Source: Alphaproteobacteria bacterium (GTDB taxonomy: Bacteria > Pseudomonadota > Alphaproteobacteria > Rhizobiales > Hyphomicrobiaceae). Taken from it: a stretch of 64,000 nucleotides of DNA. Below are positions 1 to 64,000 of the stretch, piece after piece; position 1 is the first letter of the stretch, and each line of letters opens with the position of its first letter. Below the pieces are notes generated by a model. The model had not been told where the DNA came from. It saw nothing but the letters and a program-made list of their open reading frames with translations, and did no database searches. The stretch covers positions 35,362 through 99,361 of the forward strand of contig JAHJSN010000045.1 in NCBI GenBank assembly GCA_018830445.1. Reading direction: 5' to 3'. The translations under genes and the position numbers were made by a program.

Positions 1-842
1 CAACCTAATGTGCAAAATCCGCCGAGCCCGTCATGGGCGGGCCAACATGCCGCATCGATCGTTGGTGACCAAGTCTATGCCTTTTCATCGTGTCAGGAAT
101 AGTGCCGCAGGGTCGTTGAGAACAGGAACTGTTTCAAAATCGCGCCAGTTCCACGCGGTGCTGACCATGAGCGGTCGGCCAGCACCAAGATCCGCTTTCG
201 AGCATTAGGTTAGCGCGACTTCGTGCTAATGGTTCTGTTCGAGCCATGCTAACTCATTGTTTTCAATTGATTGTTGAGAAGCATTTTTTTTGGCCAACTG
301 TTCCGCAGGCGACAGACGCTTAATCAGTTTCCGCTTAAATCTCACATCGACGCGGGTTCACCGCATTCGGGAACCGAGACGCCGGCGAGCGCGTATCGTC
401 CGGCAAGATTGTGCGCTGCGGTATTCAGCCTCATGTTAGCCAAGCGAGTTACGACGCTGTAACAAAGATCAATTATTGTGGGTGTAGGGTTGCGAATTTC
501 CCAGGAAAAGGGCCTTTTGTGCGCCGCACAAAGGCGTCGAGCGAAAGCTTGCGGCGGCATGCCTCATCGCATTCTAGGCAGGGTCGAGGATTTAAACCTG
601 CTGGACATGCCGAGGCAAAGCGGTCTCCAGCCAAGATCCGCCGCCGACCGGCGCAAGGCCATTGAAGAACGGGACAAGCGGTGTGGCGCCGCTGCGGGCA
701 GGCCCGGATCCATCCGGATCGGGAGCAGCCGAAACACAGGAAGTTAACCAAGCCTATCCAGTTGGTTACGGCATCGTGTTTGCACGTGTTGTGATGATGT
801 CATAGTAATGGCAGCTGGTAATCGGCGAGTTCGGGTAAGGCG

Positions 843-1730
843 ATGAAAAGAAAAACTAACAAATTGCCCTTGTTGAGCAGCCTCTCTTACGATGGCGGCC
901 GAGTTGGCGTGCTCCTGATCCATAGCCTCGGCGGGACGCCGCTCGAACTGAAATACGTCGCGCAAGGGTTTGCTCGCGAGGGTTATTCGGTCGAGTGCCC
1001 GCTGCTTCCGGGCATGACGAACGGTACGGACGTGCTCAGCCTGTCCCGCTGGCAGGACTGGTACAAGGAAGTCGAGCGGGCCTTTGATGCTTTGCGCGAG
1101 AAATGCGACACGGTTGTCGTCGGCGGGCTTTCGGCAGGATCCATCCTGGCGTTGAAGCTTGCCAAGGACCGGCCGTCAGAAGTGGCCGGAGTGCTGGCTT
1201 TCGCGCCGACGTTGTGGCCGAACGGCTGGGCCGTGCCGTGGACATTCAACTTCTACAGGTTGGTGCATGCGCGTTGGTTTGCACGTTTGTTCCGGTTCAG
1301 CCAGAGGGCGCCATACGGGATCAAGGACGAGCGTATCCGCAACTTCATGGTCGAGGCGTTCAAATCGGAAAACCGCACGCTTGAGCAGGTCTATTCGCGT
1401 CCCGGGGTCATGGTGCTGGAGTTCGGCCGGCTGGTGAGGCGGGTGCGCAAAGAGCTGCCCGGCATCACGGCGCCGACACTTATCGCGCATCCACGACACG
1501 ACGACCAATCGCATCTGCGCAACGCCTTGACGCTCCAGGCGAAGCTTGGCGGGCCGGTGGAAGCCATCGTGCTCGACGACAGCTATCACATCGTGACGCT
1601 CGACCGGCAACGCGACCTCGTTCTCGAACGGGCGCTCGATTTCACGGGGCGGCTCGTCGAGCGTATCGCACAGGAGCGCAAGACCGCAGCTCCGAAGCGG
1701 ACCGCGGAAGTCGTCGAAATCACAGGCTGA
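843..1730 (+). CDS. alpha/beta hydrolase (carboxylesterase-like)
   Basis: VGVLLIHSLGGTPLELKYVAQGFAREGYSV plus GGLSAGS nucleophile-elbow motif; 295 aa. Confidence 0.8.
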   Translation: MKRKTNKLPLLSSLSYDGGRVGVLLIHSLGGTPLELKYVAQGFAREGYSVECPLLPGMTNGTDVLSLSRWQDWYKEVERAFDALREKCDTVVVGGLSAGSILALKLAKDRPSEVAGVLAFAPTLWPNGWAVPWTFNFYRLVHARWFARLFRFSQRAPYGIKDERIRNFMVEAFKSENRTLEQVYSRPGVMVLEFGRLVRRVRKELPGITAPTLIAHPRHDDQSHLRNALTLQAKLGGPVEAIVLDDSYHIVTLDRQRDLVLERALDFTGRLVERIAQERKTAAPKRTAEVVEITG

Positions 1731-1920
1731 GGCAGCAACCGGGTTTGGTCCTGCCATGGGTTCGGGAACAGGATCTAACCCGCATTTCTCACAGGGATGC
1801 GCGTCGTCATCGCGCCGGTGAGGGTCACTCGGCAAGGCGGGTCAAGGTTCGCCGAAGTCCAACAGTCGATCTGCTGGCGTCAACGATCAGCTGGCAGCTG
1901 ACATATGTGAAACAAGAAAC

Positions 1921-1952
1921 GGCCGGGAAAAGCTCATTTGCTCTTCCCGGCC
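1921..1952. terminator. bidirectional intrinsic terminator between convergent genes
   Basis: ggccgggaaaagc...gctcttcccggcc hairpin followed by cttttatt; lies between hydrolase (+) and DUF2147 gene (-). Confidence 0.6.
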
Positions 1953-1983
1953 GCTTTTATTACGCAGGGCAATCAACCGACGC

Positions 1984-2499
1984 TTATTGCGAGGCTTTTT
2001 GCGAAGAGGATTTGTCATCGCATCGCGGCAGGTCATCGGGCGCGCGTTTCCAATAAATTGACCGCCCCATGAGTTTCAGGCCGAGGAAGCCGTAAACGTG
2101 CAGGACGTCGGGCTTTGCCAGACTGATTTCGACATTATAGCTCTTTCCGACTTTCGGATCATAGATCCATCCGTCGCCCAATGTTCCGTCGCCTTGCGGA
2201 GACAGATTACCGATGACCTGAATTCCGCAAACCGGCCGTGAGCGCAGACTGGGTTCAGGATTGTAGGCGTCGTGCAAGGGTTTGCCATCAGAGCCGCGAT
2301 TATCCTCAAGCCAGACGATGTGGCCGCAGATCTTGTCGCCGCAAGGGGCGACCAGAACGGCGCCGCGACCGCTGTCGTCGTACCAGAGCCCTATCTCGTT
2401 GGCTCCAGCGGAATATGACGGAGCGAATGCACACAGGAGGGTGCCCAGAAATGCAGAAAGGCGGGGGCTGGGACGACGTCTGTTTGGGAAAACCGGCAT
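1984..2499 (-). CDS. DUF2147-family secreted protein
   Basis: Signal-like N-terminus, then GLWYDDSGRGAVLVAPCGDKICGHIVWLED and VYGFLGLKLMGRSIYWKR typical of DUF2147; start placed at internal Met of the ORF. Confidence 0.75.
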   Translation of the reverse strand: MPVFPNRRRPSPRLSAFLGTLLCAFAPSYSAGANEIGLWYDDSGRGAVLVAPCGDKICGHIVWLEDNRGSDGKPLHDAYNPEPSLRSRPVCGIQVIGNLSPQGDGTLGDGWIYDPKVGKSYNVEISLAKPDVLHVYGFLGLKLMGRSIYWKRAPDDLPRCDDKSSSQKASQ

Positions 2500-2885
2500 C
2501 GGCGTGGATTCCTCAATTAAGTGGTTGTCTTTGATCGGTGTATTGGCATCGGTATATTGGGATGAACCATCAAATGGGCACAAATCGGGTGCTTCATGGC
2601 TTAATCGCCATTCGTCGAATGCGACACCGAAAGTTGACTTCATAATGACGCAGCTTCATGAAATGCTCCAAAAAAACATACTGTTGGCTTATTATTAACC
2701 TTACAAAAGCAGGCTTGTGATAGAACGCCTCATGTACTCGTTTGAGCGGTTGTGGTGTATGCCCGCTTCACGGCGCGGGGGCTTCCCGGGAAGACATTGG
2801 GTTATTACTTACCTAAACGCAGCTTATACCGGCCGCCTTATTTGGCCAGCCGCATCGGGTTGCCGGTAAACAGTCAGGTCGACGA

Positions 2886-4019
2886 ATGATCTTTACGCTT
2901 GCCTTCAGAAACCTTTTTCATGACCGGATCCGGTTGGCGGTGACGCTGGTTGGCATTTTGTTCTCGATCGTCCTGGTGGCGGTCCAGCTCGGACTATACC
3001 TTGGCGCCAGCCGGATGATAACGGCAAACATCGATCACGCCGACGCCGACCTGTGGGTGATGCCGTTCGGGGCCAAGAGCTTCGAAGACGGCGGTTTGCT
3101 GATGGGTTCGCGGGAGCGGCATCAGGCCCTGGCAACGCCGGGGGTCGAGCAGGTGACGCCGATCGTGGTGCGTTTTTCGGAATGGCGCAAGCCTGCCGGC
3201 GGATCGACGCGTGTCGTGGTGGTCGGCAGCGATGCCGAAGAGGGTGCGGTGAAGCCGCTTTCGCTGAAGAACGGTACGTGGGAAGACATCAAGGCGCCTG
3301 ACGCCATTGCGGTCGACGAAACCTATCTGAAGGATCTCGGCGTCGACAAAATCGGAGATACGGCGCAAATCGGTCCTGGCCGGGTGAAGATCGGCGCGCT
3401 GACGTCGGGAGTGCGGTCGTTCACGCAATCGCCTTACGTTTATACGCCGCTGTCGCGGGCCCGGGCGCTCGTCGGTGCGGAGGGTTCCGACCTGGCGACG
3501 TTCCATCTCGTCAAGGTGTTCGCGGACCAGGATGTCGAACAGGTCCGTGCAAATCTCCTGAGCCGGCTCGAAGGCGCCGAAGTCCTCACCAAGCAGGAGT
3601 TCCGCGATCGCAGCCTGCGCCAGTGGCTGTTCAGGACGGGCGCCGGAGTTGCACTTATCGGCGGCGCGCTGCTCGGCATTCTGGTTGGGACAGTGATCGT
3701 CGCGCAGACGCTTTATTCGAGCACCAAGGACCATATCAACGAATTCGCGACGCTGCGCGCGCTTGGTTCCTCATCGGGTTACATTCACAAGGTGATCCTG
3801 ACGCAGGCCGGACTCAGCGCGGTGATCGGATACGTGCTCGGCATGGTGCTGGCGCTGCTGATCGTGGTGGCAAGTCAATCGACGCCGTTACCTATCGTGA
3901 TGACGCCGCAGCTTGCAGCCGGACTGTTCACGGTCACTGTATTGATGTGTGCGATCTCGGCGGTCTCCGCGATCGTCAAGGTCACGAAGATCGATCCAGC
4001 AACGGTGTTCAGCCGATGA
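2886..4019 (+). CDS. ABC transporter permease, DevC/FtsX-MacB type
   Basis: N-terminal FRNLFHDRIRLAVTLVGILFSIVLVAVQLGLYLG, large periplasmic loop, C-terminal TM helices; overlaps ATPase by ATGA. Confidence 0.85.
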   Translation: MIFTLAFRNLFHDRIRLAVTLVGILFSIVLVAVQLGLYLGASRMITANIDHADADLWVMPFGAKSFEDGGLLMGSRERHQALATPGVEQVTPIVVRFSEWRKPAGGSTRVVVVGSDAEEGAVKPLSLKNGTWEDIKAPDAIAVDETYLKDLGVDKIGDTAQIGPGRVKIGALTSGVRSFTQSPYVYTPLSRARALVGAEGSDLATFHLVKVFADQDVEQVRANLLSRLEGAEVLTKQEFRDRSLRQWLFRTGAGVALIGGALLGILVGTVIVAQTLYSSTKDHINEFATLRALGSSSGYIHKVILTQAGLSAVIGYVLGMVLALLIVVASQSTPLPIVMTPQLAAGLFTVTVLMCAISAVSAIVKVTKIDPATVFSR

Positions 4020-4807
4020 CGCGAAAAAAACAGGCGGCAACCGCCGCGCGAAAGCAAAGCCCTGAGCCGGTCCTGTCGGCGACGTCGATCGTCAAGGAGC
4101 TTGGGCGGGGTGCGGGTACCGTGATGGCGCTGAAGGGCGTCGACCTGCAACTCATTCCTGGTGAGTTGACGTTGCTGATGGGGCCCTCGGGCAGCGGCAA
4201 GACCACGCTGTTGTCGATCCTCGGCTGCATCATGACCCCGACGTCGGGAGAACTTACGGTCGCTGGGACGAAGACCGCCGGGTTGTCACCGGATGAACTG
4301 GCGATTCTCAGGCGCGACCACATCGGTTTCATTTTTCAGTCCTACAATCTGTTTCCGACCTTGTCGGCCCTTGAAAACGTGCGCATCGCGCTCGACGTGA
4401 GGGGACAGAAGGGCTACGAGGCCGCGCGGCGATGCGAAGAAGTGCTGCGCGAAGTCGGTCTGGGTCACAGACTGCGCAACTATCCCGGCAATCTTTCGGG
4501 TGGTGAACAGCAGCGCGTCGCGGTCGCACGAGCGATCGTATCCTCGCCATCGATCGTGCTGGCCGACGAACCCACCGCGGCGCTCGACGGCGAAAACGGC
4601 AATGCAGTCATGGAACTCCTCGCGCGGATCGCGCACGAGCAGGATCGCAGCGTACTGGCCGTGACCCATGACCCGAGAACCTTGCCCTACGCGGACCGTG
4701 TCGTGCGGATCGAAGACGGGCTTATCGTTGGCGAAGAACGTAGGCCGGAAGGCCTCGACGCGCCGGAAATCACCGATCTCACCAAGAGGCGAAAAGCGCA
4801 TGCCTAA
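4016..4807 (+). CDS. ABC transporter ATP-binding protein (DevA/LolD-like)
   Basis: Walker A GPSGSGKTT, signature LSGGEQQRVAVARA, Walker B VLADEPTAALD. Confidence 0.92.
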   Translation: MTRKKQAATAARKQSPEPVLSATSIVKELGRGAGTVMALKGVDLQLIPGELTLLMGPSGSGKTTLLSILGCIMTPTSGELTVAGTKTAGLSPDELAILRRDHIGFIFQSYNLFPTLSALENVRIALDVRGQKGYEAARRCEEVLREVGLGHRLRNYPGNLSGGEQQRVAVARAIVSSPSIVLADEPTAALDGENGNAVMELLARIAHEQDRSVLAVTHDPRTLPYADRVVRIEDGLIVGEERRPEGLDAPEITDLTKRRKAHA

Positions 4808-5915
4808 GATCGAAAACACATTTTCAACGTTTGTCATTGCCGTGCTGATTGCGGGTGGACTTCTGTTCAGCTCGCTCGACGGCAATAACAGGCAAAAGGC
4901 GGATTATCCGCTGCTGGTCGGGAATTCCGTCAATGCACAGAACGCCAACGGGGCATCGCGACCGCGCTGGGCGGCGTCTGCAACGGGACGCGTCGAGCCG
5001 CAGTCGGGTGCGGTCAATGTCGCTTCGCTGGTTGGCGGCCGGATCACGAATGTGGCCGTTGCCATCGGCGACCTGGTTGCCAAGGGGGACGTGCTGGTTC
5101 AGCTGGACGACGAGGAGGCCCTGCAGCGCATCGTGGCGGCGCGGGCGGAAGCCGATGTCCGCAAGCTGGAGCGTGCCGACGAGGAAGTGACCGGGTTGGC
5201 CCTCGAACGGCGTGAGGCGGAAGATGAGGTCGCCGCAGCGCGCCGCGAGCGGTTCGCGGCTTGGCGGGCGCTTGATGATACGGTCGAGCTGAAGCGCAGC
5301 GGAGAGGCACGCGAGAGCGATGTGACAGCCGCCCGCGAGGCCGTGGACAAGTCCGAACAGCGCCTCAAGGATGCCCTGGCCGAACTGGTCCGGGTCAACG
5401 CCCAAGAAGATCTGCCGCTGCCCGGCAGGCTCGACACATCGTTGACGATTGCTCGCGCAGATCTGGCGCTTGCCGAAGAAGCTTTCGAGAAGACACGCAT
5501 TCGTGCGCCGTTTGAGGGAAGCGTTCTTAATGTCTTTGCAAGAATCGGTGAGACGGCTGCTCCGGGCCCGGAAGCTCCCTTGGTGGTATTCGGCGATCTC
5601 AGCAAGATGCGTGTTCGCGCCGAAGTCGAAGAGCGCGATGTCGCGAAGGTACAAGTCGGCCAGAAGGTCGTGGTGAAGGCGGATGCGTTCCCCGATCAGC
5701 AGTTCGATGGCGTGGTCAAGGAAATTTCCGGGGCGCTCGGCAGCCCGCGGATTGCTTCTCGCGGTCCGCGTCGTCCGAACGACGTCGACGTTCTTGAAGT
5801 CATCGTCGAACTCGATGGCGTGCCGCCGCTGCTGACGGGTATGCGGGTCGACGTATTCTTCCACCGCCAGGAAGCGGAGGCGCGCAAGTCGGCTTCGCTG
5901 GCCTCCAAGGTCTGA
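4800..5915 (+). CDS. HlyD/DevB-type membrane fusion protein
   Basis: N-terminal TM, biotinyl-lipoyl-like GRVEPQSGAVNVASLVGGRITNVAVAIGDLVAKGDVLVQLDDEEA, coiled coil, RIRAPFEGSVLNVFARIGE. Confidence 0.88.
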   Translation: MPKIENTFSTFVIAVLIAGGLLFSSLDGNNRQKADYPLLVGNSVNAQNANGASRPRWAASATGRVEPQSGAVNVASLVGGRITNVAVAIGDLVAKGDVLVQLDDEEALQRIVAARAEADVRKLERADEEVTGLALERREAEDEVAAARRERFAAWRALDDTVELKRSGEARESDVTAAREAVDKSEQRLKDALAELVRVNAQEDLPLPGRLDTSLTIARADLALAEEAFEKTRIRAPFEGSVLNVFARIGETAAPGPEAPLVVFGDLSKMRVRAEVEERDVAKVQVGQKVVVKADAFPDQQFDGVVKEISGALGSPRIASRGPRRPNDVDVLEVIVELDGVPPLLTGMRVDVFFHRQEAEARKSASLASKV

Positions 5916-5965
5916 ACCAAAAGTCCGCAGCCGATCGGCCCGAACGCGGGTCGCTGATGAACAGA

Positions 5966-5999
5966 CAAAAGCCCCGGACAGCGCTGTCCGGGGCTTTTG
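5966..5999. terminator. perfect 34-bp palindromic bidirectional terminator
   Basis: caaaagccccggacagcgctgtccggggcttttg, perfectly self-complementary, between convergent genes. Confidence 0.78.
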
Positions 6000-6035
6000 T
6001 GTTGACGGGCTGCGATGCCCGGATGCGGCATGGGG

Positions 6036-7154
6036 TCAGGCGTTGCGGGCGGCCGCGTCGATGTGGCGGGCTAGGTCCTGGTCGATGCCGAGACGGCGCG
6101 CAAGCTCGTTGAGGAAGTCCTGTTCGCCGCGGGTGTCGGGGTCTACTGCGATGCGGGCGGCAGAGTAGATTCTTGCAGCCTGCTCTTTGGAGGAGACTGC
6201 CGCCGCGATCGTCGAGGGGGAAGCTGGCGAATTCAGTTCGCCGGCAAGGAATTCCTCGGCGCCGGCGCCGAGTTCGCCGCCGCCTTGCTGGAGGCTGTCG
6301 AGAATGCGCTGCTGCTCGGTGCCGTCGATGCGGCCGTCGGCGGCGGAGGCGGCGATCATGGCGCGCAGCATCAAGATGGCGTCGTCGTTGGTTACGGCAT
6401 CTGCTTCGAAGCCCGAGCCGGATGGCGGCGCCTCGATGCCGCCGGAAGCGGACGCAGCGGCGGCGTTGCCGTTCTGGTAATTCTGGTAGGCCTTGTAGGC
6501 GAGGCCGCCAATGAGCGCGAGAGCGCCGAGCTTGGCCGCGGTGACGGCGGCCGAGCGGCCGGTCTGAGTGCCGAGGATCAGTGCTCCAAGTCCGCCGAGG
6601 GCGGCACCGGCGCCGAGCTTATTATTGGCGATGAGATCCTGCAGGGTCTTGATCAGTTCGTCAGGGGATTTGCCGGAAAGCTGGCGGGCGAGGTCACCGA
6701 CCGCATCGCTGGCGCCGGTTGCCTTGTCGAGCTTCTGAGCGCCCTCCTTGGTGCCTTCGGTCGCCTGCTTGAGGATGTTGCCAAGGACATCGATAATACT
6801 GCCACCGCCCGTCGAGGGTCCGCTGCCGCTGGAGCCCGGCTGGCCGAGCTTGCCGAGCAGGTCGTCGAGGTTGAAACCGGCGCCGCCGCTGTTCGAACCG
6901 GTCTCGCCGGACTGGCCGCCGCCGAGCTTGCCGAGCAGGTCGCGCAGAGGGTCGCCCTGGGGGCCGCCCTGGGGGCCGCTGGTATCAGCGCCGTCCTTGG
7001 AGGGCACCATGTTTCGCAGCAGGTCGCCGAGACCACCGCCATTGTTGCCGCCGAGGAGGTCACTTAAAGGATCGCCCTGCCGGCCGGAGGCGGATGCGCC
7101 ACCGCGCTGGCCTCCTGTCACGAGGGATTCGAGGATGGACTTTGCGTCAAACAT
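6036..7154 (-). CDS. DUF533/TerB-like tellurite-resistance-associated protein with Gly-rich N-terminal half
   Basis: MFDAKSILESLV start; C-terminal MLRAMIAASAADGRIDGTEQQRILDSL...ARIYSAARIAVDPDTRGEQDFLNELARRLGID. Confidence 0.78.
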   Translation of the reverse strand: MFDAKSILESLVTGGQRGGASASGRQGDPLSDLLGGNNGGGLGDLLRNMVPSKDGADTSGPQGGPQGDPLRDLLGKLGGGQSGETGSNSGGAGFNLDDLLGKLGQPGSSGSGPSTGGGSIIDVLGNILKQATEGTKEGAQKLDKATGASDAVGDLARQLSGKSPDELIKTLQDLIANNKLGAGAALGGLGALILGTQTGRSAAVTAAKLGALALIGGLAYKAYQNYQNGNAAAASASGGIEAPPSGSGFEADAVTNDDAILMLRAMIAASAADGRIDGTEQQRILDSLQQGGGELGAGAEEFLAGELNSPASPSTIAAAVSSKEQAARIYSAARIAVDPDTRGEQDFLNELARRLGIDQDLARHIDAAARNA

Positions 7155-7194
7155 GGCTTTCGTCTCCGAGGTCTTGATGAGAGGTAGCACCACA

Positions 7195-7244
7195 AGTGTT
7201 CCGACTCCGACACTTGGTACTCGAAGTGTCTACGCTGGAACACT
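7195..7244. repeat. short palindrome related to repeat family D
   Basis: agtgttcc...gacacttggtactcgaagtgtc...ggaacact; nested inverted arms. Confidence 0.5.
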
Positions 7245-7322
7245 GGGCAAGTATTTGTTTGTGCTCTCGTTGCACAGACGCTTGCCGACCTTCGCCCGTA
7301 GGCCAGCGTCCGGTCCACAACA

Positions 7323-7398
7323 CTAGTGGCCTGTCTCGCCTAAATCGGTGTGCTGGCCGCAACCGCTGACGATTTCGGCGAGACATGAAGGCCACTAG
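7323..7398 (+). repeat. palindromic repeat family A, copy 1
   Basis: ctagtggcctgtctcgcctaaatcg...cgatttcggcgagacatgaaggccactag (76 bp). Confidence 0.85.
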
Positions 7399-7412
7399 CG
7401 AAAACAATGGCT

Positions 7413-7490
7413 TAGTGTGACGTTCAGCGCGCCTCAATTGACAACTCCTGTGCGGCACCAACAGGTCAATTAAGGCGCGACGCCACACTA
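7413..7490 (+). repeat. palindromic repeat family B, copy 1
   Basis: tagtgtgacgttcagcgcgcctcaattgac...gtcaattaaggcgcgacgccacacta (78 bp). Confidence 0.85.
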
Positions 7491-7559
7491 GGACGCCAAT
7501 GGGGCGCCAGCAAGAATGATTGCCTTCGGTGCGCGCCCGATGAATTTCTGTTTTGGCCG

Positions 7560-10500
7560 CTATTCGGCCGGTTCGCGGACAGCCGTGTCAGGTAGCGCGG
7601 CTTTGCTCGCCGCGAAGGTTTCATCGGCGGGCTCGTCGGTCTTGCCGACGTAAGGGGAAACCAATCTCCACAGCAGTCTGCCGATGTCGTCCATGAGGAC
7701 GTAAACAGCAGGAACGAACAGCAGCGACAGGACGGTCGAGGAGATGAGGCCGCCGATGACCGCGATTGCCATCGGGGCGCGGAATTCGCCGCCGGCGTCT
7801 AGCGCCAGTGCCGAGGGAACCATGCCGCCGACCATGGCAATGGTAGTCATGACGATCGGGCGGGCGCGCTTGCGGCCGGCGTCGATGATGGCGTCGTTGC
7901 GGGCGACACCGTGTTTCACCTGCTCGACGGCGAAATCGACCAGCATGATGGCGTTCTTGGTGACGATCCCCATCAGCATGAGGATGCCGATGACGACGGG
8001 AAGGCTGATCGGATTGCCGGTGATGGCCAGCGCGACGATGGCGCCGCCGATCGACAGCGGCAACGAGAAGAGGATCGTTACCGGTTGCAGAAAACTCGAA
8101 AACAGCAGGACGAGGACGGCGTAGACCATCATCAGTCCGGCGCCCATGGCCTTGGCGAATCCCTCGAACACCTCGACCATGATCTCGGCATCGCCGAACT
8201 GCTTGACGACGACACCTTCGGGCAGGTTCTTTGCGACCGGCAGGTTCATCACGGCCTCGACGGCGTCGCCAAGGGGCGATGCACCGACGAGGTCGGCGCC
8301 GAGTAGAATGCGCCTGTTGCGGTCGTAGCGATCAATTGCCGTCGGCCCCTGGGAAAGTTCAAATCGTGCAACGGTGGCAAGCGGTACCGAGCCGCCCGAG
8401 GCGGTTGGAACATTCAGGTTTTCGAGTAGCCCCCGATCGGCGCGCGCATCGTCGGGCAGCTTGACGCGGATCGGCACCTGGCGGTCGCCGACGTCGAATT
8501 TGGCGAGGTTGGCGGCGATGTCGCCGATGGTGGCGACGCGGATGGCTTCGGAAATCGCCTGGGTGGAAACGCCGAGATCGGCTGCGACGTCGGTGCGCGG
8601 GTAGATGCGCAATTCAGGCCGGTCGAGTTCGGCAGTCGAGACGACGTTGAGAAGAGTTGGGATGCGCTTTGCCTGGCTGGTCAGTTCCGCGCCGACACGT
8701 TCCACTTCTGCGGTGTTGGAACCGCTGACGACCAGTTGGAACTGGCGCTGGCCGTTGTCCTGCATGAACCAGTAACGGATGTCGGGAACCTCGGCGAGGT
8801 CACGGCCGATCTGCTCCTGGATCGCCGCCTGGGATATTTCGCGCTTGCTCTTGTCGGTCAGGTTGATGATGAGCGTTGCCTTGCGGACTTCGGCGCCGGA
8901 GCCGAGAATCGTGCCGCCGTTGACGAACACGCTTCTGACGTTGGGGTTCTTCTTGATGCGTTCGGTCATCCGGGCGGTGACTTCGCGGGTATCCTCGATC
9001 CGTGAACCGGGCGGCAGTTCGACGCCAAGCAAGGCGCGGCCGACGTCCTCGGTCGGCAGGAAGCCGGAAGGCAGCAGGTAGAACGAGCCGACCGAACCAG
9101 CAAAGATCATCAGGCCGATCAGGACGGAAACGATGCGGTGGCGAACGGTCCAGCCGACGATCTTGGTGTAGACCTTGATCATCCAGCCTTCCTTTTGCTC
9201 GGGCTCCGCCGGGCGCATGAAATAGGCCGCCAGAAGCGGCGTGATAAGGCGCGCCACCAGAAGGGAAAAGAACACCGCGAATGCGACGGTGAGACCGAAC
9301 TGCTTGAAGTACTGACCGGCGATGCCGCCCATGAAGCTGACCGGCACGAACACCGCAATGATGGTCACGGTGATGGCGATCACCGCCAGGCCGATCTCGT
9401 CGGCGGCTTCGAGCGCGGCGCGATAGGCGGATTTGCCCATGCGGGTGTGGCGGACGATGTTCTCGATCTCGACAATGGCGTCGTCGACGAGGATGCCGGT
9501 GACGATGGTGATGGCCAGCAGGGAAACGAGGTTCAGCGAGAATCCGGCCGCGCTCATCGCCCAGAAGGCGGGGATGATCGACATCGGCAAAGCGATCGCG
9601 GCGATGACGGTGGCGCGCAGGTCGCGCAGAAAAAGGAAGACAACGAAAACGGCGAGGGCTGCGCCTTCGAGCAGCGTCTTCATGGTCGCTTCATAGGTGC
9701 CGACGGTATTGTCGACGGTGTTGTCGATGCGTTCGATTTCGATGGCGGCGTAATCGGCCCTGAGCGCCTCGATTTCCTTGGAGACTGCTTGCGAGACGGT
9801 CAGGTCGCTGGCGCCCTTGCCGCGCGAGACGGCGAACGCCACGACCGAGCGTCCGTCCAACACGGCGAACGTGCGCGGTTCTTCCCAGCTATCGGTGACG
9901 GTGCCGATTTCATCGAGGCGGATGTTACGTCCGCCCGGCAGTGCGATCGCGGTGGCGGCGAGATCGGCGACCGACTTCTTGCCGGCCAGCGTGCGGATCG
10001 CCTGTTCGCGTTCGGCGATCTCGCCGCGTCCGCCAGCGAGGTCGATATTGGTTGCGCGGAGCTGCGCGTTGACGTCGCCGGCGGTGATGCCGAGCGAAAG
10101 GAGCCGGTCGGGGTCGAGGGTGACGTGGATTTCGCGCAGCACGCCGCCGATGCGGTCGACGGCGGAGACCCCCGCCACGCTTTGCAGCCGGCGGTTGATG
10201 GTGTCATCGACGAACCAGGACAGTTCCTCAATCGTCATCGAGGGGGCGCGCACCGAATAGGTGACGATCGGCAGGCCCTCGATCTCGATGCGCTGGATGA
10301 CCGGCTCGTCAATGGTGCGCGGCAGGTCGGTACGGATGCGTGCGACCGCGTCCTTGATGTCGTTCAGGGCGCGATCGGAATCCACGTCGAGCTGAAACTC
10401 GACCATGGTGACGGAGGAGCCTTCGGTCAGGGTCGAGGTCTGGTGCTTGACGCCGGTGACACCGGCGACGGCGTCCTCGATCTTCTTTGCAACCTGGGTC

Positions 10501-10679
10501 TCGAGTTCTTCGGGTGCGGCACCCGACTGCGTCACGAGGATCTGTACGATAGGGACGTCGATGTTCGGGAAGCGGCGGACGGAGAGGTTATTGAAGCTCG
10601 ACCAGCCGAGCACCATGAGTACGAGGAACAGGACGAGGGAGGGAATCGGCTGGCGTATCGCCCATGCTGAAATATTCAT
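7560..10679 (-). CDS. RND efflux transporter permease (HAE1/AcrB-like)
   Basis: 1039 aa; starts MNISAWAIRQPIPSLVLFLVLMVLGWSSFNNLSVRRFPNIDVPIVQI; typical AcrB TM blocks (VDDAIVEIENI, GIVTKNAIMLVDFA). Confidence 0.95.
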   Translation of the reverse strand: MNISAWAIRQPIPSLVLFLVLMVLGWSSFNNLSVRRFPNIDVPIVQILVTQSGAAPEELETQVAKKIEDAVAGVTGVKHQTSTLTEGSSVTMVEFQLDVDSDRALNDIKDAVARIRTDLPRTIDEPVIQRIEIEGLPIVTYSVRAPSMTIEELSWFVDDTINRRLQSVAGVSAVDRIGGVLREIHVTLDPDRLLSLGITAGDVNAQLRATNIDLAGGRGEIAEREQAIRTLAGKKSVADLAATAIALPGGRNIRLDEIGTVTDSWEEPRTFAVLDGRSVVAFAVSRGKGASDLTVSQAVSKEIEALRADYAAIEIERIDNTVDNTVGTYEATMKTLLEGAALAVFVVFLFLRDLRATVIAAIALPMSIIPAFWAMSAAGFSLNLVSLLAITIVTGILVDDAIVEIENIVRHTRMGKSAYRAALEAADEIGLAVIAITVTIIAVFVPVSFMGGIAGQYFKQFGLTVAFAVFFSLLVARLITPLLAAYFMRPAEPEQKEGWMIKVYTKIVGWTVRHRIVSVLIGLMIFAGSVGSFYLLPSGFLPTEDVGRALLGVELPPGSRIEDTREVTARMTERIKKNPNVRSVFVNGGTILGSGAEVRKATLIINLTDKSKREISQAAIQEQIGRDLAEVPDIRYWFMQDNGQRQFQLVVSGSNTAEVERVGAELTSQAKRIPTLLNVVSTAELDRPELRIYPRTDVAADLGVSTQAISEAIRVATIGDIAANLAKFDVGDRQVPIRVKLPDDARADRGLLENLNVPTASGGSVPLATVARFELSQGPTAIDRYDRNRRILLGADLVGASPLGDAVEAVMNLPVAKNLPEGVVVKQFGDAEIMVEVFEGFAKAMGAGLMMVYAVLVLLFSSFLQPVTILFSLPLSIGGAIVALAITGNPISLPVVIGILMLMGIVTKNAIMLVDFAVEQVKHGVARNDAIIDAGRKRARPIVMTTIAMVGGMVPSALALDAGGEFRAPMAIAVIGGLISSTVLSLLFVPAVYVLMDDIGRLLWRLVSPYVGKTDEPADETFAASKAALPDTAVREPAE

Positions 10680-11956
10680 TTGCCGGCCTCGCTCAGCCGG
10701 GGCGGCGAGGTGAGCGTACGAACGGCATCGCCATCACGCAGGAATGTCCCGGCGCGGGCAACGACGATATCGCCTTCGGCGACGCCTTCGCTGATTTCCA
10801 CCTCGCCATCGGATGTCAGACCGCAAACCACGCGGGTGGTCTTGACTTTTCCGTCGCGGACCACCTGCACGAATGCTTCGCCGTTGTCGAACAGGACAGC
10901 TGAGGTCGGAATGGCGAGGCCGGTGCTGGTTGCGGCGAGGATCGATGCGCGGCCGAAGGCGCCGACTTTCAGTTGCGGGGCGTTGCCGAGAAAGATCCGG
11001 ACGCTACCGAGGCGGGTCGAGGCATCGATTTCGGGCGAGACGAGGCGGACCTTGCCTTCGACGATGCCGGCGCCTGCAACCTCGACCTGGGAGCTCTGGC
11101 CGGCGGTAATGCGCGCGAGTTTAGGTTCGGTGACGGCGGCTTCAAGTTCGATCTCGCCATCGCGGGCGAGGACGAACATCGGCGATTTGGTACCATAGGC
11201 CACATCGCCGATGCGTGCGGTGCGGCGCGTAATCAGTCCGGTCGCCGGTGCGCGGATTTCCGTGCGGGTCAGATTCCAATCCAGTTCGCGCAGTTGGGCT
11301 GCAATCTGGGCTTTTTCCGCTTCGGCGACGAGGACGCCGTCGCGGGCGGTCGAGAGCCCGGCGCGGGCAGTACGGGCAGCGGCCCGGCGCTGATCGAAAA
11401 CGGATTCGGACAAATATTTGCTCTTGCGCAGTGGTTCGGCGCGGGCCAGCTGGGCTTCGGCTTCTTCAAGGGTTGCCTCGGCCTGAGCAATGTTGCTGTT
11501 GGCCTGGGCGATGGTTGCATCGGTGCGCTGCAAGTTGGCCAGCGTCTGCTGTCTGCGCGCCTCCAGCGTTTCCTTTTCGAGGGTTGCAAGCACCTGCCCC
11601 TTGCGCACCGTGTCGCCGGCTTCGGCTTGAAGGGAAACAATGCGCAGCCCCTCGACTTCGGGGGCGATCAGTATCTCCTCGCGCGCAACGAGCGTTCCGG
11701 TCACCATAATGCGTTCAGAGAATGAGCGCGGCGCAACCGTTGCCACCGTTACCGCCGGCGCCAAAGGTGCGGTGCCGTTGGTTTTGCTTTGCCCCGCGGG
11801 CTCCGATTGATCGTGCGCAAGCTTTGCGGCAACCTCTTTCGCCTTGCCCGACAGCTGATCGAACTTGGTGTTCAGGTCGATTTTGCCGGTCGCGTGCAGG
11901 GCGGCCAGAGACGACCCGAAAGCGATCAGCACCGCCAGGAAGATCCACTTCTTCAT
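10676..11956 (-). CDS. RND efflux periplasmic adaptor subunit
   Basis: HlyD_D23-like LNLTRTEIRAPATGLITRRTARIGDVA; coupled to the RND permease. Confidence 0.92.
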   Translation of the reverse strand: MKKWIFLAVLIAFGSSLAALHATGKIDLNTKFDQLSGKAKEVAAKLAHDQSEPAGQSKTNGTAPLAPAVTVATVAPRSFSERIMVTGTLVAREEILIAPEVEGLRIVSLQAEAGDTVRKGQVLATLEKETLEARRQQTLANLQRTDATIAQANSNIAQAEATLEEAEAQLARAEPLRKSKYLSESVFDQRRAAARTARAGLSTARDGVLVAEAEKAQIAAQLRELDWNLTRTEIRAPATGLITRRTARIGDVAYGTKSPMFVLARDGEIELEAAVTEPKLARITAGQSSQVEVAGAGIVEGKVRLVSPEIDASTRLGSVRIFLGNAPQLKVGAFGRASILAATSTGLAIPTSAVLFDNGEAFVQVVRDGKVKTTRVVCGLTSDGEVEISEGVAEGDIVVARAGTFLRDGDAVRTLTSPPRLSEAGK

Positions 11957-12621
11957 GACTGCTCCTCCAGGAGCCTGGCAGGTGATGTCGCTGTGGCATC
12001 TGCTGCGGCGCCGGCCTGCTGAGGATTGATGAGTGCGCCCACCGCCTTCAGAACGGTGGCCATCAGATCGCGTCCGTTGAAATCGGGATCAACGGCACGG
12101 CGCCAGAACATGCCTTCACCAATGATGCAAAGGGTCTGGGCGATGACCTTCGGTTCGGCGACCGGGGCAATCCGGCCTTCGCGGGTGGCGCGGTCAATCA
12201 GGTCGGTGAAGCTTTCGATGACGAAGCGGTCGCAGGCGAGGAAGAGTTCGGCGATTTTCTCGTTGCGGGTCGCCTCGGCGGCGATCTCGAGGTTGAGGAT
12301 GCGCTTATATTGGGGTTCGTCGACCGCATAGTGCTCCCCGAGCGCGCCGAGTGCGGCTGTGAAGTCGGGGGCATTGGCCAGTTCGCCGAACTGAGTGGTA
12401 AGTTCGGCGCGATTTCTTTCCACGATGCCGGCGATCAAGGCTTCCTTGGATTCGAAATGGACGTACAGCGCGCCAGGGCTGATGCCGGCTTCGGCGCAAA
12501 TGTCGGCCATCGTGCAGCGGTGGAACCCGGATTGGGCAAAGCACCGCTCGGCAGCATCGAGGATGTGCCCACGGCGGGCCTCAAGTGTTTCCGGCTTCAG
12601 TTTAGGCATTTTCGCGGTCAA
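11953..12621 (-). CDS. TetR/AcrR-family regulator of the RND operon
   Basis: N-terminal HTH: ARRGHILDAAERCFAQSGFHRCTMADICAEAGISPGALYVHFESKEALI. Confidence 0.92.
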   Translation of the reverse strand: MTAKMPKLKPETLEARRGHILDAAERCFAQSGFHRCTMADICAEAGISPGALYVHFESKEALIAGIVERNRAELTTQFGELANAPDFTAALGALGEHYAVDEPQYKRILNLEIAAEATRNEKIAELFLACDRFVIESFTDLIDRATREGRIAPVAEPKVIAQTLCIIGEGMFWRRAVDPDFNGRDLMATVLKAVGALINPQQAGAAADATATSPARLLEEQS

Positions 12622-12693
12622 CTCGTTGTTGGTTGGCTTGTTCAGGCATCACGCGCGCCCTGCGACCAGGAACTGATCGATCACTCGATATGC

Positions 12694-12711
12694 AAAACGA
12701 ATGTTCGTTTT
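12694..12711. promoter_or_regulatory. probable TetR-type operator
   Basis: aaaacgaatgttcgtttt: perfect 8-bp arms with 2-nt spacer, upstream of the TetR start. Confidence 0.6.
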
Positions 12712-12837
12712 ATGTCTGAATTGAAATGTGGCAATTCAACACTGTGGGTGATGGTGAACGACCTCTTTGGGTACAAGGCGTTGCGGCCGAACCTCTCTGC
12801 GGAGGCGCGATTCAACGGCCTGGGATGGGGAAACTCC

Positions 12838-12901
12838 TAGTGTTCTGGATCAGACGCTTGCCTCCGGTGGCAAGTGGAGCAACGTCTGTGAATCCAGAAC
12901 G
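12838..12901 (+). repeat. palindromic repeat family E, copy 1
   Basis: tagtgttctggatcagacgcttgcc...ggcaagtggagcaacgtctgtgaatccagaac. Confidence 0.75.
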
Positions 12902-12918
12902 CAAACAAAAAATTAAGC

Positions 12919-12996
12919 TAGTGTGGCGTCGCGCCTTAATTGACCTGTTGGTGCCGCACAGGAGTTGTCAATTGAGGCGCGCTGAACGCCACACTA
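12919..12996 (-). repeat. palindromic repeat family B, copy 2 (inverted relative to copy 1)
   Basis: tagtgtggcgtcgcgccttaattgac...gtcaattgaggcgcgctgaacgccacacta. Confidence 0.85.
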
Positions 12997-13010
12997 AACC
13001 ATTGTTTTCG

Positions 13011-13086
13011 CTAGTGGCCTTCATGTCTCGCCTAAATCGTCAGCGGTTGCGGCCAGCACGCCGATTTAGGCGAGACAGGCCACTAG
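13011..13086 (-). repeat. palindromic repeat family A, copy 2 (inverted)
   Basis: ctagtggccttcatgtctcgcctaaatcg...cgatttaggcgagacaggccactag. Confidence 0.85.
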
Positions 13087-13421
13087 GCTCTGATCGTCTA
13101 TCCTGTTGAAAGTTCCGGTATCGCGGCGGCGAGGCAGCCGAAGCGGGTGAGGCCGCCGCCACTGCCGCCGCCAGCCTCGGCGCGGTCGATCCAGCGGTGC
13201 CAGCCGAGATAATTGGCGCGGTATTTCGTTCGCCGCGTTTTAATTGATGCGGCAGATTTGAATAACGGATTGGAGAAGTCTGGGCCGAAGCGCCGCCGAC
13301 CAGGTGAAATGCCGGTGCGTTGCAGGGCGATCGGCGCTCAGGCAATGACGGCGGCAAAAGCATGCCGCTGTGCCGTGACGACGACACCCAGTTCCATCCA
13401 GCACGTGATCTCGTTCTGGCA

Positions 13422-14075
13422 TCATATCCGGACGAACGGCTGCAGCAGTCTCCCAGACAGACCATTGAGGCTCAAGGTGCCCTCCAACGCCACCAGACAG
13501 ATGCAGGTTTCACCATCTTCGACCACGGGCTGGTGATCAACGCTGCCGTCGGCCTCTTCGATATCTCCGGGATGGAAGCGGCCATGCTCATGGACATAGG
13601 CCCCGGTCAGCACCAGGGTCAGTTCCGTACCGGTGTGAGTATGATCGGGCATCCGGGTTCCAGGCTGCGCCTTCAAGAGGAACACCCGTGCACCGCTGTT
13701 GCCGGGGATCTCGAAATCCCGGCGATGGATCCCAGGTCCGATCCATTGCCAGTCACCTATTGCATAAGAACGGACTGCCCGGGGCAGGAACCGAACAGCC
13801 GTCGGAGCCGGCACGGTTGCTTGAGCCGATTCGACGGGCCTGCCGCCTTCATAGGCGATCCGGGCAAGCGCCCGCGACACGGCCCCGGGGTCGACAGGCA
13901 CGGGCTTGATCGTTTCAAGCAGGCATCCACCGACCGTCTCCATAGTGTGCAGGTCTGCTTGGCAGGCCGGGCACACCTCTATGTGCGCGGCTACGACAAT
14001 CGACCGGCCGAGGTCGAGGCTGCCGTTGGCAAGCTCGACGAGGGTTGCGGTCGTGGGGTGATGGCCAATCGTCAT
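13422..14075 (-). CDS. chrR: ChrR-family anti-sigma factor (zinc anti-sigma domain plus cupin)
   Basis: AHIEVCPACQ HxxxCxxC ZAS motif and C-terminal cupin MPDHTHTGTELTLVLTGAYVHEHGRFHPGDIEE. Confidence 0.85.
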   Translation of the reverse strand: MTIGHHPTTATLVELANGSLDLGRSIVVAAHIEVCPACQADLHTMETVGGCLLETIKPVPVDPGAVSRALARIAYEGGRPVESAQATVPAPTAVRFLPRAVRSYAIGDWQWIGPGIHRRDFEIPGNSGARVFLLKAQPGTRMPDHTHTGTELTLVLTGAYVHEHGRFHPGDIEEADGSVDHQPVVEDGETCICLVALEGTLSLNGLSGRLLQPFVRI

Positions 14076-14245
14076 TGAAGTCCGGTCTCTGGCGGCTGAT
14101 GCTTTCGAATTCCGAAACGACCGCCACCAATGGATGGATCATTTCGCTCGCCATTTTTCTGGGCGCAGGTGTCATGTTCGCGACTGTCGGGCCCGATCAT
14201 CCGCAAACGCCCATGAACTGCCGCGTTAATAGTCAGTTTACATTG

Positions 14246-14276
14246 TGATCCAGTGGCATGACCGGCAGCGTAGGTT
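14246..14276 (+). promoter_or_regulatory. candidate RpoE/ChrR-type ECF promoter upstream of the oxidoreductase/DUF1365/CFA operon
   Basis: Exact TGATCC at 14246-14251, then tag gtt at 14271-14276 (19-nt spacer); -10 match is weak. Confidence 0.35.
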
Positions 14277-14330
14277 TGACCAGGATGCGCCCGGATCAGT
14301 CAGTTGCCGGCGCTTTGACAAGGGCGTGAG

Positions 14331-15695
14331 ATGCTATCGGGCGAAGGTGCTCCTCTTAAAATTGCAGTCATCGGATCGGGGATCTCCGGCCTGTCGGCAG
14401 CGTGGCTTCTCGGCAAGCGCCACAAGGTGACTCTGTTCGAGCGCGACCATCGCCCTGGCGGTCACTCCAACACCGTCGATGTGAAGCTGGCAAATGATGT
14501 TGTCCCTGTCGATACTGGTTTCATCGTATTCAACGAGCCGGCCTACCCTAATCTGACGGCATTCTTCCGGCATCTGGAGGTGGCAACCGCTGCCACCGAC
14601 ATGAGCTTTGCCGTCTCGCTTGGCGGCGGCAGGACCGAATACGCTGGCGGTACGCTCTCCGGACTGGTGGCCCAGCCGGCAAACCTTCTGCGTTCGCGAT
14701 ACTGGTCCATGCTGCTCGACATCGTGCGCTTCTATAAGACCGCACCGGGTTTGGTCGGCACCGCTGCGGCGCATGACATGACGCTTGGCGACCTGCTCGA
14801 AGCAGGTGGATTTGGCCACGCCCTTCGCGACGATCACATCCTGCCGATGGCCGGTGCAATCTGGTCGGCTCCGGCAACGGCAATGCTCGATTACCCTGCG
14901 CTCTCGTTCGTGCGGTTCTTCGAAAACCACGGACTGTTTAACCTCGCGCGACGCCCCCTTTGGCAAACGGTGGTCGGCGGCAGCCGCCGCTACGTCTCCC
15001 GCATCTTGGATGATTTCTCCGGCGACGTGCGGCTCGGCTCGCAGGCGGTCCGGATCCGGCGGACTGCTGCTGGCGTGAGCGTGATGGTGGCGGGAGCCGA
15101 GGCCGAAGCTTTCGACCACGCGGTGATCGCGACGCATGCCGATCAGGCAATCGAAATGCTGAGCGATGCTGACGAGTTCGAGCGTCGGTTGCTGGGCGCG
15201 TTCCGCTATACGCGCAATCGGGCCGTGCTGCATTCCGATCCGGCCTTTATGCCACGGCGCCGCCGCGCATGGGCAAGTTGGAATTATCTGACGACGGAAA
15301 GCGGCAGCAACGCGCCGCACTCATCAGTGACCTATTGGATGAACCGGTTACAGCCGCTCAACACCGACGCAGGGCTGTTCGTGACGCTAGATCCGCCAGC
15401 GCAGCCAAAAGCAGCGCTCATCCATCACCAGGAAATCTACGAGCATCCCTTGTTCGACGCAGCGGCACACCGGGCCCAACAGCAGCTTTGGTCCTTGCAG
15501 GGTGTTCGCCGCACCTGGTTCTGCGGCTCATATTTCGGAGCCGGATTCCACGAAGACGGACTGCAATCGGGCCTGGCTGTTGCAGAGCAGCTGGCCGGTG
15601 TGCGCAGGCCCTGGCAGGTGGCCGGTGAATCTGGCCGCATCTTCCTCGGCCCGCCCGCCGGACTGCGTTCGGAAATTCTCGAGGCAGCAGAATGA
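14331..15695 (+). CDS. FAD/NAD(P)-binding amine-oxidase-like oxidoreductase
   Basis: KIAVIGSGISGLSAAWLLGKRHKVTLFERDHRPGGHSNTVD dinucleotide-binding fold. Confidence 0.88.
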   Translation: MLSGEGAPLKIAVIGSGISGLSAAWLLGKRHKVTLFERDHRPGGHSNTVDVKLANDVVPVDTGFIVFNEPAYPNLTAFFRHLEVATAATDMSFAVSLGGGRTEYAGGTLSGLVAQPANLLRSRYWSMLLDIVRFYKTAPGLVGTAAAHDMTLGDLLEAGGFGHALRDDHILPMAGAIWSAPATAMLDYPALSFVRFFENHGLFNLARRPLWQTVVGGSRRYVSRILDDFSGDVRLGSQAVRIRRTAAGVSVMVAGAEAEAFDHAVIATHADQAIEMLSDADEFERRLLGAFRYTRNRAVLHSDPAFMPRRRRAWASWNYLTTESGSNAPHSSVTYWMNRLQPLNTDAGLFVTLDPPAQPKAALIHHQEIYEHPLFDAAAHRAQQQLWSLQGVRRTWFCGSYFGAGFHEDGLQSGLAVAEQLAGVRRPWQVAGESGRIFLGPPAGLRSEILEAAE

Positions 15696-16540
15696 CCCGC
15701 CGTTCAAGACTCTACGTCGGCCACGTCATGCATCGCCGTCTCAGGCCGCGCCGGCACGCGTTGCGCTATCGCTGCTTCTGGACGCTGATCGATCTCGATG
15801 AACTCCCCGCTCTCGGGCGTTCGTTGCGTTTGTTCGGCTACAATCGCCTGGCGCCGATCAGTTTTCACGCCTCCGATCATGGCGACGGCAGGCCCGATAA
15901 TCTGCGCGGCTACGTCGACGCCAGGCTTTCCGACGCCGGGATCGACATCGGCAGCGGCGCCGTGCGGCTCCTCTGCATGCCCCGCGTCGCAGGCTATGCG
16001 TTCAATCCGCTCAGTATTTTCTTTTGCTACGGGCAGGATGCAGCACTTCGCGCCATCCTCTGGGAGGTCAATAACACCTTCGGGGAACGCCACAGTTATC
16101 TCATCGAGGCGGCGGCAAATTCGAGCGGCCTCGTCGAACAGGAATGCGCCAAGGAGTTCTTCGTTTCCCCCTTCCTGGACCAACCGCTCACCTATGCCTT
16201 CCGCGTCAGCGGGCCAGGTGACGACGTCTCGGTGGTCATCAACACGAATGACGAACAGGGGCTGCTGCTGGTCGCCGCATTGTCCGGGAAGGCTCGCGAA
16301 ATGACCGATTCCAACCTGCTCGGCATCCTGGTTCGCCAGCCCTTCGTAACGCTGAAAGTAACCGCGGCAATTCACTGGGAAGCCCTGAAGCTTTGGCTGA
16401 AGGGCATCGATCTGCGACACAAACCGCCGCCGCCGCGCCAGTCTGTGACGGTCGTGCGCCCCAGCCCGGCGATCGCCTGCACGCCAGTAATGTCATCCAA
16501 CGAGCGAGCAACCCCAGCAGAATGCCAAACGACACAATGA
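15692..16540 (+). CDS. DUF1365 family protein
   Basis: LYVGHVMHRRLRPRRHALRYRCFWTLIDLDEL; NPLSIFFCYG; coupled to neighbours by ATGA overlaps. Confidence 0.9.
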   Translation: MTRRSRLYVGHVMHRRLRPRRHALRYRCFWTLIDLDELPALGRSLRLFGYNRLAPISFHASDHGDGRPDNLRGYVDARLSDAGIDIGSGAVRLLCMPRVAGYAFNPLSIFFCYGQDAALRAILWEVNNTFGERHSYLIEAAANSSGLVEQECAKEFFVSPFLDQPLTYAFRVSGPGDDVSVVINTNDEQGLLLVAALSGKAREMTDSNLLGILVRQPFVTLKVTAAIHWEALKLWLKGIDLRHKPPPPRQSVTVVRPSPAIACTPVMSSNERATPAECQTTQ

Positions 16541-17787
16541 CCCGATACGACCGACCGCAAGCAACGGTAGCGCAATCCCCCGTCCACCTCGCGCCCGGCA
16601 GGCCGGCGGCAATTTTCAGGAATCTGCTGCCTCAGCGGTGCACCGCCGGTCAGCTGACAATTCGCCTGCCCTCGCATGATGAAATCGTGTGCGCCTCTCC
16701 TGACCCAGGTCCGCATGCGCATATCGATATTCGGCGTTGGCGTGGATTGCGGCGCATTGCGCTGGGCGGCAATCTCGGCTTCGCGCAGGCCTTCATCGAT
16801 GGCGATTGCGCGTGCGGCGATCTTCACAGTCTGTTTGCCTGGGCGCTTGCCAACGACAGCGTTGTTTCACGGTTCGGATCGGGCTCCGCATTGCTGCGTT
16901 GGCTTGCCCGCCAGCTGCACCGGATGAACGCCAACACGCCTCGCGGCAGCCGTCGCAACATCGCGGCGCATTACGACCTGGGCAATGAGTTCTACGAAAA
17001 GTGGCTCGATGCCGGCATGAACTATTCATCGGCGCTTTACACCTGCGATCATGACGCCTCGCTGGAGGCCGCGCAGACCGCAAAGCTCGACCGCGTTATT
17101 GAACTCTTGGATCTGCAGGGCAGCGAGCGGGTTCTAGAGATCGGCTGCGGGTGGGGTTCGCTTGCCGAGCGGTTGCTCGCGCGGCCGGTCGCAAGTATCA
17201 CCGCACTCACCTTGTCGCAGAGGCAGCTCGAATTCACCCGCCGGCGACTGGCGCGCGCACATGAGGCCGGACGCGCCGACGTGCGGCTGCAGGACTACCG
17301 GCACGTCGAGGGGGCCTACGAGCGCATCGCGTCCATCGAGATGCTGGAAGCCGTCGGGCAACGCTACTGGCCGCTCTATTTCGACACCTTGCGGCACCGG
17401 CTTGTGCCTGGCGGAATTGCCGTGCTGCAGGTGATAACGATCAGGCCGGATCGCTTTGACGCCTACGCCCGCGATCCGGATTTTATCCAGCGCTACATTT
17501 TTCCCGGCGGCATGCTGCCGACCGTCCCCATCCTCAAACAACAAATCGCCAACGCAGGCCTGGAGCTGGCTTCAATGGAAAACTTCGGGCAGTCATATGC
17601 CAGGACGTTGACCGAATGGCAGTCGAGGTTCCTGTCCGCCTGGCCACAGTTGCAGGTCATCGGCTTCGACGAGCGCTTCCAGCGCATGTGGACCTACTAT
17701 TTCACGTACTGCGTGGCGGGTTTCCAGGCCGGTGAACTCGATGTCGGACTTTACCGCATCGAACGCCCGAAACTTTCGGCGGATTAA
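16537..17787 (+). CDS. cfa: cyclopropane-fatty-acyl-phospholipid synthase family (SAM-dependent)
   Basis: NIAAHYDLGNEFYEKWLDAGMNYSSALY; VLEIGCGWGSLAERL; SIEMLEAVGQRYWPLYF. Start could also be 16522. Confidence 0.9.
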   Translation: MTRYDRPQATVAQSPVHLAPGRPAAIFRNLLPQRCTAGQLTIRLPSHDEIVCASPDPGPHAHIDIRRWRGLRRIALGGNLGFAQAFIDGDCACGDLHSLFAWALANDSVVSRFGSGSALLRWLARQLHRMNANTPRGSRRNIAAHYDLGNEFYEKWLDAGMNYSSALYTCDHDASLEAAQTAKLDRVIELLDLQGSERVLEIGCGWGSLAERLLARPVASITALTLSQRQLEFTRRRLARAHEAGRADVRLQDYRHVEGAYERIASIEMLEAVGQRYWPLYFDTLRHRLVPGGIAVLQVITIRPDRFDAYARDPDFIQRYIFPGGMLPTVPILKQQIANAGLELASMENFGQSYARTLTEWQSRFLSAWPQLQVIGFDERFQRMWTYYFTYCVAGFQAGELDVGLYRIERPKLSAD

Positions 17788-17990
17788 GCAGGCTCGGATG
17801 GCGAATAAGGGGGAGGCACATTCCCGCGCGGCGAAATCCGCCGTGTGACCCCAGTGTGACCCCAGAGAAAATTGGCGGTGGCGAAGAACCCGAAGAGCCC
17901 AGCGGGCTATGTCGCCCCCGTTCTGCGACCCATGTGCGACCCGCGCCAAATTGACGAAATCGCAAAACCCTCGCAAACCCCCGGAAACAT

Positions 17991-18066
17991 TGGTGCCGCT
18001 TGCGTGACTCGAACACGCGACCCCGTCATTACGAATGACGTGCTCTACCAACTGAGCTAAAGCGGC
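17991..18066 (-). tRNA. tRNA-Thr (anticodon CGT), CCA encoded
   Basis: Minus strand gccgctttagctcagttggtagagcacgtcattcgtaatgacggggtcgcgtgttcgagtcacgcaagcggcacca; cloverleaf complete. Confidence 0.95.
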
Positions 18067-18356
18067 AACCCAACACGACCTTGGACCGTCAACACAAGCT
18101 TGCGCAGTGTTGAGCAAAGGAAGTGTTGGTATTCAGCAACTCATATCCGCCCGGCAGTGCCAGACGCGATTCGAGGGTTGTTTATCGCAGTTCGGCGATC
18201 CGTCAAAGCGCCTTGTCAAACCGCAAGGGCCAGCGGATCTCCGGCTCGACCGCAACCGAAGACGCCGGAATATAGCCTGCGAACCCCGATTGCAACCCCT
18301 CTTTGAATGGCTCGTTTCGCCGCTTCGAGCAATTCGCCGCGCTGATACGGCGAACG

Positions 18357-20438
18357 TCAAGCCGCCCCGTGCCGGAACGGTTTCATCGGGCCGGTAGGCA
18401 CATCGGAGACTTCGCCTTCCGGACCCGGATCGTCAGGCGCGCGCGGCGAAATGAAAATGCGCGCTTCCCCGGCCGTGGAACGGGCTGCTTTCTGCGGCTG
18501 GAGCTTGCCGCCACTAGGCTGAGCCCCGCGCGCGGCCACCGCGGCAGACCTCTGCGGCCCACCGGCTGGCGCTGTCGCATCCCTCGTCGGGTGTGAGCCG
18601 TCCGGCTTTGCCGCCGTTGCCGTAGCTCTGCCTGCGTCCGGCGAGCCTGCGGGTTCCACCGGGCCGGTTGCCGCCGTGACAGGAGTTTCGGCGACAACGT
18701 CGCTCTTCGCGGCCACTTGCGTCGCACTGCCTTTGCGGGATTTGTCGGTTTGTGCCTCACCGACAAGCGCCAGCGGCGTTGCAGACGCCTGTAATTGGTC
18801 ATCGCCGTGTCCCGCGTTGGCTTTTGCAGGACGCTCGGCGGCTTCCGCCTGATTGTCGTTTCTGGGTGGCGGAGCCGTCGCCGCGACTTCTGAATTGGGC
18901 TTCTCGGCCGCGGGCTGCGCTGCAACCGGTGCTGGTTCCTCGATGACGTCCGCATCGACGACTTCGTCTGCCGCAACCGGTTTGGCCGGAACGTTTTTGG
19001 CGAAAGCAGGCTTGCCGTCCGCGCCCTTTTCGTGTCCGCCGGATTTATCTTCCGGCGGCGTCACGTCTTTGGCGTCAGCGGCGACTTCGAGAGGCGCCCC
19101 GAGCGCCACCAGTTCTTCAAGCTTGCGCGCAACGATTTCGTCGGCTGTCTTTTCCATGCTTTCCACCGGCACGCGCCAGGCGAAGGCATCGAGCGCGCCG
19201 GTCACCGGCGACACCGCAGCCCACTGTTCGGAGACGATGCTGTCGGCCGTCCACGCCGGGTCGCGTGGCGCGTTGACGGCACGCGCCAGCCATTCGCGTA
19301 CCCGGCCCTTGTCGCCGTGCTCCTCGCCCTCGATGCGCGCCATCAGCGTGCAGGCGCGCTGCGTCAGCCGGCTCTCCATCAGCGGCGCGAGTGCGTTGCG
19401 TGCCTCGGCATAGTCCTTGGCCTCGATCGCCGCGTTGGCCACCGCGATGGCGCTTTCCGCCGAATGCGGATTGAGTTGTGCGAGCTTTTTCACGCGGTCG
19501 AGCCGGTCGCGCGGACTGTCGCCGAGTCGCGCGTAGGCATATGCCGTGGCAAGGTCGGGATGCGGCGACTTCTGCCAGGTCTGCTGCAGGATCCTGGTTG
19601 CCTTGGGCGTCGATCCACGCGAGGCAAGAAGCCTGCCCGCGATGGCGCCGGCGGGCACCAGGTCGGCCGCCAGCTTGTGTGCGTCGAGGGCCAGATTGAG
19701 CGCGCGTTCCGGATCCTTGTCTTCGAGGTCCTGCGCCTGCGCGGTCAAAAGCACCGCCCGGCGACGTTCCGCGCTTGCCTTTTCGACATGACCGTTCTTT
19801 CTGGCGACGGCGAGTGTCTGCAGCGCGCCGGCCCAGTCGTGGCGCTTGCACTGCAAGTCGAACAAAGCATCTACCGGCCAGCTCAACGACGGGTTGAGCG
19901 CCATGGCGCGCTCGGCAAACTGTTTGGCGGCTTCGGTTTCGCCTTCCCGCTCTGCTTCGAGAAACAGCCCGCGCATTCCGAGCAGTTCGGTATCGGTTGA
20001 GGCGAGCATCGATTCGTAGATCCGCCGCGCGGTTGCGCGGTCGCCGGACAGTTGCGCCGCCTGCGCCCGCAACAGATGCGTCAGCGGTTCGTTCGGCATC
20101 GACTTGCGTGCCTGGATGGCATACTTCGTCGCTGTCGAGCGGTCGCCGGCCCCGATCGCGATCATGCCCGATGAAAGTGCGTCGAGCCCGCGCTTCTGCC
20201 GGCGCTTGTTGAAATAGCTGCCGATGGTAGCCGGGCTTTCCCACAGGTGCCGCAGCAGCGACCAGGCGGCGAGCACGGCGCCGCTCATGAGCGCCAGCGC
20301 GACGACGGCGTGAAATACGCTGATCTTCAGTTCATACCCTTCCCAGTTCATGATGATCTGGCCGGGATGGTCTGCAAGCCATGCAAGCCCGCTGGCAGCT
20401 GCGACGATAAAGGCGAGGAAGATGATGAGTCGGATCAT
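18357..20438 (-). CDS. hemY: HemY-like TPR protein of heme operon
   Basis: N-terminal two TM segments (GLAWLADHPGQIIMNWEGYELKISVFHAVVALALMS) plus TPR repeats, downstream of hemC-hemD-mitofilin. Confidence 0.85.
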   Translation of the reverse strand: MIRLIIFLAFIVAAASGLAWLADHPGQIIMNWEGYELKISVFHAVVALALMSGAVLAAWSLLRHLWESPATIGSYFNKRRQKRGLDALSSGMIAIGAGDRSTATKYAIQARKSMPNEPLTHLLRAQAAQLSGDRATARRIYESMLASTDTELLGMRGLFLEAEREGETEAAKQFAERAMALNPSLSWPVDALFDLQCKRHDWAGALQTLAVARKNGHVEKASAERRRAVLLTAQAQDLEDKDPERALNLALDAHKLAADLVPAGAIAGRLLASRGSTPKATRILQQTWQKSPHPDLATAYAYARLGDSPRDRLDRVKKLAQLNPHSAESAIAVANAAIEAKDYAEARNALAPLMESRLTQRACTLMARIEGEEHGDKGRVREWLARAVNAPRDPAWTADSIVSEQWAAVSPVTGALDAFAWRVPVESMEKTADEIVARKLEELVALGAPLEVAADAKDVTPPEDKSGGHEKGADGKPAFAKNVPAKPVAADEVVDADVIEEPAPVAAQPAAEKPNSEVAATAPPPRNDNQAEAAERPAKANAGHGDDQLQASATPLALVGEAQTDKSRKGSATQVAAKSDVVAETPVTAATGPVEPAGSPDAGRATATAAKPDGSHPTRDATAPAGGPQRSAAVAARGAQPSGGKLQPQKAARSTAGEARIFISPRAPDDPGPEGEVSDVPTGPMKPFRHGAA

Positions 20439-20453
20439 GATTTTCTTTCCGCC

Positions 20454-22262
20454 CTAGTTGGTGCCGGCAAGCGACGATTTCAGCTGTTCTTCGAGCGCCG
20501 CCAGCGCCTGATCGACACTATGCCGGTCGCGGACTTTGTTGAGCCAGCCTTCAGCGGCCTGCTTGCCTGCCGCAGGCAGTTCTTCGGCAAGTTTCAGGAC
20601 GTCGTCGAGCCGGCCTGCGGCAAGCGCGGATTCCATCCGCGCTACCGTTGCTTGCGAACTCTTGTCGTCGGCGTCGTGGCTGACCTTGCGGATCTTGACG
20701 ACAGAGCGCGCATTGGCCAGCAGCTGGTCGAGCACCGAATCCCCGGCAGGTGCCGAAGAGGCTTCAATGATCGCATCCGCAACCGGGCTGAACATCGACT
20801 GCAGCTTGGCGACGGAAGCAACCCCCAATGACTCGAACGGCTCCAGTTTTGCAACATCGAGAATCCCGCCGGCAGTCTGCTTCACCTGCGCCAACTCATC
20901 TGCAAAACCCTCGCCGCGTTCGATCGCACGCGTCAGCCCGCCAAGTTCGAGGGCAAGCACGATGCGCTTCGCATTCTGCGCACGGTTCTTCTCCGCCGAA
21001 ACGACGTTTTCCACCTGGCCCTGGAGGGTCGCGACCTGTTGGGCGACCGGATTGACCGCCTTGTTGACGTCGTCGGGACTTGCAAGCTTTGCGAACTTCG
21101 CGGTGACGTCGCCTTCAAGGCCGGTCAGCTGGCTTGAAATTTTTGCGGTTTCTTCCTGCACGACGCGCAAGGTGTCTCCGATCCGCGCGGCGTCGGCCTT
21201 GACCGTTTCAAGCTGCTGGCTCAGTCGTGCCGTATCATTGGCGACGCCCGAGAGCTGCCGGTCCATCCGTTGCGTGCCCGAGCGTGCCGCCTCGCTCGAC
21301 TCGGCCACCTTCGACAGACGCGCTTCGATGTCTTCGCCGACACCGGCGCGCACCGCCGCGATCTGGTTCTTCAGGGTTTCTTCAAGATCGGCCATGCGTC
21401 CGGTCAGGGAGGCAAGTCTCGGCACCACGCCGCTGTTCTTGTTGCTTTCCGCGAATGCCGTCATTGTTGCGAGCTGCTGTTCCAGTTTGCTCAAGCGCTC
21501 TTCTGGAACGTTGCCGGCCTGCCCTGCGCTTTCGCCAAGTGCGGCGGCTTTCTGGGAAAGATCCTCCTGCGCTGCCTTCAGCGCGGCCACCGACTCCTGC
21601 ATCGGTTCGAGTGCGGCGAGTCTGGCTTCCGCGTCGGCAAGCTTCTGGCCGAGCGCCTCTGTATCCGTGCTGCCCGGCGCGCCTTGCGCACTCTCCAGTG
21701 CCGCCAGCCGCTCGCTAAGCTTGGCAATGCCGGTGTCCGATTTCGAGGCTGTTTGCGAAAGTCCAAGACCGGTCTTCAACTGCGCGATCTGCGGCTGCAA
21801 CGCGTCCGCGCCAAGCAGCATCAGGAAGCCGCCGACGAGACCGGCGACGAGATGGCTGAAGAACGAACCGATTCCCGAGCCGGACCGTTGGCGCGCAGCC
21901 GTGGCGGTGGCGGCCGGTCTTGCCGACGTCGATGAACCAGCGGGCGAAGACGCCGCGGCGCCCTTCGCGGCTGTGTCTGCGGTTTTGGTATCGCCAGGCT
22001 TTGCAGCTTCGGCCGGCTTGTCGGATGCCGAAGCGGCTTCTGCGGCTTTCATCTCGGCGGCCTTGACGCCCGGCTTCGGCACGGAGGTATAGGTGCCCGG
22101 CGTGCTGCCTGAAGTTTCCGGCGCTGCCTTGGAACTGTCGCCCGCTGAAGCGCTTTTGACTTCCGTCGCCTTCAGATCGAGCGTTGCATGGGGCTTCTTG
22201 CCGCCGGCTTGATCCGGCGGGCTGGACGGTTTCTTGCCTGGGGTGAATTTCTTTTGCGACAT
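20454..22262 (-). CDS. mitofilin/Mic60-like (COG4223) inner-membrane coiled-coil protein
   Basis: Single TM (GSFFSHLVAGLVGGFLMLLGADAL), long coiled coil, C-terminal mitofilin-like tail; sits between hemD and hemY. Confidence 0.8.
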   Translation of the reverse strand: MSQKKFTPGKKPSSPPDQAGGKKPHATLDLKATEVKSASAGDSSKAAPETSGSTPGTYTSVPKPGVKAAEMKAAEAASASDKPAEAAKPGDTKTADTAAKGAAASSPAGSSTSARPAATATAARQRSGSGIGSFFSHLVAGLVGGFLMLLGADALQPQIAQLKTGLGLSQTASKSDTGIAKLSERLAALESAQGAPGSTDTEALGQKLADAEARLAALEPMQESVAALKAAQEDLSQKAAALGESAGQAGNVPEERLSKLEQQLATMTAFAESNKNSGVVPRLASLTGRMADLEETLKNQIAAVRAGVGEDIEARLSKVAESSEAARSGTQRMDRQLSGVANDTARLSQQLETVKADAARIGDTLRVVQEETAKISSQLTGLEGDVTAKFAKLASPDDVNKAVNPVAQQVATLQGQVENVVSAEKNRAQNAKRIVLALELGGLTRAIERGEGFADELAQVKQTAGGILDVAKLEPFESLGVASVAKLQSMFSPVADAIIEASSAPAGDSVLDQLLANARSVVKIRKVSHDADDKSSQATVARMESALAAGRLDDVLKLAEELPAAGKQAAEGWLNKVRDRHSVDQALAALEEQLKSSLAGTN

Positions 22263-22368
22263 GGAGCAGGTAACCTTTACGCAACGACTCTACGCGAGTT
22301 CGATCAGTCCGCTTTACACCTGAGCCTCATAGGCTCGGTTCCGGGCGTAATCTACTGGGTGAGCGGGG

Positions 22369-23103
22369 TCATAACCCGAATTGTTCCGCCATCCGGTTAA
22401 TGAGCGCAAGGACTTCTTCCGAATTCGGACGTGAAGACACTTTTACTTGCGCGGGTTTGAATGGTGCTAGCGCATCCGCAGTCGCCTGCGAGATGCATAC
22501 ACAGGCTATCTTTTCAGCCTCTTTGGCAATCCCGGCCGCCTCGATCAGCCGGACGTAGGTTCGGGACGCTTCAGGAGACATCAAAAGTACGGCGTCGAGA
22601 TGGCCTTTTGCTATGTCCGCAAGGGCTTCGTCGCTCAACTTTTCCGCCGCCTGCGCTTCATAGCAGCGGACCGTGAAGATTTCAAAACCGTGCGTGCGAA
22701 GCGCTCCTTCCAGGTCGAATGCGAGTTTGTATCCGGCGAAATGAACCAGCCGCCCGCCGGCAGGACTGGCATTCGCCGTGATCACGTCGACCAGCCCGGC
22801 GGCATTTCCCGGCCCCTCCATAACGCCGTGAAAACCAAGTTCGTGGGCGTCTCTGGCGGTCCCCTTGCCGACCGCGAATACCGGCAGCTCGACGAGGCTC
22901 TGCAACACGGGGCTCTGCGCCAGCGCACGTACGGCGTTTCGGCTGGTCACGACGATCGCCTGCACCCCGCCCGGCCCCAGATCGTTAACGGGCATGAAAC
23001 TGATGATCATCAGCGGCGACAACACCGCCGAATGGCCCGCCGCCTCCAACGCCGCCTTGGTTGAGCTGGCATCGGGTTCGGGTCTTGTGACGAGTACACG
23101 CAT
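22369..23103 (-). CDS. hemD: uroporphyrinogen-III synthase
   Basis: MRVLVTRPEPDASSTKAALEAAGHSAVLSPLM; adjacent to hemC. Confidence 0.88.
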   Translation of the reverse strand: MRVLVTRPEPDASSTKAALEAAGHSAVLSPLMIISFMPVNDLGPGGVQAIVVTSRNAVRALAQSPVLQSLVELPVFAVGKGTARDAHELGFHGVMEGPGNAAGLVDVITANASPAGGRLVHFAGYKLAFDLEGALRTHGFEIFTVRCYEAQAAEKLSDEALADIAKGHLDAVLLMSPEASRTYVRLIEAAGIAKEAEKIACVCISQATADALAPFKPAQVKVSSRPNSEEVLALINRMAEQFGL

Positions 23104-23191
23104 GATCAAGTTACCCGGTAGTCGCGGTGCTTCATTTAGCCTGCCCGAAGCGATCCGGGCGGTATATTTCATGACTATCGGCGCCTGCGAA

Positions 23192-24184
23192 CTAGAACGC
23201 CTTGAGCCTCGTCAAGAACTCGGGCCCGGCCTGGTCGAGCAGCGTACCGGCAAGTTCTTCACCGATGCGGATGGCACTCGCCGCCGGTCCGGTTCTCGTT
23301 CCACGATAGCGCTCTTTGCCGTCAGGAGACAGCACCTCGCCGCCCATCGTAAGCTGGCCGCCGGCAAGTTCCGCAAGCCCCCCGATCGGCGTCCGGCACG
23401 AACCTTCGAGTGTCTTCAGGAACGCGCGTTCCGCTGTGACGCACAGCGCCGTCGCCTCGTCGTTGAGCGGCTGCAGGAGGTCGCGGATTGCTTCGTCGTC
23501 ATCCCTGATTTCGATACCGACGGCACCCTGCGCAACGGCCGGGACCATAGTCGTCGGCTCCACGGCGGAGGTGATGCGGTCGGCCAAACCGAGCCGGTTG
23601 AGGCCAGCGCAGGCAAGAAACGTCGCATCAGCGACTCCGCTGGCAAGCTTTTCAAGCCGGGTTTGCACGTTGCCGCGAAAGCCCACGACTTCGAGGTCGG
23701 GACGCAGAAATTTCACCTGCGCAGCCCGTCTCAGGCTTGAGGTGCCGACTCTTGACCCCGCCGGCATCTCTTCGAGCGACGCATGGTTGAGGCTGATGAA
23801 GGCATCCCGCACGTCTTCGCGCGGCAGGATCGCCGACAGCCCCAGTCCCGGCGGCAGTTCGGTCGCCACATCCTTCATCGAGTGCACCGCCAGATCGATG
23901 TCCTTGGCGATCAGGGCTTCCTCGATCTCTTTGGTGAACAGCCCCTTGCCGCCGACCTCAGACAGCGGCCTGTCCTGGATTCGGTCACCCGAAGTCTTGA
24001 TGACGACGATCTCGAAGTTGTCCTCCCGCCTGCCGTGAGCCTCCATCAAGCGGCGGCGAACGTCGTGCGCCTGTGCCAGTGCCAGCGGCGATCCGCGGGT
24101 TCCGATCCTGATGACCGTGTCTTGCAAGCTGATGTCCTCGGGTGTAGGGCGGGAGCCTGACCGCCGCTTCGATTGAGGCGGCAT
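23192..24184 (-). CDS. hemC: hydroxymethylbilane synthase (porphobilinogen deaminase)
   Basis: [41 protein letters not shown]-type motif; [12 protein letters not shown]. Confidence 0.96.
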
Positions 24185-24186
24185 TA

Positions 24187-25362
24187 ATGCCGTCTGGAGC
24201 CCGCGAACGCAAATCCGTTTGCATAGCGGGCGGACCCAAAGCCGTGAATTGGAGGGATTGGAAGTTGGCAGCCGCCGCGAGCGACCCGCGTGAAGCGCTT
24301 CTCCTCGGCATTGAGACGAGCTGCGACGAAACCGCCGCCGCCGTCGTCGCGCGTGGGGCCGATGGTTCCGCGCGCCTGCTGTCGTCGATTGTCCGGGCGC
24401 AGTGGGAGGAGCACGGCGCCTTCGGCGGCGTCGTACCTGAAATTGCCGCCCGCGCCCACGCCGAGTGCCTCGACGAAATTATCGCCCTGGCGCTCAAGGA
24501 AGCGGACGTATCGCTCGCTGACATCGATGCTGTTGCCGCCGCCGCCGGTCCGGGCCTGATCGGCGGGCTGATCGTCGGGGTGGTTTCGGCCAAGGCGATA
24601 GCTCTTGCCACGGCTAAGCCGTTCATCGCCGTCAACCACCTCGAAGCCCACGCGCTGACCGTCGGCCTCACCGACGGCCTGCCGCCGCCCTATCTGATGT
24701 TGCTGGTTTCCGGCGGCCATACCCAAGTCCTGCTCGTCCGCGGTGTCGCCGACTACACCCGCATTTCGACGACCATCGATGACGCGCTGGGCGAAGCCTT
24801 CGACAAGACCGCCAAGCTTCTGGGCCTGCCGCAGCCCGGCGGCCCGGCGGTGGAGAAAGCCGCCCTTGCGGGCAATCCGGACCGCTTCGAACTGCCCCGG
24901 CCGATGAAGGGCCGTGCCGAACCGCATTTCTCTTTTGCCGGCTTGAAGACCGCCGTCCGCCAGCGCGCCCGCGAAGCCGCGCCGCTCAAGGATTCCGATA
25001 TCGCCGACCTGTGCGCGTCTTTCCAGCAGGCGGTGCTCGACACAGTTCTCGATCGCTGCCGAAAGGCTATTTCAATTGCCCGGGAAGGAACCGGCAATGA
25101 GATCCGGCACTTCGTTGCCGCCGGAGGTGTCGCAGCCAATGCGGCGCTGCGCCAGGGGCTCACCGAACTTGCACGAAGCGAAGGGATGGATTTTCACGCA
25201 CCCCCGCTTGCCCTTTGCGGCGACAACGCCGCAATGATCGCCTGGGCCGGTGCCGAGCGCCTGGCGAAAGGCCTCACCGATCCACTCGGCGCCCCGGTTC
25301 ATCCGCGCTGGCCGCTTGACGGCAGTGCCGAAAAGGTGCGCGGCGCCGGCGTCAAGGCGTGA
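24187..25362 (+). CDS. tsaD: tRNA N6-threonylcarbamoyladenosine biosynthesis protein TsaD
   Basis: [37 protein letters not shown]. True start probably internal to the ORF. Confidence 0.95.
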
Positions 25363-25428
25363 GCGCGTTTAACCCGCGGGCAAAACCGGGTAGGTTTGCT
25401 TGGATTCTGCGGCAGGGGAAAAGCATAC

Positions 25429-26424
25429 ATGGCTATCAAAAGCGTAGGTGTGATCGGCGGTGGCGCATGGGGCACCGCACTGGCCCAGACCATGGCGCTC
25501 GCCGGCCGCGACGTCGTCTTGTGGGCCTACGAACATGACACCGTCCGCGAGATCAACGAGCACCACATCAACCGCGTTTTCCTCCCCGGTGTGACAATCG
25601 AGAAAAACGTCATCGCCACCGGCAAGCTTGCCGAAGTCGCCGCCTGCGACGTTATCCTGCTTGTCCCCCCCGCCCAGCACCTGCGCCGCATCGCCAGCGA
25701 CCTGGCGGGGCACATTCCCGAAGGCCGCCCCGTCGTCGTCTGTGCGAAGGGCATCGAACAAGCGACCGGACGCCTGATGGGTGAAGTCGTCGCCGAGGCG
25801 TTGCCGCGCGCGCTGCATGCCGATCTCTCAGGTCCCAGCTTCGCCGCCGATGTCGCCCGCGGCCTGCCTGCCGCCGTCACATTGGCCTGCTCCAACGAAG
25901 CCGCCGGGCGTGAACTGGCCGACGGCCTTGGCTACCGCAATTTCAGGATCTACTGGACCTCCGACACGATCGGCGTCGAACTTGGCGGCGCGGTGAAGAA
26001 TGTTCTCGCCATCGCCGCAGGCATCGTCGATGGCAAGGCACTCGGCGCCAGCGCGCATGCCGCACTCGTCACCCGAGGCTTTGCCGAACTACGCCGCCTG
26101 GGCGAATCGCTCGGCGCCCGCCCGGAAACACTGATGGGCCTGTCAGGGCTTGGCGATCTCATCCTCACCTGCTCCAGTCCGCAATCGCGCAACATGTCGC
26201 TTGGCCGGGCGCTGGGCCAGGGCCGCACGATCAAGGAAGTCATGGGCGAGCGCCGCGCCGTCACCGAAGGCGTCTTTACTGCTGCCGCCGTGATGAGGAT
26301 CGCCGACGAAAGGAACATCGACCTGCCCATTTGCGCTGCCGTCCACGGCATCGTCGAAGACCGCCTGTCGGTCGATGATGCCATCGAGGGTCTGATGACC
26401 CGCCCGCAGCGCGCCGAAGATTGA
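25429..26424 (+). CDS. gpsA: NAD(P)-dependent glycerol-3-phosphate dehydrogenase
   Basis: VGVIGGGAWGTALAQTMA; LSGPSFAADVARGLPAAVT; GLSGLGDLILTCSS. Confidence 0.95.
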   Translation: MAIKSVGVIGGGAWGTALAQTMALAGRDVVLWAYEHDTVREINEHHINRVFLPGVTIEKNVIATGKLAEVAACDVILLVPPAQHLRRIASDLAGHIPEGRPVVVCAKGIEQATGRLMGEVVAEALPRALHADLSGPSFAADVARGLPAAVTLACSNEAAGRELADGLGYRNFRIYWTSDTIGVELGGAVKNVLAIAAGIVDGKALGASAHAALVTRGFAELRRLGESLGARPETLMGLSGLGDLILTCSSPQSRNMSLGRALGQGRTIKEVMGERRAVTEGVFTAAAVMRIADERNIDLPICAAVHGIVEDRLSVDDAIEGLMTRPQRAED

Positions 26425-26457
26425 GATCCAGGTAAGGACGGAGGGACAAGCGCCGAA

Positions 26458-27039
26458 ATGAAGAAAGCAACGCCAGCTGAGAAGCCATCAACCAAGAACG
26501 CAGCGACGAAGAAGGCGTCAGTCAAGAAGACCGCGAAGCAGAAAACACCAGCCAAGAAACCCGCTGCAAGACAATCCCCCGCCCCCGCAGCTCCGCTTCA
26601 GCGCCCCGCCTTTTGGCTCTTCAAGTCCGAGCCCGATGCCTTTTCCTTTGACGACCTGAAGAAAAAGGGAAAGAAGGGTGAGCAATGGGACGGCGTTCGC
26701 AACTACCTGGCGCGCAACAACATGCGCGCCATGGAACTGGGCGAACTCGGCTTCTTCTACCATTCGAACATCGGCCTGGAGGTTGTCGGCATCTGCGAGG
26801 TATGCAGGCTGGCTCACCCCGACTCCACGACGGATGACGACCGCTGGGAGTGCGTCGACGTCCGCGCTGTCTGCGACATGCCGACGCCCGTGAAACTGGC
26901 GGACGTTAAGGCCAATCCGAAACTGGAAAAAATGTCCCTCGTCACCTCGATGCGCTTGTCCGTGCAACCCGTCCTCGCCGAGGAATGGGAAGAAGTCTGC
27001 CGGATGGGCGGCCTCGACCCGAAAGCGATTGCCAAATGA
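26458..27039 (+). CDS. EVE-domain protein with Lys/Ala-rich N-terminal tail
   Basis: FWLFKSEPDAFSFDDL...WDGVRNYLARNNMRAMELGELGFFYHSN. Confidence 0.9.
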   Translation: MKKATPAEKPSTKNAATKKASVKKTAKQKTPAKKPAARQSPAPAAPLQRPAFWLFKSEPDAFSFDDLKKKGKKGEQWDGVRNYLARNNMRAMELGELGFFYHSNIGLEVVGICEVCRLAHPDSTTDDDRWECVDVRAVCDMPTPVKLADVKANPKLEKMSLVTSMRLSVQPVLAEEWEEVCRMGGLDPKAIAK

Positions 27040-27041
27040 TG
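27003..27041 (+). repeat. 39-bp direct repeat, left copy (EVE stop/methyltransferase start junction)
   Basis: gatgggcggcctcgacccgaaagcgattgccaaatgatg; one mismatch to 27152-27190. Confidence 0.9.
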
Positions 27042-27151
27042 CCAAGCCCTACCAAGGCGACCAGCCGCGACTGCGGCTGCGGGGCAAGCCCCGCCCGCGC
27101 GGAGGCCCGTCGCCGAACGCAGTTCGGAGGCGGATCAGCCGCGAGCGAAAC

Positions 27152-27190
27152 GATGCGCGGCCTCGACCCGAAAGCGATTGCCAAATGATG
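27152..27190 (+). repeat. 39-bp direct repeat, right copy
   Basis: gatgcgcggcctcgacccgaaagcgattgccaaatgatg; 149 bp offset from the left copy. Confidence 0.9.
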
Positions 27191-27874
27191 GACAACGCTC
27201 CCCACTCCCGCCGCGACCGCCAGTCCCGAGTCGATTTCATCCACGCCAACACGCGCCTGTTCGCCCCGGGTCTCGTGCCGGAAATCAAGCTGCATCTGGC
27301 CGATGAAAGTCTGCCGATGTGGGAAAAGACCGAAGCCGAATTGGGTGAATTGAACCTGCCGCCGCCGTTTTGGGCCTTCGCCTGGGTCGGCGGGCAGGCG
27401 CTGGCGCGCTACGTCCTCGATAACCCGCTACTCGTTGCCGGCAAGCGCGTCCTCGACCTGGGCTCCGGCAGCGGCATCGTAGCGATTGCAGCGATGCAGG
27501 CCGGTGCGTCAACCGCTTGCGCAGCCGATATCGACGCCTATTCCTCGGTTGCCGCGTCGCTTAATGCACACGCCAACGTCGTCATCATCGACATCGCGGA
27601 GACGGATCTGCTCGACTCGACGCCGGTAGACATCGACGTGCTCCTCGTCGGCGACTTGTTCTACGAGCGCGGCATGTCCGAGCGCGTTTTCGCCTTCATC
27701 GGCCGCATGGCGGCGGCCGGGGCGGTGGTCCTGGTCGGCGATCCAAAGCGCAGCTATTTTCCCTTCGACCTGTTCGATACCGTCGCCCGCTACGACGTCG
27801 CGACAAGTCGCGACATCGAGGACAGCGACGTCAAACCGGCCGACGTCTGGCGCTTGAAACCGGCAGCCGCTTGA
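27185..27874 (+). CDS. class I SAM methyltransferase (ETFB lysine methyltransferase-like)
   Basis: GKRVLDLGSGSGIVAIAAMQAGA; LLVGDLFYERGMSERV; PPPFWAFAWVGGQALARYVLDNP. Confidence 0.85.
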   Translation: MMDNAPHSRRDRQSRVDFIHANTRLFAPGLVPEIKLHLADESLPMWEKTEAELGELNLPPPFWAFAWVGGQALARYVLDNPLLVAGKRVLDLGSGSGIVAIAAMQAGASTACAADIDAYSSVAASLNAHANVVIIDIAETDLLDSTPVDIDVLLVGDLFYERGMSERVFAFIGRMAAAGAVVLVGDPKRSYFPFDLFDTVARYDVATSRDIEDSDVKPADVWRLKPAAA

Positions 27875-27893
27875 ACCGACGCTGCCGCTCGGC

Positions 27894-28085
27894 TCAGAGA
27901 TACTTTACCGCCCCGTGGAGCAGAATCGCTGAACCGAACGACAAAGATGCGACGAGACCGAGCGCCGCGCAGGTCGCAAGAATGTCTCGCGTCATCCACG
28001 GATGCACGACGTTGTTGGTCGGTTTCAGCCTCCGCAACGCGTAGTAGGTCAGTGCCAGCAGACCCAACCCCAGAATGATTTCCAT
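27894..28085 (-). CDS. small membrane protein, function unknown
   Basis: Two hydrophobic segments: MEIILGLGLLALTYYAL and ILATCAALGLVASLSFGSAILLHG. Confidence 0.55.
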   Translation of the reverse strand: MEIILGLGLLALTYYALRRLKPTNNVVHPWMTRDILATCAALGLVASLSFGSAILLHGAVKYL

Positions 28086-28145
28086 CTCATTGGACTTTCA
28101 CTTGCGCGATCGAGCCGCGTCGGCCTCGCTTGGATCGCTTTGATT

Positions 28146-28349
28146 TTAAGATAGGCTGCGGCGCACGAATTCCGCTGCGACGACGGCAACCATCGCAGCA
28201 ATAAAGCTGCCTGCGAGCACCATGACGCTCGTATTGGAAGGTTGCGCTTCGGGCTCGTAATTCTCGTCGCGGTTCTGCACTTCGCACGAGGCTTGCGCCT
28301 CGGCCGTTGCGGCAGCCGGCCTGGGAGTTCGGTGTTCGATATTTGCCAT
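28146..28349 (-). CDS. small single-TM hypothetical protein
   Basis: C-terminal TM VMVLAGSFIAAMVAVVAAEFVRR; start inferred. Confidence 0.5.
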   Translation of the reverse strand: MANIEHRTPRPAAATAEAQASCEVQNRDENYEPEAQPSNTSVMVLAGSFIAAMVAVVAAEFVRRSLS

Positions 28350-28424
28350 CACACGCACCTGCGTTGTCCGCCGGTCAAGCACGGATGACCGGCGGCGCGT
28401 TGAGTAATCGGGACGTGCGGTGGA

Positions 28425-28721
28425 TTAGTTCTTTGCGGAACCGGTAGAGGCGCCGACGAATCTGGCCGTCTTGAAAACGTAGCCGTTTTCATCGGCAGAA
28501 TAGGTCAGCGTGAGCTGGGAGCCGGCAACGGCTTCGCCTTCGACGGCGACCGTCTTGTCGAGAATGATCGTCGAGTTGTCGCCGAGTTGAATGCGCCCGG
28601 CGGAGTCGATCGATTTGACCGTGCCCGTCAGCGCCTCATACGTTGTCGCGGCGGCAGGAAGCGTAACGGCTAATGAGGAAAGTGCGAGTAGTGAAGTGGC
28701 AACAACAGCGCTCTTGCGCAT
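28425..28721 (-). CDS. DUF1344-like secreted protein
   Basis: Signal peptide then ALTGTVKSIDSAGRIQLGDNSTIILDKTVAVEGEAVAGSQLTLTYS. Confidence 0.75.
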   Translation of the reverse strand: MRKSAVVATSLLALSSLAVTLPAAATTYEALTGTVKSIDSAGRIQLGDNSTIILDKTVAVEGEAVAGSQLTLTYSADENGYVFKTARFVGASTGSAKN

Positions 28722-29009
28722 GGGTTTTGCTCGCGGGAGGGGTGATGTTTCCCGACCGGGGGCAGCTCTAGGACCTGTCCCCCGACCGTCCCGGTTTCGA
28801 ACCGGGCAGAGCAACCGTTCTCCCGAAAAGCGGCCGTCTCTGAGCCCGCTAATTGGAGATGCTTACTCGGTTTGTACATCGCCCGAATCCGCATGGCTGA
28901 TACTCTAAAAAAACATGGGTTTCATTCAGCGCACTCCGTTCGACACGGTCCCGCCGCCATACTGTCAAAGCCGCGCGGACTGTCGATTGGCCGTTTGCGA
29001 CGCCAAGCC

Positions 29010-29399
29010 TCAGTCGTCGTCGCCAGCAGGTGCAACGATGACTTCGTCGTCGTCGGCTTCGGCCTCTGGATCCAGAAGCGTATCGTCGTCTGCCTCGATT
29101 TCGTCTTCGTCGATCTCTTCGACGTTATCGATCTGGTCGTCGTCAGGCTTGGCGGCGATTTCCTCGTCCGCTTCGGCAACAGGCGCGCTCTTCTTCGGGG
29201 TCCAAGCCGGCCGTCGCGTATTTGGAACCGGCCGCGGTTCGCTGATCCGCGGCTCCAGCACGACCGGCGGCTGGAATGTTTCGGCGCAGTTGGGGCAGAT
29301 GATCGGGTCGCGGGCAAGATCGTAGAAAGGCAGTTCGCACGACAGGCATCTGCGTTTTGTGCCGCGGGCGTTCCTGGTGACAAGGGGGGCGTCGTTCAT
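29010..29399 (-). CDS. TIGR02300 / FYDLN-acid family protein
   Basis: RGTKRRCLSCELPFYDLARDPIICPNC zinc-ribbon-like N-terminus and acidic C-terminus. Confidence 0.88.
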   Translation of the reverse strand: MNDAPLVTRNARGTKRRCLSCELPFYDLARDPIICPNCAETFQPPVVLEPRISEPRPVPNTRRPAWTPKKSAPVAEADEEIAAKPDDDQIDNVEEIDEDEIEADDDTLLDPEAEADDDEVIVAPAGDDD

Positions 29400-29532
29400 G
29401 AGGGATCTTTCTGGCTTTCGCCGTCCCCGCGCAAGCGCGGGCCGGATCGATGAGCCGTGACAAAGGAATGCGAATGTAGCGCGAAAGTCGGGATTAGGTT
29501 TTGGGTCGCGATCGGACTGGCCGGCTAGCGAC

Positions 29533-29588
29533 GCGCACCTAACGTCTGCTCCCCACCTGCGGCTTGGCTCGTTGCCAAACGTTTGGTG
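29533..29588 (+). repeat. palindromic repeat family C, copy 1 (core)
   Basis: gcgcacctaacgtctgctccccacctgcggcttggctcgttgccaaacgtttggtgc; near-copy at 33317-33373. Confidence 0.7.
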
Positions 29589-29617
29589 CAAAGCTACACG
29601 AGAATCTTAAGTGTTTC

Positions 29618-29689
29618 TCGTGTTCCTTATGGCTTCGAGACTTGGTTGTTAGCGTGCTGCAAGGGGAACCAAGTGTCGGAGCCGGAACG
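29618..29689 (+). repeat. palindromic repeat family D, copy 1
   Basis: ctcgtgttccttatggcttcgagacttggtt...aaccaagtgtcggagccggaac; near-copy at 33402-33478. Confidence 0.75.
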
Positions 29690-29765
29690 CTAGTGGCCTG
29701 TCTCGCCTAAATCGTTGTGCTGGCCGCAACCGCTGACGATTTATGCGAGACATGAAGGCCACTAG
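29690..29765 (+). repeat. palindromic repeat family A, copy 3
   Basis: 76 bp, ctagtggcc...ggccactag. Confidence 0.85.
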
Positions 29766-29779
29766 CGAAAACAATGGCT

Positions 29780-29857
29780 TAGTGTGTCGTTCAGCGCGCC
29801 TCAATTGACAACTCCTCTGCGGCACCAACAGGTCAATTAAGGCGCGACGCCACACTA
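29780..29857 (+). repeat. palindromic repeat family B, copy 3
   Basis: 78 bp, tagtgtgtcgttcagcgcgcc...cgccacacta. Confidence 0.85.
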
Positions 29858-29930
29858 GTGGCCTGTCTCGCCTAAATCGTTGTGCTGGCCGCAACCTCTG
29901 ACGATTTAGGCGAGACATGAAGGCCACTAG
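29855..29930 (+). repeat. palindromic repeat family A, copy 4 (tandem AB block, shares cta with B3)
   Basis: 76 bp, ctagtggcc...ggccactag. Confidence 0.85.
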
Positions 29931-29944
29931 CGAAAACAATAGTT

Positions 29945-30022
29945 TAGTGTGGCGTTCAGCGCGCCTCAATTGACAACTCCTCTGCGGCACCAACAGGTCA
30001 ATTAAGGCGCGACGCCACACTA
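29945..30022 (+). repeat. palindromic repeat family B, copy 4
   Basis: 78 bp, tagtgtggcgttcagcgcgcc...cgccacacta; last three bases are the lpxD stop codon. Confidence 0.85.
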
Positions 30023-31069
30023 GTCGTCGCCGGACTTGCCGAATCGTCTGCCGAGGGCGCGGACCGCTGCGATCTCGCGTGCCCATTCACGAAACGGCCG
30101 TGCGGGCGTTCCGCCCATCCTCGCACCGGCAGGTACGTCATCCTTGACATGGCCCATGCCGGCGATCTGTGCGCCATCCCCGATCTTGACGTGGCCGAGC
30201 ACGCCCGAATGGGCACCCATCACGACGAAGTTTCCAAGCTCCGCCGATCCGGCGATACCGCTTTGAGCGACGATCACGCAATGCCGCCCGATCACGACGT
30301 TGTGGGCGATCTGGACGAGGTTATCGATTTTGGTGCCTTCGCCGATGATCGTGTCCGACACCGCTCCCCGGTCGATCGTGGTGTTGGCACCGATCTCGAC
30401 CATATTGCCGATCACGACAGCGCCGATTTGCGGGATCTTCGCGTGTCCCTTGGCGCTCATCGCGAACCCGAAGCCGTCCTGGCCGATCCGCGCGCCGGCA
30501 TGGATGATCACCCCGTCGCCGACGATTGCGTGCGTCACCACGGCATCGCTGCCGATATAGCAGTCCCTTCCCAGCACACACCGGTATCCGACGACGGCCC
30601 CGGCGGCAACGATCGTGCCCGCCCCGATGCTTGCTTCCCGCCCGACGACCGCGCCCGGTTCGATGATGACGCCTTCTTCGATATTCGCGGACGGGTGCAC
30701 CAGCGTCCCGCACTGGCTTGCCTCTGCATGAGCCGAGCGGCTTCGCATCGCGCCGGGATAGAAAAGCTCCATCACCTTGGCGAAGGCAAGATAGGGGTCC
30801 TCGACAGCGAGTGCGGAGAGATGCCCAGGCACGTGTTTCGCGTCCTGCTTGGCGATCAGGCACGCCCCCGCCTCGGTTTCGTAGAGCTGCGAAATGTAGC
30901 GTCGGTTGACGAAGAACGTCAGGTCGCCGGCGCCGGCTTCCTTCAGTGTGCTGACGTTGCTGATTTCTCGATTGCTGTCGTCTTTCCGATCGAGCGTGGC
31001 GCCGACGGTATCGGCCAATTGCGAAACCGAAAACGGTCCCGCCCTTTCGAAAAAGCCCGGATGGGGCAT
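30020..31069 (-). CDS. lpxD: UDP-3-O-(3-hydroxymyristoyl)glucosamine N-acyltransferase
   Basis: Hexapeptide repeats and GNMVEIGANTTIDRGAVSDTIIGEGTKIDNLVQIAHNVVIG, diagnostic for LpxD. Confidence 0.95.
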   Translation of the reverse strand: MPHPGFFERAGPFSVSQLADTVGATLDRKDDSNREISNVSTLKEAGAGDLTFFVNRRYISQLYETEAGACLIAKQDAKHVPGHLSALAVEDPYLAFAKVMELFYPGAMRSRSAHAEASQCGTLVHPSANIEEGVIIEPGAVVGREASIGAGTIVAAGAVVGYRCVLGRDCYIGSDAVVTHAIVGDGVIIHAGARIGQDGFGFAMSAKGHAKIPQIGAVVIGNMVEIGANTTIDRGAVSDTIIGEGTKIDNLVQIAHNVVIGRHCVIVAQSGIAGSAELGNFVVMGAHSGVLGHVKIGDGAQIAGMGHVKDDVPAGARMGGTPARPFREWAREIAAVRALGRRFGKSGDD

Positions 31070-31499
31070 GAATGCTCCTTCAGCTCCGACCGGAGTCTAT
31101 GGTGCGCGCGCCGAAACGCTTCGCCAGACGTGGCGCGGGCACTCACCGGTGTGTTTTGCGGTGCTGAGGCATTTGATAGCGATCGGCACACGCAGCTTCG
31201 ATCGCATCGAGTCACCTTAGCACTCTCGGGCCGCCGCCGTCACCCGTATCCTCCGATCAACCGCAAGCTGGCATTAACAGGTGCTCCACGAAGCAAAACC
31301 AGCCATGCCGCCGACGGCACGAGCAACCCCTGCACCGCGCCAGGCACAATTGCCGCACCCTGCGGACAGCCGGTATATCGCGTGGCTCTTCACCGGTAAC
31401 CCGCAGGCAGATGCAACTCATAACAGGCGTACGTCATCTCTTCGTCGGGTCCTTGGCTGTGATAAATACTTAGGTGTTCGATCGCAGTAAGCCGACAAT

Positions 31500-31982
31500 A
31501 TGCTGCGAGCCACTGCCCCGCTGGTCGCGATTTCCGCCATGCTCAGCCTCGCATGTGCACCGGCCAACGCGCGAGATTGCGGCACCTGGAATGCCTCCAT
31601 GCAGGAACTCGAAGAAGGCCGCGCAATGGTGGCCAGCGTCTGCTCGGATGACGATGGCGGTCTGTCCTACCTGGAGGCCCGCTGCTTTCCTCCCGGCCTC
31701 AACATCCGCTTCGTTCCTCGCGACGATGGCGACTACAACAATTTCAAGGGTGATCTCATTTTTGAAACCGAACAATACCATCGGCTTGTATTCGTCACCT
31801 ATGAAGGCCTCGATGGTGCTTTTGCCGCTTATCTTCCCTTCGGTCATCCAGCTATCGAGATGATGAAAGGCGGCAAGTCCATCATCGTCAGCGCCGAAGG
31901 CGGCACGGTGCCTGCTCGCTCGTTCAAGCTTGGTGGGACTCGCCAGGCCCTGGAGAAGCTCGAAAAGAGCTGCCAGCGTTGA
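31500..31982 (+). CDS. secreted hypothetical protein
   Basis: Signal peptide MLRATAPLVAISAMLSLACAPANA; no recognised family. Confidence 0.55.
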   Translation: MLRATAPLVAISAMLSLACAPANARDCGTWNASMQELEEGRAMVASVCSDDDGGLSYLEARCFPPGLNIRFVPRDDGDYNNFKGDLIFETEQYHRLVFVTYEGLDGAFAAYLPFGHPAIEMMKGGKSIIVSAEGGTVPARSFKLGGTRQALEKLEKSCQR

Positions 31983-32166
31983 CGCACCTTGCCCACGGCC
32001 TGGCGTAGCACCCATTCCCTGACGAACCGGTGGCCAACGAGCCGCGTCGAGGCTATGAAGGGCGCCTGCCGGTAAAGAGCCCGGCAATCGAAGTGCAAGG
32101 CGCCGGCTGAGCGCGCCGTCGGTCTTGGCAAAAGAAACTGCGCGCACCCGGGGGAGTAAAGGTCGA

Positions 32167-32940
32167 ATGGCGATTTGGGTCAGGTTTGCCGGGGACGGCC
32201 GCGAAGGGTTTGGCACGCTGGAAGACGCGACAATCAGCGTCCATGACGGCAATATGTTCGCCACTCCATCGCCGACCGGCGAGACGTTGCCCGCCGCCAG
32301 CGTGCGTTTTCTCATGCCCTGCCAGCCGAGCAAGATGATCTGCCTGTGGAACAACTTCCACGCTCTCGCCGCCAAGCTGGACGTCGCCGAGCCGGCCGAA
32401 CCGCTCTATCTTCTGAAAGCGCCGACGTCCTTCATGGGCCCCGATCAGCCGATCCGCCGGCCCGCCTCCTACGACGGCAAGATCGTCTACGAGGGCGAAC
32501 TTGGTATCGTCATCGGCAAGCAGTGCTCGAACGCCAGCGAGACCGAGGCCGCCGCCGGGATCTTCGGATACACCTGCATCAACGATGTCACCGCCGCCGA
32601 GATCATCTCCAAGGACAAGACCTTCCCGCAGTGGGCACGCGCCAAGAGCTTCGACACCTTCGGCATCTTCGGCCCCTCGATCGCCACCGGCCTCGACCCC
32701 GCCAGTCTGACTGTGCGCACCATTCTCAATGGCGCCGAACGCCAGAAATATCCCATCAGCGATATGATCTTCCCGGCCGCGACATTGGTCAGCGCGTTAT
32801 CCAGGGACATGACGCTCCTTCCTGGCGATATCATCGCCTGCGGCACGTCGGTGGGCGTTGGAGCGATGAAGGAAGCCGCGAACGTCGTCGAGGTAACGAT
32901 CGACGGCATCGGCACTTTGCGCAACACGCTGACCCAGTAG
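32167..32940 (+). CDS. fumarylacetoacetate hydrolase family protein
   Basis: YEGELGIVIGKQCSNAS; GYTCINDVTAAEI; LLPGDIIACGTSVGVG. Confidence 0.9.
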   Translation: MAIWVRFAGDGREGFGTLEDATISVHDGNMFATPSPTGETLPAASVRFLMPCQPSKMICLWNNFHALAAKLDVAEPAEPLYLLKAPTSFMGPDQPIRRPASYDGKIVYEGELGIVIGKQCSNASETEAAAGIFGYTCINDVTAAEIISKDKTFPQWARAKSFDTFGIFGPSIATGLDPASLTVRTILNGAERQKYPISDMIFPAATLVSALSRDMTLLPGDIIACGTSVGVGAMKEAANVVEVTIDGIGTLRNTLTQ

Positions 32941-32987
32941 CCGCTGAAAGCAACAAAGCCTGCGGCCAACCATCGACGGCGGGGGGA

Positions 32988-33326
32988 ATGATGGCACTCG
33001 AACGGTGCGTGACTGAAATGGGAATGGGCGTCGACGTGCATGGGCGCGACTACACCCTGGCCGCGCGCCGGGCGGTGAGCGATGCGATCCGTCATTCCAG
33101 CCTCAGCCTGTTCCGGGCCGTTGGCAAGACGCGCGACGACGTGCAGATCAAGGTCGTGATCGGCGTTCCCGAACCGGAAAAAGTGGACCTCGATGCAGTT
33201 GCCCGCGAACTCCCCTACGGACAGGTAACGGTGACGGCGCAAAAGGGCGGTCTCGAAGTTCCCAACGCCGGCAACACCGATGCAATCGTAATCGCGAATG
33301 CAGCCGGGCTAGTGGTGCGCACCTAA
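32988..33326 (+). CDS. Lin0512 family protein
   Basis: EMGMGVDVHGRDYTLAARRAVSDAIRHSSLSL and DAIVIANAAGLVV. Confidence 0.8.
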   Translation: MMALERCVTEMGMGVDVHGRDYTLAARRAVSDAIRHSSLSLFRAVGKTRDDVQIKVVIGVPEPEKVDLDAVARELPYGQVTVTAQKGGLEVPNAGNTDAIVIANAAGLVVRT

Positions 33327-33386
33327 CGTTTGGTCCCCACTTGCGGCTTGGCTCGATGCCAAACGTTTGGCGCAAAAGCTCCACTA
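33309..33386 (+). repeat. palindromic repeat family C, copy 2
   Basis: ctagtggtgcgcacctaacgtttgg...ccaaacgtttggcgcaaaagctccactag; overlaps the Lin0512 gene 3' end. Confidence 0.75.
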
Positions 33387-33401
33387 GAATCTTAAGTGTT
33401 T

Positions 33402-33478
33402 CTCGTGTTCCTTATGGCTTCGACACTTGGTCGATAGCGTGCTGCAAGGGGAACCAAGTGTCGGAGCCGGAACACGAG
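33402..33478 (+). repeat. palindromic repeat family D, copy 2
   Basis: ctcgtgttccttatggcttcgacacttggt...aaccaagtgtcggagccggaacacgag. Confidence 0.75.
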
Positions 33479-33678
33479 TGCATTTCGACCTGCCGTGAAG
33501 CGGCAACCATCAAGCGGCCCCGGACGCCGTCGCTAAAGCAACTGATTTCAATCGGCGAAGATCTGCCTAACCCCCGTAAGGGAAACCAGTCGGCGACCGA
33601 TCCAGTCGGCGACCGCCGTGGCCGACGGAGCCGCTGGCACTGACACCCAACATTGCGACGCCGCCTCGATCGACCGGA

Positions 33679-35262
33679 TTACTCGGCTGCCAATTCTACG
33701 ATCGCTTCATCCCCGTGACACACGACCCGGTCGCGGCCCTGGGCTTTTGCGGCATAGAGCGCCTTGTCGGCAGCCTTGAGAATATCCTCCAGGCAATCGC
33801 CGGCCGTGGGAAACTCCACCACGCCGGCAGAAACCGTGATGCTCGGCAGAGTTTCATTGCCATATCGCACTTTCATCAGGCGCACTTTCGGAAGCAGCTC
33901 CTTGGCGCGCATCACCGCGACTTTTTCCGGCGCACTCGGCAGCAGCACGGCAAACTCCTCGCCGCCGAACCGGCAGACGATATCCGAATCGCGGAAGTGA
34001 TCAGAAAGAACGCGGGAGAATGCCTTGAGGACGATGTCGCCGGCGTCGTGACCGAAGCTGTCGTTGAATTTCTTGAAGTGATCGACATCGATCGAGATCA
34101 ACGATGAAGCGATGCCGCCTTGTATCGATCGTCCGATCTCCCGGCTGCATCGCTCGGCGAAATAGCGTCGGTTGAACAGCCTGGTCAGCGGGTCGCGGGT
34201 CGATTGGTCCTTGAGCTCCTGGCTCAGCTTTACGTTGGCGATGGCAAGGCTGATCTGCTCGGCGCATTTGCACGCAAGCCGGAACCAGTGCCGGCTGATG
34301 TCGGACGGAAGCGCCGAACTCTCGTTTGGGCGCACGTGCAGCATGCCAGCGGTATCACCGTGCGCGAGAATTGGGATGCAGTAGTAGTCACCCGTCCGCC
34401 CGGCCACATCGCCCGGCGCCATGTGATCGCAGCAGAACCGCCAGCCGTCGCGGCCGTAGTGATAGGCCCGGCCCTGCCTCAGTCCCCAGCAGTCGTCGGC
34501 CTTCATCTCCGATGGTGGGATTGCATCGTTCCATGAGCATACCGGCACCAGGACATCGCGTGAGTTGTTATAGATGAAGAGGGTGCCATGCGAGTTCGGC
34601 AGCAGGCGCGCCAGAAAGGATTCCACGACCGAATTGAGCTCCGGCAGCTTCTTGCACGAGTGCAGCCAGTGGTTGAGCTGCGACAGCACCTCTTCCTCGT
34701 GCTTGCGTACCCCTTCCGAATGCAGTGCGTGACGGGATTTTTCTTCGGCCTCGGCAGCGCGCTTGAGCGCGGCGTTGAGATTGTCTTCCTTCTGCTTCCA
34801 TTTCGTCAGGTCCGAGCAGATCTCGACGCATGCCCCGGAAGAATGCCGGTTGATCCGCCGCAGAATCCAGCGGCCGTCCGCGAATGCCAGAACGCTTTCC
34901 CGCTTCCGTGTCCTGGTCGCCAGCGCATGCTCGGCCACCCACTCTTCTTCGCTCGCGCCCTGCAGATCCCAGATCCGGTTGGAAAGCCCCTCCGCCAGAA
35001 CGAAATTGTAGGGTGTGCCCGCTTTCAGGAGGTCGTCGACACCCTTGTGCAACTGCCGGTAGGGCTCGTTGATGTAGCTGTAGGCGCCATCGGCATCGAT
35101 GATCGCCAGCCCGTCCTCGAAGGTCTGGCAGAAGATCTCGAACGTCTTGGCAGCACTCTCGGATTTGCCGTTTTCCGCGTCGGGGCGAGCCCCGCGTCCA
35201 CCGGCTTTCTTCGACCTGCAATAAGTTTGGGATGCGCTTTCGCCAGTCACGGTAGACTCCAC
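33679..35262 (-). CDS. PAS/GAF-domain diguanylate cyclase (GGDEF)
   Basis: RDPLTRLFNRRYFAERCSREI and RFGGEEFAVLLP active site (GGEEF). Confidence 0.92.
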   Translation of the reverse strand: MESTVTGESASQTYCRSKKAGGRGARPDAENGKSESAAKTFEIFCQTFEDGLAIIDADGAYSYINEPYRQLHKGVDDLLKAGTPYNFVLAEGLSNRIWDLQGASEEEWVAEHALATRTRKRESVLAFADGRWILRRINRHSSGACVEICSDLTKWKQKEDNLNAALKRAAEAEEKSRHALHSEGVRKHEEEVLSQLNHWLHSCKKLPELNSVVESFLARLLPNSHGTLFIYNNSRDVLVPVCSWNDAIPPSEMKADDCWGLRQGRAYHYGRDGWRFCCDHMAPGDVAGRTGDYYCIPILAHGDTAGMLHVRPNESSALPSDISRHWFRLACKCAEQISLAIANVKLSQELKDQSTRDPLTRLFNRRYFAERCSREIGRSIQGGIASSLISIDVDHFKKFNDSFGHDAGDIVLKAFSRVLSDHFRDSDIVCRFGGEEFAVLLPSAPEKVAVMRAKELLPKVRLMKVRYGNETLPSITVSAGVVEFPTAGDCLEDILKAADKALYAAKAQGRDRVVCHGDEAIVELAAE

Positions 35263-35385
35263 AATAGGTTAACCAAATGCAACAAATGCAACCATAGATT
35301 GAAAATACTTAGAAAGCATAAACCCGGTGCACAAGGACTATTGAAGCGTTGCTTTCGCGAACAACAAAAGGCGGCCAATTAAAAC

Positions 35386-35432
35386 GAGAAAGGCCGGAGC
35401 CCGCTTCGTCGCGCGCCCCGGCCCTTGATTTC
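35386..35432 (-). terminator. intrinsic terminator of the fbp-prk-tkt-fba operon
   Basis: Minus strand gggccggggcgcgcgacgaagcgggctccggcctttctcgtttt. Confidence 0.55.
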
Positions 35433-35458
35433 TTCAAAGCTATTTCGAAAGAGCAGGC

Positions 35459-36523
35459 TTACGCCGTCTTCGGATCGAGCGAGCCGCTGGCATAGCGCTT
35501 GGCCATATCGCCGATCGGGATGATCTTGATCTTGCCGGCCTGTCCGGCCGTGCCGAACGCTTCAAGGCGTTCCTTGCATACGCTTTTCATCGCGTCGCGC
35601 GCCGGGCCGAGATACTTGCGCGGGTCGAATTCGGATTTCTGCGTGGTCAGGATCTTGCGGATCGTCGCGGTGGCGGCCAGCCGGAGGTCGGTGTCGATGT
35701 TGACCTTGCGCACGCCGTGCTTGATACCGCGCACGATTTCTTCGACCGGCACGCCGTAGGTTTCCTTCATCTGCCCGCCGTACTCGTTGAACACTTCCTG
35801 CCAGTCTTCCGGCACCGATGAGGAGCCGTGCATGACGATGTGTGTGTTCGGGCACAGTTTGTGGATCTTCTCGATCACGTCCATGGCGAGCACGTCGCCT
35901 GTCGGCTTGCGCGTGAACTTGTAGGCCCCGTGCGACGTGCCGATCGCAACCGCCAGCGCGTCGACCTTGGTTTCGTTGACGAACTTGCGCGCTTCTTCCG
36001 GGTCGGTCAGTAGTTGCGACTTGTCGAGCTTGCCCTCGAAACCGTGCCCGTCCTCGGCTTCCCCTTCGCCGGTTTCGAGCGATCCGAGGCAGCCGAGTTC
36101 GCCTTCGACGGAGGCCCCGATCATGTGCGCGAGTTCGGAAACCTGCTTCGTCACTCCGGCGTTGTAGGCGTAATCCATTGGCGTCTTGGCGTCTTCGCCC
36201 AGCGAGCCGTCCATCATCACGGAGGTAAAGCCGTTGCGGATCGCCGACAGGCAGGTCGCGACGTTGTTGCCGTGGTCCTGGTGCACGCAGATCGGGATGT
36301 CGGGATAGATGGCGGCGAGCGCCTCCATCATTTTGGCCAGCATCGTGTCGTTGGCATAGCCGCGCGCGCCGCGCGAAGCCTGGATGATGACCGGAGCATC
36401 CGTCGCCTTGGCCGCTTCCATGATGGCGAGGCCCTGCTCCATATTGTTGATGTTGAAGGCCGGAACGCCATAGTCGTTTTCTGCTGCGTGGTCGAGCAGC
36501 TGCCGAAGTGTGATCAGTGCCAT
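35459..36523 (-). CDS. fba: class II fructose-bisphosphate aldolase, Calvin-cycle subtype
   Basis: [59 protein letters not shown]. Confidence 0.95.
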
Positions 36524-36610
36524 GGCTGGAAGCCTCCTTTGTCACCTGTGCGAGCGTGGCAGTTCGTCTGCCGATAGTGATTAAGTTTCAAGTTTCGTAG
36601 CTTGCGCTGG

Positions 36611-38617
36611 TTAAGCACGCCCCAGCACCTTTCGTGCAGCCTCCACAACTGCTTCCGAAGTGATGCCGAAGTGCCGGTAGAGCTCATCTGCCGGAGCCGA
36701 CGCGCCGAAGCCGTTCATGCCGATGAACTGGCCGCGGCCCCCGGTATATTTCTCCCAGCCGAAGCCGACGCCGGCTTCGATGGCGATGCGCGGCGCGGTG
36801 CCGATGACGGCGTCCCGGTAGCCTCGATCCTGCGCCTCGAACTTTTCCCAGCACGGTATCGATATGACAGCCGCCTTGATGCCATCGCTTGCGAGAGCTT
36901 CTGCGGCCTTTAGCGCGATCTCCACTTCCGATCCTGTCGCCAGCAGCGAGACGTCGCGCGTCCCCACCGCCTCGCGCAGCACGTAGCCGCCCTTGGCCGA
37001 GAGGTTGTCGTCGGTGTGCTCGGTGCGCAGCGTCGGCAGGTTCTGCCGCGACAACGCCAGCACAGACGGCGTCGAGGTATCCTGCAGCGCGGCCAGCCAA
37101 CATTCGGCCGTCTCCACCGCATCGCACGGCCGGAACACGTTGAGGTTGGGCATCGCCCTGAGGCTGGCGACGTGTTCGACCGGCTGATGCGTCGGTCCGT
37201 CTTCGCCAAGGCCGATGGAATCGTGCGTCATGACGTAGACGACGCGCTGCCCCATCAGCGCCGACAGCCGGATTGCAGGCCGCGCGTAATCGGTGAAGAC
37301 GAGGAACGTGCCGCCGTAGGGGATCAGTCCGCCGTGCAGCGCGATCCCGTTCATCGTCGCCGCCATGCCGAACTCGCGCACCCCGTAGTAGATGTAGTCG
37401 CCGCCGTAGTTACCCGCCGAGACCGGCACCATGCCCTTGGTCTTGGTGTTGTTGGAGCCGGTGAGATCAGCCGATCCACCGACCATGAACGGCACGTTGG
37501 CGTTGATCACCTCAAGCGCCATCTCGCTCGACTTGCGCGTCGCGACCTTCGGCGCCTCGCTCGAAAGCTTGGCCTTGTAGTCGTTGAGGGTTGCCGCAAG
37601 CCCGCTCGGCAGCGCGCCCGACTGGGCCGCTTCGAACGGCGCGCGTTTGTCTGATTTCGCAAGCCGCTGTTGCCAGGCTTCTCGCGTCGATGCGTGACGC
37701 CGCCCGCAAGTGCGCCAGGCTGTCAGGATCTGCTCAGGAATTTCGAACGGTGCGGCGGTCCAATTCAGAACTTCGCGCGCCGCGGCGATTTCGGAATCCC
37801 CTAGCGGCGAGCCGTGGGTGGCCGCAGTTCCCTGCTTGTTGGGTGCGCCCTTGCCGATGATCGTCTTGCAAGCAATGAGCGAAGGCCGCCCGTCGGCCCT
37901 TGCCGCTTCGATCGCCTTGGCGATGGCCTCCGGATCGTGCCCGTCGATACGCGAGGTGTGCCAGCCGGATGCGGCGAACCTTGCCAGCTGGTCGGTCGAG
38001 GTGGAAAGGTCGGTCGACCCGTCGATCGAGATGGAGTTGTCGTCCCACAAAACGATCAATCGGCTGAGCTTCAGGTGGCCGGCCATGTCGATCGCTTCGT
38101 GGCTGATGCCTTCCATCAGGCATCCGTCACCGGCGATGACATAGGTATGGTGGTCGACGAGATCGTCCCCGTAGCGCGCGTTCAGCATGCGCTCGGCGAG
38201 CGCCATGCCGACCGACGTCGCAAGCCCTTGGCCGAGCGGACCCGTGGTCGTCTCGATACCGTCGGCATGTCCGAATTCCGGGTGCCCGGCGGTGCGGCTG
38301 CCGAGCTGGCGGAAGTCCTTCAACTGATCGAGCGTCATATCCGCGTAGCCGACGAGATATTGCAGTGCGTACTGCAGCATCGAGCCATGCCCGGCGGACA
38401 GCACGAACCGGTCGCGGTCGGGCCACTTCGGGTGCGCCGGATCGATTTTCAGGAACCTGGAAAACAGCACTGTGGCGACGTCGGCCATCCCCATCGGCAT
38501 TCCCGGGTGGCCGGAATTGGCCTTCTGCACGGCGTCCATTGCAAGAGCGCGGATGGCGTTGGCCATCTCGTCGTGGGTCGCGCCTCCTGCAGCGGCTTTC
38601 GTTTCAGTGGCACTCAT
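36611..38617 (-). CDS. tkt: transketolase
   Basis: [62 protein letters not shown]. Confidence 0.97.
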
Positions 38618-38646
38618 GGATCTTGTGGCTCCTTCCGGCGTCTGGG

Positions 38647-39522
38647 TCAGGCCGCGCGCTTCTTGCGTTCGACCAGGCGGATGATGTGTGGTGTGAGGAT
38701 GAGCTGCATCGCAAGGTCGAGCTTGTTGCCCGGCACGACGATGGAATTCGCACGCGACATGAAGCTGTCGTGGATCATCGAGATGAGGTAGGGAAAATCG
38801 ATCCCGCGCGGGTTCTTGAAGCGGATCACGACGAGCGATTCATCGAGGGTTGGAATCCAGCGGGCAACGAACGGGTTGGAGGTGTCCACAGTCGGCACGC
38901 GCTGGAAGTTTATGTCGGTCGAAGTGAACTGCGGGCAGATATACGTCACGTAGTCTCGCATCCGCCGCAGGATCGTGTCCGTGACGGCTTCCGTCGTATA
39001 TCCGCGCGTGGCCTTGTCGCGATGAATTTTCTGGATCCATTCGAGGTTGATGACTGGAACAACGCCGATCTTGAGATCGGCATAACGCGCTACGTTTACG
39101 TTCTGCGTCACGAGAGCACCATGCAGCCCTTCGTAGAGCATGAGATCGGAGTTCTCCGGAATGTCCTCCCATTCGGTGAAATGGCCTTCCGGCGCGCCGA
39201 GCTCCTTTGCTTCCTCCTCGGTATGCACGTAGTGGCGCATGCGACCGGTTCCGCTTTCCGAGTAGACCCTGAAGGTCCTTTCCAGGTCCTCGAACAGATT
39301 GGCTTCCGGACCGAAGTGGCTGAAGTGGAGATTTCCAGCCGCCTCCGCCGCCGCCTGTGCGGCGTCCATGTCGGCCCGGTTGAAGCGGTGGAATGCGTCT
39401 CCGCCGATGAGTGCCGCGTCCACGCCCTCGCGACGGAAGATGCGCTCGAAGGTATGCTTCACCGTCGACGTGCCCGCGCCCGAAGAGCCGGTAACCGATA
39501 TGATCGGATGCTTGATCGACAT
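38647..39522 (-). CDS. prk: phosphoribulokinase
   Basis: [46 protein letters not shown]; long proteobacterial-type PRK. Confidence 0.96.
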
Positions 39523-39530
39523 GCTTTATG

Positions 39531-40571
39531 TCAGCTCCGCAACAAGCCACGTTCGGAAAACAATGGCGAAGCTTCGCCGCCCGACAGGGCTTCGTTGTAG
39601 CCGGAAATCCGTTCCACTTCCGCGGGCGGACCGAACACCAGCGGCACGCGCTGATGCAGGTTGTCCGGTTTGATGTCGAGGATCGGCCTCAGCCCGTCGG
39701 TGGCAGCGCCGCCTGCTTCGCTCATCAATAGCGCGATGGGAATGGCTTCATAGACAAGTCGCAGGCGGCCCTCTTCATAGCCTTTGCGCGAGTCGCCGGG
39801 GTAAAGGAAGATGCCGCCGCGGATCAGGATCCGGTAGGCTTCCGCCACCAGCGAACCGACCCAGCGCATGTTGAAGTCCCTTTCCCGCGGACCGTCCTTG
39901 CCGGCGTGGAGATCGCGGATATAGGCCTTTACCGCATCCGGCCAGTGCCGCGCATTCGACGCGTTGATCGCATACTCGGCCTTGTCCAGGCTGATCTTGA
40001 TGTTGGCCCGCGTCATCCGGAAGGTGCGGTCGTCGGGCGCCATCGTGAAGATGTGCGTGCCGTCGCGCACAGTGACAACCAGCGTTGTCTGCGGTCCGTA
40101 GACGAAAAAACCGGCCGCGAGCTGTGCACTGCCAGGTTGCAGCAGTGCCGCGTTCACATCCATGCCTTCGGGCACCGGCAGGATCGAAAAGATCGTACCG
40201 ATCGAGACGTTGGTTTCGATGTTGGAAGACCCGTCGAGTGGGTCGATGGCCACCACCAGCGGTGCGCCTTCGTTGAGAACTTCCGCGTCGTCGGCTTCTT
40301 CTGATCCCATCGCCGCAACCGGGGCCGTGGCGAACGCCGATTTGAACATTTTGTGGCTTTCGACATCGAGAAATTTCTTGATGTCACCGCCACCGGCATC
40401 CCCCACCGTTGCGCCGAGACCGCGCACGAAAGGCCCTTCTGCAATTAGCGCCGAAAGCTGGCCCGCGGTTTCAGCCAGCGCGCCGAGCGTCGCCCCGACG
40501 GCATCGCGTGTCGGATCGCCGCCGCTCCAATTCTTCAGGTACTCGGCGAGGGTCGAATGCTCGGATGCCAT
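39531..40571 (-). CDS. fbp: class 1 fructose-1,6-bisphosphatase
   Basis: VAIDPLDGSSNIETNVSIGTIFSILP; GGIFLYPGDSRKGYEEGRLRLVYEAIPIALLMSEAGG. Confidence 0.96.
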   Translation of the reverse strand: MASEHSTLAEYLKNWSGGDPTRDAVGATLGALAETAGQLSALIAEGPFVRGLGATVGDAGGGDIKKFLDVESHKMFKSAFATAPVAAMGSEEADDAEVLNEGAPLVVAIDPLDGSSNIETNVSIGTIFSILPVPEGMDVNAALLQPGSAQLAAGFFVYGPQTTLVVTVRDGTHIFTMAPDDRTFRMTRANIKISLDKAEYAINASNARHWPDAVKAYIRDLHAGKDGPRERDFNMRWVGSLVAEAYRILIRGGIFLYPGDSRKGYEEGRLRLVYEAIPIALLMSEAGGAATDGLRPILDIKPDNLHQRVPLVFGPPAEVERISGYNEALSGGEASPLFSERGLLRS

Positions 40572-40897
40572 GCGGCAGTGCTCCTTTTCGGCGCGCTGCT
40601 GCCTGGCCCTGGTCGGCTGGTGCGGCTGCGCGTTGCTTTTCGGTGACGGTGCTTGTAGCAGCGCCCGCCGGGGCCAGCAACGCGCCTTCGCATTATCGGC
40701 AGGCGGTTTTACAGCGTTTTCCGGGCGCCCTGCCGACCTTGGCGGGGGGAGGGGGTGATCTGGACTTCACCCGATCAGCAATCCAGATTGATCTTTGAGG
40801 GGTTTGTAGCCGTATCCTCCATGATCGATAATGCATCCTGGATAGTCCCGCCAGAAGGCTTATCAATAAACTTTTCGGCGGAGCGAACGAGGCCTGA

Positions 40898-41719
40898 ATG
40901 ACGTTTGAAAGCGCCACTTTTCGAGCAACCGCGGCCCTCGCCGCAGTGGTTCTGTCTTTGCTGCCCGGTCCCGCCAGTGCAAACGATATGACCACCCGCG
41001 AAGTGACCGTGAGGATTTTCGAGACCCCCGAAGGCGAACGGGCCGACTTTTCCGATCTGGTCCTGACTTTGCTGGACCTCTCGGGCCTCGACTTCAAAAA
41101 GGCTGTGCTGGTTGGCGCGGACCTCTATGGAAGCGATCTTTCTCACGCCAATCTCTCCGGTACGGATTTGTCCTCGACGCGCCTCGATCGCACGACCATT
41201 ATTGGTGCAGACTTTTCCCGAGCCGATTTTACCGACGCGACCTTGTTGCGGCCTTCCGGCTTCTCCTCGACCAGTTTCGACCGCTCGGAAGCAGCCAATT
41301 TCTCCGGCGCAAAGATGGTCCGCACTCGGATTTTCGCGCGCCTCGGCGGCGCCAGCTTCCGTGCCGCCGATTTGACCGACGCCGATTTCAGCCCGCTGTC
41401 GTCTGGCGCCAATACGATATCCGTCGTTCCCTTCAATATCCTCTCAGGGGCTGATTTCACCGATGCCGTTCTGCGCGGCGCCAATCTTGAACAAGTGAAA
41501 CTGGAATATGCCATCTTTCGTAACGCCGACGTGCGCGATGTCGACTTTCGCGGTGCCGACCTGACCGGAGCGGACTTCACCGGGGCTGACGTCACAGGTG
41601 CGAATTTTTCCGGCGCGACTGTCGCAAAGGCAGTACTGTCTGGTGCCAAGGGCGTGCAGGCCGCCAGGGGCCTGGGCCTCGCGGTCCGCCCTGAAGATTC
41701 CGAGTTGAAGCGCCCGTGA
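40898..41719 (+). CDS. exported pentapeptide-repeat protein
   Basis: Signal peptide plus A(D/N)LxX repeats (VDFRGADLTGADFTGADVTGANFSGA). Confidence 0.88.
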   Translation: MTFESATFRATAALAAVVLSLLPGPASANDMTTREVTVRIFETPEGERADFSDLVLTLLDLSGLDFKKAVLVGADLYGSDLSHANLSGTDLSSTRLDRTTIIGADFSRADFTDATLLRPSGFSSTSFDRSEAANFSGAKMVRTRIFARLGGASFRAADLTDADFSPLSSGANTISVVPFNILSGADFTDAVLRGANLEQVKLEYAIFRNADVRDVDFRGADLTGADFTGADVTGANFSGATVAKAVLSGAKGVQAARGLGLAVRPEDSELKRP

Positions 41720-42528
41720 ATATCGATCACCGAACCCCACGATTTGCAATCGAGTCCGCCACCGGCAGTCGCAGGCGCAGACTTGCGCGTCTGCTCGCCA
41801 TCGTTTCGAGCATCTGGATTGCTGCCTGCATTTTCCGGTCGCCGTTTACTGAGCGCGCCCGTGCAGCCTTCGATCCGGTCGATACCGCCCTTGTGATTGC
41901 CGTCGACGTCTCGAATTCCGTCGATCAACGCCGCTATCGCCTGCAGATGAGCGGTATTGCGGCCGCGCTCGAGGATCCCGCGGTTGTCGGAACGATCCTC
42001 AACGGCGCCCAGGGCGCGATCCTCGTGTCTCTCGTCGCCTGGTCCGACAAGCCGCGCATTGCCTTGGATTGGATGCGGATATCCTCGCAGGAAGACGCCG
42101 CCGCCGTCGCCGACAGGATCCGCCACCTGGAACGTATCACCGGCGAATTCACCTGCCTTGCCGAAATGCTGCGCTATCTCAATGACAAGGTGTTGCCGAC
42201 GGTCCCGGCAAGAGCGATCCGCAAGGTCGTCGATGTTTCCGGTGACGGCTCCGACAACTGCAATTCCAGCGTTGCGACGCCCGCAATTCGTGACGAGATC
42301 GTCGGTTATGGAACGATCGTCAACGGCCTGCCGATCCTGGAAGGGGCGGAGGCCGCGTCTCTCGAAGACTGGTACGACAAGAACGTCAAGGGCGGGCAGG
42401 GTTCATTTGTCCTTCCCGCCGACGGCTTCGAGGATTTCGGCCGCGCCATCCGCCAGAAATTCATTGTCGAAATCAGCGGCCGGGAACATCATTCCGGCCG
42501 CCGCTTCGCTAGAAGAAATATGGATTAA
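41716..42528 (+). CDS. DUF1194 / von Willebrand factor A-like protein, exported
   Basis: N-terminal TM, VDTALVIAVDVSNSVD MIDAS (DxSxS), KVVDVSGDGSDN; GTG start overlaps upstream TGA. Confidence 0.85.
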   Translation: MNIDHRTPRFAIESATGSRRRRLARLLAIVSSIWIAACIFRSPFTERARAAFDPVDTALVIAVDVSNSVDQRRYRLQMSGIAAALEDPAVVGTILNGAQGAILVSLVAWSDKPRIALDWMRISSQEDAAAVADRIRHLERITGEFTCLAEMLRYLNDKVLPTVPARAIRKVVDVSGDGSDNCNSSVATPAIRDEIVGYGTIVNGLPILEGAEAASLEDWYDKNVKGGQGSFVLPADGFEDFGRAIRQKFIVEISGREHHSGRRFARRNMD

Positions 42529-43337
42529 TCACGGAACGCCTTTTCGAGGTTCATGGCGTTGTCGAAATTGAGCGCCTTGTCGGCGTTTCCCAGCTTCAAC
42601 AGCTTGGCCGAATTGAGGTCCGCCTTCTCGAAGTTCGCCCCGGCGATATTGGCTCCGGTAAAATTCGCTCCCGCCAGTTCGCTCCCGCGCAGGTTCGAAC
42701 CGGCCAGATTTGCGCCGCTGAGATCAGCAAATTCCATCTGCACGCGGGCGAGATTCGCACCCTCGAAGCTTGCGCCTGAAAGATCGGCGGATGCGAAGAC
42801 CCCGCGCATCAGTCCCATCGACTGATTGGTTTCGTCGGCCGACAGGTTGGCGTTTCTGAAGTTCGCGTTCTTGAGGCTCGCCCGCGACATGTCGGCGGCG
42901 ACCCGCGCGCCTTCGAAATTGGCGCCGTCGAGATGTGCGCCGATCAACTGTGTCATGAACAGGCTCGCCCGCTTCAGGCTCGCGCCCGTGAAATCCGAAT
43001 CGAGCGCCCACGCCTGGTCGAGCACCACCCCGTCGAGATTGGCGCCCTTGAGGTTGGCCTTGTTGAGCCGCGCGGATTGCAGGTTGACCCGGCGCAGGTC
43101 GAGCCCGGACAAGTCGAGTCCATTGAGCGCTTTCGCGGCCAGGTCGAGCGTCTCGCCCTGCTTGAGGCCGGCAAGCTTTTGCTCGATATCGGCCCGGCTC
43201 AACTCCGCCTGCGTGAAAGCTGGCGAACTCAGATCGACGTGCCGCATCATGTCCTGCGCGAATCCGGCCGACGCCCAGAAGAGTGACACCAGGGCGCCAA
43301 GCAAAGCGGAACAAACGCCGCTGCGAAAAACCTTCAC
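42525..43337 (-). CDS. exported pentapeptide-repeat protein (convergent to DUF1194)
   Basis: Signal-like VKVFRSGVCSALLGALVSLFWASAGFA and many ANLxG repeats; GTG start inferred at 43337. Confidence 0.85.
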   Translation of the reverse strand: MKVFRSGVCSALLGALVSLFWASAGFAQDMMRHVDLSSPAFTQAELSRADIEQKLAGLKQGETLDLAAKALNGLDLSGLDLRRVNLQSARLNKANLKGANLDGVVLDQAWALDSDFTGASLKRASLFMTQLIGAHLDGANFEGARVAADMSRASLKNANFRNANLSADETNQSMGLMRGVFASADLSGASFEGANLARVQMEFADLSGANLAGSNLRGSELAGANFTGANIAGANFEKADLNSAKLLKLGNADKALNFDNAMNLEKAFRD

Positions 43338-43452
43338 CTGTTGAGCCTCCTCGGCGCAACCAACAACGACTCGCTGTCCAAGGTGATGGCACGCTTCGTC
43401 GATCACACGCTCTCACAAGCCCGCGACCTGGCTGAAATCCGTGTGATATCGG

Positions 43453-44265
43453 CTACCCGGCGGTCAAAAGTATCTCGCCCTTGCCGAGGCTCGCCATGTC
43501 GCCCATCAGTCGGCGCGGTGCCGCTGGCATCGGCGGCGGTGCCAGATCTTCGAGCGTTTTCGCCCAGTAGGCGGCCATGATTTTGAGGATGAGAAGTTCG
43601 TGCGTTCCGCAATCGACGAAGGTTGCCGATGCTGGGTAAAGCGTTGGCCCGATCAGCGTTCCGCGACGCATCTGCACGCCTGCTCCGGCCGATAGTCCCT
43701 GTTCGCCGAAGATCGTGCCGCCCATCATGCGCGCACCGGCATCGCGGCCCATGCTGCCTTTGACGATGATCGACCCCCGCCGCATGCGCTCGCCGGAAAG
43801 CTCGCCCGTGTTGCCTTTGACGACGACGTTGCCACCGGCCATGCCATCCTTTTCGCCCGAATGCGGACCGCCAAGATGCGCTCCCGCCGAACCACCGACG
43901 ACGATCAGGCCGCCGCGCAGGTTGGAGGCAAGATAGTCCCCGGCATTGCCCAGGATGTCGAGACGGCCTGACTTCATGCGCCGGCCTGCATTGGCCCCGG
44001 CATGGCCGTCGACGACAATCAATCCGCCGGCGTTTTCCGCCCCGACGCTTTCGAACTTGTCCGAGCCGCCCTCGAAATGGATCGTGTCGCCCGCTTCGCC
44101 GCTGACCGCGAAGCAGTCGCCGACGACGAGTTTGTCGGCGCCCTGCGCAACGACGAGTTTTTCGATTTCGGCGACCGAAAGTCCAGCGAGCTTGCCTGGA
44201 ACAAGCTGAGCCAGATCGATCCGGCGCGGCGGCGCCGCCCGCAGTTTCAACTTCAGGGCGCTCAT
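43453..44265 (-). CDS. fhcC: formyltransferase/hydrolase complex subunit C (FhcC; formylmethanofuran dehydrogenase C-like)
   Basis: GXXXGXXXG beta-helix repeats (GGLIVVGGSAGAHLGG, RRGSIIVKGSMGRDAGARMMGGTIFGEQG); coupled to fhcD. Confidence 0.9.
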   Translation of the reverse strand: MSALKLKLRAAPPRRIDLAQLVPGKLAGLSVAEIEKLVVAQGADKLVVGDCFAVSGEAGDTIHFEGGSDKFESVGAENAGGLIVVDGHAGANAGRRMKSGRLDILGNAGDYLASNLRGGLIVVGGSAGAHLGGPHSGEKDGMAGGNVVVKGNTGELSGERMRRGSIIVKGSMGRDAGARMMGGTIFGEQGLSAGAGVQMRRGTLIGPTLYPASATFVDCGTHELLILKIMAAYWAKTLEDLAPPPMPAAPRRLMGDMASLGKGEILLTAG

Positions 44266-45194
44266 GGCAGGTAGTCCTTGAGATGGTAGTGATGCTGGCC
44301 GAGATTGCCGCCGTAGTTGCCGGCGCTGATGCGCGTGACACCGTGCTGCGGGCCGGCTTCCAGTGCCGCCTTGAGGCCCGCCCGCATGGCTTCGCCGACC
44401 GCTTGCGAAGTTAGCCCGTCGATGACGATTTCAAGGACGCACTTGTCGTCCGGCCCGAGTTCGGAATCTACAGCGCCGCGCAACACCGGGCAGAATGCCT
44501 GGTTGGTGGAAGCCGGCGCGCCGTATTTCGATCCGACCTTCGAGCCCGACCGCACGACGCCGCCGGGGAACGGCGTGATGACGTCCGCGACGTCCGCGAT
44601 TGCCTCGACCGCCCGCTCGCAGGTCTGCAAAACCCCGGCGCGATCCTTGCCGATGACGAGGAAGTTGCCGCCGCCGACGGCCTCGGTGGTCACGCCAGCC
44701 TTGTCCTCGATGACGAATTCTCCGTCCATCACCGGCACCCGCCAGTAGCGCACTCCACCGAGTTTGCGGGCCGTCTGCCAGCCGTCGCCGAAGAAGCGCG
44801 GTCCTCCGGAAAGCGAAATCCTGGTGGAGCTTTCCAGTCCGTTGAAGCAGGCCGAGCCGGGGCTTGTCAGGACGCACTGTCCGACGCGGTTCTTGAGCTG
44901 GTCCTCGACCATGTTGGGCGCGAACCCGAATATCAGCACACGCACGCCGGGCCGTCCGTCGGGTGTCTTGTCAGCCGCGACCTCGTAGTCGATGCCGCAC
45001 TCGGCGCCGCAGCCGATCACCGAGGTGCCGAACCCAGTCATGGTTACCGCCGACTGGCGAGCCCATTTCGCGGTGTCTGCCGTAATGATGATGCCGGTTC
45101 CGCTCATGCCGAAGGCTTCGGCGAACGTGTCGTCGATGATGATGCCGTTCCGCGTGATCGGTGCAGCGGTGTTGGTTTCGTTCCCCTCGCTCAC
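44262..45194 (-). CDS. fhcD: formylmethanofuran--tetrahydromethanopterin formyltransferase (FhcD/Ftr)
   Basis: IIDDTFAEAFGMSGTGIIITADTAKWARQSAVTMTGFGTSVIGCGAECGID; AGNYGGNLGQHHYHL; GTG start. Confidence 0.96.
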   Translation of the reverse strand: MSEGNETNTAAPITRNGIIIDDTFAEAFGMSGTGIIITADTAKWARQSAVTMTGFGTSVIGCGAECGIDYEVAADKTPDGRPGVRVLIFGFAPNMVEDQLKNRVGQCVLTSPGSACFNGLESSTRISLSGGPRFFGDGWQTARKLGGVRYWRVPVMDGEFVIEDKAGVTTEAVGGGNFLVIGKDRAGVLQTCERAVEAIADVADVITPFPGGVVRSGSKVGSKYGAPASTNQAFCPVLRGAVDSELGPDDKCVLEIVIDGLTSQAVGEAMRAGLKAALEAGPQHGVTRISAGNYGGNLGQHHYHLKDYLP

Positions 45195-45448
45195 GCTATG
45201 ACCTCGAACGGACAGGTTGCTCGCATGATTGTCTCCGGCACGTTGATGGTGTCTGGCGGTGCGTAGCGCGGCCCGTCCGAGAACGGCTTGCAGGTTTCAA
45301 GGATCCCGCAATGCGGCGGGAAAATTCGGAATTCTGCGGTTGTCACGGTTCCTGGCCAGCCCTTGCTTCGCGCAGGAAGGAAGCATGGACTTTCGTAGAA
45401 AACAACACTTGATCGCTTTGCATTGGAAACGATTTGTCGCCCGGACAT
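45191..45448 (-). other. short ORF whose TGA overlaps the fhcD GTG start; possible remnant of an upstream fhc gene
   Basis: Reading frame ends ...PRYAPPDTINVPETIMRATCPFEVIA* with GTGA overlap; no recognisable upstream domain. Confidence 0.35.
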
Positions 45449-45541
45449 TGCCCTGCCGGATTTCCATGTCTAGTTTGCGCGCCGGTCCGGTCGTCAGCTG
45501 CGGCCGGTAAGGAAATGCCGTGTTTCTTTGGGAGGATAGGA

Positions 45542-46078
45542 ATGTTGCGAACGCTCGCACTGGGACTGTTAATGCTGCCGCTCGTCGTGGTTGGTTCGGC
45601 AAATGCGCACGGTCCCACGCGCCAGAAGGTTACCGAAACCGTCGAGATCAATGCGTCTCCCGACAAGGTCTGGGGCGTCATCAAGAACTTCCATGATTTC
45701 AGCTGGCACCCTGCCGTTGAAAAGACCGAAGGCGATGGCGGTAACGCGGAAGGTGCCAAGCGCGTTGTGTTCGTCAAGGGCGCTGGCCAGCTTCACGAAG
45801 AACTGTTGAGCTATGACGAGGCCGGCCGCAAGTTCAAGTATTCCATCAGCAAAACCGACATGAAGGTGCTGCCGGTCAATAACTACACCTCGACATTGAT
45901 GGTTGAGGATGCCGGCGACGGAAAATCGAAGGTGACCTGGAAAGGTGCGTTTTATCGCGGCTATATGAACAATAACCCCCCCGCTGACCAGAACGATGCA
46001 GCCGCCGTCAATGCCGCCAAGGGCGTCTATCGCGGCGGTCTCGACGGCCTCAAGGCGAAGATCGAGGGTGCGGGATAG
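45542..46078 (+). CDS. secreted SRPBCC-fold protein, MxaD-like
   Basis: Signal peptide MLRTLALGLLMLPLVVVGSANA then VTETVEINASPDKVWGVIKNFHDFSWHPAVEKTEGDGG; xox locus context. Confidence 0.85.
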   Translation: MLRTLALGLLMLPLVVVGSANAHGPTRQKVTETVEINASPDKVWGVIKNFHDFSWHPAVEKTEGDGGNAEGAKRVVFVKGAGQLHEELLSYDEAGRKFKYSISKTDMKVLPVNNYTSTLMVEDAGDGKSKVTWKGAFYRGYMNNNPPADQNDAAAVNAAKGVYRGGLDGLKAKIEGAG

Positions 46079-46119
46079 AGCATGTTCAGCAAGAGAGTGA
46101 GCGGTTTTGCGTTTCGAAC

Positions 46120-47178
46120 ATGCGACAAAACAGAAAATTAGTGCGCATTCGCCATTCCATTGAAGGTGAGCGCGCACGATTGCTGCGGCCTCGCACGAAA
46201 GCCTTGCGGACCCGGACGGCGGCCCAACTGGCCGCCGCCACGCTATTGGCGGCCCTTTGCACGGCCCTGGCGGCCCCGCCATCCGTTGCTGAACAAGGTT
46301 CCGCCGAGGCTTTGGTGACGAGCCAGATCGCCGAGACAGTCACCTTCGTCAACGTCGATACGATGCAGGTTACCGGACAGGTATCCATTCCCGGCAAGCC
46401 CGCCGGTATTGCACTTTCACCGGACCGCAAGACGGCTTATGTGACGGCCCCGGAAGCCCGGGTGCTGGCCGTCATCGACATTGAAAGCCGCACGGTCATT
46501 GATCGGCTGGCGGTTGGCAACGGCCCCCTCGGGGTCGCCGTCCACCCGCAAGACGGCCGCATCTTCGTCGCCGACTGGTACGACCACCGCATCGCGGTCA
46601 TTGACCCTTCGACCCGTGCGGTCACAGCCTACATTCCGGTCGGAGAAAGTCCTTCCGGCATTGCCATCACACCTGACGGTCGCCTTGTGTTGAGCGCGGA
46701 TCGCGACAGCCATCAGGTCTCCCTCATCGATGCGGCGACTCTCACCGTGATCGGAACCGTGCCGGTCGGCGAACGGCCGTTTGGAATCACCATCGATGCG
46801 GATGGCCGTTTCGCCTATACCGCCAACGTCAAGAGCAATGACGTCTCGATCATCGACATCGCCGCCGGTAGGACGGTTGCCACGATCGCCGTGGGAAAGC
46901 GGCCCTATGCCGTGGCCTTGGCTGCCGGGCGGGCGTTCGTCACCGACCAGTATTCAGAGACGGTCAGCGTGATCGATTTGGATAAGAAGGCCGTAGTAAA
47001 GGCGGTAAAGGTTGGTGCTTATCCAGAAGGTATCGCCGCCGGTCGCAACGGCCGGTTCGTCTACGTGGCCTGCTGGGAAGACAACACACTGGAGCGGATC
47101 GACGCCCAAACCCTTGAAATCACAGGCCGTATCGAGGTCCCGGACGGGCCCAGGGCATTTGGCGACTTTCTGCGTTGA
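46120..47178 (+). CDS. YVTN/YncE-like beta-propeller protein, exported
   Basis: Repeats VIDIESRTVIDRLAVGNGPLGVAVHPQDGRIFVAD, VGESPSGIAITPDGRLVLSAD, VGERPFGITIDADGRFAYTAN. Confidence 0.9.
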   Translation: MRQNRKLVRIRHSIEGERARLLRPRTKALRTRTAAQLAAATLLAALCTALAAPPSVAEQGSAEALVTSQIAETVTFVNVDTMQVTGQVSIPGKPAGIALSPDRKTAYVTAPEARVLAVIDIESRTVIDRLAVGNGPLGVAVHPQDGRIFVADWYDHRIAVIDPSTRAVTAYIPVGESPSGIAITPDGRLVLSADRDSHQVSLIDAATLTVIGTVPVGERPFGITIDADGRFAYTANVKSNDVSIIDIAAGRTVATIAVGKRPYAVALAAGRAFVTDQYSETVSVIDLDKKAVVKAVKVGAYPEGIAAGRNGRFVYVACWEDNTLERIDAQTLEITGRIEVPDGPRAFGDFLR

Positions 47179-47293
47179 CGCTTGCAGTATCGCCGCCTTG
47201 TGCGGATAGGCTTTGCTATTGTAACTAAAGCCCAAATCGACCTTGCTCGGCTGCCGGGCAGCCGCTGACGTTAAACAAAGTGGAGGAACTTAT

Positions 47294-48034
47294 ATGCAGC
47301 TCGCGCTGTCCAATATCCGACGTATGGGTCTTGCCGCCGCCGCAATCGTCCTCGGCTCTGTCTCGGTTCTTGCCGCCGAAAGCCCGACGATCCAATCGGA
47401 ACTTTTCGACCGGAAGCACATCGACGATCTGTCGGCCGGTACCAAGCTCGTTTACGATTTTGAACGCAGCCCCTCTGAACCCAAGTTGCTCGGACCCGGC
47501 ATGAAAAGCGTCATCGAAGTGAATGTCGACAAGTTAAACGACGACGGCACCCGCGATCTCACCGTGCAGATTTTCCGTGGAGAATACGAACGCGAACCGC
47601 GCAACATGGGTGGACTGACCATCAATCCTGTTATGGTGTTCTATCTGGATCGCGCCGTCTCGGGCTTTTCGCTGCTTGCCGGCGGCAGCCAAGCCTACCA
47701 CAAGAATCGCTTTCGCCTCGCGCTGCGTACCGAGGGTGGCCTTGCTCCTGTGAAATTCGCTTACAATGGCAAAGAGGTTGAAGGCTACCGGCTGGCAGTC
47801 CGGCCTTTCACCGGCGACCGCAAGAACATCGACAAGATGAAGGGCTATGAAAACGCCCAGTTTGATTTTCTGATGAGCGATGACGTGCCGGGCTACTTTG
47901 CGGCCTTCAAATCCCACTACAGCAGCCCCAAGCCCGGCTCGCCCTCGCTTGAAGAAACGATCGTTCTCCAGGGCGTGACAATTCCCGAAGACGGCGTTGG
48001 CGGCGTCGCGCCAGATCGAGGTGAGAAGCAATAA
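47294..48034 (+). CDS. secreted protein of unknown function in xox locus
   Basis: Signal peptide MQLALSNIRRMGLAAAAIVLGSVSVLAA, beta-rich body; no family assigned with confidence. Confidence 0.7.
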   Translation: MQLALSNIRRMGLAAAAIVLGSVSVLAAESPTIQSELFDRKHIDDLSAGTKLVYDFERSPSEPKLLGPGMKSVIEVNVDKLNDDGTRDLTVQIFRGEYEREPRNMGGLTINPVMVFYLDRAVSGFSLLAGGSQAYHKNRFRLALRTEGGLAPVKFAYNGKEVEGYRLAVRPFTGDRKNIDKMKGYENAQFDFLMSDDVPGYFAAFKSHYSSPKPGSPSLEETIVLQGVTIPEDGVGGVAPDRGEKQ

Positions 48035-48396
48035 TGGGACGGCGAGAAATGCTTTTCGGCAGATCGGTTGCGGCAGCGCTCGCGCTATTCGTCTGCGGCT
48101 CCGCAACGGCGGCGGAACTTCCGACGAACGATTATCCGACGGTCTCGCGCGCCGATTATGTCTTCGCCTGCATGCAGGTGAACGGGCAATCGCGCGAGAC
48201 GCTGTTCAAGTGTTCCTGCTCGATCGACAAGATCGCGGAACTGATCCCCTTCAAGGACTACGAGGAAGCCGAAACGATCATGTCGGTCATCCAGAAGGGT
48301 GGCGAGTCGGTTGCGGCGCTGCGCTACAAGCCGTTGCAGGACAAGGTCAATCGCTTGAAAAAGGCGCAGGTGGAAGCGGAAATCCGCTGCTTCTGA
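48034..48396 (+). CDS. small secreted Cys-containing protein of unknown function
   Basis: TAATG coupling to upstream gene; mature part has DYVFACMQVNGQSRETLFKCSCSID...IRCF (four Cys). Confidence 0.7.
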   Translation: MGRREMLFGRSVAAALALFVCGSATAAELPTNDYPTVSRADYVFACMQVNGQSRETLFKCSCSIDKIAELIPFKDYEEAETIMSVIQKGGESVAALRYKPLQDKVNRLKKAQVEAEIRCF

Positions 48397-48412
48397 TCGC
48401 TATGCAGAACGT

Positions 48413-48443
48413 AAAAATGGCCGGCTCATTGCCGGCCATTTTT
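48413..48443. terminator. bidirectional intrinsic terminator
   Basis: aaaaatggccggctcattgccggccattttt between convergent genes. Confidence 0.8.
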
Positions 48444-48468
48444 GTTTCGACTTACGATTGATCCGGCT

Positions 48469-49296
48469 CTACGAACCTGTCACGTCCGCAGACGTGGTGA
48501 ACACTTTCCCATCAGTGTCGCGCGCCGAGACACTCAAGGGACCTTCGATGCCGACGGCATAGGTGAACTGGATATTGGGGTTCTCCGAAAGCGAAATGCC
48601 GCCGTCCATGTTGAACACCACCTTGTCGCCCTTGCGCACCTCCATGTGCTCCACGAATTTCGCCGGGATATAGAGGCCGGTGACCTGGTTCATTTGCATG
48701 CCCGAATAATTCGGATGCCGCACCATCACTTGCGCTTCGGCGGTCGGGCTTGACGCGCCCTCGGGCTTGCTTGCGAATGGCCGCAACTTCATCTTCCCGA
48801 TGTTCGCCAGCGCCGCGTCCATGTCCTTCAAGGCCGGTGCCGAGCACCCGCCGGCCGCCTTGACGTATTTGGTCTGCATATGAAGCGAGCCGTCGTCGAG
48901 TTCGATCACCGCGCGCACATTCGAGTACATGTCGACGCGCACCCGCGTCGAGATCTTGCGTTCCCCCAGCCCTGCGGCTTCGCCGAAGGTAAATGCCGCG
49001 ACAACCGGGGCCGGATTCTTTTCCACGATCAGCGTCAGTTTGCGCACCTTCGCGGCGATGCCGCCCGGGATGGTGACCGTGATTGGCACGATCGCCGCGT
49101 CTTCCGCGCGGTAGGGCGCATCGAGCGCGAGCTTGCCGTCGCCTTCTGCGATTTGCCGGTTTTCGCCGAACACGTCGTTGCGGATGCTTTGCCACAACTC
49201 GGCGTCTTCATCGGCCTTTGCGATCGGGCTCTGCCACACGAACAACGCGCTGCCGAGAGCGGCAACGAGGGCGAGTGTCCAGAATCTGTTGGCCAT
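48469..49296 (-). CDS. quinoprotein dehydrogenase-associated SoxYZ-like carrier protein
   Basis: SoxY-like N-terminal half with VKAAGGCSAPA swinging-arm-like Cys, then SoxZ-like domain (AQVMVRHPNYSGMQMNQVTGLYIPAKFVEHMEVRKGDKVVFNMDGGISLSENPNIQF). Confidence 0.88.
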   Translation of the reverse strand: MANRFWTLALVAALGSALFVWQSPIAKADEDAELWQSIRNDVFGENRQIAEGDGKLALDAPYRAEDAAIVPITVTIPGGIAAKVRKLTLIVEKNPAPVVAAFTFGEAAGLGERKISTRVRVDMYSNVRAVIELDDGSLHMQTKYVKAAGGCSAPALKDMDAALANIGKMKLRPFASKPEGASSPTAEAQVMVRHPNYSGMQMNQVTGLYIPAKFVEHMEVRKGDKVVFNMDGGISLSENPNIQFTYAVGIEGPLSVSARDTDGKVFTTSADVTGS

Positions 49297-49448
49297 TGGC
49301 CGGTCCTCCGATCGTATTGGCAATTATGAACTCCGGCCCGGAACTCGATACATCTTGTTTTTCTAATGTAACATGTCCCGTCAATGGCCGAAACAATCAA
49401 CCGGCCATCCGCTCAACACTGCGTTACTAGTTGTGGTGCCTCAAGAGG

Positions 49449-50474
49449 CTATTCCCACTCGAGCTCGGCAAAGGCCGCCGAAACGTTGCGTTTGTGAAAA
49501 TCCTCGAACAGCTGCCACTGTGACGCCTCGCCGCCCGCTGCGGTGTCGACCGCTTCACTGATCGTTCCGCCCCGCTTGATGATCGCGCGAACATCGTTTG
49601 CCACAGCATTCAGGTAGCGCAGCATCGGCATCGACGCCTCCGGCCATGAAAGCGCTGCCGGTCCGTGACCCGGGACGATCTTCTGTGCCGGTGAATTCCC
49701 TATTTTTTCAAGCGTTTCGATCCATCCCTTGATCGATCCGTCGAGCGATGGAACGTGCCCCGAAAAAATCAGGTCCCCCATGAATGCGACCCCGGTTTTG
49801 TCGTCGGTGACGATCAGATCGTTGTCCGTGTGGGCCGTGTTCTGGGCTGAAAGCTGCAAGCTGCGGCCCCCCAGATCGATTGAGGATGACGTCTCGACGA
49901 GTTGATCTGGAAGAACGATTTGCGTTCCGGCAAACGCTTCTGCCCCGAGCATTTCGGAGGCAACGCGCAAATAGCGTTCGCTCCGCGCGGTAAGCGCGCG
50001 CGGCATCTTGTGATGCGCAACAAACGCCGCGGCATCGGCTTTGAACGCCGCGTTTCCCAGCACGTGATCGGGGTGCATATGGGTGTTGATGACGTATTTG
50101 ATCGGGTTTTTTGTGCGCTCGGCGACGGCTGCGCGCAGTGCTGCTCCGGCGAGATAGCTGCCGCCAGTGTCGATCACCGCCACGGCGTCGGTTCCGATCA
50201 CGAATCCTGCGTTTGAGATGTCGCCGTGGTTCTCGGGCGCCTGGTCGGCGATCTGGCCTTGATGCACAAACACGCCATCGGCGATTTCAATAGAATTTGC
50301 CGCCTCGGTTTCGCGTGCTTGAAGCCCACCGAAGTAGCGTGCAAAACCAGCGCTTCCGCCCATGAACAGAAGGCCCAGGCATGCCGTTCGGCGTGTCGGA
50401 TGCGCGGCGTTCAGATGCTTTCGTTGCAGCAAGGTTGAATTGCTTTTTCCGCAAGCCGGTCCGTCATCGAACAT
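49449..50474 (-). CDS. MBL-fold zinc metallohydrolase (quinoprotein relay/SoxH-related)
   Basis: INTHMHPDHVLGNAAF (HxHxDH), FMGDLIFSGHVPSLDGS, KIVPGHGPA; start inferred at MFDDGP. Confidence 0.85.
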   Translation of the reverse strand: MFDDGPACGKSNSTLLQRKHLNAAHPTRRTACLGLLFMGGSAGFARYFGGLQARETEAANSIEIADGVFVHQGQIADQAPENHGDISNAGFVIGTDAVAVIDTGGSYLAGAALRAAVAERTKNPIKYVINTHMHPDHVLGNAAFKADAAAFVAHHKMPRALTARSERYLRVASEMLGAEAFAGTQIVLPDQLVETSSSIDLGGRSLQLSAQNTAHTDNDLIVTDDKTGVAFMGDLIFSGHVPSLDGSIKGWIETLEKIGNSPAQKIVPGHGPAALSWPEASMPMLRYLNAVANDVRAIIKRGGTISEAVDTAAGGEASQWQLFEDFHKRNVSAAFAELEWE

Positions 50475-50842
50475 TCTGTTCTTCCTTCCATTGCCTGGAC
50501 CATGCATACGCGGTGATTTGGCGGTCTCGAACGAAAAAATTGTTGTGAAAGAACCGCAATGATTGCGCCGGGCTCCAGAAAACAAAAGGAAAAAGACAGG
50601 CTGCCGGGAAAAATTCCCGATATTGCTCAACCATTCTTCATGTAGACTTGCGTCGTGCGACGAAAAGTGCCAAAACTCCGCGCAGGCAGCACGACTTCAG
50701 GCGCCGAGGGTTGTTCTTTGGTGTTCGCTTCGAAAGTCTCATCTCACAAGACCGGGTGCCAATCCGGCGAGATCGACGACTGTGACACGCTGACGTTGCT
50801 GTCTCTTGCAAGCGTGGCAAGATCTCACAAGGAGGAAGCGCA

Positions 50843-52642
50843 ATGCGCAAGAGTGCACTAACTGGTGCGCTGCTCGCTGCCGTCGTTGTTTCGCCAGCTC
50901 TGGCTAACAAGGACGTCATCAAGCAGACTTCGGACGCCAAACAGTGGGTCCTACAAACTGGTGACTATACGAACCAGCGTTATTCTAAACTCGATCAGAT
51001 CAACGCAAGCAACGTCAAGGACCTGAAGGTCGCTTGGACGTTCTCGACCGGTGTTCTGCGTGGTCACGAAGGTTCGCCTCTCGTGATTGGCGACACCATG
51101 TACCTGCATACTCCGTTCCCGAACAATGTGTTCGCGCTCGACCTGAACGAGCCCGGCCGCATCATTTGGAAATACGAGCCCAAGCAGGACCCCTCGGTCA
51201 TCCCCGTAATGTGCTGCGACACCGTTAACCGCGGTCTCGCCTACGCAGACGGCAAGATCTTCCTCCATCAGGCTGACACCACTGTCGTCGCACTCGACGC
51301 CAAGTCCGGTAAGGAAGTCTGGAAGACGGTCAACGGTGATCCGAAGCGCGGTGAAACCAACACGGCGACGGTTCTCCCCGTCAACGACAAGGTCATCGTC
51401 GGCATCTCCGGTGGTGAATTCGGCGTTCTCGGCCACGTCACCGCCTACGACATGAACTCCGGCAAGATGGTTTGGCGCGGTCACTCCTCCGGTCCGGACG
51501 ATCACATGCTGATGGATCCTGAAAAAACCATGTCGCTCGGCAAGCCGGTCGGCAAGGATTCCTCGCTGAAGACCTGGCAGGGCGATCAGTGGAAGATCGG
51601 TGGCGGCACCACCTGGGGCTGGTATTCCTACGATCCGGAAACCAACCTAGTGTACTACGGCTCGGGTAACCCCTCGACCTGGAACCCGGCACAGCGCCCG
51701 GGCGACAACAAGTGGTCGATGACCATTTGGGCACGTGACGCCGACACCGGTGTTGCCAAGTGGGTCTACCAGATGACCCCGTTCGACGAGTGGGACTATG
51801 ACGGCATCAACGAGATGATTCTCGCTGACATCGACGTCAAAGGTGAGAAGCGCAAGGTTCTCGTCCACTTCGACCGTAACGGCTACGGCTACACCCTTGA
51901 CCGCGTCACTGGTGAGCTGCTCGTTGCTGAAGTCTACGACCCGACCGTCAACTGGACGACCGGCGTGGAATTCGACAAGTCGAAGCCGAACTATGGCCGT
52001 CCCTACGTTGTCGACAAGTACTCGACCGCGAAGAACGGTGAAGACGTGAACTCGAAGGGCATCTGCCCGGCCGCTCTCGGCTCGAAGGACCAGCAGCCTG
52101 CTTCCTTCTCGCCAACCACCGGCCTGTTCTATGTCCCGACGAACCACGTCTGCATGGACTACGAACCCTTCAAGGTTTCGTACACCGCTGGTCAGCCTTA
52201 CGTTGGCGCCACGCTGTCCATGTTCCCGGCTCCGAACAGCCACGGCGGCATGGGTAACTTCATCGCTTGGGATGCTGGCAAGGGCAAGATCGTTTGGTCG
52301 AAGCCTGAGCCCTTCTCGGTATGGTCGGGTGCACTCTCGACCGCTGGCGGCATCGTATTCTACGGTACGCTGGAAGGTTACCTGAAGGCAGTTGATGAGA
52401 AGACGGGCGACGAACTGTTCAAGTTCCGCACTCCGTCGGGCATCATCGGCAACGTCATGACCTACGAGCATGGTGGCAAGCAGTACGTCGGCATCCTGTC
52501 GGGCGTTGGCGGCTGGGCCGGCATCGGTCTGGCAGCTGGCCTCACCAACCCGACCGATGGTCTGGGTGCAGTGGGTGGCTACGCTGGCCTCAACAGCTAC
52601 ACCCGCCTGGGTGGCACGTTGACGGTCTTCTCGCTGCCATAA
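50843..52642 (+). CDS. xoxF: lanthanide-dependent PQQ methanol dehydrogenase XoxF (XoxF5-like)
   Basis: [13 protein letters not shown] vicinal Cys pair (51212-51217), [15 protein letters not shown] with the extra Asp typical of XoxF (51794-51802), PQQ-enzyme W motifs. Confidence 0.97.
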
Positions 52643-52661
52643 GCGATACGTGATCGAAATG

Positions 52662-52695
52662 GGCCGGTGCGGGGTAACCTGCGCCGGCCTTTTTT
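52662..52695 (+). terminator. intrinsic terminator after xoxF
   Basis: ggccggtgcggggtaacctgcgccggcctttttt. Confidence 0.7.
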
Positions 52696-52974
52696 ACGAT
52701 CAGGGCTACCACGACGGCTCTCCCCTCTCCGCGAGACGACAGACCCGGTTGGACCGGCCATGGCGATAAGAAGTTCTCGACGTTCGCACGAGCGTTTTCT
52801 ATTGATCCTTGGCTTGCCCCACTACGTTCAAGGAATTATCTGGTTCTTCAATATGAAGGCCAATGCTTCCCGGCTCTCGCCATTTGATGGCCATTTCCCC
52901 GGACGATGATGGGGGCGTGTGAGGCGGTCGAAAGCTGGGGCTTTCGAAAACAAGGTTCCTATGGAGGGAAACGC

Positions 52975-53541
52975 GTGACGAAAATTTGGAAGGTAATCTC
53001 TGCCGCGGCACTTGTCGCCGGATGGGTCGCAGTCGGCACCGCTACCATGGTTTCGGCCGAAGCAACAAAGATGGACGACGGCTCGGTTGCTGCCGGCAAG
53101 GGCGCCGAGTTCGACGCCGACGCAGGCAAGTGGTTCCTGGAATCGGGCGATCCCACCTATCGCATCAAGGAAGATGGTACGCTCGACTTCCTCACCTATC
53201 GCGGCTTCCAGCGCTATCACTCCGAATGCCACGTCTGCCATGGGCCTGAAGGCGTCGGTTCGACGTACGCACCAGCCCTCATCGATTCCTTGAAGACGAT
53301 GGCCTACGGCGACTTCGTTGGTGTTGTCGCAAGCGGTCGCGTTGTGCATCAGCCCGGCGGCGGTGAATCCGTGATGCCGGCCCTCGGAGATAACGTCAAC
53401 GTCATGTGCTACCTCGATGGCATCTACACATATCTCAAGGCCCGTTCCGACGGCGTTCTCGCCCGTGGCCGTCCGAAGGGCAAGGAAGCCAAGCCCGAAG
53501 GACTTGGCGCAACCGAAGATGCATGCCTCGGGGGCAAGTAA
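52975..53541 (+). CDS. xoxG: c-type cytochrome XoxG (electron acceptor of XoxF)
   Basis: GTG start, signal peptide, single CHVCH heme motif (53227-53241), between xoxF and xoxJ. Confidence 0.9.
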   Translation: MTKIWKVISAAALVAGWVAVGTATMVSAEATKMDDGSVAAGKGAEFDADAGKWFLESGDPTYRIKEDGTLDFLTYRGFQRYHSECHVCHGPEGVGSTYAPALIDSLKTMAYGDFVGVVASGRVVHQPGGGESVMPALGDNVNVMCYLDGIYTYLKARSDGVLARGRPKGKEAKPEGLGATEDACLGGK

Positions 53542-53542
53542 T

Positions 53543-54400
53543 ATGAAAAAGCGCATGATCACTGCGCTTGCGTTTCTGTTTCTCGGCGGCATTGCCGCCG
53601 AGGCTGCGGAAGGTGACCGCGCCGACCTCGTCAACCGTCAGGTTCTTCGAGTCTGCGCCGATCCGGCGAATGTGCCGTTCTCCAGCGAGGATCCCGACAA
53701 GCCAGGGTTTGAAAACAAGATCGCCGACGTCATAGCCAAGGAGCTCGGCAACATCCCAGTCGAGTACACATGGTTCCCGCAGGCGACCGGCTTCATCCGC
53801 CGGACGCTGTTCGCCAAGGCCTGCGATGTTGTCATCGGATATGCGCAGGGCGACGAAATGGTTCTGAATACCAACCACTATTATCGCTCTGCCTATGTGA
53901 TCGTCTATAAGAAGGGCGGTGAGTTGGACGGTGTCGACAGCCTTTCCGACGAGCGCCTCAAGGGCAAGCCGATCGGCATTATCGCTGGAACGCCTCCGGC
54001 GACTTATGCAACCCGTGCCGGGCTGATGGCTAACGCAAGGCCCTACCATCTCCACGTTGACCGCCGTTACGATTCGCCGATGGAAAGGATGATCGAAGAC
54101 ATCCGATCCGGCGAAATCGCCGCGGGCGTCATGTGGGGGCCGAATGCTGGCTACTTCGCCACCGACGGTGGCAAGGACGATCTATCGATCGTGCCACTGC
54201 TGAAGGAAGGCAAGTTCCCGCCGATGACGTTTCGCATCACCATGGGTGTGCGCCAGTCCGACGCCACCTGGAAACGCGAATTGAACGAGATCATCCAAAA
54301 GCGCCAGGGCGAAATCGACAAGATACTGCTCGACTATCACATCCCGATCATCGATGAGAACGATCAGCAGATCACCTCGGCAAGGACCTCGGGCGGCTGA
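53543..54400 (+). CDS. xoxJ: periplasmic solute-binding-like protein XoxJ/MxaJ
   Basis: LRVCADPANVPFSSEDPDKPGFENKIADVIAKELGNIPVEYTWFPQATGFIRRTL, typical of quinoprotein-associated SBP family. Confidence 0.92.
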   Translation: MKKRMITALAFLFLGGIAAEAAEGDRADLVNRQVLRVCADPANVPFSSEDPDKPGFENKIADVIAKELGNIPVEYTWFPQATGFIRRTLFAKACDVVIGYAQGDEMVLNTNHYYRSAYVIVYKKGGELDGVDSLSDERLKGKPIGIIAGTPPATYATRAGLMANARPYHLHVDRRYDSPMERMIEDIRSGEIAAGVMWGPNAGYFATDGGKDDLSIVPLLKEGKFPPMTFRITMGVRQSDATWKRELNEIIQKRQGEIDKILLDYHIPIIDENDQQITSARTSGG

Positions 54401-54657
54401 TGGCCTTCCGAAGATCCGACGAACTGCAACGAAGCTGCGCGGCTGGCGGAAATTCCCCGGCCGCGTTTCCTTGTCGCGCATCTGTAACTGCGGTCTGTTG
54501 CGCCTTTCCTGCGGCGGATCAAACAACGCCCTTGCCTTATCGAGTGACGTTGAGTAAACGATCACCTCCGCTTCGAATGCCGGTCGATTTGACCGGCCCC
54601 TCGGCTCCATGACCGCAACGATGGGGCCCGCGCGGCAAGCGGAGACTTCCTTGGAGA

Positions 54658-54732
<75 letters not shown>

Positions 54733-55011
54733 CTCTCCCTCGGTTGCCGCCGACGCCAATGCTGGCGGTTGCAGTCCGCGCGCTGCTGCTCCTGGTAAAG
54801 CGGCACCACATTCTCAGAGTCCGAACGGCTCGGGTGCTTTGGCCGGTCAAGCCTCCCTGCCGGAGGTTGACTTTTCTGCCTTTGAACCATAAGTTCCGCC
54901 AACTCCTGACCGGGGCGAACGGAAACGGCGGGCTACGGGAAATCGTGGCGCGCTGATTTTATTTTCCCACCCGGCTCGCACCGATAACCAGATATACCGA
55001 CGGGTTCCGCC

Positions 55012-55137
55012 ATGAAGGTCCGCAATTCGCTCAAATCACTGCGCTCGCGCCACCGCGACAACCGCCTGGTGCGCCGCCGCGGCAAGCTCTACGTGATCAA
55101 CAAGACGCAGCGCCGTTTCAAGGCGCGCCAGGGCTGA
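55012..55137 (+). CDS. rpmJ: 50S ribosomal protein L36 (41 aa, absent from the ORF track)
   Basis: [41 protein letters not shown]. Confidence 0.95.
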
Positions 55138-55285
55138 AGAAGCGGCCCAGCGGCTGGCATGTGGTCTGTCCTCATGGCGGACTGCCGGCCTGCGTCCGGC
55201 TGCGCCGCCGAGCCGTCAGGGCTGCGGCTTGATGAGCGCTACGTTTGCTTTGACAGGCACATCGGGCCCGTCATAACCTGACGCC

Positions 55286-56044
55286 ATGCGCACCACATCA
55301 AACCTGACGAAGAGCCTGTTTGCAGCGGCTACGCTGTTCGTATTCGGCTATTCATTCTCGCAAGACGCTTCATCCCAGGAGCGCGACCGGGCCGATCCGC
55401 CAGCCACGGTTGAGCCCGTCCCCGCACCTCAGGACCCAGATGCCCGTCCGCCAGCGCCGCAGGACGAAGGCGAGACGCGAACGCTGCACGCAAAGCGCAG
55501 TGGCGATCCCAAACCTTACCATCTTGAGGTCCTGGCCGACCTGCCGAAGTCGCCGATGAAGATCGCCGAGACGCTTGCCAATCTCTATGCGCTTCTGGCC
55601 ACAGCCGAGGATGAGAAAACCGCCGGTGAAATCGCCGGCGTGATTGAGCGCCTCTGGTTGTTCGGCCATGGCGATACGGTCTTCGTGCTGATGCAGCGCG
55701 CCACCAAGGCGCTCGCCGAGAAAAACGACGAACTTGCCATGAAATTCCTCGATGCCGTTGTTTCGCTGGCCCCCGACTACACCGAAGGCTGGCATCAGCG
55801 TGCCGTCGTCAGCTACACGCGCAATGATTTCCGGCGCGCATTGGGGGATTTGCGCCGCGTGCTGGCGCTCGATCCCAACCATTACAAGGCGCTCGAGGGC
55901 CTATCGCGGATGTTCGAGGAAACCGAGCAGAAGGCCGCCGCATTGGCCGCGCACCGCCAGCTTATGGAGATCCATCCCTACTGGCCTGACGCCGAGCAAC
56001 GCTTGCGGGAATTGGAGCATGCGGCCGAAGGCCAGGGCATCTGA
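55286..56044 (+). CDS. secreted TPR protein
   Basis: LAPDYTEGWHQRAVVSYTRNDFRRALGDLRRVLALDPNHYKALEGLSRMFEE. Confidence 0.85.
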   Translation: MRTTSNLTKSLFAAATLFVFGYSFSQDASSQERDRADPPATVEPVPAPQDPDARPPAPQDEGETRTLHAKRSGDPKPYHLEVLADLPKSPMKIAETLANLYALLATAEDEKTAGEIAGVIERLWLFGHGDTVFVLMQRATKALAEKNDELAMKFLDAVVSLAPDYTEGWHQRAVVSYTRNDFRRALGDLRRVLALDPNHYKALEGLSRMFEETEQKAAALAAHRQLMEIHPYWPDAEQRLRELEHAAEGQGI

Positions 56045-56177
56045 TCGGAGATCGCTGGCATCATTGACCGCCGTCGCAACGCGTGCCCGCGATCACGCAG
56101 GCGTGCGTTGAAGTTCAACGGCTGCGACCCGATCTTGATGGGTATCGTTAACTCGAAATTCCCCATAGGAGGCCTCC

Positions 56178-56462
56178 TTGAACCAGGTAAGCCCCATCAA
56201 AGCATTGGTGACCCTCTGCGTCGCCACCTTCATATATGCCGTCCTTGCGGCACCCTCCGCGGGCAGTGCCAGCGCCCACGGCGTCCAGAAGTATCGCGAT
56301 GGTCGCGTTGTCGGCCAAGTGCGCCGCAAGCACCACTCCCGCCGCGACACGCGCTCCTACCGCCGCCGCCGCGATCCGGCGATATTTGCCAGTCAGGTCG
56401 ATCTCTCACGCCCCGGCGGCCCGGAGCGGTTCTTCGAACTGCTTCGCGAAGAAAATCGCTGA
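56178..56462 (+). CDS. small secreted basic hypothetical protein
   Basis: Signal peptide; RRKHHSRRDTRSYRRRRDP; preceded by aggaggcc RBS. Confidence 0.55.
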   Translation: MNQVSPIKALVTLCVATFIYAVLAAPSAGSASAHGVQKYRDGRVVGQVRRKHHSRRDTRSYRRRRDPAIFASQVDLSRPGGPERFFELLREENR

Positions 56463-56647
56463 TCTCTCAATCCCGGTTGCGAACCGCCGCTGCGAAAAGA
56501 GGGGCTGCGCTGAAAGGCGCAGCCCTTTGCCATTGATTTGGATGGTTGCAGCGCAGTGTTTGATCCAAGGTGCCAACGCTGCGTAGTGTCTCCTGTGACG
56601 TTCGCCCCTTGCTGGTTCCGCCCCTCCCTTCCCAGAGCGCACGATTG

Positions 56648-58006
56648 ATGAGCAACGAAGACAACCGGTTCACTGCCCGCGCCTCCCGCTACGCCCGCGT
56701 TGGGGTCAATGTGGGCAACGTTGCCGCGCGCTACGCCGGCAAGCGCTTCCTGGGCCTCGAACAGGACCGCTCTGAGGCCGCACGCGAGTTGGCTGCTGCA
56801 CTTGGCGGACTGAAGGGCCCGATCATGAAAGTTGCTCAGCTTCTCTCGACGATCCCTGAAGCCTTGCCCAAGGAATACGCCCGCGAACTGTCTCAGCTGC
56901 AGAGCCAGGCGCCGTCGATGGGCCCCGCGTTCGTCCGTCGCCGCATGTCTGCGGAACTGGGCCGCGACTGGCAGGCGAGGTTCGAGAATTTCGAATACCA
57001 ATCGGCGGCTTCCGCATCGCTGGGTCAGGTCCACCGCGCGATTCACCCCGATGGCCGCAGGCTCGCTTGCAAACTCCAGTACCCGGATATGCAGTCGGCC
57101 GTCGAAGCGGACTTGAACCAGCTCAAGCTGGTCTTCCAAATTCACGCGCGCATGGACCCCGGTGTCGACACCAGGGAGATATTCGTCGAGATTTCCTCCC
57201 GCCTGCGTGAGGAACTCGATTACGAACTGGAGGCAGGTCACACCGCGCTTTACGCCGGAATTTTCCGCGACGATTCACTTATTCGCGTCCCTGAAGTGCT
57301 GCCGGAATTATCGACCGGTCGCCTTCTCACCATGACATGGCTCGAGGGCGAACCGCTCCTTACCTTCAAGGAGGACCCGCTTGAAGATCGAAATCAAATC
57401 GCCCGCGCCATGTTCCGCGCCTGGTGGCACCCCTTCAGCCACTTCGGCGTCATCCATGGCGACCCGCACCTGGGCAATTACACGATCTTCTCCGCAGACG
57501 GCCGCCCGCGCGGCATCAATCTCCTCGATTACGGCTGCATCCGCACGTTTTCTCCCCGCTTCGTCCAGGGCGTCGTCAATCTTTATCAAGGCCTCCTTGC
57601 CAACGACCGCGACCGGGTCGTTGCAGCCTACGAGGCATGGGGCTTCAAAGGCCTCAACGACGAACTGATCGATGGGCTCACGATCTGGGCGCGGTTCATC
57701 TATGGGCCCTTGCTCGACGACCGCGAGCGCACCATCGCCGACGAAGTGAAGCCGGGTGATTACGGCCGCAGCGAAATGATGCGCGTTCGCACGATATTGA
57801 AGGAAAAGGGGCCGGTGACGGTGCCGCGCGAGTTCGTTTTCATGGATCGCGCGGCAATCGGGCTTGGCGGCGTCTTCCTGCACCTCGATGCCAAGCTGAA
57901 TTGGTATCGGCTCTTCAATGAGACCATCGAGAATTTCGACATCGACACCGTCGCCGATCGCCAGTTCGAAGCTTTTCCGAGAGCGGGCGTTCCGTTGCCG
58001 CTATGA
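56648..58006 (+). CDS. ABC1/UbiB/AarF-family atypical kinase
   Basis: GGLKGPIMKVAQLLSTIPEALPKEYARELSQLQSQAPSM (KxGQ-like) and FGVIHGDPHLGNY. Confidence 0.93.
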   Translation: MSNEDNRFTARASRYARVGVNVGNVAARYAGKRFLGLEQDRSEAARELAAALGGLKGPIMKVAQLLSTIPEALPKEYARELSQLQSQAPSMGPAFVRRRMSAELGRDWQARFENFEYQSAASASLGQVHRAIHPDGRRLACKLQYPDMQSAVEADLNQLKLVFQIHARMDPGVDTREIFVEISSRLREELDYELEAGHTALYAGIFRDDSLIRVPEVLPELSTGRLLTMTWLEGEPLLTFKEDPLEDRNQIARAMFRAWWHPFSHFGVIHGDPHLGNYTIFSADGRPRGINLLDYGCIRTFSPRFVQGVVNLYQGLLANDRDRVVAAYEAWGFKGLNDELIDGLTIWARFIYGPLLDDRERTIADEVKPGDYGRSEMMRVRTILKEKGPVTVPREFVFMDRAAIGLGGVFLHLDAKLNWYRLFNETIENFDIDTVADRQFEAFPRAGVPLPL

Positions 58007-58042
58007 CCGCGCCGGCAGTGCTGGCTCTCGACCTTCGGTTAT

Positions 58043-58555
58043 TCAGCTCCGATAGTGGCGCTGCATCCGCTTCAGCGTCCGCTCGATCTCGTCGGGAGTG
58101 TCGTCGAACGGCTCCAGGTTGATGCGCACCGTGTTGTTGTGGCTCATCTTCCAGGGCAGCCGCATCAGCAAGCGGTAGAACGCCATCTTTCTCCAGTCGG
58201 CGACAAGTGCCCGTTCCAGCGGTTGCGAAAGCTTGATCTGCAACTCATGCGTCATCAAGGTCCGCACCGCGATGTGCACGGTCTCGATGTTTTCCACCGC
58301 CCGCCATCCGATGAGCCCGAGCCCCTCGACGAAGATACCGTACTGGTTGGCGCCGAGCCGCGGCCGTTCGGTCTCGATCAGTGGATAGAAATAATAGGCG
58401 GCCCCCAGTGCCGCTACGCCGAGCGCCAGCAGGAGTTCGCTGCCCTGATAGAAGGCCGCAACGCAAAACAGGATGCCGGCGCCGGCCAGAATGAAAACCC
58501 GGAACTGGCCCTTGTCCCTGCCGTAACGGACGGTGTAGCCGCTAGTGTTGTGCAT
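58043..58555 (-). CDS. DUF2244 family integral membrane protein
   Basis: Two TM helices then VEGLGLIGWRAVENIETVHIAVRTLMTHEL; start inferred. Confidence 0.6.
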   Translation of the reverse strand: MHNTSGYTVRYGRDKGQFRVFILAGAGILFCVAAFYQGSELLLALGVAALGAAYYFYPLIETERPRLGANQYGIFVEGLGLIGWRAVENIETVHIAVRTLMTHELQIKLSQPLERALVADWRKMAFYRLLMRLPWKMSHNNTVRINLEPFDDTPDEIERTLKRMQRHYRS

Positions 58556-58854
58556 GTGGCGTTTGCCTCCCGGTTGCCGCCGGCCTAGCGAGCAAACGTC
58601 AAATGCAAAAGCAACATTGGAATTCACACATTTGCCAGTGTTCCACATTGCACGAACATTTGCTCTTCAGAGTGCCGCAAAGGGGGGCAAATGCTTGTGC
58701 CGGAACAATAGCGTCGTTGAGTCCGCTCGTTGCAGCGTCGACCATTCTGACCCCGCGCATATGTTGCAGTGCAGCGCGAATCCAGGTTATGCGCCGCGCG
58801 TCGCTCTTGGCAACACTTCGCAGGCAATTCTTTGCACGACGCGAAAAGACGGCT

Positions 58855-59940
58855 TCACCCGCACTGGCCTCGGTGGCGCAGAAAGTGATCGGCAAGCACG
58901 ATCGCCATCATCGCTTCCCCGACCGGTACCGCGCGGATGCCGACGCAGGGGTCATGACGGCCTTTCGTCACGATTTCTGTCTCGTGTCCTTCCCGGTCGA
59001 TGGTCTTGCGCGGGGAAAGTATCGAGGATGTCGGCTTCACCGAAAACCGGCACACGATCTGCTGCCCCGTCGACAGACCGCCGAGGATGCCGCCGGCATG
59101 GTTCGACAGGAAAACCGGCTTTCCGTCCGCTCCGATACGGATCTCGTCGGCGTTTTCCTCACCCGTAAGCTCGGCCGCCGCCATCCCCTCTCCGATTTCC
59201 ACTGCCTTGACGGCATTGATGCTCATCATTGCGGAGGCAAGATCCTGGTCGAGTTTGCCGTAGAGCGGCGCACCAAGGCCCGCAGCCACGCCGTCCGCCA
59301 CGATCTCAATGACGGCGCCGATCGACGAACCGGCCTTGCGGATCTTGTCGAGGTAGTCCGACCAGGGCTCGACACTGCCGGGATCGGGGCAGAACAATGC
59401 ATTGCTGTCGACGCTCTCCCAGTCGAGGCGGCTGCGATCGATTTTGTGTGGCCCCAGCTGCACCAGTCCGGCGCGGATCTTGACGCCTGGCAGGATTTTG
59501 CGCGCGATGGCCCCGGCGGCAACCCGCATCGCGGTTTCTCGCGCCGACGACCGCCCGCCGCCGCGATAGTCGCGAAAGCCGTATTTTGCATCGTAAGTGA
59601 AGTCGGCGTGCCCGGGGCGGTACTTGGCGGCGATGTCGCCGTAGTCCTTGGACCGCTGGTCGACGTTGCGGATGACGAGGCCGATCGGTGTGCCGGTCGT
59701 GACCTGCCGACCGGTGCCGCCATCGAAGACTCCGGATTGAATCTCGACGCTGTCTGGCTCCTTGCGCTGTGTGGTGAAGCGCGATTGACCGGGCCGGCGC
59801 CTGTCAAGCTCCCTCTGGATTTCTTCGGCTGTGATGGGAATACCCGGCGGGCAGCCGTCAACCACGCAGCCGATGGCGGGGCCGTGGCTTTCGCCCCAGG
59901 TGGTGATGCGGAACAGGTGGCCGAAGGTGTTGTGAGACAT
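58855..59940 (-). CDS. aroC: chorismate synthase
   Basis: [54 protein letters not shown]. Confidence 0.97.
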
Positions 59941-60521
59941 GCTTTTCCAAGGAGCGAAGGGCCTTTTTGCAAGGCCGGGAAGATGCGGCGACAGGCCCTG
60001 GATATGGGTGTTGGCCGAGGGCTGACGGGCAAAAAGAGTGAGCCCGCTGTACTATCATGGTTTGCGGGCGCGCGGCCTAAAAGTGTTGCAAAAAAATCTT
60101 AAGCCCGGCCCGCGTCCCGTTCAAATCAGTCTTGCAAGCCAAGAAGGATGACAAATCAGTACGACGCAGATTATGAAAAGAATGAGTTAATGTGCGATTC
60201 CTCTAAGGTTTGTCACCCAAGACCGACCAAAGTTGGGGATTTCCAGACTCTCCGCAACGCCGATGGGGGCTTCCGGCCACAGTGCCAGCCCAATGAATCG
60301 TAAAATGCGGTTTGAGAAATTGGAGCGTGCAAGCAAGCGCAATCGGAGGCTTCGGCCGAAGTTGCGTGCGTCCTTTCAGCGTACCAACGACGATTTCCGC
60401 TGTAACCGCACCAATTGCTTGGTCGGGACTAGCCAATTACGGCGGAGGCAGTCGACAAAGGAAGGGAGTGCTCCTGCCGGAAATGAGCAGCCGGCATCGA
60501 GCAGTCCCCTATTGACGTTGA

Positions 60522-60554
60522 AAGGACTGGAGCGCCGCTGCTCCGGTCCTTTCT
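60522..60554. terminator. intrinsic terminator
   Basis: ggactggagcgccgctgctccggtcctttct stem-loop. Confidence 0.55.
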
Positions 60555-60630
60555 AGTTTTATGGGTGGATTTGCGCACCGCGAAGCCTGCTGCGGTCGAG
60601 CGCCCTGATTTTTTCGCCGCGCCGCTTCCG

Positions 60631-61218
60631 TCACATCCAACGCATCTCGCCGCGCCGGATCACCAGCACGCGGTCTTGCGGAACGGCGAGATCCAGAATC
60701 CCGCTCGGATTGAGGTCGAGCAGATGCGCGCGCAGTGTCCGGCTGATGCCGCCATGGGTGGCAACGATCGTGTCGGCTTCAACAGTATCGAGCCAATCCA
60801 CCATCCGCTTCATGAGATCGGCATAGCTTTCCCCGTCAGGCGGTCTGAAATTGTAGGGGTCCGCCTTTCGCGCCGCCAGCCCGGAGGCTTCTGTTTTCTT
60901 CAGCGTGTCGAGCAGCTGGCCTTCCCAGGCGCCGTAATTCACCTCTTTCAGCCGCTCGTCGGTCCTGAAGTCTAGCGGCTCCAGGCCAAGTTCGCGTCTG
61001 ACGATCTGCATCGTCTCCCGCGCTCGCCAAAGCGGGCTGGAGACGAATTGGACGTCCGCTATTGCCGGTAGCAGCCCTCGCAGGGCCTGGCCGTTACGTA
61101 GTGCCTGTTCGCGGCCGGAATCGTTGAGCGGCACATCCATCTGACCTTGGTAGCGCGATTGCGCATTCCAGTCGGTCTGGCCGTGCCGGACGCAATAGAC
61201 AGTGATCCCGTCCTTCAC
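60631..61218 (-). CDS. histidine phosphatase (phosphoglycerate mutase-like)
   Basis: VYCVRHGQTDWNAQSRYQGQMDVPLNDSGREQA. Confidence 0.93.
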   Translation of the reverse strand: MKDGITVYCVRHGQTDWNAQSRYQGQMDVPLNDSGREQALRNGQALRGLLPAIADVQFVSSPLWRARETMQIVRRELGLEPLDFRTDERLKEVNYGAWEGQLLDTLKKTEASGLAARKADPYNFRPPDGESYADLMKRMVDWLDTVEADTIVATHGGISRTLRAHLLDLNPSGILDLAVPQDRVLVIRRGEMRWM

Positions 61219-61287
61219 GGAAAACCGGTCCCCTTTTTGCGATCGCGTCGCCCTGTCAAATCCGGACGCCGCTGAATTCGGGGCCGG

Positions 61288-62139
61288 CTAGGCCCCCTCG
61301 GACTTCGTCACTGTGATGTCCGGTGCATCCTCGTTCTTCATGCCCTGGACGTGGTATCCAGCGTCGACGTGGTGGATCTCCCCGGTGACCCCGCGCGACA
61401 GGTCCGAGAGCAGATAAACTCCAGCCCCGCCGACCTCTTCGATAGTCACTGTCCGCCTTAGCGGTGAATTGTACTCGTTCCACTTGAGGATGTAGCGGAA
61501 GTCCGAAATGCCGGACGCTGCGAGCGTCTTGATCGGTCCAGCCGAAATCGCATTCACGCGGATCGCGGACTTGCCAAGGTCGGCGGCAAGATAGCGCACG
61601 CTGGCTTCGAGCGCGGCCTTGGCCACTCCCATCACATTGTAATGCGGCATGACCTTTTCGGCACCGTAGTACGTCAGCGTGATAATCGAGCCGCCATCGC
61701 CCATCAGCTTTTCGGCACGCTTTGCAAGCGCCGTAAGCGAGTAGCAGGATACCAGCATCGTCTGGGTGAAGTTCTTCTCGGACGTATCGACATAGCGCCC
61801 ATCGAGCTCGGCCTTGTCGGAGAACGCGATGGCGTGCACCAGAAAGTCGAGCCTGCCCCAGCTTTTCTCCAGCGTCGCGAACACATCGTCTATCGACGCG
61901 GCGTCGGTGACGTCGCAGGCAATGACGAGTCCCGCACCCAGTTCGGCGGCAAGTGGCTCCACGCGCTTCTTCAGCGCTTCACCCTGGTATGTCAGTGCAA
62001 CTTCGGCGCCTTGCGAGGCGCAAGCCTTGGCTATGCCCCAGGCGATGGACCGGTTATTGGCGACGCCCATGATGAGCCCGCGCTTGCCTGCCATCAGATT
62101 GCCAGTCGCCCCGGATGAACCAGGCGCAGCTTCACTCAT
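61288..62139 (-). CDS. fabI: enoyl-[acyl-carrier-protein] reductase
   Basis: GLIMGVANNRSIAWGIAKACASQGAEVALTYQG; SCYSLTALAKRAEKLM; SAGPIKTLAASGI. Confidence 0.95.
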   Translation of the reverse strand: MSEAAPGSSGATGNLMAGKRGLIMGVANNRSIAWGIAKACASQGAEVALTYQGEALKKRVEPLAAELGAGLVIACDVTDAASIDDVFATLEKSWGRLDFLVHAIAFSDKAELDGRYVDTSEKNFTQTMLVSCYSLTALAKRAEKLMGDGGSIITLTYYGAEKVMPHYNVMGVAKAALEASVRYLAADLGKSAIRVNAISAGPIKTLAASGISDFRYILKWNEYNSPLRRTVTIEEVGGAGVYLLSDLSRGVTGEIHHVDAGYHVQGMKNEDAPDITVTKSEGA

Positions 62140-62249
62140 CGTTCGGATGCCCTTCTTCTTCGATGTTCGGCTGAATAAGGTTCAGGACTTTCAAGGAACC
62201 ATTCGGCCGTGGTGTCTTTGGTCCGAGGTCGAGCGGACCGGCGAAATAC

Positions 62250-62367
62250 GTAGCGGTGCTACGGGTGTGACGGAAGTCGAAGCAATCGGGGAACATTCAC
62301 CCGGCCCTTCGGGTTTCCAAACGGCAGCGATCCCGTGCGTCGGCCAGCTTGCTTGTAGCACCGCTAC
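62250..62367 (-). other. perfect 13-bp long-range inverted repeat in fabI leader region
   Basis: gtagcggtgctac (62250-62262) and gtagcaccgctac (62355-62367). Confidence 0.5.
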
Positions 62368-62556
62368 ACGCTGCGTTGCCCGCATGCTGGCATAACAAGC
62401 CGTTTGCGAAACAGAATTGCTTCCATCCAACCCTGAACCGCTCTGAGTTCGCCGCATCCTACACGAAAGGCGATTGCGGTCCAGATGCGCCATTTGGACA
62501 ATGGGCGCGAGCGTCGCATGGGACAGCGTTAATCTGCATTTTCAGTGGGTTAGATG

Positions 62557-62943
62557 TCAGCTGTCGAACCGCCACACGCCATTTTCCAGCCGGCAGGCGA
62601 TCGCTTCGGTCTTCCGCGACTTCTCCCCGGCGCTCAACAGCACGACGACGTGCCGGCAGACACGGCCTTTACCATCGACGAAAGACTGGGTCGGCTGGAC
62701 CACCCCCGAAAGCTTCCCATGTCCGCGATGCCAGACATAGCTCGCCCCATCGCCAAGCTCCGCCAGGGCAAACTGCACGCTTTCGAGCGCCGCTGCCCGG
62801 TCGTCGGCGCCAAGCGATACGGGCCTCGAGCGAGAGCCGTCTTGAGCACCGAGCGGCGCAGATGTCATAAGGATTGAGGCTACGGCGACAAGGCCGACCG
62901 CCATGGTGGCGAATATCGTCTCGATATCGACAGAACTACGCAT
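62557..62943 (-). CDS. secreted/membrane-anchored hypothetical protein
   Basis: N-terminal hydrophobic segment, YVWHRGHGKLSGVVQPTQSFVDGKGRVCRHVVVLLSAGEKSRKTEAIACRLENGVW. Confidence 0.65.
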   Translation of the reverse strand: MRSSVDIETIFATMAVGLVAVASILMTSAPLGAQDGSRSRPVSLGADDRAAALESVQFALAELGDGASYVWHRGHGKLSGVVQPTQSFVDGKGRVCRHVVVLLSAGEKSRKTEAIACRLENGVWRFDS

Positions 62944-63103
62944 TTGGCTGACTCACTGACGTACGACGCTGACAACACTAAGAATACTGGCGGCGAGTAT
63001 CGGCAACTGCCACTCTCCGCGCCGCCAGTATGCGATGGAGTTATTAAGACGGTCTTTCGCGGCGTACCGAAATCTGCCGGTCCCGCATGGCTAAGGAGCA
63101 GAA

Positions 63104-63766
63104 GTGACTGACGAACCCCAACTCGATACCGCGACACTTGCCGCGCATATCGACGATCAAGTCGCCGCCGCCGGCGATCCTTTCGCGCTTTTTGGCGACT
63201 GGCTGGACGAGGCGACTGCTTCGGAGCTCAACGACCCCAACGCCATGGCGCTGGCGACCGTCGACCAGGACGGCTTGCCGAACGTCCGTATGGTCTTGTT
63301 GAAGGGCGTCGACGAAACTGGCCACGCGCAGCGCGGGTTCGTTTTCTACACCAACGTCGAAAGCGCGAAAGGAAACGAGCTTTCCCAAAACATGAAGGCG
63401 GCCTGCGTCTTCCATTGGAAATCGCTTCGCCGGCAGGTTCGCGTCAGAGGGCCGGTTTCGCGCGTCACGGAATCAGAGGCGGACGCTTATTACGCTTCAA
63501 GGGCCCGGGGCAGCCGCATCGGGGCGTGGGCTTCCGCGCAGTCGCGTCCGCTGTCGAGCCGCGCTGAACTGGCAACCAGCGTCGCCGGATACGCGGCTCG
63601 CTACGCTATCGGCGCGATCCCCCGCCCGCCTCACTGGTCCGGTTTCCGCATCACGCCGGTCGAGATCGAATTCTGGTGCGACCGCATGTTCCGGCTGCAT
63701 GAGCGCATCGTTTTCCGCCGCCCGGATGCGCACTCGCCCTGGCAGAAGCTGCGGCTGTACCCGTAG
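63104..63766 (+). CDS. pdxH: pyridoxamine 5'-phosphate oxidase
   Basis: [41 protein letters not shown]-terminal [20 protein letters not shown]. Confidence 0.95.
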
Positions 63767-63778
63767 GGCTACCGCTCG

Positions 63779-63845
63779 CTAGTGTTCTGGCTCAAACATT
63801 TGATTCCCGGGTGGAGGTCGTCAAATGTTTGTGAATCCAGAACAC
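63779..63845 (+). repeat. palindromic repeat family E, copy 2
   Basis: ctagtgttctggctcaaacatttga...tcaaatgtttgtgaatccagaacac. Confidence 0.75.
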
Positions 63846-64000
63846 AATCAAAAGGTTGCCTAGGGCCTGTCGTCAGTTGAGCCGAGTCTGTCGTGCCACG
63901 CCGCGACAGAATTCGTGCGCGGCCGGGGTTGCCGTCGTCAGTCCAGGGATTCCCAAATCAGTTTTTCTCTGATTCATGAGTTGTCGGCAACGGGGAGGCC

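Follow-up and report, generated by a model that had tools for sequence, protein, structure and literature searches.

The closest described counterpart of the genes analyzed here lies in M. extorquens AM1, where genes 1737-1739 are followed by xoxFGJ, orf6, orf7, pqqE, pqqCD, pqqB, mxbM and mxbD (PMC7391723, PMC6414531). Deletion of orf6 (META1p1746), orf7 (META1p1747) or META1p1771 slows growth on methanol only when lanthanum (La) is present (PMC7391723). With methanol and La, the wild type grew at 0.16 per h, the orf6 deletion at 0.03 per h and the xoxF1xoxF2 strain at 0.04 per h, and the orf7 deletion grew at 0.08 per h following a 9 h lag (PMC7391723). The pqqBCDE genes, neighbours of orf6 and orf7, drop 3-4 fold with La (PMC6414531). 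Both orfs were described as unknowns, without family, structure or distribution (PMC7391723), and no literature on META1p1746/1747 or Mext_1814-1818 was found beyond the papers cited here.

Nine exported proteins around xoxFGJ

The window (the whole 64,000-nucleotide stretch of DNA that was analyzed, from a Filomicrobium-like genome) carries nine genes for predicted exported or periplasmic proteins around xoxFGJ at 45542-54400. The preliminary description had reported this set, and all nine genes were confirmed in place with the assignments below; each protein has a hydrophobic N-terminal segment.

45542-46078, plus strand: SRPBCC/MxaD-like exported protein (PF10604, E 3.1e-35)
46120-47178, plus strand: YVTN-repeat beta-propeller, exported (TIGR02276 repeats, 1.3e-58)
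47294-48034, plus strand: P3, exported, unnamed family (0 families at E<=0.01 in NCBIfam and Pfam)
48034-48396, plus strand: P4, small exported four-cysteine protein, unnamed family (0 families at E<=0.01 in NCBIfam and Pfam)
48469-49296, minus strand: SoxYZ-like fused carrier, quinoprotein-associated (TIGR04557, 263.8 bits vs cut-off 140)
49449-50630, minus strand: MBL-fold quinoprotein relay system zinc metallohydrolase 2, exported (TIGR04559, 392 bits vs cut-off 280)
50631-50842, no strand: intergenic stretch common to the divergent MBL and xoxF genes (gene coordinates)
50843-52642, plus strand: XoxF lanthanide-dependent methanol dehydrogenase (TIGR03075, 757 bits vs cut-off 480)
52906-53541, plus strand: XoxG cytochrome c (TIGR03874, 190.7 bits vs cut-off 161.75; CHVCH motif)
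53540-54400, plus strand: XoxJ periplasmic binding protein (TIGR03871, 289.3 bits vs cut-off 212)

Together the genes form a lanthanide methanol dehydrogenase cluster, of which the P3-P4 pair is the novel content. Within the window the cluster is flanked by fhcD/fhcC at 43453-45194. By its sequence the dehydrogenase is of the XoxF type, with a predicted La dependence: the lanthanide signature D318/D320 lies in the active-site WDYDG, and both this signature and the vicinal C124-C125 are invariant in 44 of 44 sequences.

In a Methylobacterium-type genome (G252) the best match to the SRPBCC protein lies at C1:3863459, with 58% identity as against 45% to mxaD, and this second SRPBCC copy is likewise followed by a YVTN gene. 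Adjacent SRPBCC-YVTN genes occur in 37 of the 80 loci gathered around P4 homologues and also in three mxa clusters. The propeller scores 178.9 bits against TIGR03866 (PQQ-dependent catabolism-associated), under the cut-off of 287.3, and judged by its repeats is only a general YVTN propeller in an MxaE-like position after the SRPBCC gene. We read the two genes as the xox-side version of mxaD-mxaE, which lie side by side among the genes of the Ca enzyme, the SRPBCC gene being by position the ortholog of M. extorquens META1p1771.

The SoxYZ-like protein has a single cysteine, C151 (codon 48844-48846), in the motif VKAAGGCSAP. C151 is invariant in 60 of 60 sequences and may be the site of the covalent carriage that the preliminary description proposed. 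The protein scores 74.2 bits against the thiosulfate-oxidising SoxY model TIGR04488, under the cut-off of 125. In the MBL protein the HxHxDH motif is intact and H184, H186, D188, H189, H267, D286 and H322 are at least 97% conserved (58 sequences); the TTG listed as its start probably lies too far upstream, with the true start nearer 50507. These two genes are read as the known quinoprotein relay (families TIGR04557 and TIGR04559), the chemistry of which is putative, as is the function of PP_2677, PP_2678 and PP_2666 in the P. putida relay (PMC12997753). The carrier is found with further PQQ dehydrogenases as well. It was present in 18 genomes, 8 of them without a XoxF match (7 that also lack P4, plus G130, which has P4), and this ruled it out as a XoxF-specific marker. 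Nor are the vicinal cysteines a guide to the presence of the SoxYZ/MBL pair, because MxaF and most PQQ dehydrogenases examined carry them too.

The proposal that all these proteins act together as one coherent set did not hold. A nine-gene functional set is rejected because the modules separate between genomes: in R. leguminosarum P4 alone adjoins xoxFGJ and the other accessory genes are missing, one genome (G131) has XoxF, P4 and P3 and neither a SoxYZ-like nor an MBL-2 protein over the cut-off, the carrier occurs in the 8 genomes noted above, and SRPBCC-YVTN has an mxa-side twin. The nine genes are thus several separable modules and no single system.

The P3-P4 pair and its distribution

The ATG of P4 overlaps the stop codon of P3 by one base. 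The two genes lie on the same strand in 76 of 76 pairs, with an ATGA-type overlap in 56, and are translationally coupled. As members of known families both were rejected: neither window protein matched a profile in NCBIfam or Pfam, MxaI included, or a PDB sequence, and their relatives (77 for P3 and 81 for P4) gave no consistent Pfam match. P4 carries the four-cysteine pattern NDYPT...CM...CSCSID; its C46, C60, C62 and C119 are invariant (81 sequences), as are the acidic residues D7, D15, D39 and E88 (mature numbering), with E54 and E90 nearly so. Its AF2 model is all-helical (pLDDT 92.1), and a fold search against the PDB gave no match (best E 0.69). The P3 model (pLDDT 93.6) found LolA (8cgm) in Foldseek at E 1.5e-4 with a TM of only about 0.3, which weakly predicts a LolA/LprG-like open barrel.

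A Methylobacterium-type locus (L116) links the pair to AM1. Its order is three ABC genes, xoxF-G-J, LDT, fol genes, P4, P3, pqqE, a gene of pqqCD size, pqqB, a response regulator and a histidine kinase, and its XoxF aligns to 6OC5 end to end and gap-free. Relatives of P4 and P3 here occupy the orf6/orf7 slot between the fol genes and pqqE. P4 is therefore the apparent counterpart of AM1 orf6 and P3 that of orf7, an assignment that rests on gene order in L116, not on AM1 sequences. The functional tie to XoxF that had been suggested is supported in this way, as P4, P3 and the SRPBCC gene correspond by position to orf6, orf7 and META1p1771, the deletions of which have La-specific effects on methanol (PMC7391723).

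The tie of several accessory genes to XoxF is also seen across genomes, where P4 accompanies XoxF throughout Pseudomonadota, far beyond close relatives. P4 and XoxF (called at >=66% identity, or as fragments at 68-80%) were found in the identical 27 of 259 Pseudomonadota genomes (Fisher 3e-37). In a class sample of 212 Alphaproteobacteria, P4 was present in 12 and XoxF in 12, with 11 common to both. The genome with XoxF only (G026) has a contig that ends 3 bases before SoxYZ, where its sister G223 carries P4; in the other, G130, P4, P3, SoxYZ and MBL are present and XoxF was not found. Within narrower groups the two genes are likewise held or missing together: both in 2 genomes and neither in 6 of genus g196, both in 3 and neither in 9 of family f28, and both in 1 and neither in 2 of genus g267. 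Of the 12 genomes with XoxF in this class sample, 5 yielded no P3, perhaps from divergence or contig ends.

Within about 10 kb of the 80 P4 homologues, P3 recurs 76 times, SoxYZ 59, MBL 57 and XoxF 49. This recurrence exceeds chance, and the whole-genome co-occurrence is far from random.

Possible roles of P3 and P4

P4 tracks XoxF, and the apparent counterparts of both proteins are needed for methanol growth with lanthanum; P3 and P4 are therefore good candidates for the missing assembly helpers. On balance, and with only moderate confidence, we regard them as an exported pair dedicated to XoxF that serves the periplasmic maturation of newly exported apo-XoxF. The maturation defect and the step served (PQQ or lanthanide loading, or oxidative folding) are what we infer. 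In the periplasm the pair would act on newly exported apo-XoxF to give active enzyme: P3, given a predicted open-barrel fold like that of ligand carriers, would hold a ligand or chain segment or present it, and the small helical P4, with its four invariant cysteines, would dock onto XoxF while PQQ/lanthanide is loaded or oxidative folding takes place. A broader claim, offered tentatively, is that P4 (Orf6) and P3 (Orf7) are a new family of periplasmic factors, a dedicated maturase that serves enzymes of the XoxF clade alone. It would load PQQ and/or lanthanide into these enzymes or fold them oxidatively, would be required for XoxF function throughout Pseudomonadota, and would be distinct from the genes that assemble the Ca enzyme.

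Dedication to XoxF is favoured by where P4 is absent. Lanthanide-type (DxD) dehydrogenases outside the XoxF clade occur in four genomes (G423, G139, G126 and G060), all without P4, and profiles run up to E 10 found no P3 or P4 paralogs in three mxa clusters. Against maturation, the fall of AM1 pqqBCDE with La is unexpected for a dedicated La-side factor if it is co-transcribed with them.

A signalling role is possible because two-component genes often adjoin the pair, including at the mxbM/mxbD position. In 29 of 80 loci such genes are found no more than 4.5 kb from P4, and in many cases they come immediately upstream of P3. In Rhodobacteraceae and Sinorhizobium the genes ahead of P3 are of the FIST-domain/hybrid kinase kind, and the regulator and kinase beyond pqqB in L116 occupy the places of mxbM and mxbD (PMC6414531). 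P3 and P4 would then be periplasmic signal partners of a neighbouring MxbDM-type system with a part in the lanthanide switch; in their absence, under La, the xox genes would not be turned on, or mxa would remain off. We consider this unlikely, if worth keeping in mind. No kinase adjoins the pair in the Hyphomicrobium/Filomicrobium loci or the window, P4 goes with XoxF itself in lineages whose regulators differ, and MxaFI would be expected to stay active if the switch failed, yet the deletion strains grow poorly with La (PMC7391723).

P4 is small, exported and nearly 1:1 with XoxF, and it adjoins xoxFGJ in R. leguminosarum even where all other accessory genes are gone, as might a loosely bound MxaI- or MxaD-like subunit or electron-transfer helper of XoxF-XoxG that is not an assembly factor. 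This seems less probable still, as P4 matches no methanol dehydrogenase subunit model and active XoxF1 was purified to homogeneity from M. extorquens with no partner reported (PMC6414531).

The conserved acidic residues, the specificity for XoxF and an apparent ortholog whose deletion shows its effect only with La (PMC7391723) could also suit a lanthanide chaperone that hands metal to XoxF. We hold this to be quite improbable: Pfam profiles matched no EF-hand in P4 or among its relatives, four invariant cysteines are atypical of a lanthanide site, and the other DxD dehydrogenases, also metal-requiring, occur without P4, which likewise disfavours a general lanthanide factor. Shared transfer of a methylotrophy island whose accessory genes serve unrelated periplasmic functions is very improbable, although fhc genes flank 20-27 of 80 P4 loci as well as the window locus and Sinorhizobium and Ruegeria carry the cluster on plasmids, since P4 keeps to XoxF genomes even when the pair sits among pqq genes at a distance from xoxF, sporadic holders within genera and more distant Pseudomonadota keep P4 with XoxF, and the deletion phenotypes are La-specific (PMC7391723).

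The P4 family offers a concrete target for the question of how XoxF is supplied with PQQ and a rare-earth metal in the periplasm. It comes and goes with XoxF, and its apparent M. extorquens counterpart matters for La-dependent methanol growth as much as XoxF. The family may serve to mark genomes that have a functional XoxF system and is a candidate partner for active XoxF production in other hosts.

Comparison with known systems

The window carrier and hydrolase exceed both curated cut-offs of the quinoprotein relay (SoxYZ-like TIGR04557, metallohydrolase 2 TIGR04559, CXXCW); the CXXCW gene, present in 33 of 80 related loci, is absent after the window xoxJ. Unlike thiosulfate-oxidising SoxY, the carrier has its cysteine between two domains instead of in a C-terminal GGCGG. 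In the cluster of the Ca-dependent methanol dehydrogenase, MxaD-MxaE are adjacent SRPBCC and YVTN-propeller genes as in the window, but they sit in the Ca-enzyme operon, whereas the window pair lies beside xoxF and its SRPBCC has more sequence identity to the second copy, on the xox side, than to MxaD.

The EF-hand loops of lanmodulin, a lanthanide protein, have no match in P4 and its relatives. Like MxaI, the small subunit of MxaFI, P4 is small, exported and associated with one dehydrogenase type; unlike it, P4 fits no subunit model. The P3 model weakly resembles the LolA/LprG periplasmic carriers without a sequence match, and membership is not claimed. The nearest likeness is to AM1 orf6 and orf7, which hold the slot that P4 and P3 hold in L116, between xoxFGJ and pqqE-pqqCD-pqqB-mxbM-mxbD, and which are needed for methanol growth specifically with La; they adjoin pqq genes, whereas the window pair adjoins SoxYZ and xoxF instead.

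The nine-gene locus and its surroundings

The preliminary description placed nine genes in succession at 45542-54400 of the window, and gene calls together with family profiles bear this out.

45542-54400, first four genes, all + strand: SRPBCC protein, YVTN propeller, and P3 (47294-48034) and P4 (48034-48396), two exported proteins of unnamed family
After P4, both - strand: SoxYZ-like carrier, metallo-hydrolase (MBL)
After the metallo-hydrolase, to 54400, + strand: xoxF, xoxG, xoxJ

All nine products have an N-terminal hydrophobic segment. The SoxYZ-like protein and the MBL hydrolase scored above the curated TIGR04557 and TIGR04559 cut-offs, respectively, and XoxF carries the WDYDG lanthanide signature and a vicinal cysteine pair, each invariant in 44 sequences. 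P3 and P4 had no family match in NCBIfam or Pfam profile searches; in the window, one shared base closes the P3 stop codon and opens the P4 start codon. The AF2 model of P4 (pLDDT 92.1) has five helices and no PDB neighbour in a fold search, and cysteines 46, 60, 62 and 119, invariant in 81 sequences, likely form two disulfides. P3 is modelled as an alpha/beta open barrel (pLDDT 93.6) weakly similar to LolA and LprG.

The 4.15 Mb source genome, whose closest named relatives are Filomicrobium and Hyphomicrobiaceae, contains four SoxYZ-like genes above cut-off. A second quinoprotein set in this genome (G000:C188, 364-8179; locus L155) is ordered SoxYZ-like, MBL and an ExaF/PedH-like PQQ dehydrogenase (39% identical, WDYDG motif), followed by histidine kinase and FIST-domain genes. 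Upstream of the nine-gene locus lie fhcC and fhcD of the formyltransferase/hydrolase complex (43453-45194), and two pentapeptide-repeat-like proteins with a DUF1194-like exported protein (40898-43406), all named by inspection; these genes were found again in 20-27 of 80 related loci.

Neighbourhoods of P4 and its co-occurrence with XoxF

P4 was used to scan the genomes of 84,980 species, which returned 490 relatives; the best 80 were taken with up to 10 kb per side, and every named one of these bears an alphaproteobacterial name. Among these 80 loci, P3 was present in 76, SoxYZ in 59, MBL in 57, XoxF in 49, YVTN in 43, XoxG in 41, XoxJ in 39 and SRPBCC in 37, all lower bounds because several contigs end early. 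P3 and P4 shared a strand in 76/76, with an ATGA overlap in 56. Other repeated neighbours were fhc genes, a CXXCW protein, ABC transporter genes and two-component genes. P3-P4 may have a regulatory role, as kinase genes neighbour them. A response regulator, a FIST protein and a hybrid or PAS-domain kinase lie directly upstream of the pair on S. meliloti pSymB (L103) and a Ruegeria plasmid (L104), possibly an XoxF or lanthanide sensing unit. On Rhizobium leguminosarum plasmid pSK01 (L106), a minimal system, P4 alone is divergent from and adjoins xoxFGJ, with no P3, SoxYZ or MBL nearby.

Two surveys covered Pseudomonadota. P4 was found in 27 of 259 Pseudomonadota genomes and XoxF-clade enzymes in the identical 27, a count that takes in G397 and G433 as fragments. 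Among 212 evenly sampled Alphaproteobacteria, 12 had P4, 12 had XoxF and 11 had both; G026, with XoxF and no P4, is an assembly edge. In the 1.4 Mb alphaproteobacterium G130 (L136, L137), P4, P3, SoxYZ and MBL-2 were present and a search for PQQ dehydrogenases, XoxF included, found none; xoxF may be missing through a gap or may be truly lost. Because holders are dispersed within genera and families, the match exceeds what common descent alone would give. P4 was not found in G423, G139, G126 or G060 despite their non-XoxF DxD enzymes (lanthanide-type active-site motif), which indicates that P4 tracks the XoxF lineage and not the use of lanthanides or PQQ in itself. All genomes of the sample in which MxaF was recognised carried XoxF as well. 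The 1:1 pattern with XoxF is also what a subunit would give, and P4 may be one.

In the 212 genomes, MBL-2 occurred in 10/12 XoxF genomes, and SoxYZ in 10/12 plus 8 genomes without an XoxF match; MBL-2 is thus closely tied to XoxF, whereas the carrier is not. The carrier cysteine and the MBL zinc ligands are invariant. Hypothesised roles for the two are disulfide formation, cofactor stabilisation and shielding of PQQ from sulfur nucleophiles (2026 review, PMC12997753); in P. putida without lanthanides, no phenotype was seen for them (PMC12997753).

Proposed role of P3-P4 and positional counterparts in M. extorquens AM1

In the Methylobacterium-type genome G252, XoxF aligned without gaps to the M. 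extorquens enzyme (6OC5; 1290 bits, next match 895), and the best match of XoxG was 6ONQ. Apart from xox, P3 and P4, the genes were named by sequence inspection.

G252, gene order: three ABC genes, xoxF, xoxG, xoxJ, L,D-transpeptidase-like, fol genes, P4, P3
G252, after P3: pqqE, PqqCD-sized gene, pqqB, response regulator, kinase

AM1 has ABC genes 1737-1739, xoxFGJ 1740-1742, orf6 1746, orf7 1747, pqqE 1748, pqqCD 1749, pqqB 1750, mxbM 1752 and mxbD 1753 (PMC7391723; PMC6414531). Given this common gene order, orf6 is P4 and orf7 is P3 by position. On methanol with La, growth rates were 0.16 per h in the wild type vs 0.03 in the orf6 deletion, 0.08 in the orf7 deletion after a 9 h lag, 0.04 in the xoxF1 xoxF2 deletion and 0.11 in the deletion of the MxaD homolog META1p1771; orf6, orf7 and the MxaD homolog were required with La only (PMC7391723).

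P3-P4, an exported, XoxF-specific pair, would have a part in producing active XoxF, at a step that is inferred. This role best explains the data, as it fits such a pair lying near xoxF or pqq genes and needed when methanol oxidation runs through XoxF instead of MxaFI. A general function in supplying PQQ is unlikely, because MxaFI depends on PQQ as well and the deletions showed no requirement when La was lacking.

At the MxaE position of the mxa loci L132-L134, just after mxaD, lies a gene for a YVTN beta-propeller; a second, xox-side copy of the MxaD-MxaE pair lies in L146 (G252:C1:3854900-3874800). This second SRPBCC-YVTN pair of G252 is ~25 kb from xoxF. The window SRPBCC is 58% identical to it vs 45% to mxaD and is, on these identities, closer to the second copy, the pattern expected for META1p1771.
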